From Dehalococcoidia bacterium (GTDB lineage Bacteria; Chloroflexota; Dehalococcoidia; SpSt-223): DNA of 40,087 nt. A program made the position numbers and the translations under genes. Within the stretch, counting starts at the first letter, position 1. Each line of letters starts with the position of its first letter. Below, one piece after another: positions 1 to 40,087 of the stretch. The stretch lies in contig JANWZD010000019.1 in the NCBI GenBank assembly GCA_025054935.1, positions 1 through 40,087 of the forward strand, read 5' to 3'. The notes below the pieces were generated by a model. That model ran no database searches, was not told where the DNA came from, and worked only from the letters and a program-made list of their open reading frames with translations.

Positions 1-91
1 ATCACGAAGATAGGTGCAACAATCGCCTCGAGCCGTGCGGCGAGCTCAGCGAGCTGTTTCAATCCTCACCTATCACGAAGATAGGTGCAAC
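1..91 (-). CRISPR. Leader-proximal end of a type I-C CRISPR array (array continues off the left edge)
   Basis: A complete 36-base repeat lies at 56-91 and the last 20 bases of an identical repeat (plus-strand sense) at 1-20. They are separated by a 35-base spacer at 21-55. Read on the minus strand the repeat ends in ATTGAAAC, the usual 3' handle of type I repeats, and contains the perfect inverted repeat CACCTATC / GATAGGTG around a TTCGT loop. Such a hairpin is what Cas5c recognises and cuts. The minus-strand reading places the repeat at 56-91 next to the leader, so the spacer at 21-55 would be the newest one. Only one full repeat is visible; the array call also rests on the adjacent cas genes. 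Confidence 0.95.
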
Positions 92-275
92 GGTAGAGAA
101 CCATAAATTTTGTCCGAGTTCGTGTAGCTCTCACCTCCCTTCCTTGAGTCAAACTCCTCAATCAACAGCGTAGAGAGAGCCGCTCAATCTCGCCAAGACC
201 GCTCCCGGGCGGCCACGCGGCAGAAATCATGCGCGAACCTCACGCACAGCGTCCCACCACCGACGGTTCGCGCAC
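92..275 (-). promoter_or_regulatory. CRISPR leader
   Basis: This non-coding stretch lies between the cas2 stop and the first repeat, which is where type I-C leaders sit. The part next to the repeat (about 100-120) is AT-rich compared with the rest of the window, as expected of a leader that carries the array promoter and the integration signals for Cas1-Cas2. No promoter hexamers could be assigned with confidence. The cas2-proximal end holds a separate inverted repeat at 230-274. Confidence 0.7.
230..274 (-). terminator. Inverted repeat directly after cas2
   Basis: A perfect 10-base inverted repeat, TGCGCGAACC at 230-239 and GGTTCGCGCA at 265-274, encloses a 25-base loop and starts one base past the cas2 stop codon. 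Its place at the end of the cas operon suggests a terminator that separates cas mRNA from the array transcript, or a structured leader element. There is no clean T-run after it on the minus strand, so intrinsic termination is uncertain. Confidence 0.45.
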
Positions 276-566
276 CTACAACACTAACGGATCGTGCAGG
301 TCATACACGATTTGACGCCCCATCGTTTCCAGATGCCTCTCCCGCGGTTCCGCCAGCCGGTAAAAACGCAGGCTGTCCTCGGCCGGGTCGATCGCCCGGG
401 CAAGCTTGTCCTTCAACCGCTCATACTGCGCCGCTGACAGGATGCACTCAAACACCGACTTCTGCACTCGCTGACCATGCGCTTGGCAGATCTCCGCCAC
501 CTTCCGCAACCGCCGCCGGCCTTCCGCTGTTTCCGTCGCCACATCGTAGGTGACCAAGATCTCCAC
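276..566 (-). CDS. cas2: CRISPR-associated endonuclease Cas2 (type I-C)
   Basis: Cas2 is the dimeric partner of Cas1 in spacer acquisition. The 96-residue protein starts with the typical first strand (ILVTYDV, with the conserved Asp of the Cas2 ferredoxin fold) and has the C-terminal region FYRLAEP...YDLHDPLVL seen in type I-C Cas2. The frame is open further upstream, to 647, but that part overlaps cas1 and is not Cas2-like. I chose the GTG at 566-564 because it gives the standard N-terminus, lies eight bases after the cas1 stop, and follows a GTGAGGA-like ribosome binding site. It is the last gene of the cas operon, with leader and array next. Confidence 0.93.
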   Translation of the reverse strand: MEILVTYDVATETAEGRRRLRKVAEICQAHGQRVQKSVFECILSAAQYERLKDKLARAIDPAEDSLRFYRLAEPRERHLETMGRQIVYDLHDPLVL

Positions 567-573
567 CGCATCC

Positions 574-1599
574 TCACCGCGCCAGATAAGGTGGATACTC
601 CGCCAGATCTCCGCGCAGATAGCGCGCGAGCAGGCGCGCCTGCACATGCGCCACCAGCCCCCACGCCACCTTCTCTTTCAGCGCCCGATGCTCAACCTCC
701 TCCGCCTTCCGCTCCTGATAGGCAACAATCACCACCTTCCGTCCCGCCTCATTCAGATACACCGCTCCGCCCGGCAGGAGATCAAAATGCTCCCGCCGAA
801 TCTGCCGACGATTAATCAGCGCCAGCGCCAGCCGATCCACCGACGGTCGGAGCTCCTCCATCAGATCAAGCGCGAGCGCAGGACGCCCCGGCCGAAGCGA
901 GTGCAGAAAGCCCACCTGAGGGTCCAATCCCACCCCTTCCAAGGCACCCTGACAATCCCCACGCAACAGCGCATAGAGAAACGACAACAGCGCATTCGTC
1001 CGGTCTCGCGGCGGCCGTCGCGTTCGCCCATCTGGCGCAAGCTCCTCCCGGTCCACCCGCACCATTCGGCCAAAGACCCCAAAATACGCCCGCGCCGCTT
1101 CTCCCTCCAACCCGCGAATCACATTCAACTCAGTCGCCGCGCGCAGCCGCGCAAGAATATCTGCCAACTCCGCCGCCGCCATCGCCAGCCGATTCCGATC
1201 CTCGGCCTCCGAGTCACGCCCAACGCGAAGCAGCAACTGCCGGCTGTTCTGGATCTTCGCGGCCACAATTTGGCGCGCAATTCGCGCGGTACGCGTCTCG
1301 TCCAGCGCCGCAAGGTGCTGCGCACGCCGCAGCAGCACATTCCCCCGAACCGGCCCCTCCAACCGCCCTTGAAAACGCCCCGTCGACGACATCCAGACAA
1401 CACTCCGACCATCGACCGCGCAGCGCGCAATCAACGCCGGAGTCAGCATCACCCGCCCAAAAACCACGATCGCCCCAAGATTCAGCAGCGGCGCCCGCAA
1501 CTTCACCGTTCCGTCAATTTCGACCCGCACCGTATCCTGGTCGAGCGAGAGATACGCCCCTTCTGTTTGGACAAAAAGCGTGTTGAGCAGCTCGCGCAT
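574..1599 (-). CDS. cas1: CRISPR-associated endonuclease Cas1 (type I-C)
   Basis: This is the integrase of the spacer acquisition complex. The 341-residue length is usual for the type I-C branch. The N-terminal beta domain (about 1-80) is followed by the helical catalytic domain. The conserved catalytic residues are visible as Glu165 in the GLEGEAAR segment, His233 in FLHSLRPGRP, and the acidic DLMEE segment with Asp245 and Glu248. It starts with ATG four bases beyond the end of cas4 and is followed at once by cas2, so cas4-cas1-cas2 form the adaptation module. The catalytic residues appear intact, so adaptation is probably functional. Confidence 0.96.
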   Translation of the reverse strand: MRELLNTLFVQTEGAYLSLDQDTVRVEIDGTVKLRAPLLNLGAIVVFGRVMLTPALIARCAVDGRSVVWMSSTGRFQGRLEGPVRGNVLLRRAQHLAALDETRTARIARQIVAAKIQNSRQLLLRVGRDSEAEDRNRLAMAAAELADILARLRAATELNVIRGLEGEAARAYFGVFGRMVRVDREELAPDGRTRRPPRDRTNALLSFLYALLRGDCQGALEGVGLDPQVGFLHSLRPGRPALALDLMEELRPSVDRLALALINRRQIRREHFDLLPGGAVYLNEAGRKVVIVAYQERKAEEVEHRALKEKVAWGLVAHVQARLLARYLRGDLAEYPPYLAR

Positions 1600-1602
1600 C
1601 GC

Positions 1603-2214
1603 TCAGCCCTCATCAGGAGGGAGGGTGAACAACTCCCGCTGCAGCGCCCGCAGCCGCGCCGGCTCTCCCGTGGCCGCCGGCAGGCAGACATCCCGCTGCG
1701 CGCAATGCCGGCACCGGCGATCATTCGGTGCCGGCGGCAAGCGCCCCTCCTCGATCATCGCCCGGATCGCCGCGATCGCCGCCTCCGTCTCCGCTCGCAG
1801 CGCCGCGTCAAACACCACCTCCACTCGTCGCCGCGTCCCATGGCTGTAGAGCGCGCCGCGCGGGACCGCCTGCCCAAACATCTCCTCCAAACAGAGCGCT
1901 TGGGCGCAGAGCTGCAGCGCAGCATGTCGTCCCGTTGGCCCAACCTTGTGCTCAACGGGGTAGGGCCCCTCCGGCCGCAGCTCAACGACATCCGCCACTC
2001 CGTGAATGCCCAGCCGATCACTCCAGATCGGCAGCCCCCGCACGACGCGCACCCCATGCTCAACCGTGATCTCGCCCGAGTGCACGCGCTCGTGCGCGAT
2101 CGCCCCGCGGATCGTGAAGACATTCTCCTCGAACGTCCCCTCCACATGGATCAGCGCACATTGTCGCTCGCAGTAGCTCCAATGCTCGATCGCCGAGATG
2201 AGCACTTCTTCCAT
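1603..2214 (-). CDS. cas4: CRISPR-associated exonuclease Cas4
   Basis: Cas4 is a RecB-like nuclease with an iron-sulfur cluster that trims prespacers and helps select those with the right PAM. The 203-residue protein shows the nuclease pattern: Asp75 in GVADVVE, the Glu88-x-Lys90 pair in PVEHK, and Gln101. The cluster cysteines are an N-terminal YCERQC (Cys15, Cys19) and a C-terminal group Cys168, Cys171 and Cys177. It starts five bases after the cas7 stop and is separated from cas1 by only three bases, so it is translated with its neighbours. The same layout is standard in type I-C loci. Confidence 0.95.
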   Translation of the reverse strand: MEEVLISAIEHWSYCERQCALIHVEGTFEENVFTIRGAIAHERVHSGEITVEHGVRVVRGLPIWSDRLGIHGVADVVELRPEGPYPVEHKVGPTGRHAALQLCAQALCLEEMFGQAVPRGALYSHGTRRRVEVVFDAALRAETEAAIAAIRAMIEEGRLPPAPNDRRCRHCAQRDVCLPAATGEPARLRALQRELFTLPPDEG

Positions 2215-2219
2215 CGAAG

Positions 2220-3119
2220 TCAGCCGACAAGACGGGTCAGCGTCACCCCCTGGGGCAGCGCCGACTGCTCAGGAACCGTCACCGTGTAATGGCGAAACTG
2301 TCGCGGCGCCTCAATCTCGGGGTTGCGAACCACCGTGACCAAGTCAAACAACTGATGCGCCGGCGCATTCCCCGTCGGCCGCTCATGAGTGAAGACATAG
2401 AGCCCTCGGCACGCCATCAATCCTCGCGATGCTGAGCGGTCCGTGTCCCACATCTTTTGGAGCGCCTCCCAGAACAGCGCCAGATCCTCATCCGTCGCTC
2501 CCGTGTCCTGCGCGAGATGCGGCGAGACAAACCCATGCGCCCGGTAGAGGCCATACGGCACAATCGGCTTCCGGCCCATCTCCGTCTGCTTGCCGGCCGC
2601 GCGCCCCTCCTCAATCTCCCTAACCTGCGCGTCTTCCTCACGCGTCACCGCGACCCGCGTGATCGACAGGTCAAGCAGCGTCACCGGGTCAATCGAACGA
2701 GCAAACGTCAACTGCACCGGCCCGCGCACCTGTCCGCAGTTCACCCCCACCGACATCACCGCGCCGAACATCCGGATGTCGTAGAAGTTGCGGCACATCC
2801 ACGCCCGTACCTTCTCGACGTCATTGGGCGGCTGCTTCGTCCCTATCGGCTTCAGACCTTCAGCGTCATAGGCCCGCCTGTGCTTCGCGATCAGCGCCTC
2901 CCCGCGCTGAACATAAATTTTCGTCCTCTCCTTCGTCCCGTGGTGCTGGTCCACCCAGTCGCGCACCTTCCGCTTCAAGCAGACGTCCGTGACAATCCCC
3001 TGCATCGTCTCCGGGTCGATGCGCGGCAGATTGCCGGCATCCGGGTCGCCGTTCGGATTCCCATCCGTCACGTCGAAGAGGAGCACAAAGTCATGGCGCT
3101 TGCTGATATCCGTGTACAT
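2220..3119 (-). CDS. cas7: Type I-C Cascade backbone subunit Cas7 (Csd2)
   Basis: Cas7 polymerises along the crRNA and forms the Cascade backbone. The 299-residue product begins MYTDISKRHDFVLLFDVTDG and continues with NPNGDPDAGNLPRID, a hallmark of the Csd2/Csh2 group. GVNCGQVRGPVQLTFARS and the C-terminal DRSASRGLMACRGL segment are also typical. The frame is open for 30 more codons upstream, overlapping cas8c, but the ATG at 3119 follows GAGGAGGAAC with good spacing and gives the family N-terminus, so the longer start is rejected. It lies ten bases after the cas8c stop. Confidence 0.95.
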   Translation of the reverse strand: MYTDISKRHDFVLLFDVTDGNPNGDPDAGNLPRIDPETMQGIVTDVCLKRKVRDWVDQHHGTKERTKIYVQRGEALIAKHRRAYDAEGLKPIGTKQPPNDVEKVRAWMCRNFYDIRMFGAVMSVGVNCGQVRGPVQLTFARSIDPVTLLDLSITRVAVTREEDAQVREIEEGRAAGKQTEMGRKPIVPYGLYRAHGFVSPHLAQDTGATDEDLALFWEALQKMWDTDRSASRGLMACRGLYVFTHERPTGNAPAHQLFDLVTVVRNPEIEAPRQFRHYTVTVPEQSALPQGVTLTRLVG

Positions 3120-3129
3120 CGTTCCCTCC

Positions 3130-3531
3130 TCAGTTCTGTGCCTGGGCGCGACGTTCCGCAGCGGCGCGGGCTGCCGCTCGGTTCTCCGCATGCTGGTGGT
3201 AATAGCCAAGCGCGAACAGCCCCTGCTGTTCGAGCGTTAGCGTGCGCGGCAGCGTTGTCAGCCGTTCGGCGATATCCTGCAGTTGGTTAAACAGCCGCCA
3301 ATATGCGCCGGGGTTGCTGTCCTCTAGCTGGCTCAGCCGCACTCGCGCGTTCCGCAGCAGCGTTCCAAAGACCGTCGCCGGCGCGCTCGACGCCGTGCCG
3401 TAGAACCGGTCAACCACTGTCGATTTCACCTCCTGGCCCCCTGCCGCCGCGGTCTGGATCTGCTCGATCGTCGCGAACAGCCGGCCGCAGAGATAGCCAG
3501 GGTCATCAAGGGTCGGATCTAATCGCGTCAA
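3130..3531 (-). CDS. cas11c: Predicted internal Cas11c small subunit, translated from within cas8c
   Basis: Type I-C effectors are known to contain a small subunit, Cas11c, made from an internal start inside cas8c. Here codon 426 of cas8c is TTG (3531-3529), and just upstream on the minus strand is GGGAGGAGACT. That is a near-perfect Shine-Dalgarno whose GGAGG lies five bases from the TTG, in the same frame as cas8c. The product would be 133 residues, close to the known small-subunit size, starting (M)TRLDPTLDDPGYLCGRLF and rich in helix. The site and frame are seen directly; use of the start is inferred from the family precedent. Confidence 0.75.
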   Translation of the reverse strand: MTRLDPTLDDPGYLCGRLFATIEQIQTAAAGGQEVKSTVVDRFYGTASSAPATVFGTLLRNARVRLSQLEDSNPGAYWRLFNQLQDIAERLTTLPRTLTLEQQGLFALGYYHQHAENRAAARAAAERRAQAQN

Positions 3532-4806
3532 AGTCTCCTCCCATCGTTCGTTTGCGCCGCAGAGCACCAGCTTGATCAGCGACGCCTGTGCCTCCGAAAC
3601 CTCGAGATCAGCGCGCGTTCGTTGAAGCGCCAGATAGAGCAGCCGCTCCGGAACGGGCGTCCCCAGCAGCGCCGAACGCAGCAGCGCCTGCAGCGTCGCC
3701 GCCGGCGCATCGTTCAGGTCGCGTACCGTCGCCCCCACCAGCCGCCACAGCTGCTGGCCCCGCGGCTCCTCACCGTTCCGCTGCACAATCGCCTGCCGGC
3801 GCAGCCACTCCGCCACCCGGTCCTTCACCTGCCCAACCGTGCTGTCGATCCAGTCGCGGACCACCGCCCGCCCGCCGCTCGCGCTCAGGCTTGCCGCGTA
3901 AAACGCCGTTTCGTCCACCGCCTTCGTCAGGTCCCGGCCCTGCATCAGCCCGTCGATCAACTCCCGCACCAGCACCGGCTCCGGATTGTCGATGTACTGC
4001 AGCAAGTCGAACCCGACATCATCGCGCGTCCAGAAGACAAACACCCCGCCGCCGATCCGCCGGCTCGAGGATCGATCAGCAAGCAGCGAATTGATCGCCT
4101 TCGTGAAGCGCTCACCGCACTCCGGGCAGGTCGGCGCAATGTACGACTGCTCGAGCCCGTAGGAGAGAAAAGCTTCGGCATTCGCCGAGATGATCGACGT
4201 GCCCGAGGTCTGGCCGCCGGGAATCCCCTTCACCTTCCCTTCAAGGATCCGGAGCGCCGGCCGCCGCCGGCCGCAGACCAGACACTGCATCTCCAACGCG
4301 TCCTTCGCCTCATTGCGGTCCGCCCAGTACTGCTGCACCGCCGGCAAGTCAACCACGAACTGGCCATCCACAGTGAAGGTGATCAGCGCGCTCGGATCGA
4401 AGTCGTCCGGCAGCCGCAGCTGCTGCAGCGGGCCAGCCTCGAGAAACGTCGCCACTGCCTCCACACGCGGGTCGCCCGTCACCTTTGCGCACTCCGCGAC
4501 AGCAGAGCGATAGAGCGCATGCCGGCTCCTAACCTTGTCAGGGTCCGCTCCCTCGCGTCCCACGCCGAGCGTGTACTCAGCGTGATCGGCAAACAGCAGC
4601 GGGACGTCAACGTTCCCCCGGGCAAAGCTAGGCACGCGACGCGGGATCCCCCGCTTGTTCTCCTTGTCCGCAGTATCCAGCGGTTCCGGGGCAGCGGGAC
4701 GGCCGTCAGCGCGGAGCTGGATGACATAGCGCACCGGACGCTCGTCATACAGCCGCGGGGGCAAGTCAATCCGGCGACTGTAATCGACAAGCTTCTCGAG
4801 AAACAT
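3130..4806 (-). CDS. cas8c: Type I-C Cascade large subunit Cas8c (Csd1)
   Basis: Cas8c recognises the PAM and starts target unwinding in the type I-C effector. The 558-residue length and the N-terminus (MFLEKLVDYSRRIDLPP...Y) fit Csd1. The segment PGGQTSGTSIISANAEAF near residue 200 is typical of the family. Two cysteine pairs, Cys175/Cys178 in CLVCG and Cys227/Cys230 in CPECG, look like a zinc site. Its ATG overlaps the cas5c TGA stop by one base (TGATG), so the two are translationally coupled. The last 133 codons probably also serve as an independent gene for Cas11c, listed separately. Confidence 0.95.
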   Translation of the reverse strand: MFLEKLVDYSRRIDLPPRLYDERPVRYVIQLRADGRPAAPEPLDTADKENKRGIPRRVPSFARGNVDVPLLFADHAEYTLGVGREGADPDKVRSRHALYRSAVAECAKVTGDPRVEAVATFLEAGPLQQLRLPDDFDPSALITFTVDGQFVVDLPAVQQYWADRNEAKDALEMQCLVCGRRRPALRILEGKVKGIPGGQTSGTSIISANAEAFLSYGLEQSYIAPTCPECGERFTKAINSLLADRSSSRRIGGGVFVFWTRDDVGFDLLQYIDNPEPVLVRELIDGLMQGRDLTKAVDETAFYAASLSASGGRAVVRDWIDSTVGQVKDRVAEWLRRQAIVQRNGEEPRGQQLWRLVGATVRDLNDAPAATLQALLRSALLGTPVPERLLYLALQRTRADLEVSEAQASLIKLVLCGANERWEETLTRLDPTLDDPGYLCGRLFATIEQIQTAAAGGQEVKSTVVDRFYGTASSAPATVFGTLLRNARVRLSQLEDSNPGAYWRLFNQLQDIAERLTTLPRTLTLEQQGLFALGYYHQHAENRAAARAAAERRAQAQN

Positions 4807-5453
4807 CAGGCTGCCTCCTCCGCCGGCACGCGCAGCACCCCCTGTTCGAGCCGGGCCCGAAAGAAGCGCGGCGTTCCGCTGCCGTCCTCCCGATACTCGA
4901 GGTCACGCAGCATCAGCCCCAGGTCCTCGGTCCAGTCGATCGGCCGGTCGTCCGGAGAAGGCGGCCCAAAGAACGCCGCGAATTCGCGGCAGCCAAGATA
5001 CGGCTGGAAGAAGCAGCGTCCCTCCGCAACCCGCCGCCGAAACTGATCGCGGAATTTCGCCTCGTCCTCCGCCCGCCCGCTCTTCGGCTCCACCTGCGCC
5101 GAGATCACATACGCCACGTCCCGCAGCGCCAAAGTATGCCGCTGCGCGCGATCCTCGTCAGCGAAGTAGCCGCCGCCCTCACGCTCCCAGCGTTGGGCGC
5201 TCCGATGACTGGCGCGCGAGTTCACTTCATTGCGCCGGATCGAAAACCAGCGGACCTCCTTCAGCACCCAGATCTCTTCGACCCGCCAGACAAACTCCGG
5301 CTTCCAGAAGATCGCTTCGAGCACCCCGCGCGCCGCCGACGGCGTCATCACGGGGTATGACACCCGTTCCACCTTCATCTCCGGCCGTGTGAAACAGGCA
5401 AACTCGCCCCACACCTTGACAGCGAGGGGCGGGTGGCGCGAATCCGAACGCAT
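4806..5453 (-). CDS. cas5c: Type I-C crRNA-processing endoribonuclease Cas5c (Cas5d)
   Basis: In type I-C systems, which lack Cas6, Cas5c cuts the pre-crRNA at the base of the repeat hairpin and stays on the 5' handle. The 215-residue product has the N-terminal VKVWGEFACFTRPEMKVERV strand region and the SYPVMTPSAARGVLEAIFW motif that marks this group. DRAQRHTLALRDVAY contains the Arg105-His106 pair in the area of the known catalytic Lys-His. The C-terminal CFFQPYLGCREF segment is also characteristic. The ATG at 5453 follows GGGGGAGTGA. Because 558 bases separate it from cas3, it probably opens its own transcript. Confidence 0.95.
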   Translation of the reverse strand: MRSDSRHPPLAVKVWGEFACFTRPEMKVERVSYPVMTPSAARGVLEAIFWKPEFVWRVEEIWVLKEVRWFSIRRNEVNSRASHRSAQRWEREGGGYFADEDRAQRHTLALRDVAYVISAQVEPKSGRAEDEAKFRDQFRRRVAEGRCFFQPYLGCREFAAFFGPPSPDDRPIDWTEDLGLMLRDLEYREDGSGTPRFFRARLEQGVLRVPAEEAA

Positions 5454-5992
5454 TCACTCCCCCTTTCCGGCTGCTCGGCAGCCAGCGTGATCATAATCCA
5501 GTTATTGGTTCTTCGTTCTCAGACAACGGCGCGGAAACGCCGGAGAACTCTAGCTACTACCAGGAGAGGAAGGCAACGCCGTTTTTAAACCCCTTCCACC
5601 ACCGTCAGTGCTCAGGCACGCCAACCCGCAGCAGCACGACGCGCTCTTTCACTGCCTGAGGACTAGAGAGGAGCAGAGCGGAGCCGCGGTCACGCCACAT
5701 TTGAGTTGACGCGGTCACGGCAGTCCATGAGAGTAAGAGGACAGAACCGACACGCGATGCCGGGCGAGGTTTCAGGCGGCGCGTCAGCGCAGAGCATCGT
5801 CGCCTGAATGGCGAGCGACGCGCGGGAGCACAGTGATCCCCGGAGCCTCTTGAACGCCTCCCCCGCGGCATCAGAACGAACGCAGAAACCGGGCGACCAC
5901 CCCCTTTTTCGCGTGCGGCGAACGCGATCGGGGGTGCAGCTGTACAAGTTCTTGACGAACTCAGAGGGGGGTCCGGCCTCATTGTCTCGAGA
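5454..5992. other. Gene-free stretch between cas3 and cas5c with a structured element
   Basis: In most type I-C loci cas3 abuts cas5; here they are separated. The short frames in the gap show no protein-like composition. The clearest structure is at 5515-5548: outer stem GTTCTC/GAGAAC (5515-5520 with 5543-5548) and inner stem CGGCG/CGCCG (5527-5531 with 5538-5542), with a six-base bulge and a six-base loop. It lies just upstream of the candidate cas5c promoter. I see no repeat matching the CRISPR repeat and no recognisable gene. Confidence 0.6.
5490..5495 (-). promoter_or_regulatory. Possible -10 element of a cas5c-cas8c-cas7-cas4-cas1-cas2 promoter
   Basis: On the minus strand TATGAT lies 37 bases before the cas5c ATG, giving room for a leader of about 30 bases with its ribosome binding site. 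The same hexamer occurs in front of other starts in this window (11260-11265, 21014-21019, 21052-21057). No good -35 hexamer is visible at 16-18 bases, so this is only a candidate. Confidence 0.35.
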
Positions 5993-6011
5993 CCGTCTCT
6001 AGAGGAGACGG
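5993..6011 (-). terminator. Stem-loop abutting the cas3 stop codon
   Basis: CCGTCTC at 5993-5999 and GAGACGG at 6005-6011 form a 7-base-pair stem with a 5-base loop immediately after the cas3 stop. A further palindrome, GTCTCGAGAC, sits at 5984-5993. There is no T-run, so it may be a processing or stability element rather than an intrinsic terminator. Confidence 0.4.
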
Positions 6012-8219
6012 CTAGAGAACGAGTTCGTCCGGGCGCGCCTCGCCGACAACGAGGCCGCGCACCGGGTCGTAGCCGTCGGCGCGGATCCACTCGCCGACGC
6101 CATCCACAAGCGGGACGATAAAGTGGCGCACTTGATCGGCCGCGCGGCGGCGCAGATTGACAACAAACGGCTGCAGCGCCCGCAGGGTGTCGCGCGGGTT
6201 CCCCCGCCGCGTCCGCAGGTCGTCCACCAGCGCCCGGACGCGCGCCCGCTGCTCCGGCGTGCCGTACGACGTGATCACTACCGCCTCGGTGTCATCGTCG
6301 ATCATGCGAAACCGCCGCGCCGTCTCGGGGAAGTCATGGGAGCGCCGCGCTTCCTGCACCTGCTTCCGATCGGTTGCCAGCTCCACCACCGAAAACAGCG
6401 CCTCGTAATAGCGGCGCGCCACCGCCGGGTCGTTCGCATCGAGCGGCTCACCACCGACCAACCCTGCCGTCACCCCGGTTGCCGTTCGATACATCCCTGG
6501 CGGGAGCTTGCCCTCCGCCGGCTCGACGATCACAACCCGCCCCTCGGTCAGCCGGCCTTCGCGGTTGCAGCGGCCCGCCGCCTGGATCACCGAGTCCAGC
6601 GGACCGAATGCCCGCACGACCAGCGGAAAGTCCAAGTCGATCCCCGCCTCGACCACCTGGGTCGAGACAACACGGCACGGCGCTCCTTCCCGCAGCCGCC
6701 GCGCAATCTCTTCGATCGTGTCCTGCCGGTGCGCCCCGCACAGCAGGGTCGAAAGATGAAGCGCGTTCGGGTCGTCGAGCGCGTCCAGCAGCGCCAGCGC
6801 GTCATTCTTGGTGTTGACAACCGCCAGCGCCTGCGGCGACTCCCGCAGGATCGCCGCGATCTGGCTCCAGTCGAGCGGATGGGGATGCCACTCGTAGCGC
6901 ACCCGCCGCAGCGCGCGGAACCAGCGCGCCGGGTCCGCGCCAATATCGCGTGCGGGGAGATCGCGAAATTCGGGCAGCATCTCAAAAGCAGGCTGGGTCG
7001 CCGTCGAGAGCACGACCGTCGCGCCATAGTGCGTCACCAGTTCGCGCAGTACATCAAGCAGCGGCGTCAAGAGCGGGATCGGCAGCGCCTGCGCCTCATC
7101 GAGGAGGATCACGCTCCGCGCCAGCCGGTGGACCTTCTGCGTCTTTGACCGGCCGTTCGCAAACAGGCTCTCAAACAGCTGCACCGTCGTGGTGACGACT
7201 ACCGGCGCGTCCCAGTTCTCCGCCGCCAGCCGCTGCCAGAGGCTCCACTCGTCCCCTTCCTCACTCTCCGCGTCAGGCAGTTCGAGTGCGCTGTGATGCT
7301 CGAGCACCGCCCGATCCTGCGGCCCGGTCTCGAAGATCGAGCGGTAGACTGACGCCGTCTGCTCTGTGATGCTGATGTACGGCACCGCCACAACAACACG
7401 CCGCAGCCCATGCTGCAGCGCGTGCCGCAAAGCAAACGCCATCCCCGAGCGCGTCTTGCCGCCGCCGGTCGGCACCGCCAAGCGGAACAGTCCCGGCGGC
7501 TCCTCAGCAGCAGCAAGGCACGCCGCATACACCTCACGCCGCACTTGGTTGACAGTGGTGTTCGGAACAGCCGCCAGCAGCCGCGCTTGGTCGCGCTCGA
7601 GGCGCTCCCAGAGCGTCGCGAGCGGCAGCCACCCCGTTCGGCGGTCAGCCTGCTCCGGCTCGCGGTGCCGTTCGGTGTCGATTGAATCCGCATCGACCAG
7701 CGCCGAATAGACGAGGCGAAGGAACAGTTCCGCAGCGAGCCGATCGTTCGCCCACTCCGGCAGGCGCAGCGGCTGCGCCGGCACGAGGTCGGGCAGCAGC
7801 TCGCGCGCGCGGGCAATCGCCTCACTCGTCGCGCTGACCGTTTGCTGCTTGCTCAGCCATGCGCGGAACTCTCCCGGCGAGCGCAGTCCGCCATGATGCG
7901 CTTGGATCAGCAGCGCCGCCGCGCTCGCCTTTGCTTCCACGGCGAGGCGCGCCCCAGCGCCTTTATGGTCCGGCGCGCGAAACCGCCGCGCTTGGCGTCC
8001 CTCCCGCGCGGCTGCCTCCTCCTCTGACTCCGACCGCAGCAGATAATCCTGCCACGCCGGGTGGAACTTGCCGAGGTCATGCCAGAGCCCAGCGACATAG
8101 GCGAGGTCGCCGCCGCCGAACGGCGCAGCGAACTCCCGCGCTAACGCGGCGACCGCCCGGAGATGCGCGACGAGGTCTTGACGCTCGCCGGCGGCGTTCT
8201 TCGAATGAGCGTAGGCCAC
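6012..8219 (-). CDS. cas3: CRISPR-associated helicase-nuclease Cas3 with N-terminal HD domain
   Basis: Cas3 is recruited by target-bound Cascade and unwinds and degrades the foreign DNA. The 735-residue protein has an HD nuclease domain with His5, His47-Asp48 (WHDLGKF), DHKGAGA at 84-90 and His108-His109 (AHHGG). The SF2 helicase core follows: Walker A PTGGGKT at 250-256, the DEAQ box at 374-377 and a later STATQPAF motif. All visible catalytic residues are present. The start is GTG at 8219, preceded by GGGGAGGGACGCC. An AT-rich patch at about 8245-8285 upstream could hold its promoter. It is the first cas gene, but unlike most loci it is 558 bases from cas5c. Confidence 0.96.
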   Translation of the reverse strand: MAYAHSKNAAGERQDLVAHLRAVAALAREFAAPFGGGDLAYVAGLWHDLGKFHPAWQDYLLRSESEEEAAAREGRQARRFRAPDHKGAGARLAVEAKASAAALLIQAHHGGLRSPGEFRAWLSKQQTVSATSEAIARARELLPDLVPAQPLRLPEWANDRLAAELFLRLVYSALVDADSIDTERHREPEQADRRTGWLPLATLWERLERDQARLLAAVPNTTVNQVRREVYAACLAAAEEPPGLFRLAVPTGGGKTRSGMAFALRHALQHGLRRVVVAVPYISITEQTASVYRSIFETGPQDRAVLEHHSALELPDAESEEGDEWSLWQRLAAENWDAPVVVTTTVQLFESLFANGRSKTQKVHRLARSVILLDEAQALPIPLLTPLLDVLRELVTHYGATVVLSTATQPAFEMLPEFRDLPARDIGADPARWFRALRRVRYEWHPHPLDWSQIAAILRESPQALAVVNTKNDALALLDALDDPNALHLSTLLCGAHRQDTIEEIARRLREGAPCRVVSTQVVEAGIDLDFPLVVRAFGPLDSVIQAAGRCNREGRLTEGRVVIVEPAEGKLPPGMYRTATGVTAGLVGGEPLDANDPAVARRYYEALFSVVELATDRKQVQEARRSHDFPETARRFRMIDDDTEAVVITSYGTPEQRARVRALVDDLRTRRGNPRDTLRALQPFVVNLRRRAADQVRHFIVPLVDGVGEWIRADGYDPVRGLVVGEARPDELVL

Positions 8220-8477
8220 GGCGTCCCTCCCCGACGAGGCTGCGCGCGTGTGATTGTACTATTATCGAAATCAAGAGAAAACATTGCCGGCAGCGCTTTC
8301 AGACCCTTCCGCGCAGCGAGCCGCTCTCCACAGCGCCGGGCGAGACCGCTGCTTAGCGCGCCCCGCCCCAGCGTCGCGCGGTCATGCCGCTCTCCACAAC
8401 GGCAGCGCTGCGCGGCGAGGCAGACAACACCGCGCTCATATCAATTTGAGGCTCCGCAAAGAACGCTGCCGAAGCCG

Positions 8478-9446
8478 CTACGGCACGCTCAGGACGATCT
8501 TTCCGAAATGCGTCCGTTCTGCCACCAGCCGGTGCGCCTCATCCACCCGCTCGAGCGGCAGCACCCGGTCGACCACCGGCTTGAAAAGACCATTAGCGAA
8601 AAGCGGAAGCGCAACCCGCTTGAACGTCTCCATCGTCTCCTGCACGAAGCGCCTGCTCGACGTAATACTGAAGCTGAGCAGCCGCAGGTTCCGGGCGCCA
8701 ATGTTGAGATCGAGAGGGAGCGTCCGGCCGCCCGTGCTTCCGAAGAGCAGCACCGTGCCCTCCTCTCCCATCGCCGCGATCGTCTTGGCGCCCTGCTCGC
8801 CCCCGATCGTCAGCATGCTGACATCCGCGCCATGCCCCCCCGTATCGTGGCGCACCCGCGCCGGCACATCGTCTGTCAGATAGTTGTAAGCGGCATTGGC
8901 CCCCCACTCGAGCGCCTTTGCCACCTTCTCGTCGCGGCTCGCGGTGCCAGCTACCCATGCGCCCCGCCAGCGCGCAATTTGGAGCGCCGCGCTCCCAACA
9001 CTGCTCGCAATTCCTTCGATCAGCACCCGCTGCCCCGGCTGCACATCCGCCAGCGTGATCAGCCCATGCCACGCCGTCTGCCAGCCGACCGGGATCGCCG
9101 CCCCTTCCTCAAAGCTGAGCCGCTCCGGCAGCGGCAGCAGATGCGCCGCCTCGAAGACGACAAACTGCGCATGCGAGCCGCGCGCCCGCCCAAACACCCG
9201 GTCTCCCGGCCGAAACGCCGTCACGCCCGGGCCAACCGCCTCGACCACCCCCGCCGACTCCATCCCCATCACGAACGGGACCGTCTGCCCCCCATACTCG
9301 CCGCTCCGCATCCGCGTTTCGGCGAAATTAACCCCAGACGCCTTCACCCGCACGAGGACTTGCCCCGGCCCCGGCTCCGGCATCGGCAAATCGACAATCT
9401 CCATCGCCTCAATCGGGCCAAATTCACGCACGTAGACCGCTTTCAT
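8478..9446 (-). CDS. Quinone-oxidoreductase-like, zinc-independent MDR family NAD(P)H oxidoreductase
   Basis: The 322-residue product starts MKAVYVREFGPIEAMEI and has the medium-chain reductase layout: an N-terminal GroES-like domain (GQVLVRVKASGVNFAETRMR; VMGMESAGVVEAVGPGV) and a Rossmann domain with the nucleotide-binding loop IEGIASSVGSAALQIA at about 145-160. The structural-zinc cysteines of alcohol dehydrogenases are absent, which points to the zeta-crystallin/quinone oxidoreductase branch using NADPH. Substrate is unknown. The ATG at 9446 has AGGA nearby. It stands alone: the nearest genes are cas3, more than 250 bases away, and a flavin oxidoreductase 700 bases upstream. Confidence 0.85.
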   Translation of the reverse strand: MKAVYVREFGPIEAMEIVDLPMPEPGPGQVLVRVKASGVNFAETRMRSGEYGGQTVPFVMGMESAGVVEAVGPGVTAFRPGDRVFGRARGSHAQFVVFEAAHLLPLPERLSFEEGAAIPVGWQTAWHGLITLADVQPGQRVLIEGIASSVGSAALQIARWRGAWVAGTASRDEKVAKALEWGANAAYNYLTDDVPARVRHDTGGHGADVSMLTIGGEQGAKTIAAMGEEGTVLLFGSTGGRTLPLDLNIGARNLRLLSFSITSSRRFVQETMETFKRVALPLFANGLFKPVVDRVLPLERVDEAHRLVAERTHFGKIVLSVP

Positions 9447-10151
9447 CGTCCTGCCTGCTCTCGAGATACGCGCGCGGACGACCCGCGCGGCGCCGCCGCG
9501 CCCAGCACGATGATCAGGCTCCAGCGCAAGCGCCCCGCCGGGTCGCGCAGCGAGAACGCGCTGTGCGCCCGCGCCGCGCCGAATCGCACATTCTCTCCCC
9601 GCCCGCTCGGCAACTCCTCCCGGCTCACCCGAGCAGCGTCCGCTCTCCAGCGGGCCCGGCCGCCGTCTCGCCGATCAGGGCGAGCATTCTCACAAGGCCG
9701 CTCCCGATCACCCCATTCGCCACGCGGCGCCTCCTAGCGAACGCGCGGCACTGCTGCGGCAAGAAAGCACGGCGCTCACGGGGACGACCCACCACGCCCT
9801 CCTGGGCCGCCAGAGCGTGCCGCCCGCCCGCCAGCCCAACGAGCAGTCCCCAGCAATGGCCGACTTCACCAGTCGGCAACCCCAGCCAAGCGGCCAGCCG
9901 CTATCGCGCAAAAGCGCGATGAGCGCCCCGAACGAGTCCCAAGGGAGCTCTCGAGAAGCCCGTCAAAGGGCCTCAGCACGGCGCGTCTCCAGCGACAGCG
10001 GTGCATTTCGTCCCGGACCGGGCTGACGCCGAGGCCGGTGCCCACCCCACGCCCCTTCTCATCAGCAAAATCGCGGCGAGACCAGCCGCCAAGAAGCTGA
10101 CGAGGGCGTGCATCAGCTGCGGCAGCCAGTATAGCACACGCGTTCGTCAGC
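9447..10151. other. Gene-free stretch, possibly a decayed gene
   Basis: No intact gene is convincing here. On the minus strand a short hydrophobic segment near 10060-10115 (HALVSFLAAGLAAILL) and another near 9450-9530 (RWSLIIVLGAAA) resemble membrane-protein fragments, but they are in different frames and broken by stops. This could be a decayed membrane-protein gene or chance in GC-rich sequence. A TATACT hexamer on the minus strand lies near 10130. Confidence 0.4.
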
Positions 10152-11240
10152 TCAGTCGAGCCGCGGAATGACCTCCTCGATGAGCAGCTTCATCTGCTTC
10201 TCGGCGAACGAGCGTCGCATCCCGTGGTTGGAAACGCTCGTCGAGACATGACGAATGCCCGTCTCCTCCTCCAGGGCGCGCAGCGCGTCCACCACGTCAT
10301 CGGGCGTCCCGCAGATCACGTGGGCGAGGTCCTTCCCCGGCGTCGACGATTTCCACCCCTGCCGAAACGTTTCGGCCGTCGCCGGGACCCACGGGTCGAA
10401 AAAGGAGCGGTCCTCGACCGGCTTCGAATAGCGGAACCACGCTTCATCGGCCTCCGCCATGCTCCGATACACTTCCTCTTCCGCTTCCGCGCGGCTGTCA
10501 GAGACCGCGATCTTCCGCGTGCATTTCGCCTCGCCCGCGAGCGCCTCGATCGTCTCCTCCGGCAGTCCCGCCTCAGCACACAATTCCCGGAAGGTCGCAA
10601 GCTGCTGCTTCAGCACCGCCGGCGCATCGATCCCGAGGATCGGCGCCGCGCGAAAGGCGACGGCCTGCCGCATCGACCACTCGGAGGTTGTTACCATATG
10701 CAGCGGCGGGCTCGGTCGTTGGTAGGGACCGGGCGTAATATAAAGGAAGGGCGTCTTCCAGACCTTCCCCTGAAACTCGACTGGCTCCCCCCGCAGAGCG
10801 GTCGTGATGATGGTGAGCGCTTCAACGAAGGAGTCGCGCTCGGTCTCGCGAGTGACCCCAAAGGCAGCGAATTCAATGTTGGTGTGTCCCCGCCCGACAC
10901 CGACCCGCAGCCGGCCCTTGCTCAGATGATCAACCCACATCATCTCTTCTGCGAGCAGAACGGGATGGTGCATCGGCAGGAGCGCGATCCCATAGGCAAG
11001 CCCAATCCGGCGGGTGATCGACGCCATGTAGGCGAGGATGACCGACGGCGCGCTCGCCGACGAGTGATGCGAAAAGTGATGCTCCGTCAGCCAGAGATTT
11101 TCGAAGCCGCCGATGTCGGCCATCTGCGCTTGCCACATCAGATGCTCGATCTCGCTATGCCAGTCCTCGAGGATATGCTTCGGACGAGTATCGCCGTCCG
11201 CCTGCGTTCGCCAAAGCGTTGTTCCGATGCTCAGCTTCAT
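10152..11240 (-). CDS. LLM-class flavin-dependent oxidoreductase (bacterial luciferase-like)
   Basis: The 362-residue protein belongs to the luciferase-like monooxygenase fold, a TIM barrel using FMN or F420. The N-terminus is MKLSIGTTLW. FENLWLTEHHF, the strand LAYGIALLPMHHPVLLAEEMMWVDHLSKGRLRVGVGRGH and FQGKVWKTPFLYITPGPYQ are typical family segments. The C-terminus, DVVDALRALEEETGIRHVSTSV, is the usual substrate-side region. An upstream in-frame start eight codons earlier exists, but the ATG at 11240 follows GGAGGGA with good spacing. A TATGAT hexamer at 11260-11265 could be its -10. It is divergent from the amidohydrolase at 11300. The substrate cannot be told. Confidence 0.9.
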   Translation of the reverse strand: MKLSIGTTLWRTQADGDTRPKHILEDWHSEIEHLMWQAQMADIGGFENLWLTEHHFSHHSSASAPSVILAYMASITRRIGLAYGIALLPMHHPVLLAEEMMWVDHLSKGRLRVGVGRGHTNIEFAAFGVTRETERDSFVEALTIITTALRGEPVEFQGKVWKTPFLYITPGPYQRPSPPLHMVTTSEWSMRQAVAFRAAPILGIDAPAVLKQQLATFRELCAEAGLPEETIEALAGEAKCTRKIAVSDSRAEAEEEVYRSMAEADEAWFRYSKPVEDRSFFDPWVPATAETFRQGWKSSTPGKDLAHVICGTPDDVVDALRALEEETGIRHVSTSVSNHGMRRSFAEKQMKLLIEEVIPRLD

Positions 11241-11299
11241 CGCATCCCTCCGCGCTGCCATCATAGCGCGATGCGCGAGCGGAGGGAGAAGGAGGCCCC

Positions 11300-12691
11300 T
11301 TGCCCGAGCATGTTGATCTCCTCGTTCGCGGCGGCCTGACCATCACCGTCGACCCCGAGCGGCGCGTCTTCCGTCGCGGCTACCTTGCCGTCAAAGACGG
11401 GCGGATCGTCGGCGTTGGCCGCGACGCTGACTGCCCGTTCACTGCGGATGAAACTATCGACGCGAGCGAGCGGATCCTCCTGCCCGGCTTTGTTAGCGCG
11501 CACTGCCATCTCATCGGCGGCTACGTCCGCGGCGTCGGCGCCGACCGTGTCGTTCAGGTCGGCAGTTCAGCAGCGATGATGATCTCGGCGCGGCTGCGCC
11601 AAGCGATGGACGGGGCAGCATGCTATGCCGGCGCGCGGCTGGCGATCCTAGAACTGCAGAAATCCGGGGTCACCACCTTCGCCGACAGCCAGCCCGCGCT
11701 CGCCGGCAAGGAGGAGATGCTCGACGGCACGCTCCACGCTATCACCGAGTCGGGCGCGCGCTGCCTGTTCACTCGCGCTTCCCAGAACCGCACGGACTTC
11801 CTCGACCCGCGCTACCATGACTCGATCGACCGGGCGATCCCCGAGCTTGAGCGGCTGACCGACCGCTGGGCAAGCGACCGGATCGAAATCGCCGCCGAGG
11901 CGCAGGCGCTCCACCGCGTCGAAGAGGATCTGCTCAAGGCGCTCGCCCGCTGGAGCCGCGAGCGGGGCGTCCACTTCGCGATGCATCTCTCCTACAGCCG
12001 CGAGGCGGCCGCCCATGCGGTCGAGCGCTTCGGGCGGCCGCTCATGCTCCTGCTCGACGAGTGGGGCGTCCTCGACCAGCGCTTTCTCGGCTTCCACCCG
12101 GTCTGGCTTTCGGAGGAAGAGATCGCCGTCATCGCTCAGCGCGACGCTGGCGTCGCCTATTGCCCCGTTGACAATATGCTGATCGCTTCCGGCGTCGCGC
12201 CTGTCCGCGCGCTGCTAGAGGCCGGCGTCCGCCTCGGCCTCGGCCTCGATCAGCCTAACGACAGTCACAATTTCTTCGAGCTGATGAAAGTCAGTCTCCT
12301 GCTCCAGCGCGTTCACTCCCTCGACCCCACCTTTGGCTCGCCGGAGCTGGCGATCGAACTCGGCACCCTCGGCGGCGCGCGGGCGCTCCACCGCGAGGCC
12401 GAGATCGGCTCGCTCGAAGTCGGCAAGGCGGCAGATTTCATTCTCCTCGACATTCGTCGGCCGCCGCTCAACCCTCCCCCGGGACGGCTCTCGAACATTG
12501 TGCTGGCGGCCTCTCCTGCCGAGGTGGAGAGCGTCTACGTCGGCGGCGAGGCGATCATCCGCGCGGGGCGCCATCTCCGCTGGGATGAGGACGAGGTCGT
12601 GCTCGAGGCAAACCGGATGATGGCGCAGGTCGCCGCCCGCGCCGAGCTTGGCGAGGAAATCGTCCCCTTCACCCGCTGGCCGGTTCTGTAG
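11300..12691 (+). CDS. Metal-dependent amidohydrolase, TRZ/ATZ-cytosine deaminase group
   Basis: This 463-residue hydrolase has the N- and C-terminal composite beta domain of the amidohydrolase superfamily (DLLVRGGLTITVDPERRVF; VKDGRIVGVG). The metal motif is SAHCHL with His68 and His70. Further ligands fit MHLS, GFHPVWLSEEE, which aligns with the HCVHLSD segment of the family, and Asp in LGLGLDQPNDSHNFFELMK. Family members deaminate or hydrolyse N-heterocycles, but the substrate is unknown. The start is TTG at 11300, preceded by GGAGG at 11291; no in-frame ATG fits the family N-terminus. It is divergent from the flavin oxidoreductase, 59 bases away, so the two may share a regulatory region. 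Confidence 0.88.
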   Translation: MPEHVDLLVRGGLTITVDPERRVFRRGYLAVKDGRIVGVGRDADCPFTADETIDASERILLPGFVSAHCHLIGGYVRGVGADRVVQVGSSAAMMISARLRQAMDGAACYAGARLAILELQKSGVTTFADSQPALAGKEEMLDGTLHAITESGARCLFTRASQNRTDFLDPRYHDSIDRAIPELERLTDRWASDRIEIAAEAQALHRVEEDLLKALARWSRERGVHFAMHLSYSREAAAHAVERFGRPLMLLLDEWGVLDQRFLGFHPVWLSEEEIAVIAQRDAGVAYCPVDNMLIASGVAPVRALLEAGVRLGLGLDQPNDSHNFFELMKVSLLLQRVHSLDPTFGSPELAIELGTLGGARALHREAEIGSLEVGKAADFILLDIRRPPLNPPPGRLSNIVLAASPAEVESVYVGGEAIIRAGRHLRWDEDEVVLEANRMMAQVAARAELGEEIVPFTRWPVL

Positions 12692-12741
12692 CCTCGGGCC
12701 GAAACCGCCGCCCCACCTCGCCCTAGCGTAGTGAGCAGCTA

Positions 12742-13164
12742 TTAAAAGGAAGGCGGCTCTGGCGCGCCAGCCGCTCGGCCCGGACGCAGAACGACCGTCT
12801 TGAAGAGATGGTCGAGCGCTGCGGCAGGGTCGTCGCAGAGGCCGCTATGCACCGGGCCAGGCTGGAGGACCGTGCTTGACGGCGCGACCAGCCAGTGAAA
12901 CCGCTCTGCGGGCGCAAGCCGCGCGATTGCTCCCGCCGCTCGGTCGCCCGCTGCAATCCGTTCGAACGCCTCAAGATACTGCTGAATCAGGTCGGGGTCG
13001 CAGTCCGGCGCCAGCACCGCAAGACAGCGCCGGTCCAACCAGGTGCGAGCAGCGAGGAAGCGGCGCGTCCGGCAGAGCAGCACGACCCCCACGTTGAAGC
13101 ACTCGCCCCGCTCGACCGACGGCACCACCTTCAGCACAGAATAGTGAAACACTTCACGGCCGGG
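12742..13164 (-). CDS. DUF3037 protein, partner of the HipA-like kinase
   Basis: The 140-residue protein carries the DUF3037 signatures YSVLKVVPSVERGECFNVGV near the start and SSTVLQPGPVHSGLCDDP near the end. No biochemical role is established for this family, but it is often encoded next to HipA-like kinase genes, as here. The frame is open to a TTG at 13185. I prefer the GTG at 13164 because it follows GGAGG by six bases. Its first 11 bases overlap the end of the kinase gene, so the two are probably translated together. Confidence 0.85.
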   Translation of the reverse strand, partial: PGREVFHYSVLKVVPSVERGECFNVGVVLLCRTRRFLAARTWLDRRCLAVLAPDCDPDLIQQYLEAFERIAAGDRAAGAIARLAPAERFHWLVAPSSTVLQPGPVHSGLCDDPAAALDHLFKTVVLRPGRAAGAPEPPSF

Positions 13165-13927
13165 CACGCTCGGCCTCCGCCACAAACGGGCGCGGTGGAG
13201 CGAGACGCGTCAGCAAATAGTCCAGATACGCTCGGCGGCGCGCTGCCGGGTCGTCCTCCGCATGCTCCATCAGCCAAGCGTCCGGGACAGCGGCGAGGAT
13301 GGCCGCAAGCATCGTCGCCTCAATTCGCGGCGCAAGACGCGCATCAGCTTCCTCAATCGAGGCGGCGAAGGGGAGCAGGACATGCTCGCGGATGAGCGTG
13401 AAGGGCCGACGCGCATGCTCGGCCGGACGCTGCCACGTGTAGTGAATGGAGAGCGCTGCGCCGTGGTCGATCAGCCACACCCGCCCGTGCCAGACAAGCA
13501 GATTCGGGTTGCGGGGCGTACGATCGACGTTCATCACGAGCGCGTCGAACCAGACGACATCGGCAGCGAAGCGCGGGTCAGGCACGGGGCGCACCGCCGG
13601 GCTGAAGGGCAGCGCGCCGGGCAGGAAATCGATCCCGACATTCAGCCCCGGGCTGCGCTCTAGGAGCTCTTTGACCTCAGCGTCCGGCTCGGCGGCACCG
13701 AGAGCGGGGTCAAGGTCGACGAGAACGATCTCGGGCACCGGCAGGCCAAGGGCCCGGCCGATTTCGCCGGCAACCAGTTCGGCGATCAGCGCCTTCGCTC
13801 CCTGTCCAGCACCTCGGAACTTCAGCACGTACAGGCCGTCATCATCCGCCTCGACGAGCCCGGGCAGCGAGCCGCCCTCCCGCAGCGGGGTGACATAGCG
13901 GGTAGCAGTGACCGTTCGGAGCATCAT
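13154..13927 (-). CDS. HipA-like kinase domain protein
   Basis: The 257-residue protein resembles the kinase part of HipA, a Ser/Thr protein kinase of toxin-antitoxin origin, without the N-terminal HipA extension. Visible kinase features are YVLKFRGAGQGAKALIAELVAGEIGRALG (nucleotide-side lysine and glutamate), the catalytic loop MNVDRTPRNPNLL and the metal-binding LIDHGAAL in place of a DFG motif. No HipB-type helix-turn-helix antitoxin lies beside it; its only partner is the overlapping DUF3037 gene. No strong ribosome binding site precedes the ATG at 13927 (another ATG follows at once), so the message may be leaderless. Function is not known. Confidence 0.85.
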   Translation of the reverse strand: MMLRTVTATRYVTPLREGGSLPGLVEADDDGLYVLKFRGAGQGAKALIAELVAGEIGRALGLPVPEIVLVDLDPALGAAEPDAEVKELLERSPGLNVGIDFLPGALPFSPAVRPVPDPRFAADVVWFDALVMNVDRTPRNPNLLVWHGRVWLIDHGAALSIHYTWQRPAEHARRPFTLIREHVLLPFAASIEEADARLAPRIEATMLAAILAAVPDAWLMEHAEDDPAARRRAYLDYLLTRLAPPRPFVAEAERARP

Positions 13928-13986
13928 CAGGAGCGTAGCACGCCGCGGCGCGGCGCGCTTGGTATGCTCGACACGGAGGAAAGACC

Positions 13987-14931
13987 ATGGCTCACGCTCG
14001 CCCCCTTTCGCGCACCATGCTCGACGACCTCGTCACCCGCTGTTCCAACTGGGGCCGCTGGGGGCCAGACGACCAGCGCGGAACGCTCAACTTCTTGCGC
14101 CCAGAGCAGGTTCGCCGCGCCGCCGCCCTCGTTCGCGACGGCATAACTGTCTCGTGCGCCTTGCCGCTCGCCACGAGACCGGGCCCCCAGAACCCGTTTC
14201 CTGTTCTTCATCATATGCTCGGCGACGGCGACCTCGAGAACGCCAGCGGCGCGACCGACTGGTTTGCCCTCGCTCCCCACGGGTCGACAATCACGCACCT
14301 CGATGCGCTCTGCCACATCTTTTATCAAGGAAGGATGTACAATGGCCGGTCCGCCTCGATGGTCACCGTGCGCGGCGCGGGCGCCGGAGCGATAGACACC
14401 GTGCGCGACGGGATTGTCGGTCGCGGCGTGCTGCTCGACATTCCACGCCAGCGCGGCGTCCAGTGGCTGGAGCCGGGCGAGGCGATCACCGTGGAAGACC
14501 TCGAGCGTGCCGCGGCGGCGGAAGGCGTCGCGCTCGAGGACGGTGATCTGCTGCTGGTCCGCACGGGCCGCCACGCCCGCGCCCGCGCCGGTGTTGCGCC
14601 GCCGCCGCCGCTTCCCGGCCCCCTTCCCATGCTGCCGCTTGCCGGGCTGGAATGGACAACACTGCCCTGGCTGCACGAGCGGAAGATTGCCCTCCTCGGA
14701 GGGGACAACTACAGCGACTGCGTGCCATCCGGCTTCGAAGGACCGCAGGGACTGCCGATCCACACGGTCGGCATCGTCGCGATGGGGCTCCACCTGCTCG
14801 ATAACGCCGACTTGGAGGCACTCGCCGCCGCTTGCGCCGAGCGCGGCCGGTGGGAGTTCCAGCTCATCATCGCGCCGCTCATCCTCGAAGGCGGGACAGC
14901 TTCACCCGTGAACCCGCTGGCAGTCTTCTAG
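13987..14931 (+). CDS. Cyclase family metal-dependent hydrolase (kynurenine formamidase-like)
   Basis: The 314-residue product has the family metal motif HLDALCH (His104, Asp106, His110) and the substrate-side GTLNFL near residue 33. Members include kynurenine formamidase and isatin hydrolase, which open cyclic or formyl amides; the substrate here cannot be predicted. The C-terminal half has the typical LPWLHERKIALLGGDNYSD and IHTVGIVAMGLHLLDN segments. The ATG at 13987 follows GGAGGAAAGACC, and a TATGCT hexamer at 13963-13968 could be its -10. It is divergent from the HipA-like gene. Confidence 0.88.
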   Translation: MAHARPLSRTMLDDLVTRCSNWGRWGPDDQRGTLNFLRPEQVRRAAALVRDGITVSCALPLATRPGPQNPFPVLHHMLGDGDLENASGATDWFALAPHGSTITHLDALCHIFYQGRMYNGRSASMVTVRGAGAGAIDTVRDGIVGRGVLLDIPRQRGVQWLEPGEAITVEDLERAAAAEGVALEDGDLLLVRTGRHARARAGVAPPPPLPGPLPMLPLAGLEWTTLPWLHERKIALLGGDNYSDCVPSGFEGPQGLPIHTVGIVAMGLHLLDNADLEALAAACAERGRWEFQLIIAPLILEGGTASPVNPLAVF

Positions 14932-14944
14932 GCGCCGAAAATCG

Positions 14945-14974
14945 TTGACAGCAGAGCGGAGCAGGCGATATACA
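14945..14974 (+). promoter_or_regulatory. Strong sigma70-type promoter for the ABC binding lipoprotein
   Basis: A perfect -35 TTGACA at 14945-14950 and a -10 TATACA at 14969-14974 are separated by 18 bases. They lie about 110 bases before the start of the lipoprotein gene and 14 bases after the cyclase stop, which leaves an untranslated leader of roughly 100 bases. Confidence 0.75.
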
Positions 14975-15080
14975 GCATGGAGCGTCCGGTGTTCCTCACG
15001 TCAGTTTTCCGGGCGCGGAATTTCAGTACGCCTCGCTCCCGTGTCAGAAGTGGTCGAGGATGAGACGCAAGGAGGACCGC

Positions 15081-16643
15081 ATGGGTCGTCGTCTTGGCAG
15101 CCTGCTCGCGGTCGTGGCCGTCGTGGCTGCGGCGTGCGCGCCGGCCCCGCAAACTGCGCCCGCTCAGACTGGCGGCGCGCAGCAGCCTCAAGAACGTCGC
15201 GCCGCCAACCAGACGCTGCGCGTCGCTCAGATCGGCCTGCCGGCCACACTCAGCCCGGAGTCGTCTGCTGCGAACATCGCCCTCTACAGCGCGATCTACG
15301 ACTCGATGGTTTGGGTGGACGGCAAGTTCAACGTCCTCCCTCGCGCTGCCGAGCGCTGGACCCAGCCCGAGCCGACCACCTGGCGGTTTACGCTCCGCCG
15401 CGACTTGACCTTCTCGAACGGCGACCGGCTGACTGCCGCTGACGTCGAGTTCACCCTGAACTTGATCGTCGAGACGCGCATGCCGCAGATGTCCCAGCTG
15501 ACCAACTTGGTCGGCGCAAAGATGGTCGACGACTACACCGTCGACGTCATGACGCGCGTCCCGGACGCAAGCGTTGTCCCCGGCCTGCTCTACGCTTGGA
15601 TCATGCCGCGGAACTACTACCGATCAGTCGGGAAGGATGGCTTCGCCGTCAAGCCGATCGGCTCAGGCCCCTACGAACTGGTCGAGTTCCGCGCTAACGA
15701 CATCGCGGTCTTCCGCAAGCGGCCGACCGAGCATCCCTACCGCAAGCCGATCATCACCGACCTGATTATCCGCTCGATCACCGAGCAGACCCAGATGGTG
15801 AGCGGCCTGCGCACCGGCGAACTCGATGTCGTTCAGGGCCTGCTCAGCCCCGACATTGTCGAGCAGATCGCCCGCACCGATGCCAAGATCGAATATCGCA
15901 CGACGAGCAACATCTCAGCGCTCATCTCCCAGCCCGAGATGCGGATGCGCGACACGCCGCTCCAAGACAAGCGCGTCCGCTGGGCGCTGAACTACGCCGT
16001 CAACAATGAGGCGATCGCCAACACGCTCTTCAAAGGCTACGCGATCCCTTCGGCTCAGCTCTCCGTGCCGAATAGCCCGGGCTGGAACGACGACCTCAAG
16101 CCGGTCTACGACCCGGCAATGGCGCGCCGCTTGCTCGCTGAGGCGGGCTATCCGAACGGCTTCCGCTTGCCGGTCGGCATCGAGTTCACGCCGCAGACGG
16201 TCAACCCGAACCTCGCGGCTGCGCTGCAGGCAGACCTGCGCGCTGTCGGCATCGAGGCCGCTGTCACCCCCTACGAACTGGCCGCCTTCCTCGACAAATA
16301 CTACGGGCGGAACAATCAGGTGAAGGGTGACCTCTTCGTCCAGTCGACCGGCGACACGAACGGGTTCATGACCCACGCGCAGGGGCTCTACAGCTGCAAC
16401 AACGCGCTCCACTGGTGGTGCAATCCCGAGTTTGACCGCTTGATGCAGCTCGCGAACGCCGAACTCGACGTCGCGAAGCGGGGAGAGCTGATGCGCCGCG
16501 CCGTCCGGGTCCTCTACGATGATGTCGCTCACGTCCACCTGATCATCTCGTCGGTCTTCCACATCACCAGCTCGAAGGTGCGCGGCTTCGTCTGGGACAA
16601 CCCGGCGTTCTTCACCTACGACGACGTCTATAAGGTCGAATGA
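15081..16643 (+). CDS. ABC transporter substrate-binding lipoprotein, family 5 (peptide/nickel type)
   Basis: The 520-residue protein has a lipoprotein signal (MGRRLGSLLAVVAVVAAAC, lipobox Cys at about 19) followed by a Thr/Gln-rich linker. The mature part is a family-5 extracellular solute-binding protein: LRVAQIGLPATLSPES, LPRAAERWTQPEPTTWRFTL, the SNGDRLTAADVEFTLNLI motif and KPIGSGPYELVEF. Such proteins bind oligopeptides, opines, nickel chelates or similar ligands. The ATG at 15081 has AAGGAGG five bases upstream; an upstream start at 15060 is less likely. No permease or ATPase gene is nearby, so it is an orphan component. It has its own promoter and terminator. Confidence 0.93.
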   Translation: MGRRLGSLLAVVAVVAAACAPAPQTAPAQTGGAQQPQERRAANQTLRVAQIGLPATLSPESSAANIALYSAIYDSMVWVDGKFNVLPRAAERWTQPEPTTWRFTLRRDLTFSNGDRLTAADVEFTLNLIVETRMPQMSQLTNLVGAKMVDDYTVDVMTRVPDASVVPGLLYAWIMPRNYYRSVGKDGFAVKPIGSGPYELVEFRANDIAVFRKRPTEHPYRKPIITDLIIRSITEQTQMVSGLRTGELDVVQGLLSPDIVEQIARTDAKIEYRTTSNISALISQPEMRMRDTPLQDKRVRWALNYAVNNEAIANTLFKGYAIPSAQLSVPNSPGWNDDLKPVYDPAMARRLLAEAGYPNGFRLPVGIEFTPQTVNPNLAAALQADLRAVGIEAAVTPYELAAFLDKYYGRNNQVKGDLFVQSTGDTNGFMTHAQGLYSCNNALHWWCNPEFDRLMQLANAELDVAKRGELMRRAVRVLYDDVAHVHLIISSVFHITSSKVRGFVWDNPAFFTYDDVYKVE

Positions 16644-16669
16644 CCTCCTTCCCGTCCTGATGGGCCGCG

Positions 16670-16697
16670 GAGCGGCGGGCTGTTCGGCCCGCCGCTC
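16670..16697 (+). terminator. Rho-independent-type terminator after the binding lipoprotein
   Basis: GAGCGGCGGGC at 16670-16680 and GCCCGCCGCTC at 16687-16697 form a perfect 11-base-pair GC stem with the loop TGTTCG, followed by TTGCTCTCT. It starts 26 bases after the stop codon. Confidence 0.8.
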
Positions 16698-17577
16698 TTG
16701 CTCTCTGCGGCCGCCTGCTGTCACTTCGGCGGAGACCGCCACGACGTCCGGGGGACCGCGGGACAGACTCAGCAGGCGACCGTGTCTCGCTCCCGCGAGG
16801 CGGGGACGGACGGCTGCGACGCTGCCAATGCAGACAGGAGAGCCCGGCCGCTCTTCCTTTCCCGGATGGCCGGCGCCGAGAACGGTCGGAACCTCCGGAG
16901 GAGGAGAGCAGGCCTCAGCCCTGCGGAGAGCTGCCTTCCGCCTGGACCGAGCGAGAACAGGACAGCCAGCCTGCACTATCAACGGCGAGGCAACGCCGAC
17001 CCCGCACCGCGCCGAGACGATACTGGCAACGCGGCCGCACCCCGTTGTGACGAGACCGGCGACGAGGAGCCGATCACGCGCCGGTCTGCAGTGTGCAACC
17101 GTCGCGCAGAGTTCGCCCGAGATCGCCTCCCAATCGGGGGGACGGAGCGGCGGGATCACGAACTGAACGGTCGCCGCGCGATCGTCGCCTTTGTCTCAGG
17201 GTCCGCAGCCGCCCCTTGGCCGAGGAGACCTGCCAGTCGACTACGTCGATGGCCGCCCGCTCGCGTCTTCACGAGGGAGGCGCGCCGGCTTCACCGGCAA
17301 CCAGCCTTGCGCAGCCCGCAGCCAACGGCCACCATGAGCATCTCTTCCCGCCGGCGGTCAGCCGCGGTCGGCCGGCCCTCCTGAGAACAGCCGCCGGCGT
17401 CGGGCGCCGCAGTCGAGGACCTAATTCCAGTTCTAGAAGATGCGCGGCGGCCCCACTCGGCACCGCTCCGCTCGCTGTCACGCTGGCGGGAGAATCTGCG
17501 GTCGGCGCTCCCGCCAAGATCGTTCTACCCTCCCGCCCCGTGCGACAATGCACTCATCCACCGAAGAGGAAGGCGAG
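16698..17577. other. Gene-free stretch of about 0.9 kb
   Basis: Open frames occur in several phases, but they are rich in Arg, Pro and Ala and show no domain-like sequence, as expected by chance in high-GC DNA. No tRNA, transposon end or CRISPR repeat was recognised. The last 60 bases probably carry the start signals of the next gene, including a GACAAT hexamer at about 17542-17547. Confidence 0.6.
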
Positions 17578-17889
17578 ATGTGGATTCTCCATGTCAAGGC
17601 GACCGTGCAGCCGGGCGGCAATGCTCACTATGAAGCGTGGAAGTTTGCCGAAGGCGCGCTCCAGCGCAAAGCGCCCGGCTTCATCAAGCGCACTCTCGTC
17701 CGCAGCAGGACAGACCCGCGGCGCTACTTCTACCAGAGCGTCTGGGAGAGTGCCGACCAGGCACGCGCATTCCTCGAGAGCGCCGAGTTCCAAGCGCTCT
17801 TTGCGCAGCACCGCCCGCGCGACGTCCTCGAGGGTGCGATGGAGCGCGATGAATGCGACCTGATCTTCGACGAAGCAGCTGAGCGCTGA
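17578..17889 (+). CDS. Small ABM-like (antibiotic biosynthesis monooxygenase fold) protein
   Basis: The 103-residue product begins MWILHVKATVQPGG and has FIKRTLVRSRTDPRRYFYQSVWESADQARAFLESAEFQALF, which fits the dimeric ferredoxin-like ABM fold: a strand, a helix, a YxxxxWES strand and an xFxxSxEF helix. Members are small cofactor-free oxygenases, heme-degrading enzymes or proteins of unknown role; no catalytic residue pattern settles this. The ATG at 17578 is preceded by GAGGAAGGCGAG; an in-frame ATG ten codons upstream lacks such a site. It converges with the Ycf48-like gene, with 16 bases between the stops. Confidence 0.75.
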   Translation: MWILHVKATVQPGGNAHYEAWKFAEGALQRKAPGFIKRTLVRSRTDPRRYFYQSVWESADQARAFLESAEFQALFAQHRPRDVLEGAMERDECDLIFDEAAER

Positions 17890-17905
17890 AGGCGCGGTCG
17901 CAGCG

Positions 17906-19000
17906 CTAGTGCCGACGGACGATGATCGCCTCCAGCGGCGTGAAGCTGCCGTCTGCGGGATAGACGGCACCCACTGCGACAACGTGACCGCTTGGCAGAG
18001 CAGCGATCGCGTGCAGCCAGCGGTTCTGGCCGGGCGTCTTCAATTGCTCGACGACAGTGCGCCAAGTCGCGCCGCCATCGGCCGTCTGGAGAACAATCCG
18101 CTCCTCAGCCGACGCCCAGCCGGTCGCCTCGTCAACGAACGCGAACCCCGTGACCGCCGGCCCGAAGATGTCCGTCTGCACGCGGAGCCACCCTGCCCCG
18201 CCATCGTCGGTGCGCCAGATGTTGCTCTGCCCGGTGGCGAAAGTGGGGTCGCCGCCAACCACCCCAACTCGATCGCGCAGGAACCAGACCGCACCGAGCG
18301 GCGTGAACCCCGCACTCTCGCCGACCCGCTGCCACGTCCTTCCCCCATCGGCCGTCCGTAGGACGACGCCGCCGGTATCGGTGCTCCCCGCCGCCCAGCA
18401 CGCAGCCTCACTGCGGCAGTGAATGCCGGTAATATCACGATCAAAGCCGCTGTTCTGGCGCGCCCAGGTCACCCCGCCGTCGGTCGTCTTCAGGATTGTC
18501 CCCCCATCCCCCCCGATGAACCCGACTGACCGGCTGGCGAACCAGATAAACCCGAGATTGCCGCTGCCCCCTGCCGGCGTCGACCAAGTACGGCCTCCAT
18601 CGGCCGTTCGGCGGATCGTTCCTCCCACCCCCGCTATCACCCCGGTCGTCTCATCAAGGAAGCGCACGCCGTAGAGATCGGCGCGCGTCCCGGCATCCAC
18701 CTGCCGCCAGGTCGCGCCAAAATCCGCAGAGTGCAGCACCGTCCCGCCTGAGCCCACCGCCCAGAAGTCGCGTGCGCCAGCGCTCGAGACGGCGAACAGC
18801 GCGATGCCCGGCGGAGGGCTCGGAACGACCGACCAGAGGCCGCTTGCCGGCGGCACAGCCGGAGGCGGAGCGTTGCGGCTCACCTGCGCCAGCGGCACAT
18901 ACCACCGTCCCTCCTGCTGCGCTCCCCCTAGCGCGGGAACGAGGAGGGTCGCCAAGGCAAGAGCGAGCGCTGTGCCCAGCCAGTGGAGCTGACGCTTCAT
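17906..19000 (-). CDS. Secreted Ycf48/Hcf136-like BNR-repeat protein
   Basis: The 364-residue protein has a signal peptide (MKRQLHWLGTALALALATLL, cleavage near ALGGAQ) and then a beta-propeller with Asp-box repeats of the type SxDxGxTW: SADFGATW, TADGGRTW (twice), TTDGGVTW, TDDGGAGW and TADGGATW. Ycf48/Hcf136 is a photosystem II assembly factor, but the same fold is common in non-photosynthetic bacteria, where its role is unclear. Nothing else here suggests photosynthesis. It follows the flavin oxidoreductase by 29 bases on the same strand, so the two probably share a transcript. Its ribosome binding site is weak (AAGG). Confidence 0.85.
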   Translation of the reverse strand: MKRQLHWLGTALALALATLLVPALGGAQQEGRWYVPLAQVSRNAPPPAVPPASGLWSVVPSPPPGIALFAVSSAGARDFWAVGSGGTVLHSADFGATWRQVDAGTRADLYGVRFLDETTGVIAGVGGTIRRTADGGRTWSTPAGGSGNLGFIWFASRSVGFIGGDGGTILKTTDGGVTWARQNSGFDRDITGIHCRSEAACWAAGSTDTGGVVLRTADGGRTWQRVGESAGFTPLGAVWFLRDRVGVVGGDPTFATGQSNIWRTDDGGAGWLRVQTDIFGPAVTGFAFVDEATGWASAEERIVLQTADGGATWRTVVEQLKTPGQNRWLHAIAALPSGHVVAVGAVYPADGSFTPLEAIIVRRH

Positions 19001-19029
19001 CGGGAAGCCTTCTGCATGAGCGCGGCAGT

Positions 19030-20061
19030 TCAGCGGACGCCGGCGGGAACGCGCTGAAAGTGCGGCATCACTTCTTCGGCGAACAGACGCAGCGTGCGAA
19101 ACGTCTGCTCGTGCGGCATCGACCCAAACGCCGTCCAGATCATCATGTTCCTAACGCCAACGTGGGCATACGACTCGATCCGTTCAATCGCCTGCTTCGG
19201 TGTGCCCACGATCATCGCCCGCGCAATGAACTCCTCGGCTTGCTCATTCGCCTGCTCTTCGAGGATGTAGTCTGACGAATTCGCCTTGGCCGCCTGAATG
19301 AGATAGCGCACCAGCGATGGCCGCAGTTCTTCGTAGGCCTGCTCCTCACTCTCGGCGAGATAGACCAGCTTCAGGACGGTTACCCAGTCGAGACAGTAGC
19401 GAATGACATCATCCGGGTGGTTGCTTGCCTCCAGCACCTCGCGATAGCGGTCGACATACTGCTTGATCCGCTGCTCCGGGAAACGGCCAAGCAACACCGG
19501 CCAGCCACGCCGCGCCGTATCGACGAGGGATTCGTCGCTCGTGACCGCGCGCGCCACCTTCGGGTGCGGCTTGGTGTAGGGCGCCGGGATAACCCGCTCG
19601 ACCTTGACGTTGAAATACTTGCCGTGATGCTCATAGTTGCCGCGCCAGCAGCCGAGCACGACTTCGATCGCTTCATTGACAATCTCCCGCTTCTCCTCGA
19701 GCGGGATGCCGAACGCCTCGTACTCGAGCGGGCTATTGCCCGTGCCGAAGCCCGCGATAAATCGCCCCTCGTAGAAGTTATCGAGCAGGTTACAGTGGGT
19801 CGCGAAGCGCAGCGGATGATGGAACGGCAGCACTGCCACCGAAAAGCCGAGCGTCATCCGTCGGATGCGGTTCGCGAGATACGCGCCAAACATGAAGGGG
19901 TCGGCGAAGGCGTTGTAGCCAGTGGTGTGATGCTCCGTGAGGTAGACCGCATCGAAGCCGTTCTGGTCGGCATACTCGATGTGCTGCGTGACCGCGCGGA
20001 TCACTTTCAGGTCGTCATCCGGACCGCTTGTCTGGGGATTGATATACAGGCTGAAGTGCAC
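19030..20061 (-). CDS. LLM-class flavin-dependent oxidoreductase (bacterial luciferase-like)
   Basis: The 343-residue protein has the luciferase-like pattern: MHFSLYINPQTSG at the N-terminus, FDAVYLTEHHTTGYNAF, MTLGFSVAVLPFHHPLRFATHCNLLDNFYEGRFIAGFGTGN and the C-terminal GTPKQAIERIESYAHVGVRN. The EHH and HHPLR segments match bacterial luciferase alpha-type monooxygenases. The start is GTG at 20061, preceded by GGAGGAGG at seven bases. A TACAAT hexamer at 20092-20097 could be its -10. It lies upstream of the Ycf48-like gene in a likely two-gene operon. The substrate is unknown. Confidence 0.9.
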   Translation of the reverse strand: MHFSLYINPQTSGPDDDLKVIRAVTQHIEYADQNGFDAVYLTEHHTTGYNAFADPFMFGAYLANRIRRMTLGFSVAVLPFHHPLRFATHCNLLDNFYEGRFIAGFGTGNSPLEYEAFGIPLEEKREIVNEAIEVVLGCWRGNYEHHGKYFNVKVERVIPAPYTKPHPKVARAVTSDESLVDTARRGWPVLLGRFPEQRIKQYVDRYREVLEASNHPDDVIRYCLDWVTVLKLVYLAESEEQAYEELRPSLVRYLIQAAKANSSDYILEEQANEQAEEFIARAMIVGTPKQAIERIESYAHVGVRNMMIWTAFGSMPHEQTFRTLRLFAEEVMPHFQRVPAGVR

Positions 20062-20261
20062 GGAATCCTCCTCCCGCGCAAAGCTTCTCTCATTGTACGC
20101 CGGCTCGTCTTCCCCCTTCGACCGCCAAATGGCCGCTCGTCACTAGGCCAGATGGCGGAGAAGCGGCGATCGGCGCACGTGGAGCGCCGCACAGAACCCT
20201 ACTCCTTCCTCGCACGGCACCGGCAAGCGTCCGTCTTCATCCCCCTCGAGCGCTGCCTGCG

Positions 20262-20984
20262 CTACGGGCCGGCAGGGGGCGCCGGCTCCTCGTCGAGGAC
20301 GCGGACAAACACGTGGGAAGCGAGTTCGGGACCGACCGCGTGCTCGCTGTCGCCAAGCTGCACGTGGATAGGCCCTCCGAAGGGAGCGCGCTCGCGCACA
20401 ACGATCGGCACGCTGGGAAACATCCCGAGAGACGCAAGGTAGCGCAGGAGCGCAGGGTCACGGTCGCTCACGCGCTGGATGACGGCTGGCTGACCGGGTT
20501 CGAGCCGCGAAAGCGGGATCAATGCCGGTTCGACCAATTCCAAATCTTTTGTCGGGATGGGGTCGCCATGCGGGTCGACGGTCGGCCGGCCAAGGAGAAC
20601 GTCGATCCGCTCTTCGAACTCTTCCGAGATGACATGCTCCAGCCGGTCTGCCTCGGCGTGCACCGCGTCCCAGGAGTAGCCGAGCACTTCAGCAAGGTAG
20701 AGCTCAAGCAGCCGGTGGTGGCGAATGATCTCGAGGGCAATCTTACGGCCAGCAGGGGTCAGCTCCACGCCGTGATAGCGCGTATGGACGACAAGACCAA
20801 GCTGCGCCAAGCGCTTGCTCATACTCGTCACCGAGGCATCGCTGATTTCGAGGAGACCGGCAAGCGCTGACGTTGTCGCCTCCTGACCGCTCGCCTGCAA
20901 GTGGTAGACCGCCTTGAGATAGTCCTCGGCAGCTTGGCCGAGTGGCGCTCCGTGGTCGCCGCGATGGACGCGCGAGCGTGGCAC
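20262..20984 (-). CDS. DtxR/MntR-family metal-dependent transcriptional regulator
   Basis: This regulator (about 240 residues) has an N-terminal winged helix (QAAEDYLKAVYHLQASG; TSALAGLLEISDASVTSMSKRLAQLGLV), the metal-binding and dimerisation domain (IIRHHRLLELYLAEVLGYSWDAVHAEADRLEHVISEEFEERI, with the conserved His and Glu ligands) and a C-terminal SH3-like FeoA domain from about residue 150. Family members sense iron or manganese and repress uptake or oxidative stress genes. The frame reaches upstream past 21017. I chose GTG at 20984 because GGGGAGGGG precedes it, and because the ATG at 21017 falls inside a TATGAT -10 candidate (21014-21019). It is divergent from the TGA-containing peroxiredoxin-like gene. 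Confidence 0.9.
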   Translation of the reverse strand: MPRSRVHRGDHGAPLGQAAEDYLKAVYHLQASGQEATTSALAGLLEISDASVTSMSKRLAQLGLVVHTRYHGVELTPAGRKIALEIIRHHRLLELYLAEVLGYSWDAVHAEADRLEHVISEEFEERIDVLLGRPTVDPHGDPIPTKDLELVEPALIPLSRLEPGQPAVIQRVSDRDPALLRYLASLGMFPSVPIVVRERAPFGGPIHVQLGDSEHAVGPELASHVFVRVLDEEPAPPAGP

Positions 20985-21012
20985 GACCCCTCCCCCGTCG
21001 GTTCTGTCACCA

Positions 21013-21057
21013 ATCATACGAAAGCGCAGTTCAGTTCGCCCGCTGGCATGGTATGAT
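21013..21057. promoter_or_regulatory. Divergent promoter region with symmetric TATGAT elements
   Basis: ATCATAC at 21013-21019 and GTATGAT at 21051-21057 are perfect inverted copies, 31 bases apart. Each contains a TATGAT -10-like hexamer pointing away from the centre, one toward the DtxR-type regulator (minus) and one toward the peroxiredoxin-like gene (plus). Only weak -35 matches are present. The layout suggests coupled control of both genes, possibly by the regulator itself. Confidence 0.5.
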
Positions 21058-21086
21058 GTCTTCAGCGTATCACGGCTGGAGACTAC

Positions 21087-21602
21087 ATGATCCCGCAGAT
21101 TCAAGTGGGCAACACCTTTCCTGATTTCGAAGTGCCCGACCATACTGGCGCCCTCCGCCGGCTGAGCGAGTTCGCCGGCCGCGACCCGCTCGCCCTGATC
21201 ATCTACCGCGGCTGGTGGTGACCCAAGTGCCAGCAGGAGCTGCGGGGGCTCGTTGAGCTCCAGAAGGAAATCGCGGTCGCCTATACCTCCCTCGTCGTGA
21301 TGAGCACCGACCCTCCCGAAGTCAGCGCTGCCTTTCGCGCCGGCCTCGGCGCGCAGTTCCCCTTCCTGTGCGACTACGAGCGGAAGGTGCAGCGCCTGCT
21401 CGACCTCCAAGAGACGACCGACCCGCGCCACGATCCGATCATCCCCTACAGCTTCACGCTCTACCCCGACCTGACAATCCACAAGATCTACAACGGCTAT
21501 TGGTTCTGGGGCCGGCCGACCCTCGAAGAATTGCGCCAAGACTTTCGCGAGATCAGCCGCGCCATCCGTCCGGATTGGGACCTCCAGAACATTCGCCGCT
21601 AG
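21087..21602 (+). CDS. Peroxiredoxin-like protein with in-frame TGA at the peroxidatic position; probable selenoprotein
   Basis: Reading from ATG 21087, which has GGAG five bases upstream, the frame runs 171 residues to a TAG at 21600 and is interrupted only by TGA at 21219-21221 (codon 45). The flanking residues are YRGWW-[TGA]-PKC. In AhpC/TSA-family proteins of this kind the pattern is YRGxWCPxC, so the TGA replaces exactly the peroxidatic cysteine, giving U-x-x-C with Cys48. Sequence after the TGA (QQELRGLVELQKEI; YTSLVVMSTDPPEV; FPFLCDYE; WFWGRPTLEELRQDF) stays redoxin-like with no frameshift, which argues against decay. A hairpin suitable for a bacterial SECIS follows. It would reduce peroxides or thiols in the cytoplasm. 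Selenocysteine is inferred; a nonsense mutation or base error remains possible. Confidence 0.8.
21219..21255 (+). promoter_or_regulatory. Candidate bacterial SECIS hairpin after the in-frame TGA
   Basis: The upper stem is GAGC at 21237-21240 with GCTC at 21248-21251, around the loop TGCGGGG. It extends downward by C21234-G55, A35-T54 and a G36-T53 wobble, with G52 bulged. The loop begins 19 bases after the TGA, and its second base is G. Both agree with the bacterial SECIS pattern (short distance from UGA, conserved G among the first loop bases), but the stem is short and GC-rich sequence forms such hairpins easily. Confidence 0.5.
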
Positions 21603-21678
21603 CGTCCGCCCCGCCATCCGGTAGCATTGCCCAAAGCGATCTCGCCCACCCAGCCACCGCGGCGGGACAGGGAGCGGC

Positions 21679-23364
21679 GTGGACCCCTCATCCCTGCTGG
21701 TCAATCTTGCGCTGGCGCTCGCCGTCGCCATCGTTGGTGCGGCGAGCGCCCTTCGCCTGCGGCAATCAGTCATCCTCGGCTATCTGCTGGCCGGGGTTGC
21801 GATCGGGCCGTTCACTCCTGGCGTCGTCGGCGACATCCAGACGGTCGAAGCACTCGCCAACATCGGCATCATCCTCCTTATGTTCACGATCGGCATCCAG
21901 CTCTCCTTGCGCGATCTCGTGCGCGCCGGGCGCGTGGCGATCGGCGGCGGCACGCTCCAAGTGCTGGCGATGATCGGCCTCGGCGCCGCGGTCGGCCACC
22001 TGCTCGGCTGGCAGCCGATCGAAAGCCTGTTCTTCGGCGCCGTCCTCTCCAACTCCTCCAGCACCGTGCTCAGCAAAGTGCTCGACGAGCGCGGCGCGGG
22101 CGGCGCGCCGGAAGGCCGGCTTGCGCTCGCCTGGTCGACCGTGCAGGACCTCAGCACGATCGTCCTCGTCGTCGTCCTGAGCGCGCTCGCAGCCGGACGC
22201 GACAATCCGCTCGAAGAAGTGGGGCTCGCGCTCGCTCAAGCAGCGATCTTTTTGGTCCTCGTCTTGCCCGTCGGGTCGTGGGTGCTGCCGCGTCTGTTCC
22301 TGCGGATCGCCGCGCTTGGCAGCCGCGAGGTATTCGTGCTCTCGGTCGCGGCCGTCGCGCTGGGCGTCGCCTGGCTCGCCTCGCTGTTCGGGCTTTCGCT
22401 CGCGCTGGGGGCCTTCGTCGCCGGCGTCGTCGTCGCCGAGTCCGATTTGTCCTCCCAGATCCTCGGCGAAGCGATGCCGCTGCGCGACCTGTTCGCCGGT
22501 CTCTTCTTCGTCTCGATCGGGATGCTCGTCGACCCCCTTTTCGCTTGGAACAATCTCGCGCTCGTCCTACTTACCGCCGCGCTGATCGTCATCGCCAAGG
22601 GCGCGCTCTCCGCCGCGCTCGCCTGGGCGCTGCGCGTCCCCCTCATCGTCGCCGTTCCAACGGGGGCGCTGCTCGCCCAGTCCGCCGAGTTCTCCTTTCT
22701 GCTGGCGCGGCTCGGCAGCGAGTTGGGCGCCGTTTCCAGCCTCGTTTTCAACGTCATGCTGGCAGGGTCGGTCATCAGCATCGTGCTCGCAGCACCAGTC
22801 TACGAGGTCGCCAAGCCCCTCGCGCGCTGGGCCCAGCGCCGGCTGCCACCCTCTCCCCTCGCCACGCTCCCCCCGAGCGACGACGCGCCGCGGCGAGGCC
22901 ACGTTGTCATTTGCGGCTTTGGCCAAGTCGGCAGCGCGATCGCGGCGGTGCTGGAGCGGCGCGGGCTGCGCTGGATCGCCATCGATCTCGACCAGCGCGT
23001 CGTCGAGCGGGGACGCGAGCGCGGCGGCGCAATCCTCCTCGGCGATGCCGCTCTGCCGGTCGTGCTCGACCAGACCGGCCTGAAAGGAGCGCGAGCGCTT
23101 GTGATTGCCGTCCCCGACACTCTCACCACGCGACGGATTGTCGACTACGCTCGCCAGATCAACCCCCACCTCACTCTCGTGGCGCGCGCTCCCAGCCGCG
23201 AGGAGCGCGACTACCTCGTCGCGCGCGGGGTCACGGTCGCCGTCGTCGGCGAACTGGAAGCGGCCGCGGAGATGGCGCGCTTCACCCTCCAGCGCTTCGG
23301 CATCAGCGCGCAGGAAGCGCGCCTGATCGCCCGCCGGGTGAGCGGCGCGGCGGACGAGGACTGA
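21679..23364 (+). CDS. CPA2-family monovalent cation:proton antiporter (KefB/Ybal-like) with TrkA-N domain
   Basis: The 561-residue protein has about a dozen membrane helices (residues 1-380) with CPA2 hallmarks LGYLLAGVAIGPFTPG, NIGIILLMFTIGIQLS and LSNSSSTVLSKVL. A cytoplasmic TrkA-N NAD-binding domain follows (HVVICGFGQVGSAIAAVLERRGLRWIAIDLD, about 405-440). It would exchange K+ or Na+ for protons, gated by nucleotide or redox state. The start is GTG at 21679, preceded by GGGAG. It follows the peroxiredoxin-like gene by 76 bases and may be co-transcribed with it, which could link ion flux to oxidative stress; this link is inference. Confidence 0.9.
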   Translation: MDPSSLLVNLALALAVAIVGAASALRLRQSVILGYLLAGVAIGPFTPGVVGDIQTVEALANIGIILLMFTIGIQLSLRDLVRAGRVAIGGGTLQVLAMIGLGAAVGHLLGWQPIESLFFGAVLSNSSSTVLSKVLDERGAGGAPEGRLALAWSTVQDLSTIVLVVVLSALAAGRDNPLEEVGLALAQAAIFLVLVLPVGSWVLPRLFLRIAALGSREVFVLSVAAVALGVAWLASLFGLSLALGAFVAGVVVAESDLSSQILGEAMPLRDLFAGLFFVSIGMLVDPLFAWNNLALVLLTAALIVIAKGALSAALAWALRVPLIVAVPTGALLAQSAEFSFLLARLGSELGAVSSLVFNVMLAGSVISIVLAAPVYEVAKPLARWAQRRLPPSPLATLPPSDDAPRRGHVVICGFGQVGSAIAAVLERRGLRWIAIDLDQRVVERGRERGGAILLGDAALPVVLDQTGLKGARALVIAVPDTLTTRRIVDYARQINPHLTLVARAPSREERDYLVARGVTVAVVGELEAAAEMARFTLQRFGISAQEARLIARRVSGAADED

Positions 23365-23430
23365 GGGCTCCGCTACACTCTCCTTTACCACAATCTTCCC
23401 TGCCGGAGGGCAAGAAGCAGAGGTTCGCCG

Positions 23431-23652
23431 ATGGACCCCACCTTGACCGAAGAACAGCAGCGCGAGCACTACCGCCTCGTCGTCGACGGCGACTACGTTC
23501 AGGTCTGGCATGGCAATACCCAAATCGGCCTCCTCCTGAACCGCGCTGGGGTGCAGGAGAAAGCCCGCGACCTTGTCGAGCGGCGGCGCCAGGAGCTGCG
23601 CGAGGTCGAAGCGCAGACCGGCTGGAAGTGGACGCCGCCACCCACCGGCTGA
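23431..23652 (+). CDS. Small hypothetical protein, 73 residues
   Basis: I do not recognise this protein. It starts with ATG at 23431 (AGAGG nearby upstream) and reads MDPTLTEEQQREHYRLVVDG, then a strand-like DYVQVWHGNTQIGLLL and a charged helix (KARDLVERRRQELREVEAQ). The composition is protein-like and unlike chance frames in this GC-rich DNA. It is soluble, with no signal or membrane segment. It sits between the antiporter and the GT39 gene with short gaps (66 and 44 bases), so it is probably part of that transcript. Confidence 0.65.
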   Translation: MDPTLTEEQQREHYRLVVDGDYVQVWHGNTQIGLLLNRAGVQEKARDLVERRRQELREVEAQTGWKWTPPPTG

Positions 23653-23696
23653 GCGCCGCGACGCAGCGAGCGCCCAGCAGCGAGCAGTCCCGTAGG

Positions 23697-26123
23697 ATGG
23701 GCGCCCCTTCGCTCCTCCGACGCAATCAGGGTCGGATGCTGCTGCTTGTCATTCTGCTTGCCGCTGCGGCGCTGCGTTTCGCGCAGATTGGCGAGCTGCC
23801 CGCCGGCTTTCAGCACGATGAAGCCGCCTATGTCCTCGACGCCCGCAACGTGCTCGCCGGCGAGCTTCAGGTTTTCTTCGAGCGCAGCAACGGCCGCGAG
23901 CCGCTTTACATCTATGCGCTCGCCGGCTCGTTCGCCATGTTCGGCATCGGCGTCTGGCCTGCGCGGATCGTCTCGGCGGCGTTTGGGCTGCTCACCGTCG
24001 CCGTCGTGTATCGGCTCACCGCCGACCTCTTCGGCCGCCGCGCCGCGCTGCTCGCCGCCGCCTTTGTCGCCCTCGCATACTGGCCGGTCCATGTCTCCCA
24101 CACTGCGTTCCGCGCCGTCACGCTGCCGCTCTTTCTCTCCCTCGCCGCCCTCGCCTTCTGGCGGGCTGTCGCCTACGGCGGGCTCGGGCGCTACGCGCTT
24201 GCCGGGGCATTCGCTGGCGCAACAATGTACACCTATCTCTCCAGCCGCTTTCTGCCTCTGCTGCTCGCCGCTTGGGCCGCCGCAGCGTGGTGGTGCGGCC
24301 GACGCGCCAAGGAGCCCTCGATCTCGGTCGGCGGGCTGGTTGTTCTCGCTGCGATCGCCGCGCTCGTCTTCTCGCCCCTCGGGCGGTACTTCTGGCAGCA
24401 TCCCGACGCCTTTGCCCTTCGCTCCGCTCAAGTGAACGACCTCCGCCCCATCCTTCTTGAGGGCGACTTCCGGCCGCTGCTGCGCGATACGCTGAACACG
24501 CTCGGCATGTTCGTCGTCCGCGGCGATGAGTCGTGGAAGTACAACCTGTCCGGCCGGCCAGTGTTCGACCCCCTCTCCGGCGCGCTCTTCCTCAGCGGGC
24601 TGGCCCTCACCGCCGGCCGCGCGCTCAGCCGCGGCCCGCGCGCTTTTCCCTCGCTCCTGCTGCTCTGCTGGCTCGTCGTCATGCTGCTGCCCGGCTGTAT
24701 CTCCGGCGAGAGCCCGCACTTCCTGCGCACCATCGGCGCGCAGCCGGTCATCTTCATGCTGCCGGCACTTGCCCTCGACTGGCTTGCGGACCGCTTCCCG
24801 GCGCGGCTCGCCATGCCCGCCGCAGTTGCGGGCTTCGCCCTGTTCGGCGCGCTCACCGCTCACGACTTCTTCGTCCGCTGGGCCAGCGCGCCCGAGCAGC
24901 GCGCCTTTTTCCGTGCCGACTACGCGACGCTGGCGCGGCGGCTCCAATTCCGTGAGCTGCCAACGATCGCAGGGGAGTATCCGTATGACCTCGACCCACT
25001 CGACCTGAACGTGATCGCCGGACGCGACGTGCCGGCGCGCTGGTTCGACGGCCAGCAGGCACTGCTTATCCCCGCAAGCGGCGGGCTCGTCTACTTTCCC
25101 GCCTTTGCCCGGCCGCCAGGACTGGATGCGCTCACGCCGGTGGTAGACGTGCCGGGACCGGGCGGCCAGCGCGGGCTGACCGCCTACGACGCCGCCCGTC
25201 TTCCTGCGCGCTCAGAGCAGAACGGCCCGACATTCGGCCGCCATCTTCTCCTGACCGGAGCGGCAGTACCCGAGACTGTTCGTGCCGGCGAGACGATTAC
25301 GGTGCCGGTCGACTGGCTGGTCCAAGCGGGCAGCGCGCCGCACGACCTCTCCTTCTCGCTCAAACTCGTCGGACCGTGGTCAAGCGTCTGGGCAGCGCAT
25401 GACCTCTCTCCCGTCCCCCCGCGCGACTGGGAGCCGGGCGATCGCTTCACAGTCTTCCATCGCCTCGCCCTCGACCCCGCCACCCCGCCCGGGATCTACT
25501 CCTTCGCGCTCCAGGTCTATCGCCGGGAGACGATCGTTCCCGAGCCAGTTGCAGGCGGCTCAGCCGCTGACCAGCACGTCCTCGGCCTCGTCACCGTCGC
25601 GCGGGGACGGCCGGAGGATCAGGCGCGGCTCGTCTTCCGTCACACGACGCCGGCTGTCTTCGGCGACGCGATCGCGCTCCTCGGCTACGACATCGACAAG
25701 CCGGTGGCAGCGGCAGGCGAAACGCTCGGCGTCACGCTCTACTGGAAAGCGCTGCGGGACGGCGATCGCGACTTGACCGTCTTTACTCACTTGCTCCCTG
25801 AGAGCGAGCCGACGACGCTCTACGGTCAGCGCGACAGTCAGCCCGTCTTCGGCGCTTACCCGACAACCGAGTGGCGCGCCGGCGAGGTGATCAAAGACCG
25901 CTACGACATCCCGATCGATCCGAACGCGCCCGCCGGTCGCTACCGGATCGCGGTCGGGCTGTACGACCGCGCGACCGGCGAGCGCCTGCCGCTGCGGCCA
26001 GTCGTCTGGTCGCCGCTCGACCGGGCCGTCCAACTGCTGGCGCGGCTCGGCCTTCCCTACGAGCGGGAGCGGATCGACCCCGACCGCGTCCTTCTGCGGC
26101 CTACCATTATCGAACGGAGGTAG
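23697..26123 (+). CDS. GT39-family membrane glycosyltransferase with C-terminal beta-sandwich region
   Basis: The 808-residue protein starts with a membrane helix (MLLLVILLAAAALRFAQIG) followed by GFQHDEAAYVLDARN, the acidic HDE loop typical of GT39/ArnT-PMT enzymes that transfer sugars from polyprenyl phosphate. About ten hydrophobic segments run to residue 400. The C-terminal half is soluble and repetitive, with segments such as VRAGETITVPVDWLVQ and AAGETLGVTLYWKALRDGDRDLTVFTHLL, resembling repeated beta-sandwich modules outside the cell. The ATG at 23697 has only a weak AGG; a start at 23736 is an alternative. It ends three bases before the dehydrogenase gene. Acceptor and sugar are unknown. 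Confidence 0.85.
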   Translation: MGAPSLLRRNQGRMLLLVILLAAAALRFAQIGELPAGFQHDEAAYVLDARNVLAGELQVFFERSNGREPLYIYALAGSFAMFGIGVWPARIVSAAFGLLTVAVVYRLTADLFGRRAALLAAAFVALAYWPVHVSHTAFRAVTLPLFLSLAALAFWRAVAYGGLGRYALAGAFAGATMYTYLSSRFLPLLLAAWAAAAWWCGRRAKEPSISVGGLVVLAAIAALVFSPLGRYFWQHPDAFALRSAQVNDLRPILLEGDFRPLLRDTLNTLGMFVVRGDESWKYNLSGRPVFDPLSGALFLSGLALTAGRALSRGPRAFPSLLLLCWLVVMLLPGCISGESPHFLRTIGAQPVIFMLPALALDWLADRFPARLAMPAAVAGFALFGALTAHDFFVRWASAPEQRAFFRADYATLARRLQFRELPTIAGEYPYDLDPLDLNVIAGRDVPARWFDGQQALLIPASGGLVYFPAFARPPGLDALTPVVDVPGPGGQRGLTAYDAARLPARSEQNGPTFGRHLLLTGAAVPETVRAGETITVPVDWLVQAGSAPHDLSFSLKLVGPWSSVWAAHDLSPVPPRDWEPGDRFTVFHRLALDPATPPGIYSFALQVYRRETIVPEPVAGGSAADQHVLGLVTVARGRPEDQARLVFRHTTPAVFGDAIALLGYDIDKPVAAAGETLGVTLYWKALRDGDRDLTVFTHLLPESEPTTLYGQRDSQPVFGAYPTTEWRAGEVIKDRYDIPIDPNAPAGRYRIAVGLYDRATGERLPLRPVVWSPLDRAVQLLARLGLPYERERIDPDRVLLRPTIIERR

Positions 26124-26126
26124 CCC

Positions 26127-27167
26127 ATGCGTGCGTGGCGCCTGCACGCGGTCGGGTCGATCGACCGCCTGCGCCTCGAGGACGTTCCCGAGCCCGCCTG
26201 CGGCCCAGACGACGTCCTTGTCCGCATCCGCGCGATCGGGCTGAACAGCTCCGAACTGCAGCTGATCAACGGCGAGTGGGAAGGCTATCACCACGGGCGG
26301 ACGCTCCCCATGTCCCCCGGCATTGAGGCGGCGGGCGAGGTGATCGCGGTGGGCGAGCGCGTCACCGACCGCGCCGTAGGCGACCGGGTGGCGGTCCACT
26401 ACTGGTGGAGCTGCGGCGTCTGCGACCAATGCCTCGACGGCTGGGAGAACACCTGCCTCCAGCGCCGTCAGTTCGGCCGCACCGTCGACGGCGCCTATCA
26501 GGAGGTCGCCCGCGTTCCGGCCCAGTTCGCCATCCCGTTGGCAGACCCGGTCTCCTTTGAGACCGCAGCCGCGCTTTCGACCGCGGCAGCAACGGCATGG
26601 CACATGCTGATCCGCCATGGGGAGCTCCGCGCCGGCGAGTGGGTGCTGATTACCGGCGCCTCGAGCGGGATCGGCGTCGCCGGCGTGCAGGTGGCGCGGC
26701 TGGCGGGAGCGCGGCTGATCGGCACGGCGGGCTCGCCTGAGAAAGTAGCGCGGCTGCGCGAGCTCGGCATCGAGCATGCCATCGACCACCGCGCCACGCC
26801 GGATTTCACACAGCATGTGCTCGAGATCACCGACGGGCGCGGCGTCGACCTCGTCTACGACGTCCCGGGCGCGGCGACGATCCCGCCGGCGCTGCGGACG
26901 CTGCGCCCGCGGGGGCGGCTGATCCTCGGGGGCTACATGTCAGGCAAAGTCGCGCCTCTCGACCTGATCGCGGCCATCGCCAAGGAGTGGCGCATCTTCG
27001 GCTCGGCAACGTGGACACGCCCCGAACTGCGGCATGTCCTCGACCTCGTCGCGCGGGGCGCGCTCGTCCCAGTGATCGACTCGGTTGTGCCGTTCGAGGC
27101 GCTGCCGGCAGGGCTGCGCAAGATGGAGCGGCGCGACCTGTTCGGCAAGATCGTCGTGACAGTCTAA
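26127..27167 (+). CDS. Zinc-binding alcohol dehydrogenase-family oxidoreductase
   Basis: The 346-residue protein is a medium-chain dehydrogenase/reductase. The GroES-like domain has PGIEAAGEVIAVGERV, and the structural zinc site is intact as CGVCDQCLDGWENTC. The Rossmann loop is ITGASSGIGVAGVQVARLAGA at about 182-202. The residue that normally binds catalytic zinc near position 40 is not a cysteine (GLNSSELQLINGEW), so the catalytic metal site may be altered or lost. It would reduce or oxidise an alcohol, aldehyde or quinone. The ATG follows GGAGG (CGGAGGTAGCCC), three bases after the GT39 stop, so translation is coupled. It converges with the MEMO-family gene, with seven bases between the stops. 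Confidence 0.88.
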   Translation: MRAWRLHAVGSIDRLRLEDVPEPACGPDDVLVRIRAIGLNSSELQLINGEWEGYHHGRTLPMSPGIEAAGEVIAVGERVTDRAVGDRVAVHYWWSCGVCDQCLDGWENTCLQRRQFGRTVDGAYQEVARVPAQFAIPLADPVSFETAAALSTAAATAWHMLIRHGELRAGEWVLITGASSGIGVAGVQVARLAGARLIGTAGSPEKVARLRELGIEHAIDHRATPDFTQHVLEITDGRGVDLVYDVPGAATIPPALRTLRPRGRLILGGYMSGKVAPLDLIAAIAKEWRIFGSATWTRPELRHVLDLVARGALVPVIDSVVPFEALPAGLRKMERRDLFGKIVVTV

Positions 27168-27174
27168 CCCCTGC

Positions 27175-28371
27175 TCAGCGCAGCAGCACCCCGGCGATGG
27201 TGACCCACGACGTTTTCTCGTTGTCGGCCGGGCACTGCTCGTAACGCAGCACTTCGCCTCGGCTCTCGGCGAGGTAGCGCAAGGTTAGGTAGATCGGCGG
27301 CAAACCGCAGTACTTGCGCGCGTCGCGCTCGGCGCGCAGGTCGCCGAAGAACTGCTCGAAATCTCCCGCGCAGAGCGCCGCGAGGGTCCGTTCATCCTGC
27401 TCCCGCAGCCGTTCCTGCTCCCGAGCGCGGAACGGCGGGTCGCCGAACGCCGGCCCGACGTGGGCGAGATCTGCTGCCGCGACGACAAGCACCCGCTTGC
27501 CAGCGAGCGCCGTGTGCAGCGCATCGAGCAGGGCGGCGAATGTTCGGTCGTGCGCAGGGTCGCGCTCACCCGCGGTGTAGGGGTAGAACGAGCCGCATAG
27601 GATCGGTACAATCGGCGTCGGCTTTCCTTCGAGCGCCCAGTGCAGCCAGACCGCCGCCAGCTCGATCGAATGCTCGGTGCGGTGATGCAGTTCTTCGGCG
27701 AACGCCTCCTCCTCGCCGATGGCGCGGGCAGCGGCGGCGATCGTCGGCGAGTCGGGCGGGAGAAGCCCAAAGGGCGTCCGGTAGCCGTGGCGGGTGAGGG
27801 TGAGCCGGCCGGGGCTGCCGACATGATCGGTGCCGAAGATGACAATCGTGTCGGCAGCGCGCGCCGCCGCAGCCGCCGCCTGCCAGGTCTCACCGTAGAC
27901 CGGTCCACCGCGGGCGTAGTCGATGTGCGGGCTGATGACAGCGCGGACCCCGTCATCAGCCGGCCTGGTCGGCGGACACCACCCGGCGATTTGGTCAAGG
28001 AGGTCATCCACCCGCTCCGGGTAGACAAGACCGGCATGGTAGGGCAGGCGGTGCGGCTGCGCTCGGTACTCAGCAAGCTGCGCCGCCTGCGCGGCGAAGA
28101 ACCGCTCCGATTCGAACACGAGCGCTTCGTCCAGTTCGTCGACAATCTGCTGGACGTCGTCGACGCGGACCGCCTCGCCGGTCCGCAGCTGAAGCGCTGC
28201 CGCGAGGGTGGGAATGTCGCGCGTGCCGTCGCAGAGCGAGAGGAGGAGCGCGACCGCTGGCGGCGCGAGGATCGGCCCCGGCAAAAACCCCTGCCGATCT
28301 TGGAGCAGCAGCATCGGCTCGCCCTCGTGGCGGACCCAGCGCGCATCGAGCGAACGAAGACGTGGCTTCAT
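27175..28371 (-). CDS. MEMO1-family protein (AmmeMemoRadiSam B) with PqqD-like N-terminal domain
   Basis: The 398-residue protein has an N-terminal region of about 100 residues resembling a PqqD-type winged helix (LDARWVRHEGEPMLLLQDRQ, then DGTRDIPTLAAALQ). A MEMO1 domain follows, with ISPHIDYARGGPVYGETW, VIFGTDHVGSPGRLTLTRHGY, HHRTEHSIELAAVWL and VVAAADLAHVGPAFG; the His, Asp and Glu residues could bind metal. MEMO-family proteins in bacteria often occur with AMMECR1 and radical SAM proteins; those partners are not in this window. It overlaps the enoyl-CoA hydratase gene by four bases (ATGA), so it is translated with it. Function is not established. Confidence 0.85.
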   Translation of the reverse strand: MKPRLRSLDARWVRHEGEPMLLLQDRQGFLPGPILAPPAVALLLSLCDGTRDIPTLAAALQLRTGEAVRVDDVQQIVDELDEALVFESERFFAAQAAQLAEYRAQPHRLPYHAGLVYPERVDDLLDQIAGWCPPTRPADDGVRAVISPHIDYARGGPVYGETWQAAAAAARAADTIVIFGTDHVGSPGRLTLTRHGYRTPFGLLPPDSPTIAAAARAIGEEEAFAEELHHRTEHSIELAAVWLHWALEGKPTPIVPILCGSFYPYTAGERDPAHDRTFAALLDALHTALAGKRVLVVAAADLAHVGPAFGDPPFRAREQERLREQDERTLAALCAGDFEQFFGDLRAERDARKYCGLPPIYLTLRYLAESRGEVLRYEQCPADNEKTSWVTIAGVLLR

Positions 28372-29141
28372 GCGAAATCCGGCTGTCGCTTCTCGCGAAA
28401 CGCCCGCAGTCCCTCGCGGCCGTCGCGGCTATTCAGCAGCAAGCTTTGACTGACAATTTCATCTTGCAGCACATCACCGAGATCGAGCAAGAGACCGCGT
28501 TCGAGCGCGCGCTTGGCGACCGCAAGCGCGAGCGCCGGGCCGCGCGCGATCCGCTGCGCCAGCGCCAGCGCTTCTGGAAGCAGCCGGTCGGGCGGCAGGA
28601 CGCGGTTGACGAGGCCGATCCGCTCGGCGTCAGCCGCCGAAATGAGGTCGCCGGTAAACGCCAGTTCGTACGCCTTCGCGAGACCGACGAGGCGCGGCAG
28701 GAAGTAGCTGGCGCCCATATCCGGACCGAGCCCGACGCGGGCGAAAGTGAGCCCGATGCGCGCCGTTTCCGCCATCAGCCGGATATCGGCAGCAAGGGCG
28801 ACTGAGCAGCCCGCGCCGGCGGCATCGCCGTTAATGGCGGCAATCACCGGCTTCGAAAGCGAGCGGAGCAGCGCGATGAAGGCGTGCGACTGAGTGAAGC
28901 GGCCGACAGCAGCTTCGACCGTCTCGTCCAGGTCGAGCACCTCGTCGACATCGGCACCGGCCGAGAAGGCGTTGCCCGCGCCCGTGATGATGAGAACGCG
29001 AAGCGCCGAGGTACTCTCAACGTCACGCACGATCAGGCTCAATTCAGCATAGGTTTGGAGCGCCAAGGCGTTGCGCTTCTCCGGCCGGTTGAGCGTAGCG
29101 ATCGCAACGGGGCCTTGGCGCTCGTACAGAACGTGATCCAT
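28368..29141 (-). CDS. Enoyl-CoA hydratase/isomerase family protein
   Basis: The 257-residue protein has the crotonase fold: MDHVLYERQGPVAIATLNRP-EKRNAL, the first oxyanion-hole strand FSAGADVDEVL, and AAINGDAAGAGCSVALAADIRLMAETARIGLTFARVGLGPD. The GPDMGASYFLPRLVG segment with the aspartate in place of the second catalytic glutamate of classical hydratases suggests a different reaction within the superfamily, such as an isomerase. It starts at 29141 with a one-base overlap with the flavin oxidoreductase stop (TGATG). It ends overlapping the MEMO gene, so three genes form one translationally coupled operon. Confidence 0.92.
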   Translation of the reverse strand: MDHVLYERQGPVAIATLNRPEKRNALALQTYAELSLIVRDVESTSALRVLIITGAGNAFSAGADVDEVLDLDETVEAAVGRFTQSHAFIALLRSLSKPVIAAINGDAAGAGCSVALAADIRLMAETARIGLTFARVGLGPDMGASYFLPRLVGLAKAYELAFTGDLISAADAERIGLVNRVLPPDRLLPEALALAQRIARGPALALAVAKRALERGLLLDLGDVLQDEIVSQSLLLNSRDGREGLRAFREKRQPDFA

Positions 29142-30100
29142 CAGGTCCTCGCGGCAGGTGGCGTGAAATACGGGATGATATCGCGGCCGAGCGCTTCGAG
29201 CTGCTCGGCGATCTGCTCGACCGGGCCGACCGGACGCATCACGAATTTGGTCGCGCCCACTGCGATGTACTGTTCAACGGCGTTGCGAACGTCGGCGACG
29301 GTGCCGAGCGCATAGTACGGCTGATCAAGCGAGGCGCCGCGAAGGCGCGCCGGCCGCAGAAGGTGGGCCGCGGCTCGTTCAATAGCCTCCTCACGCCTGC
29401 TCGCGACATGGTAGAAGAGCAGCGTGCCGAAGTGGTCGCGCTCGATCGCGCGCTGTGCCTCGCGCTCATAGCGATGGATTGCCGCCACTCCCTCGGCGAA
29501 CTCCTCAGGGGTGACAAACGAGGGCAGCCAGCCGTCGCCGAGCGTGCCGGCACGCCGGAGCGCCGCCTCAGTCTGTCCGCCGATCCAGATCGGCACCGGC
29601 TGCTGGACCGGCTTAGGCTGCAGCGCAATCTCCTCCACCTGAAAATAGCGGCCATGGAACGTGACGCGTTCTTCGGTCCAGAGCCGGCGCATCAGGACGA
29701 TCGCTTCATCGGCGCGGCCCCCGCGCTCGTGCTTCGGGACGCCGCAAGCCTGCCATTCCCGCTCATCGTCCGTGCCGACGCCGACCGCGAGCAGCATCCG
29801 GCCGCAGGAGAGAAAATCGATCGTCGCGACCTCTTTCGCGAGGAGAACGGGCTGGCGAAGCGGGAGGACAAGAACGCTCGGCCCAAATTTCATTCGGCGC
29901 GTTCGGCCGGCGATCGCGGCGAAGGTAGTGATCGGCTCCAGGCTGGGCTGAGGCCCCATCACGCGGTCCGAGATCCAGATCGAGTCGATCCCCTCGCGCT
30001 CGCAGAGATCGACCCACTGCCAGAAACGATCGGGCCGCCGGTCAGGCACGGCGGCGAGACCGACGCCAAGCTTGATCGCCGAGGACTGCGGTGCGGTCAC
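29141..30100 (-). CDS. LLM-class (F420-type) flavin-dependent oxidoreductase
   Basis: The 319-residue protein is of the luciferase-like family, closest in pattern to F420-dependent enzymes: DLCEREGIDSIWISDRVMGPQPS, RMKFGPSVLVLPLRQPVLLAKEVATIDFLSCGRMLLAVGVGTDDEREWQACG and VPIWIGGQTEAALRRAGTLGDGWLPSFVTPEE. The PIWIGGQ...GDGWLP pair is diagnostic of this subfamily. The start is GTG at 30100 after GGGAGGAGC. It leads a three-gene operon with an enoyl-CoA hydratase and a MEMO-family protein. Substrate and cofactor (FMN or F420) are not decided by sequence alone. Confidence 0.9.
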   Translation of the reverse strand: MTAPQSSAIKLGVGLAAVPDRRPDRFWQWVDLCEREGIDSIWISDRVMGPQPSLEPITTFAAIAGRTRRMKFGPSVLVLPLRQPVLLAKEVATIDFLSCGRMLLAVGVGTDDEREWQACGVPKHERGGRADEAIVLMRRLWTEERVTFHGRYFQVEEIALQPKPVQQPVPIWIGGQTEAALRRAGTLGDGWLPSFVTPEEFAEGVAAIHRYEREAQRAIERDHFGTLLFYHVASRREEAIERAAAHLLRPARLRGASLDQPYYALGTVADVRNAVEQYIAVGATKFVMRPVGPVEQIAEQLEALGRDIIPYFTPPAART

Positions 30101-30150
30101 GCTCCTCCCTTGCCTCCCGCCAGCCAGCCCAGAATGGCCGTGCTGAAACG

Positions 30151-30873
30151 CTAGGCCGGTGTCTCTCCCTGCGGTTTCGGCGCGTCGAGCTGCGCCGCGG
30201 GCTGCCCGGTGGTGCCGAGGACGCGAGCGCGCAGTCGCGCCATCTCCTCCTCGAGTTCGCTATCCCCCTCAAGCGCAGCGAACTGGTCGTGGTAGTCGAT
30301 CTGCTGGAGCTCCATGTTGGCAGCCGCGCGCGCTTCAGCAAGCCGGATACGTTCTTCCATCCGGGCGAGTTCGCTGCTTGGGTCGATGGCCGAGAATTGA
30401 CGCAAGGTGCGCGTCACTTGCTCCCGCGCTTGGGCGGCCTTATGCCGCGCGATCAGGGCGTCGCGCTGGCGAACCGCGTTCTCATACTTGCTCTGCAGCG
30501 CTTGGAGATCGGCCTTTAGCCGCTCGACAACCGCGTTCTGGGTCTGCCACTGCGTGAGCGCGAGGTCGAGGTTCTTCTGGTAGTCGAGCTTGCGCCGGAC
30601 AGCCTCGCGGGCGAGCTCTTCCATATTGCGGGAGAGAGCGAGCTCCGCCTTCCGCTCCCATTCGGCGACAAGCTTCCGATGATCTTCGACGTCGGCGCGG
30701 AGCATCCGCTCGCGCGCGATCATCTCGGCCACTTGGCTGCGTGCGTCGTTGATCGCGCCCTGCATATCGCGAATGATCTGGTCGAGCACTTTCTCGGGGT
30801 CTTCGGCTTGGTCGAGCAAGGCATTGAGGTTCGCCCGAATAAGCGTGGAAAGGCGGTCGAAGATGCTCGCCAC
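30151..30873 (-). CDS. PspA/IM30 family membrane-stress protein
   Basis: The 240-residue protein matches PspA/Vipp1: an N-terminal amphipathic helix (MASIFDRLSTLIRANLNALL), DQAEDPEKVLDQIIRDMQGAINDARSQVA, and then long coiled-coil helices to about residue 215, with a disordered Gln/Pro tail. These proteins form oligomers that bind and repair the cytoplasmic membrane. The start is GTG at 30873, preceded by GAGGAGGA. It is upstream of, and on the same strand as, the flavin oxidoreductase, with about 50 bases between them, so read-through is possible. No pspF, liaF or similar regulator is seen nearby. Confidence 0.93.
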   Translation of the reverse strand: MASIFDRLSTLIRANLNALLDQAEDPEKVLDQIIRDMQGAINDARSQVAEMIARERMLRADVEDHRKLVAEWERKAELALSRNMEELAREAVRRKLDYQKNLDLALTQWQTQNAVVERLKADLQALQSKYENAVRQRDALIARHKAAQAREQVTRTLRQFSAIDPSSELARMEERIRLAEARAAANMELQQIDYHDQFAALEGDSELEEEMARLRARVLGTTGQPAAQLDAPKPQGETPA

Positions 30874-31597
30874 GCAATCCTCCTCGGCGGCAAGATAGGT
30901 CCGCTAGGAGCCAACGCCGCAGTGTCGCTCCCGGTTCCCGACCATTGTAGGCGATCCTGTCGCGACGCTCCGAAGCAGCCGGTCCCCCGTACGCTGCCTT
31001 GCCGGAGCCGAACTCATCGTCCCGCTAGCGAAAACCCTGCCGCGCCGCTCGCCGATGTCCCGGCGTCGCCGCGCCGGCGCAACAAGCATCGATCGTCGCA
31101 GCTCGAGATGCCGCCGACCAGCCGACAAGGCGGTCCTTCTCCTCGGCCGCGAGGCCGATACGCTCTGGCACGAGCGACACCAGCCGGCAGAAGAGGCGGA
31201 TGGAGGGCTGACGACGGGATTGCCGCGCCCGCCGCTCCGGGCTCGCAATGACGGCTTCTTGACAGAGCGCCTGCCTGCTATGACGGCTTCGGGGAAGGAC
31301 AGTCGCCGGTTGGCAGCACATTGTGCACGTCCGGCAAGGGCGCCGTCTCGGCTGGACGGGTCCTCGCCGGACAGCTTGGAAAGCGGTCAGCATCGGCCGA
31401 GGGCGCGGCCGGGCGAGGCGGCGTCAGGGCGCTCGCTGCTAGTGCCGGCGCGATGAGCACCGTTGCGGCGCGACGGGCTGGCGATGACAGCGGAGACGCG
31501 TTCCACGTCGTTGCCGGGGAACTCGACCATGGCGGTCTTCGGTGGTTGCTCTGGCGAGGGCGGGGCCACGCCTGCGGTGCGGCCATCCAGCGCCGGT
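30874..31597. other. Gene-free stretch of about 0.7 kb between pspA and moeA
   Basis: No frame here looks like protein. It holds one copy of the dispersed palindromic repeat (31215-31255). The first part on the minus-strand side probably contains the pspA start signals, but no clear promoter was found. Confidence 0.6.
31215..31255 (+). repeat. Dispersed REP-like palindromic repeat, copy 1
   Basis: The unit begins CGGGATTGCCGCG, has a GC-rich variable centre and ends CTCGCAATGACGGC. ATTGC at the left and GCAAT at the right are the arms of an imperfect palindrome. Four further copies are at 33796-33845, 37810-37858, 38194-38234 (reversed) and 39617-39658. Units with CATTGCGAG arms are well known as dispersed repeats in several bacterial groups. 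Confidence 0.7.
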
Positions 31598-32842
31598 CTA
31601 CGCCTCCGCGCCGAGCAGCCGGTCGCCGCTGACCGGGCCGAGGAGAATAGCATCGACCAGCGTTCCGGCTGGCAGCGGTGTCGTGCCGGCAGGGACGATG
31701 ACGAGCGCGTTCGCGCCAACCAACGAGCGCAGCCGCGAGGAGCCCTGAGGGCCCGTGGTGCGAACGACCAGCCGACCGCCCTCCCAGCGGGCAACAGCAC
31801 GCTGATAATCGGGACGGTCGGGCGCGGGGCGAAGCGGCTCGCCCGCCACCGCCTCCACGAGCGCCGGCAGCACCTCCTCCTCGCCCGCGAGCCGCCGCAG
31901 CGCCGGGCGGACAAACAGCGCGAGGCAGACATAAGCGGACACCGGGTTGCCGGGCAAGCCGAAGAGCAGCGTCCGGCCGGCTGTCGCGAAGGTGAGCGGC
32001 TTGCCCGGCTTGAAGGCGATCCGGCCGAAGTGCAGCTGGCCAAGCTTGGCGAAGATCGGCTTGATCAGATCGTGCGTCCCCACGGAAACGCCGCCGCTTG
32101 TGACGACCACATCGGCACGCTCGATACCGCGCCGGATCAGCGCCTCCTGCTCTTCAGCAACATCGCGAGCGATCCCGAGAAACTCGCCTTCGAAGCCCCA
32201 CTCTGCAAGTGCCGCGAGCGCTGCCGGAGCGTTGCTGTCGCGGATCGCCGGGCCGGTCGGCGTGGCATCGGCGTCGACGATCTCATCTCCGGTGGTGAGA
32301 ATAGCGACGCGCGGACGGCGATGGACCACAACGTCGCGGATGCCGAGCGCGGCGAGCAGCCCGATCTCAACGGGGCCAAGGCGCGCGCCGGCGGGGATCG
32401 CTTCCTCGCCGGCGCGCATGTCCGAGCCGATCGGCCGCAGGTTGTCGCCGGGTTTCGGCAGCACTTCCGGAATGACGACCCCATCACGCAGCTCGGCCCA
32501 CTCAAACATCACGACCGCGTCGGCGCCGGCGGGAAGCGGAGCGCCGGTCATGATCCGGACACATTCTCCCGGGCCGATCGGTGCGGCGCTCGTCCCAGCA
32601 CGCACCTCGCCGCGGAGCCGGCGCGGCGCGACGCCGTCCTCCGCCCGGACAGCAAATCCATCCACGGTCGAGGCGATGAAGGGCGGCTGGTCTTCGGCGG
32701 CACGCACCGGCTCGGCGAGGACCCGCCCCAGCGCCTGCTGCCGCGCCACCCGCTCGGCAGGGAGCGGCGCGGCGTGGCGGAGGATGACGCGGAGCGCCTC
32801 GTCGACCGGCACCATCGGATACGGCGAGATTTCCGTGGGCAT
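31598..32842 (-). CDS. moeA: Molybdopterin molybdotransferase MoeA
   Basis: MoeA inserts molybdate into adenylylated molybdopterin, the last step of molybdenum cofactor synthesis. The 414-residue protein has the MoeA N-terminal domains (YPMVPVDEALRVILRH; QPPFIASTVDGFAVRAED; GECVRIMTGAPLPAGADAVV), the MoCF domain with TTGDEIVD, SGGVSVGTHDLIKPIF and FKPGKPLTFA...LFGLPGNPVSAYV, and a C-terminal MoeA domain IV. All the family motifs look intact. The ATG at 32842 follows GGAGACGCGATC. It is divergent from an HTH-molybdopterin-domain fusion gene, with 78 bases between the starts, suggesting shared control. Confidence 0.96.
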   Translation of the reverse strand: MPTEISPYPMVPVDEALRVILRHAAPLPAERVARQQALGRVLAEPVRAAEDQPPFIASTVDGFAVRAEDGVAPRRLRGEVRAGTSAAPIGPGECVRIMTGAPLPAGADAVVMFEWAELRDGVVIPEVLPKPGDNLRPIGSDMRAGEEAIPAGARLGPVEIGLLAALGIRDVVVHRRPRVAILTTGDEIVDADATPTGPAIRDSNAPAALAALAEWGFEGEFLGIARDVAEEQEALIRRGIERADVVVTSGGVSVGTHDLIKPIFAKLGQLHFGRIAFKPGKPLTFATAGRTLLFGLPGNPVSAYVCLALFVRPALRRLAGEEEVLPALVEAVAGEPLRPAPDRPDYQRAVARWEGGRLVVRTTGPQGSSRLRSLVGANALVIVPAGTTPLPAGTLVDAILLGPVSGDRLLGAEA

Positions 32843-32920
32843 GATCGCGTCTCCTGCACTCGCAGTCTGTGCTCAGAGTATCATTGCAGAGAAGCGTTCT
32901 GGTCCAGCCGCGGAGAGCCG

Positions 32921-33553
32921 ATGCCAGCCACCTTGCGACCGTCAGAAGTGGCGCGGGCGCTGAACATCTCGCGCTTCACTGTCTACGCGCTGATCCACCG
33001 CGGGGAGCTGCCGGCAATTCGGGTCGGGGGGCAATATCGGATCGAAGCGAGCGCGCTCGCCAAGTTCCGCGAGGCGGGCCGGCTCGGCGCTCACGCGCCG
33101 ATCGCCGCGGAATTCGTGCTTCGCGGCGCGGGGGTCGTCCGAGCGCTTGCTGCTCCCGGCGATCTCCTCGCCCTCCCCACAACGACCCTCGAGGCGATGC
33201 ACGGCGCGCGGGTCGGCCTTCAGCGTCACCGCTATCGCGGCGTGCTGCTTCATACGCTGCTTGTTCATCATGGCCTCGTGACCGAAGCGCCGCTTCCCGG
33301 CAAAGGAAGCAGGGGATGCAGCGATGTGGTGCGCAGCATTGTCATCGCTCGCGGTCGCGATGGGCGCGCCGCTGTGCTCAGCCTTGCGGAGATCGCGCCG
33401 GAATATGGTCGCGTGCCGGCGCTCGTCGCTTGGGAGCGCGATGGTGCTCCGCTTGGAGAGGAGGGCCCGATTCAGCTGGTTGTGCCCTCAGATGGCCTTG
33501 GCGGGCGAGGCATTCACGGGCTCGAGTCGATCGAGGTACGGACAATTGAGTGA
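32921..33553 (+). CDS. Helix-turn-helix protein fused to a molybdopterin-oxidoreductase-like domain
   Basis: Residues 1-55 form an excisionase/MerR-type winged helix (LRPSEVARALNISRFTVYALIHRGELPAIRVGGQYRI). After a short linker, residues 75-210 resemble the molybdopterin-binding domain of the sulfite oxidase family: HRYRGVLLHTLLVHHGL, GRAAVLSLAEIAPEYG, VAWERDGAPLGEEGPIQLVVP and GGRGIHGLESIEVR. The catalytic cysteine of sulfite oxidases is not seen, so this is more likely a sensor than an enzyme. The ATG at 32921 follows GGAGAGCCG. Lying opposite moeA, it may be a regulator that responds to molybdenum cofactor or a related ligand; this role is inference. Confidence 0.82.
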   Translation: MPATLRPSEVARALNISRFTVYALIHRGELPAIRVGGQYRIEASALAKFREAGRLGAHAPIAAEFVLRGAGVVRALAAPGDLLALPTTTLEAMHGARVGLQRHRYRGVLLHTLLVHHGLVTEAPLPGKGSRGCSDVVRSIVIARGRDGRAAVLSLAEIAPEYGRVPALVAWERDGAPLGEEGPIQLVVPSDGLGGRGIHGLESIEVRTIE

Positions 33554-33554
33554 G

Positions 33555-33583
33555 GGCGGGGTGCTTCACCTTGACGCCCCGCC
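33555..33583 (+). terminator. Stem-loop after the HTH-fusion gene
   Basis: GGCGGGG at 33555-33561 and CCCCGCC at 33577-33583 form a perfect 7-base-pair GC stem with a 15-base loop, two bases after the stop codon. No T-run follows, so termination is likely but not certain. Confidence 0.5.
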
Positions 33584-33795
33584 ACGTTCGGCCTGCTCGG
33601 CCCTCGCTTGTCTTGCCGCTCATTGTGCCTCAAGAGCGCTTCGTCACTCGCTCTTCTGCTTCGCTATGCGGCGCCTGTTCATCCGGCCACGCACTCCTCC
33701 CGAGCCGAGAGCACTCTCCCAAAGGGGATGGCGCGCCCGCCCTCGCGATACTGAGACGCCCCGCCGACTGCCGGCCGCGGGCGCGCCGCTGCGAT

Positions 33796-33845
33796 CGGGA
33801 GTGCCGCGGCTGTCGCTGCACTCCGGCCTCGCAATGCAATGACAG
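33796..33845 (+). repeat. Dispersed REP-like palindromic repeat, copy 2
   Basis: This starts CGGGAGTGCCGCGGC and ends CCTCGCAATGCAATGACAGG. The right arm carries a five-base duplication (GCAAT GCAAT), which suggests a recent local copy slip. It has the same orientation as copy 1. Confidence 0.65.
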
Positions 33846-33998
33846 GAAGATAGTCGCGATTTCGTTGCCGAGTAACCAGCGTACGCGGTTAGCTCCTCCT
33901 TACTATCGGGCAACAGCGAAGCTCCCAGCCGCCACCACGAGGGCGAACCGTACCCTCCCTCCCCTTCACCTCGCGCCAGTGAGGACGGTCGACGGCGG

Positions 33999-34034
33999 GC
34001 TCCCAGCCGCGGCCGTTACGGCCGAAGCGGGAGC
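33999..34034 (-). terminator. Two-tier hairpin after the second ABC binding protein gene
   Basis: The outer stem is GCTCCC (33999-34004) with GGGAGC (34029-34034). The inner stem is CGGCCG-TTA-CGGCCG (34010-34024). It lies six bases past the minus-strand stop at 34041. No T-run is present. Confidence 0.5.
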
Positions 34035-34040
34035 GCCGAG

Positions 34041-35699
34041 CTAGCTTCGCTTCAGCAGCCCGATTTGGATGCTGCGCTTTGTCTTGACATACCAGTTTGG
34101 CAGCGAGCGGAAGCGGTCGGAGGGTTCGAAGAGGAGGCGCAGCGTCACGCCATTCACTTCGCGGTCGACCACATAAGAGGAAAGCGGATAGTAGAGCAGA
34201 ATGCTCGGCACATCCTCGGCGAAGATCGCTTGGAACTCGGCATACGCTTTGGTGCGTTCGAGCAGGTCCGAGCTGCTGCGCGCCCTCTCGAGCAGCTCAT
34301 CAACGCGACGATTGCTATAGGAGACGAAGTTGAAGCCGCCCGGCCGCGCCTGCGAACTGTGCCAGTTGCTGTAGCCATCGGGGTCGCCTCCGGGGTCGAG
34401 GCCAAACAGCACGGCATCGAACTGGCGCGGCGAAAGGAAGCGCTCTATCAGGCCGCTGTAGCCACTCGCCGACACGTCGGCGCGGATACCAACTTGCCGG
34501 AGCTGACGAGCGATCTCTTCGGCAGCGCGGATGCGCGCTGGGTCGTCGTTAGTGAGGAGAGCGAAACGGAACCGCTCCCCATTCCTCTCGCGGATGCCAT
34601 CAGCGCCGGGCACCCAGCCCGCTTCGCTGAGGAGCCGCCGAGCGCGGTCGGGATCGTGCTGGAGCTTCTGGAGCGTTGTATCGGCAGCCCACGTCCCCGG
34701 AGGAACCGGCGTGTCTGCGACGATCCCCATCCCCTCAGCCGCGATTTCAACGATCCGCTGGCGATTGAGCGCGTAGCCAATCGCTTGACGCACGGCCTTT
34801 TCGCGGAAGAACGGCGAGCGGTTATTGAGAAAGAGGATGGTGAAGTTCGCGCGCGGCGCCGTGTAGACGCGGTAGTCCTTGCTCTTACCAAGGCGAACGA
34901 GGTCGACATCGGTCACGCCGGCGGCGCCCTGCACTTCGCGCAATCGCAGCGCGTTCAAGAGTGCCTGCCGGTTCGGGTAGAACCGCATCCGGAAGGTGCG
35001 CAGATACGGCTTCTGGCCGTAATAGCCAAGATGCGCGTCGAGCGTAATCGCCTCGTTGCTGATGTCGCGCACTCTCCACGGTCCAGTCCCGATTGGATTG
35101 GCACGGAAAGGATGGTCTGGCAACGCTTCGGCTGGCACGTCCTTCAAGAGATGAAATGGCAGCAGGCCGACCTGGAGATTGGTGATGAACGGCGCAAACG
35201 CCTCACGCAGTCGGAAGCGGACGGTGTAATCATCGACCTGCTCGACCGTAATGTTCTTCCACGTCTCGGCCAGATCCGGCGGACCTTGGAACTTCGGATC
35301 CTGGATCGCCCGAATGGTGAACACGACATCGCGCGCCCCAACCGGCGTGCCGTCATGCCAATGCGCATCGCGGCGCATCTGGACGACGACCGTCTTGCCG
35401 TCAGGCGCAATCTCCCACTTGGCAGCCAGTTCGGGGACTGGTTCGCCGCGCTCATTCAGGCGGACGAGACCGGTGAAGAGGAGCGAGGCAAGGTCGCGGT
35501 CGACATCGTTGAAGCCCGCAAGGATGGGATTGATGGTAAGGGGGCTGCCAACAACGCCTTCGACAAACGTGCCGCCGCGGTCTGGCTCTGTTTCCGTGCT
35601 GAGAATGACGGCAAGCGCCGCGACGGAGCCGGTAACAACGACGCAGCCGATCAGCGCAATAAGAAGAGGAACGCGCAGCGCCCGCAGCACGGGGTTCAT
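34041..35699 (-). CDS. ABC transporter substrate-binding protein, family 5, membrane-anchored
   Basis: The 552-residue protein starts with a single hydrophobic segment (PLLIALIGCVVVTGSVAALAVIL). It contains an LIGC lipobox-like string but continues hydrophobic, so an uncleaved anchor is more likely than a lipoprotein. The rest matches family-5 binding proteins: GGTFVEGVVGSPLTINPILAG, LAAKWEIAPDGKTVVVQMR, HDGTPVGARDVVFTI and NPIGTGPWRVRDI. Such proteins bind peptides or metal chelates. The ATG at 35699 follows GAGGAATACG. It lies downstream of secG on the same strand with a 102-base gap and may be co-transcribed. No permease or ATPase is nearby. Confidence 0.92.
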   Translation of the reverse strand: MNPVLRALRVPLLIALIGCVVVTGSVAALAVILSTETEPDRGGTFVEGVVGSPLTINPILAGFNDVDRDLASLLFTGLVRLNERGEPVPELAAKWEIAPDGKTVVVQMRRDAHWHDGTPVGARDVVFTIRAIQDPKFQGPPDLAETWKNITVEQVDDYTVRFRLREAFAPFITNLQVGLLPFHLLKDVPAEALPDHPFRANPIGTGPWRVRDISNEAITLDAHLGYYGQKPYLRTFRMRFYPNRQALLNALRLREVQGAAGVTDVDLVRLGKSKDYRVYTAPRANFTILFLNNRSPFFREKAVRQAIGYALNRQRIVEIAAEGMGIVADTPVPPGTWAADTTLQKLQHDPDRARRLLSEAGWVPGADGIRERNGERFRFALLTNDDPARIRAAEEIARQLRQVGIRADVSASGYSGLIERFLSPRQFDAVLFGLDPGGDPDGYSNWHSSQARPGGFNFVSYSNRRVDELLERARSSSDLLERTKAYAEFQAIFAEDVPSILLYYPLSSYVVDREVNGVTLRLLFEPSDRFRSLPNWYVKTKRSIQIGLLKRS

Positions 35700-35801
35700 C
35701 GTATTCCTCGCCGGGCGCGGCGGTCGCTTTTCCCTCGGTTCGGGCAGCCGCTCTTATGGCGCGAGAAAGGTCTTCGCCCGGGCGTCATGCGCGACGAAGG
35801 G

Positions 35802-36026
35802 CTACAGTTCGATGAACCGCACGCTCAGCATCGAGAAGAGGAGAAAAACAATCGCGAGGACGATCGTCAGTTGAAAGAGCGTACGATCGAGCCCGCGGCG
35901 CGTGCGATAGATTGAGGAGTCATTGCTGAACGTGCCGGAAAAGGTCATGCTCTTGGATTGGAGCATGATCACCACGATCAAGGCGATCGCGGCGACGATC
36001 TGACCAGCTTGAAGGTACGGGGTCAT
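35802..36026 (-). CDS. secG: Preprotein translocase subunit SecG
   Basis: SecG is the small accessory subunit of the SecYEG channel. The 74-residue protein has two membrane helices: 4-22 (YLQAGQIVAAIALIVVIML) and about 50-70 (LFQLTIVLAIVFLLFSML). The conserved central loop QSKSMTFSGTFSNDSSIYRTRRG, with its Gln-Ser and Arg-Arg-Gly, is typical. The ATG at 36026 has GAGGA just upstream, and a good promoter lies at 36066-36094. It is upstream of the ABC binding protein gene. Confidence 0.9.
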   Translation of the reverse strand: MTPYLQAGQIVAAIALIVVIMLQSKSMTFSGTFSNDSSIYRTRRGLDRTLFQLTIVLAIVFLLFSMLSVRFIEL

Positions 36027-36065
36027 GCCATCCTCGCAGTTCCGGACGGGCGTTCCATTTTGCGG

Positions 36066-36094
36066 ATAATAGCATCGTCCCGGCAGCCCTTCAA
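36066..36094 (-). promoter_or_regulatory. sigma70-type promoter for secG
   Basis: On the minus strand TTGAAG (36094-36089), 17 bases, then TATTAT (36071-36066) gives a near-consensus promoter. Transcription would start about 30 bases before the secG ATG. Confidence 0.75.
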
Positions 36095-36436
36095 ATCCGG
36101 GTCGGCGCGGGCAGCGAGCCGGCGATGAACGCGCAGCCTAGAGCATGACAGGGATAGGCGTTCATGCCCCCAGTCTACCCAACCTCCCACCCCATCTAGG
36201 AACCGCTCTTATCGAGGGAGGCCAGCATGGCGAGGCAGCAGCAAGTACGCTGACAACGGGGCAAACGGCCGTGGAGGCGGCGAAGTGAGCGGGTCGCGCC
36301 GCCAGAACCGGAGCACCAGCACTCGCAGGGGGCACGCAGTGCAGGGCCCCGACCGACTATTCCGCCACCCCGCGCCGATGAGCAGACGCGCCGCGGCAGC
36401 GACGCGATGATCGGGACGCTTGGGGCGGCCGCCTGC
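36095..36436. other. Gene-free stretch between secG and parB
   Basis: No gene is seen. An 8-base perfect inverted repeat, ATGAACGC at 36125-36132 and GCGTTCAT at 36158-36165, lies upstream of the secG promoter and could be an operator or a weak terminator. The remainder shows no structure I can name. Confidence 0.55.
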
Positions 36437-37423
36437 CTACGCTGCGCCTTGGCTATGCTCTCGCAGCAGCGCAGCCCGCTGCTCGAGCGCCAGCATGAGC
36501 GCCCGTACCCGGTCGATCGTTCTCTCAAGAGCCTTTGGGCTGCGGCGGATTGCGCGGTCGAGCATTCCTTGGTGGACTGCGTGCAGCAAGCGCTCGATCT
36601 CGTCGTCGAAGGTGCCCAGCCCGCGAATGAAGCGCGGCCGCCCCTGAAGCGGAACGCCTTCCCCGACCGTGTCGTTCGGCAGCGGGGTCACGCTCTTCTC
36701 GCCCTCATCCTCGTCAGCGGGCAGCTCTTCGTCGACTGGAGGCAGGGGCAGGACGCGACCGGCAAGGGAGATCGCCTCGAGCGCGCTAAGGGTGCGCCGG
36801 CGCGCCATCTGCTCGGCTGCGTCGCGGACAGCAGCAGCAGAGAGGTCATACTGAACAGCGACGCGCGCGAGTTCGATCTGACGCTGCGGCTGCGAGAGAA
36901 GCCGCAAGTGCTGCGCCTGACTGACGGAGAGCTCCTCGTCTTGGAGGAGGTCGCGCACCTCGGCGGGAAGCTCGCGCAGCTGCAAGTAGCGCTGCACTGA
37001 GCGGGCCGAGAGACCAACCAGCCGACCGACCCGCTCATCCAGTTCGCTCTCGCTCAACCGAGGATCGCGCTGCGCCATGCGCCGGCGGATCAGCGCGAGG
37101 CCTTCCGCCTGCTCCATATCGCTGAGCTGCCGCCGCTGCATATTCTCGACGAGCTGATGAATGAGATACTCCTCCTCAGCCCGTTCCTCGAGGATGATGC
37201 AGGGCACTTCTTTCAGCCCGGCGAGAATGGCAGCGGCGCGGCGACGATTGCCATAGACGAGCCGATAGCCGTCTCCCACCTTCCGAACGCCAAGCGGCTC
37301 CAGCACGCCGAACTCGCGGATGGTAGCGGCGAGCCCCCGCAGGTCACCCTCCTGCCGGCGGACGTTCGGGTCCGGGACAAGGAGGTGCGGGTCGAGATAG
37401 ACGATCTCTCGCGGCACGTTCAT
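36437..37423 (-). CDS. ParB/RepB/Spo0J-family protein without a neighbouring parA
   Basis: The 328-residue protein has the ParB N-terminal CTPase domain (LVPDPNVRRQEGDLRGLAATIREFGVLEPLGVR; DGYRLVYGNRRRAAAILAG), then ENMQRRQLSDMEQAEGLALIRRR and a helix-turn-helix with VGRLVGLSARSVQRYLQLRELPAEV. The C-terminal 100 residues are variable and acidic. The canonical GERRxxA box is GNRRRAA here. Chromosomal ParB spreads from parS on CTP. No ParA gene or full parS was found nearby, so this may be a solitary ParB-like regulator rather than the main segregation protein. The ATG at 37423 follows GAGGAG. Confidence 0.9.
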   Translation of the reverse strand: MNVPREIVYLDPHLLVPDPNVRRQEGDLRGLAATIREFGVLEPLGVRKVGDGYRLVYGNRRRAAAILAGLKEVPCIILEERAEEEYLIHQLVENMQRRQLSDMEQAEGLALIRRRMAQRDPRLSESELDERVGRLVGLSARSVQRYLQLRELPAEVRDLLQDEELSVSQAQHLRLLSQPQRQIELARVAVQYDLSAAAVRDAAEQMARRRTLSALEAISLAGRVLPLPPVDEELPADEDEGEKSVTPLPNDTVGEGVPLQGRPRFIRGLGTFDDEIERLLHAVHQGMLDRAIRRSPKALERTIDRVRALMLALEQRAALLREHSQGAA

Positions 37424-37456
37424 CGCTCGCTCCTCACACTGTCCGCCTTGCTGCCT

Positions 37457-37502
37457 AAGATACCATATCTAGTGGATGACTGCCAACTTTCTCCTAGATA
37501 TG
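37457..37502 (-). promoter_or_regulatory. parB promoter with a 9-base inverted repeat
   Basis: On the minus strand the -35 is TTGGCA (37486-37481) and the -10 is TATCTT (37462-37457), 18 bases apart. CATATCTAG (37464-37472) and CTAGATATG (37494-37502) are a perfect 9-base inverted repeat flanking the -35 element. This is a likely operator, perhaps for autoregulation. Confidence 0.65.
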
Positions 37503-37809
37503 CCCGTCATGACGCGATGATCCATCTCTCGAGACGCGGCGCCGCCGTCGAGATCGCCGCCAATCGACCGCCGCGTCGCTCTTGTGACGAAGATTTTTCC
37601 CTATTGCGCGCTTGCCCGAGCCAGCCTCTTCAGCGCTGACAAGCAGAGACCTGCGGCGCTCTACTCTCTTGCGCCCCGCGATCGAGATTGCGGCCGCCGC
37701 GCCCAGCCATTCCGATACTCTCCCCGCCCGTGCCCACTCGACCCCTTGCTGCACTAGCTCCTCGGCAACGCGAGCAGCGTCCTCGCCCCCCTACCCGTGA
37801 GCATTCAAG

Positions 37810-37858
37810 CGGGATTGCCGCGGCCGTCGCTGCGCTCCGGCCTCGCAATGACGGCGCC
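37810..37858 (+). repeat. Dispersed REP-like palindromic repeat, copy 3
   Basis: This is a clean copy: CGGGATTGCCGCGGCCG, a variable centre, then CCTCGCAATGACGGCGCC. ATTGC/GCAAT arms are conserved. Confidence 0.7.
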
Positions 37859-37906
37859 TTATTGCGCGCAGATCCTCAACGAGACGATTGCAACTGCAGA
37901 CTTCGG

Positions 37907-38252
37907 GCTCAGCAAGGCTGCCCTCGCAAGCCAGCCCGAGCAGCGCTTTCCGCCCCCTCCCCCGACAAACCGGCCCGCGCAGCAGGGCACCGGCTGCAGG
38001 CTGGCGCAAGCGGCCTCCCTTTTCCCCCAGATGAACCGCCGCTCAGCACGACCACGGTTGCAGGCCAGTGCAAGCGCACTCTTCACGCCGCTGCGGGACA
38101 AACCGGCCCTGCTCAGCAAGGCCATCGTTACAAGCCAACGTAAGCAGCCTCTTTGCTCTTTTCCCCAGACAAAACGATCCCGCCTAGCAAGACTGTCGTT
38201 GCGAGGCGGCCGCAGGCCGCAGCGGCAACCCCGACCAGACACCTGCCTGATA
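37907..38252 (+). repeat. Degenerate tandem repeat, five units of about 64-71 bases
   Basis: Units start at about 37907, 37977, 38041, 38111 and 38182. Each begins GCTCAGCAAGGC or a variant, then has a TTGCAGGCCAGxGCAAGC-like core and CCCC-AGACAAACCGGCCC near the end. The third and fourth units show the best match. A single related unit is at 40034-40087. The sequence is divergent between units, so the array is old. No protein coding is apparent. Confidence 0.6.
38194..38234 (-). repeat. Dispersed REP-like palindromic repeat, copy 4, reversed
   Basis: The reverse complement of this segment begins TCGGGGTTGCCGC and ends CTCGCAACGACA, matching the repeat with A-to-G changes in both arms. It lies in the last unit of the tandem array, so the two repeat types overlap. 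Confidence 0.6.
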
Positions 38253-38532
38253 GCTCGGCGCATGCGGCGCGACCGCAAAAGGGACCAGTGCGAGACCTCG
38301 GCGCAACCGACACGCCGGCGCGCGACGGAAGATGCGCTTCCTAGCTGCCCCGAAACGCGCCGCCCTGAAAGGCACCCCTGCGGTTTCGAGCGGATTGCCG
38401 TCGCTGCCGCAGAGAACGGCAGGGCAGCGACTCAGGAACAGCCAAACCGGCGCGGTGCCTGCGCTCGCACCAACGCAAGACCAGAAGCGACTGAAGCGCG
38501 CCTTGTCACCGCGCGACAGCAGCGACAGCGCT

Positions 38533-38913
38533 TCAGCGGCTCGCGAAAAAGGCGTCCCACCAGCGTTGAGGGTTGCTCCGCTGGTCGAGAGGGAGCGGGG
38601 CAGCTTGACGCGACGTCGCCGCTGCGTCGGGCTTGACCACCACCACAATCGGGATTTCAGTCGGCTTGATAAAGCCGAGCTCTTCGCGCGCCACTCGCTC
38701 GACAAACTGCTCTGTCTTCAAATATTCGCGCTGCCGGGTTAACTCGAGATGACGGGCTTGGAGCTGCTCAATCTCAAGGCGCAGCCGCTCAGCTCGACCG
38801 CGCAGTTCGTGGATCTCCATCGCCTTGCGTGCCGCCCCGTAGCCAAAGTACGTGACCAGCGGGAGCGTCAAGATCAGCACCACCTGGGTTGCCGTGAGGG
38901 GAAGCGTCCGCAT
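38533..38913 (-). CDS. FtsB/DivIC-like septum formation initiator protein
   Basis: The 126-residue protein has one N-terminal membrane helix (VVLILTLPLVTYFGYGA, about 11-27) followed by a coiled coil (LRGRAERLRLEIEQLQARHLELTRQREYL) and FVERVAREELGFIKPTEIPIVV, the conserved septum-initiator segment (REELGxxxPxE). It is the bitopic division protein type that works with FtsL and FtsQ. The C-terminal 30 residues are disordered. The ATG at 38913 has only a weak ribosome binding site. It is not in an obvious operon. Confidence 0.87.
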   Translation of the reverse strand: MRTLPLTATQVVLILTLPLVTYFGYGAARKAMEIHELRGRAERLRLEIEQLQARHLELTRQREYLKTEQFVERVAREELGFIKPTEIPIVVVVKPDAAATSRQAAPLPLDQRSNPQRWWDAFFASR

Positions 38914-39616
38914 GCCTGCATTCTACGCATGGTTGCTTGCTTACGAAAGCGGTTTGTCTCCTTCGCGTAGCGCGCTTCTTACCGCGCTCGCAGAAGAGCG
39001 CGTCCTCGCGTCGAGCGAGCAGCGCGCCCTCCCGGCGTGGAGCGCTCGCTCCGCCGATCGCTTGCGCACTCTCGACGACGCCCCTTCGAACGCAGCAGCG
39101 CCTTCACTCCGGGAGAACGAGCGGACGCCGCTCCCTTGTTCGACCCGTCGCCCAGCAGGAATGGCCACGGCGCTGCCTCCGGCCTCGCGCTCGTGACGGA
39201 TGGTCACTGCGAAATCCCGCAGAGGGAACGCGCCAACGACACCCTGCGAGGCACGCCGTTGTTTGCGCGAGCGGCGTCCATGACGCAAGCAGTGAGGACG
39301 ACGGACCGGCTCCCGCTAGGTCGACGGCAAGGACAAACGGCGCATGACGAGGCACCGTAACCGTATTCCCGCGGCATAACCGCTTTCACCGGACGATACT
39401 GTCTGCTAGCTCCCCTCGCTGCCTGCACGCTGAGAGAGGAGCGCGCTGTCGTTGCGCTCATCGCGGCTTCTGGTTTGCCACTCTGGCAGTGCCGCCGCTC
39501 ATGTGCTGCTCGTTTCGGGGCTGCGTGAGCGCAACGACGCAGCCGTTCGGGAGTGCCACGCAGCACGCTTCCCGATCCCGGGGCTCTCCACAGCGCGAGC
39601 GCAACTAGCCGTTATT

Positions 39617-39658
39617 CGGGATTGCCGCGGCCGCTTCGCGGCCTCGCAATGACAGCGC
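39617..39658 (+). repeat. Dispersed REP-like palindromic repeat, copy 5
   Basis: This is the most symmetric copy: CGGGATTGCCGCGGCCGC, TTCG loop, then GCGGCCTCGCAATGACAG. The stem CCGCGGCCGC...GCGGCC can fold into a strong hairpin. Confidence 0.75.
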
Positions 39659-40033
39659 AGAACGAGCGCTGAGGACTGCCAACAGCACAGTCATCGCCGC
39701 CCGGAATCATCCCGGCGCGCAGTGACGGCGCAGAACAAGCGTCGGGGGCTGCCTTGCAGGCGCAACGTCGCTTCGCCATGAGAAGGCACTCGGACTGCCC
39801 TCGCTCCTCCGAGCAGGGCGCTGTTCTGACGAGAGCCGTGAAGAGGAGCGCGGCGAGGGTATGCACCGCTCTCGACCTTTCTCCTCCGCCTCCCGCCTGC
39901 CGCAGCAGCTCACTCGCAACGATGACGCTCGGAGCGAGTTGCGGGACCGGATTTCAGAGGACCCATCGGCCTGCGTGGGCCGATGGCGGGGACGATCGTG
40001 CAGGAGCGAACTCCGAGCGCGCGCGAACCGCCC

Positions 40034-40087
40034 GCTCAGCAAGGCCACAATTGCAGGCCAGAATGAGCGGTGCCTCTTATCTCGCCG
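40034..40087 (+). repeat. Isolated unit related to the 70-base tandem repeat
   Basis: It starts GCTCAGCAAGGCCACAATTG and continues CAGGCCAGAATGAGCGG, closely matching the consensus unit of the array at 37907-38252. It is cut by the window edge. Confidence 0.6.

Follow-up and report, generated by a model that had tools for sequence, protein, structure and literature searches.

A predicted UxxC selenoprotein gene of the Prx-like class in a Dehalococcoidia bacterium

Selenoproteins with a peroxiredoxin-like fold have been described with selenocysteine (Sec, U) in different registers. The Prx-like thiol:disulfide oxidoreductases ("Prx-like 1", GOS survey; PMC1088965, PMC2398784, PMC13188914) share with the gene described here the domain PF00578, a bacterial SECIS element, many Cys homologues, and a thioredoxin-like UxxC motif that replaces TxxU. 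In the Sargasso Sea survey, too, Prx-like proteins were set apart by UXXC instead of TXXU (PMC1088965). As far as the published Prx-like entries were accessible, they give UxxC and UxxU, plus UxxS for cd02970 (PMC1088965, PMC2398784, PMC13188914). Repeated changes from Cys to Sec have been reported for Prx-like proteins (PMC1794560). The literature was searched for the Prx-like UxxC class in Chloroflexota or Dehalococcoidia, and nothing specific was found; as far as this search shows, the selenoprotein gene is new to this lineage.

The reading frame and its relatives

The window, i.e. the whole stretch of 40,087 nucleotides that was analysed, contains on its forward strand a frame from ATG at 21087 to TAG at 21600–21602 (gene 21087–21602), which comprises 171 residues counting U. 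Its sole interruption is a TGA at 21219–21221 (codon 45), and neither further stops nor frameshifts occur. The sequence GGAG (21078–21081, forward strand), 5 nt upstream of the ATG, resembles a Shine-Dalgarno motif and could well serve for ribosome binding. The TGA opens the motif U-P-K-C, in which codon 48 (TGC, 21228–21230) encodes a Cys. An earlier note on this DNA had described a ribosome binding site and a 171-codon frame broken only by this TGA, and the positions of ATG, TGA and TAG agree with it. It had also expected standard gene callers to truncate the gene, and the mechanical list of open reading frames indeed gives only 21297–21602. At a GC content of 66%, chance alone yields 44 open codons with a probability of about 0.34; for a frame of 171 codons that contains a single stop, the probability is about 0.06. 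Openness of the frame is therefore a weak argument, and the case rests on homology across the TGA.

When the TGA is read through, the Pfam domain AhpC-TSA (PF00578) spans residues 7–131 (67.6 bits against a cut-off of 26, E 1e-18), and relatives align along residues 1–171 with either Cys or TGA at codon 45. Two genomes of the same genus possess the TGA at this codon (L102, 91% identity; L103, 84%), where the earlier note had considered that stops scattered elsewhere in close relatives would speak against Sec; the protein sequence of L102 is that of KatS3mg060 (L009). The TGA was likewise found in more distant Chloroflexota of other families (L068, 66%; L069, 59%; L070, 56%; L096, 55%; L107, 52%; L108, 55%; L109, 49%). 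Of the 84 rows that make up this clade, 74 have Cys (TGC or TGT) at codon 45, a comparison that the earlier note had proposed as a check, and Trp was never seen in homologues. These 74 rows were drawn from Chloroflexota, Bradyrhizobium, Actinomycetota, Myxococcota and others. Conservation of TGA in orthologues, together with Cys in other homologues, is the pattern by which a bacterial selenoprotein is recognized. On the tree of the entire set, the TGA state must have changed at least four to five times, which agrees with the recurrent switches from Cys to Sec mentioned above (PMC1794560).

Fold and register of U45 and C48

An AlphaFold model, calculated from 24 sequences of the window and its relatives and carrying Cys at residue 45, reached a mean pLDDT of 90. 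In comparison to solved folds, its best matches were the peroxiredoxins Bcp4, BcpB and AhpE (Z about 20, rmsd 2.0–2.4 over about 150 residues). Residues 46–62 form the active-site helix of the model, and U45 lies immediately ahead of its N-terminus. With AhpC-TSA above its cut-off and the UxxC motif U45-P-K-C48, the gene product is a member of the published Prx-like thiol:disulfide oxidoreductase class (PF00578, UxxC).

When the protein was aligned to the solved peroxiredoxins 5epf and 2ywn, U45 matched the Thr of TxxC, and the peroxidatic Cys was matched by C48. In the alignment to ResA/DsbE, U45 corresponds to the first Cys of CxxC and C48 to the second. The claim of the earlier note that the TGA lies exactly at the peroxidatic Cys could thus not be upheld. 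Canonical peroxiredoxins possess Thr or Ser three residues before the peroxidatic Cys or Sec; here Gly42 precedes U45 by three residues, and a TxxC or TxxU motif is absent from the protein. If C48 were the peroxidatic residue, U45 would occupy the Thr site. The U-x-x-C redox motif proposed in the earlier note is present in this gene, but it is not a general feature of the family: almost every Cys homologue carries Asp or Glu at position 48 (C-P-K-D/E), and residue 45 alone is kept. Because of this conservation, residue 45 is taken as the catalytic nucleophile, and a resolving role of C48 would be confined to the members with UxxC. U45 thereby takes the place of the attacking Cys of thioredoxins, which is also the place of the Sec of glutathione peroxidases.

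The sequences would also accommodate a mechanism in which Sec itself is accepted, but has the peroxidatic role that it would play in AhpC-type peroxiredoxins (1-Cys or 2-Cys); the earlier note had likewise proposed a peroxidatic position. The best fold matches are peroxiredoxins, including the 1-Cys AhpE and Bcp, and residue 45 is the only Cys or Sec of the motif kept in nearly all homologues, so that it could have assumed the peroxidatic role. However, this mechanism is rather unlikely in view of the alignments, in which U45 pairs with the Thr of TxxC and the peroxidatic Cys pairs with C48, of the missing TxxC motif, and of the TxxU peroxiredoxin of the same genome, which is a separate gene.

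A tentative but plausible reading is that the subfamily is a distinct selenoprotein lineage of Chloroflexota, in which U or C45, at the Thr site of peroxiredoxins, took over catalysis and the canonical peroxidatic position became Asp or Glu in most members; UxxE and UxxD forms (L070, L107 and L109), whose motif lacks a resolving Cys, would then stand beside UxxC forms such as the present gene, with several switches between Cys and Sec. In L070, L107 and L109 the motif reads U-P-K-E or U-P-K-D, and the tree nests these Sec relatives among Cys homologues. More distant AhpC/TSA-like proteins of Chloroflexota (L105, L106 and L110–L118) have TGA in UPFC, UPYC, UTAC or UGTC motifs and are probable selenoproteins too; L117 and L118 carry long Pro/Thr-rich N-terminal extensions.

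Decoding of the TGA

The genome of the window harbors a tRNA-Sec with UCA anticodon (68 bits) as well as SelB (329 bits), SelA (559 bits) and SelD (397 bits), all above curated cut-offs; selA, selB, selC and selD, for which the earlier note had suggested a search, are thus all present. The selD gene (G000:C15:53052–53978, L100, minus strand) likewise contains an in-frame TGA, at the place where SelD usually has Sec or Cys (HGAG-U-ACKLG). A second selenoprotein gene of the same genome (G000:C7:21314–21682, L120, forward strand) encodes an AhpC/TSA protein with the sequence FTSG-U-TNE; it is a canonical TxxU peroxiredoxin (T-S-G-U), in which the TGA lies at the peroxidatic position. Across genomes, SelB was detected in 16/16 genomes with TGA and in 31/37 with Cys, a difference that is not significant (P 0.16).

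Downstream of the UGA, a candidate bacterial SECIS hairpin is located at 21245–21261 (forward strand; GGGGCUC-GUU-GAGCUCC), with 7 bp and a 3-nt loop, GUU, which starts with GU. The published bSECIS rules demand a loop of 3–9 nt, G within the first two loop positions, a distance of 16–37 nt from the UGA, and an MFE of -7.5 kcal/mol or lower (PMC13188914); this hairpin, whose loop lies 30 nt past the UGA and whose MFE is -9.4 kcal/mol, complies with them. About 12% of synonymous recodings of the gene comply as well, and the hairpin energy is not unusual against such recodings (z -0.66). A hairpin also forms at the corresponding place of L009, L103 and L070; two compensatory pair changes occur among the four sequences, a covariation that 32/500 shuffles reached. 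In the larger set, the rules were satisfied by 11 of 21 TGA genes versus 0.8 expected from synonymous recoding, and by 4 of 78 Cys genes versus 3.1 expected (P 2e-6 in a Fisher test that takes no account of kinship); in their strict version, the rules were failed by 10 of the 21 TGA genes. Many other TGA genes possess AGUU exactly 16 nt past the UGA by means of a TTG Leu codon, and TTG was used at 11/19 of those Leu sites versus 9% elsewhere in the same genes, again in counts that ignore kinship. Since hairpin energy versus synonymous recoding did not tell TGA and Cys genes apart, energy alone was dropped as evidence for a SECIS, and the rule test and covariation were used instead. The Cys homologue L073 (G161:C220), a sister of the Sec form L070, has a very stable hairpin past its Cys codon (z -3.2 versus synonymous recoding), which is possibly a relic SECIS.

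Between the gene and L009, synonymous versus nonsynonymous codon changes numbered 14 versus 5 before the TGA and 39 versus 9 after it, and between the gene and L103 16 versus 9 and 44 versus 17. The predominance of synonymous changes on either side of the TGA speaks for translation of the frame over its full length. Together with the Sec machinery, the TGA/Cys conservation and the SECIS rules, this bias favours the reading of the earlier note, and judged from the sequences the TGA at 21219–21221 almost certainly encodes selenocysteine in a real selenoprotein gene.

Genetic codes that read UGA as Trp exist in other organisms, and a code 4-like decoding as Trp or another residue, or general read-through, was considered in place of Sec; but UGA terminates 3/6 of the neighbouring genes checked, and is therefore not globally reassigned, Trp is encoded by TGG in these genes, the other TGAs seen sit at Sec sites (the Cys of SelD, TxxC of Prx), homologues have Cys at the site, and the genome encodes tRNA-Sec, SelA, SelB and SelD, so that this explanation was discarded as highly improbable. 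In a draft assembly, a lone in-frame stop might also be a mistake, or mark a pseudogene in which a mutated or misread TGC or TGT leaves only fragments to be made, as the shortened ORF of standard annotation might suggest; however, the identical TGA in independent assemblies, namely in two genomes of the same genus, whose proteins are 84–91% identical to this one, and in further Chloroflexota families, the dominance of synonymous changes on both sides, and the otherwise intact frame make this equally improbable, and it was rejected on the TGA conservation.

Genomic context and comparison with known systems

Divergently from the selenoprotein gene, the minus strand (20262–21017) encodes a metal-dependent repressor of the DtxR/MntR type, which carries a FeoA domain and whose gene adjoins the selenoprotein gene in all three members of the genus. 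Metal-dependent repression of the gene by this protein is possible. Downstream follows a Na+/H+ exchanger with TrkA-N. A scan for promoters and terminators turned up nothing.

The product is probably a cytosolic thiol/selenol oxidoreductase with a peroxiredoxin fold and belongs to the UxxC class. SelB and Sec-tRNA(Sec) would bind the hairpin just 3' of the UGA at 21219, and Sec would be inserted at residue 45. It is likely that the selenolate of U45 would attack a peroxide or disulfide, that C48 would resolve the product to a selenenylsulfide, and that a thioredoxin-like partner would reduce the latter. The gene product is probably involved in the detoxification of peroxides or disulfides.

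The Chloroflexota gene is a real, previously unlabelled selenoprotein gene of a class that is already known. With it, a Chloroflexota lineage gains a selenoprotein gene that is under purifying selection and that annotation would truncate. The compact family with its closely related UxxC, UxxE, UxxD, CxxD and CxxE forms offers a test of the advantage that Sec confers and of the contribution of a resolving Cys.

Of the known systems, the SelL-related redox protein NF040769 is the best NCBIfam match, yet its score (46.1 bits) lies far below the cut-off of 120 bits for membership. In ResA/DsbE-type thioredoxins (CxxC), U45 and C48 fall on both Cys residues of WCPxC, but the protein described here has a short N-terminus without an evident signal or membrane anchor, and its fold is nearer to peroxiredoxins. 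The Sec-containing peroxiredoxin PrxU (TxxU) shares the fold and a Sec at the active-site loop; its Sec, however, sits three residues later than U45. In contrast to the Prx-like class, the Cys homologues of the present subfamily are mostly C-P-K-D/E and not CxxC, and several Sec relatives are UxxE or UxxD. The mix of UxxC, UxxE, UxxD and CxxD/E inside one subfamily is the unusual part, and the UxxE and UxxD forms, which lack a resolving Cys, are its less ordinary members.
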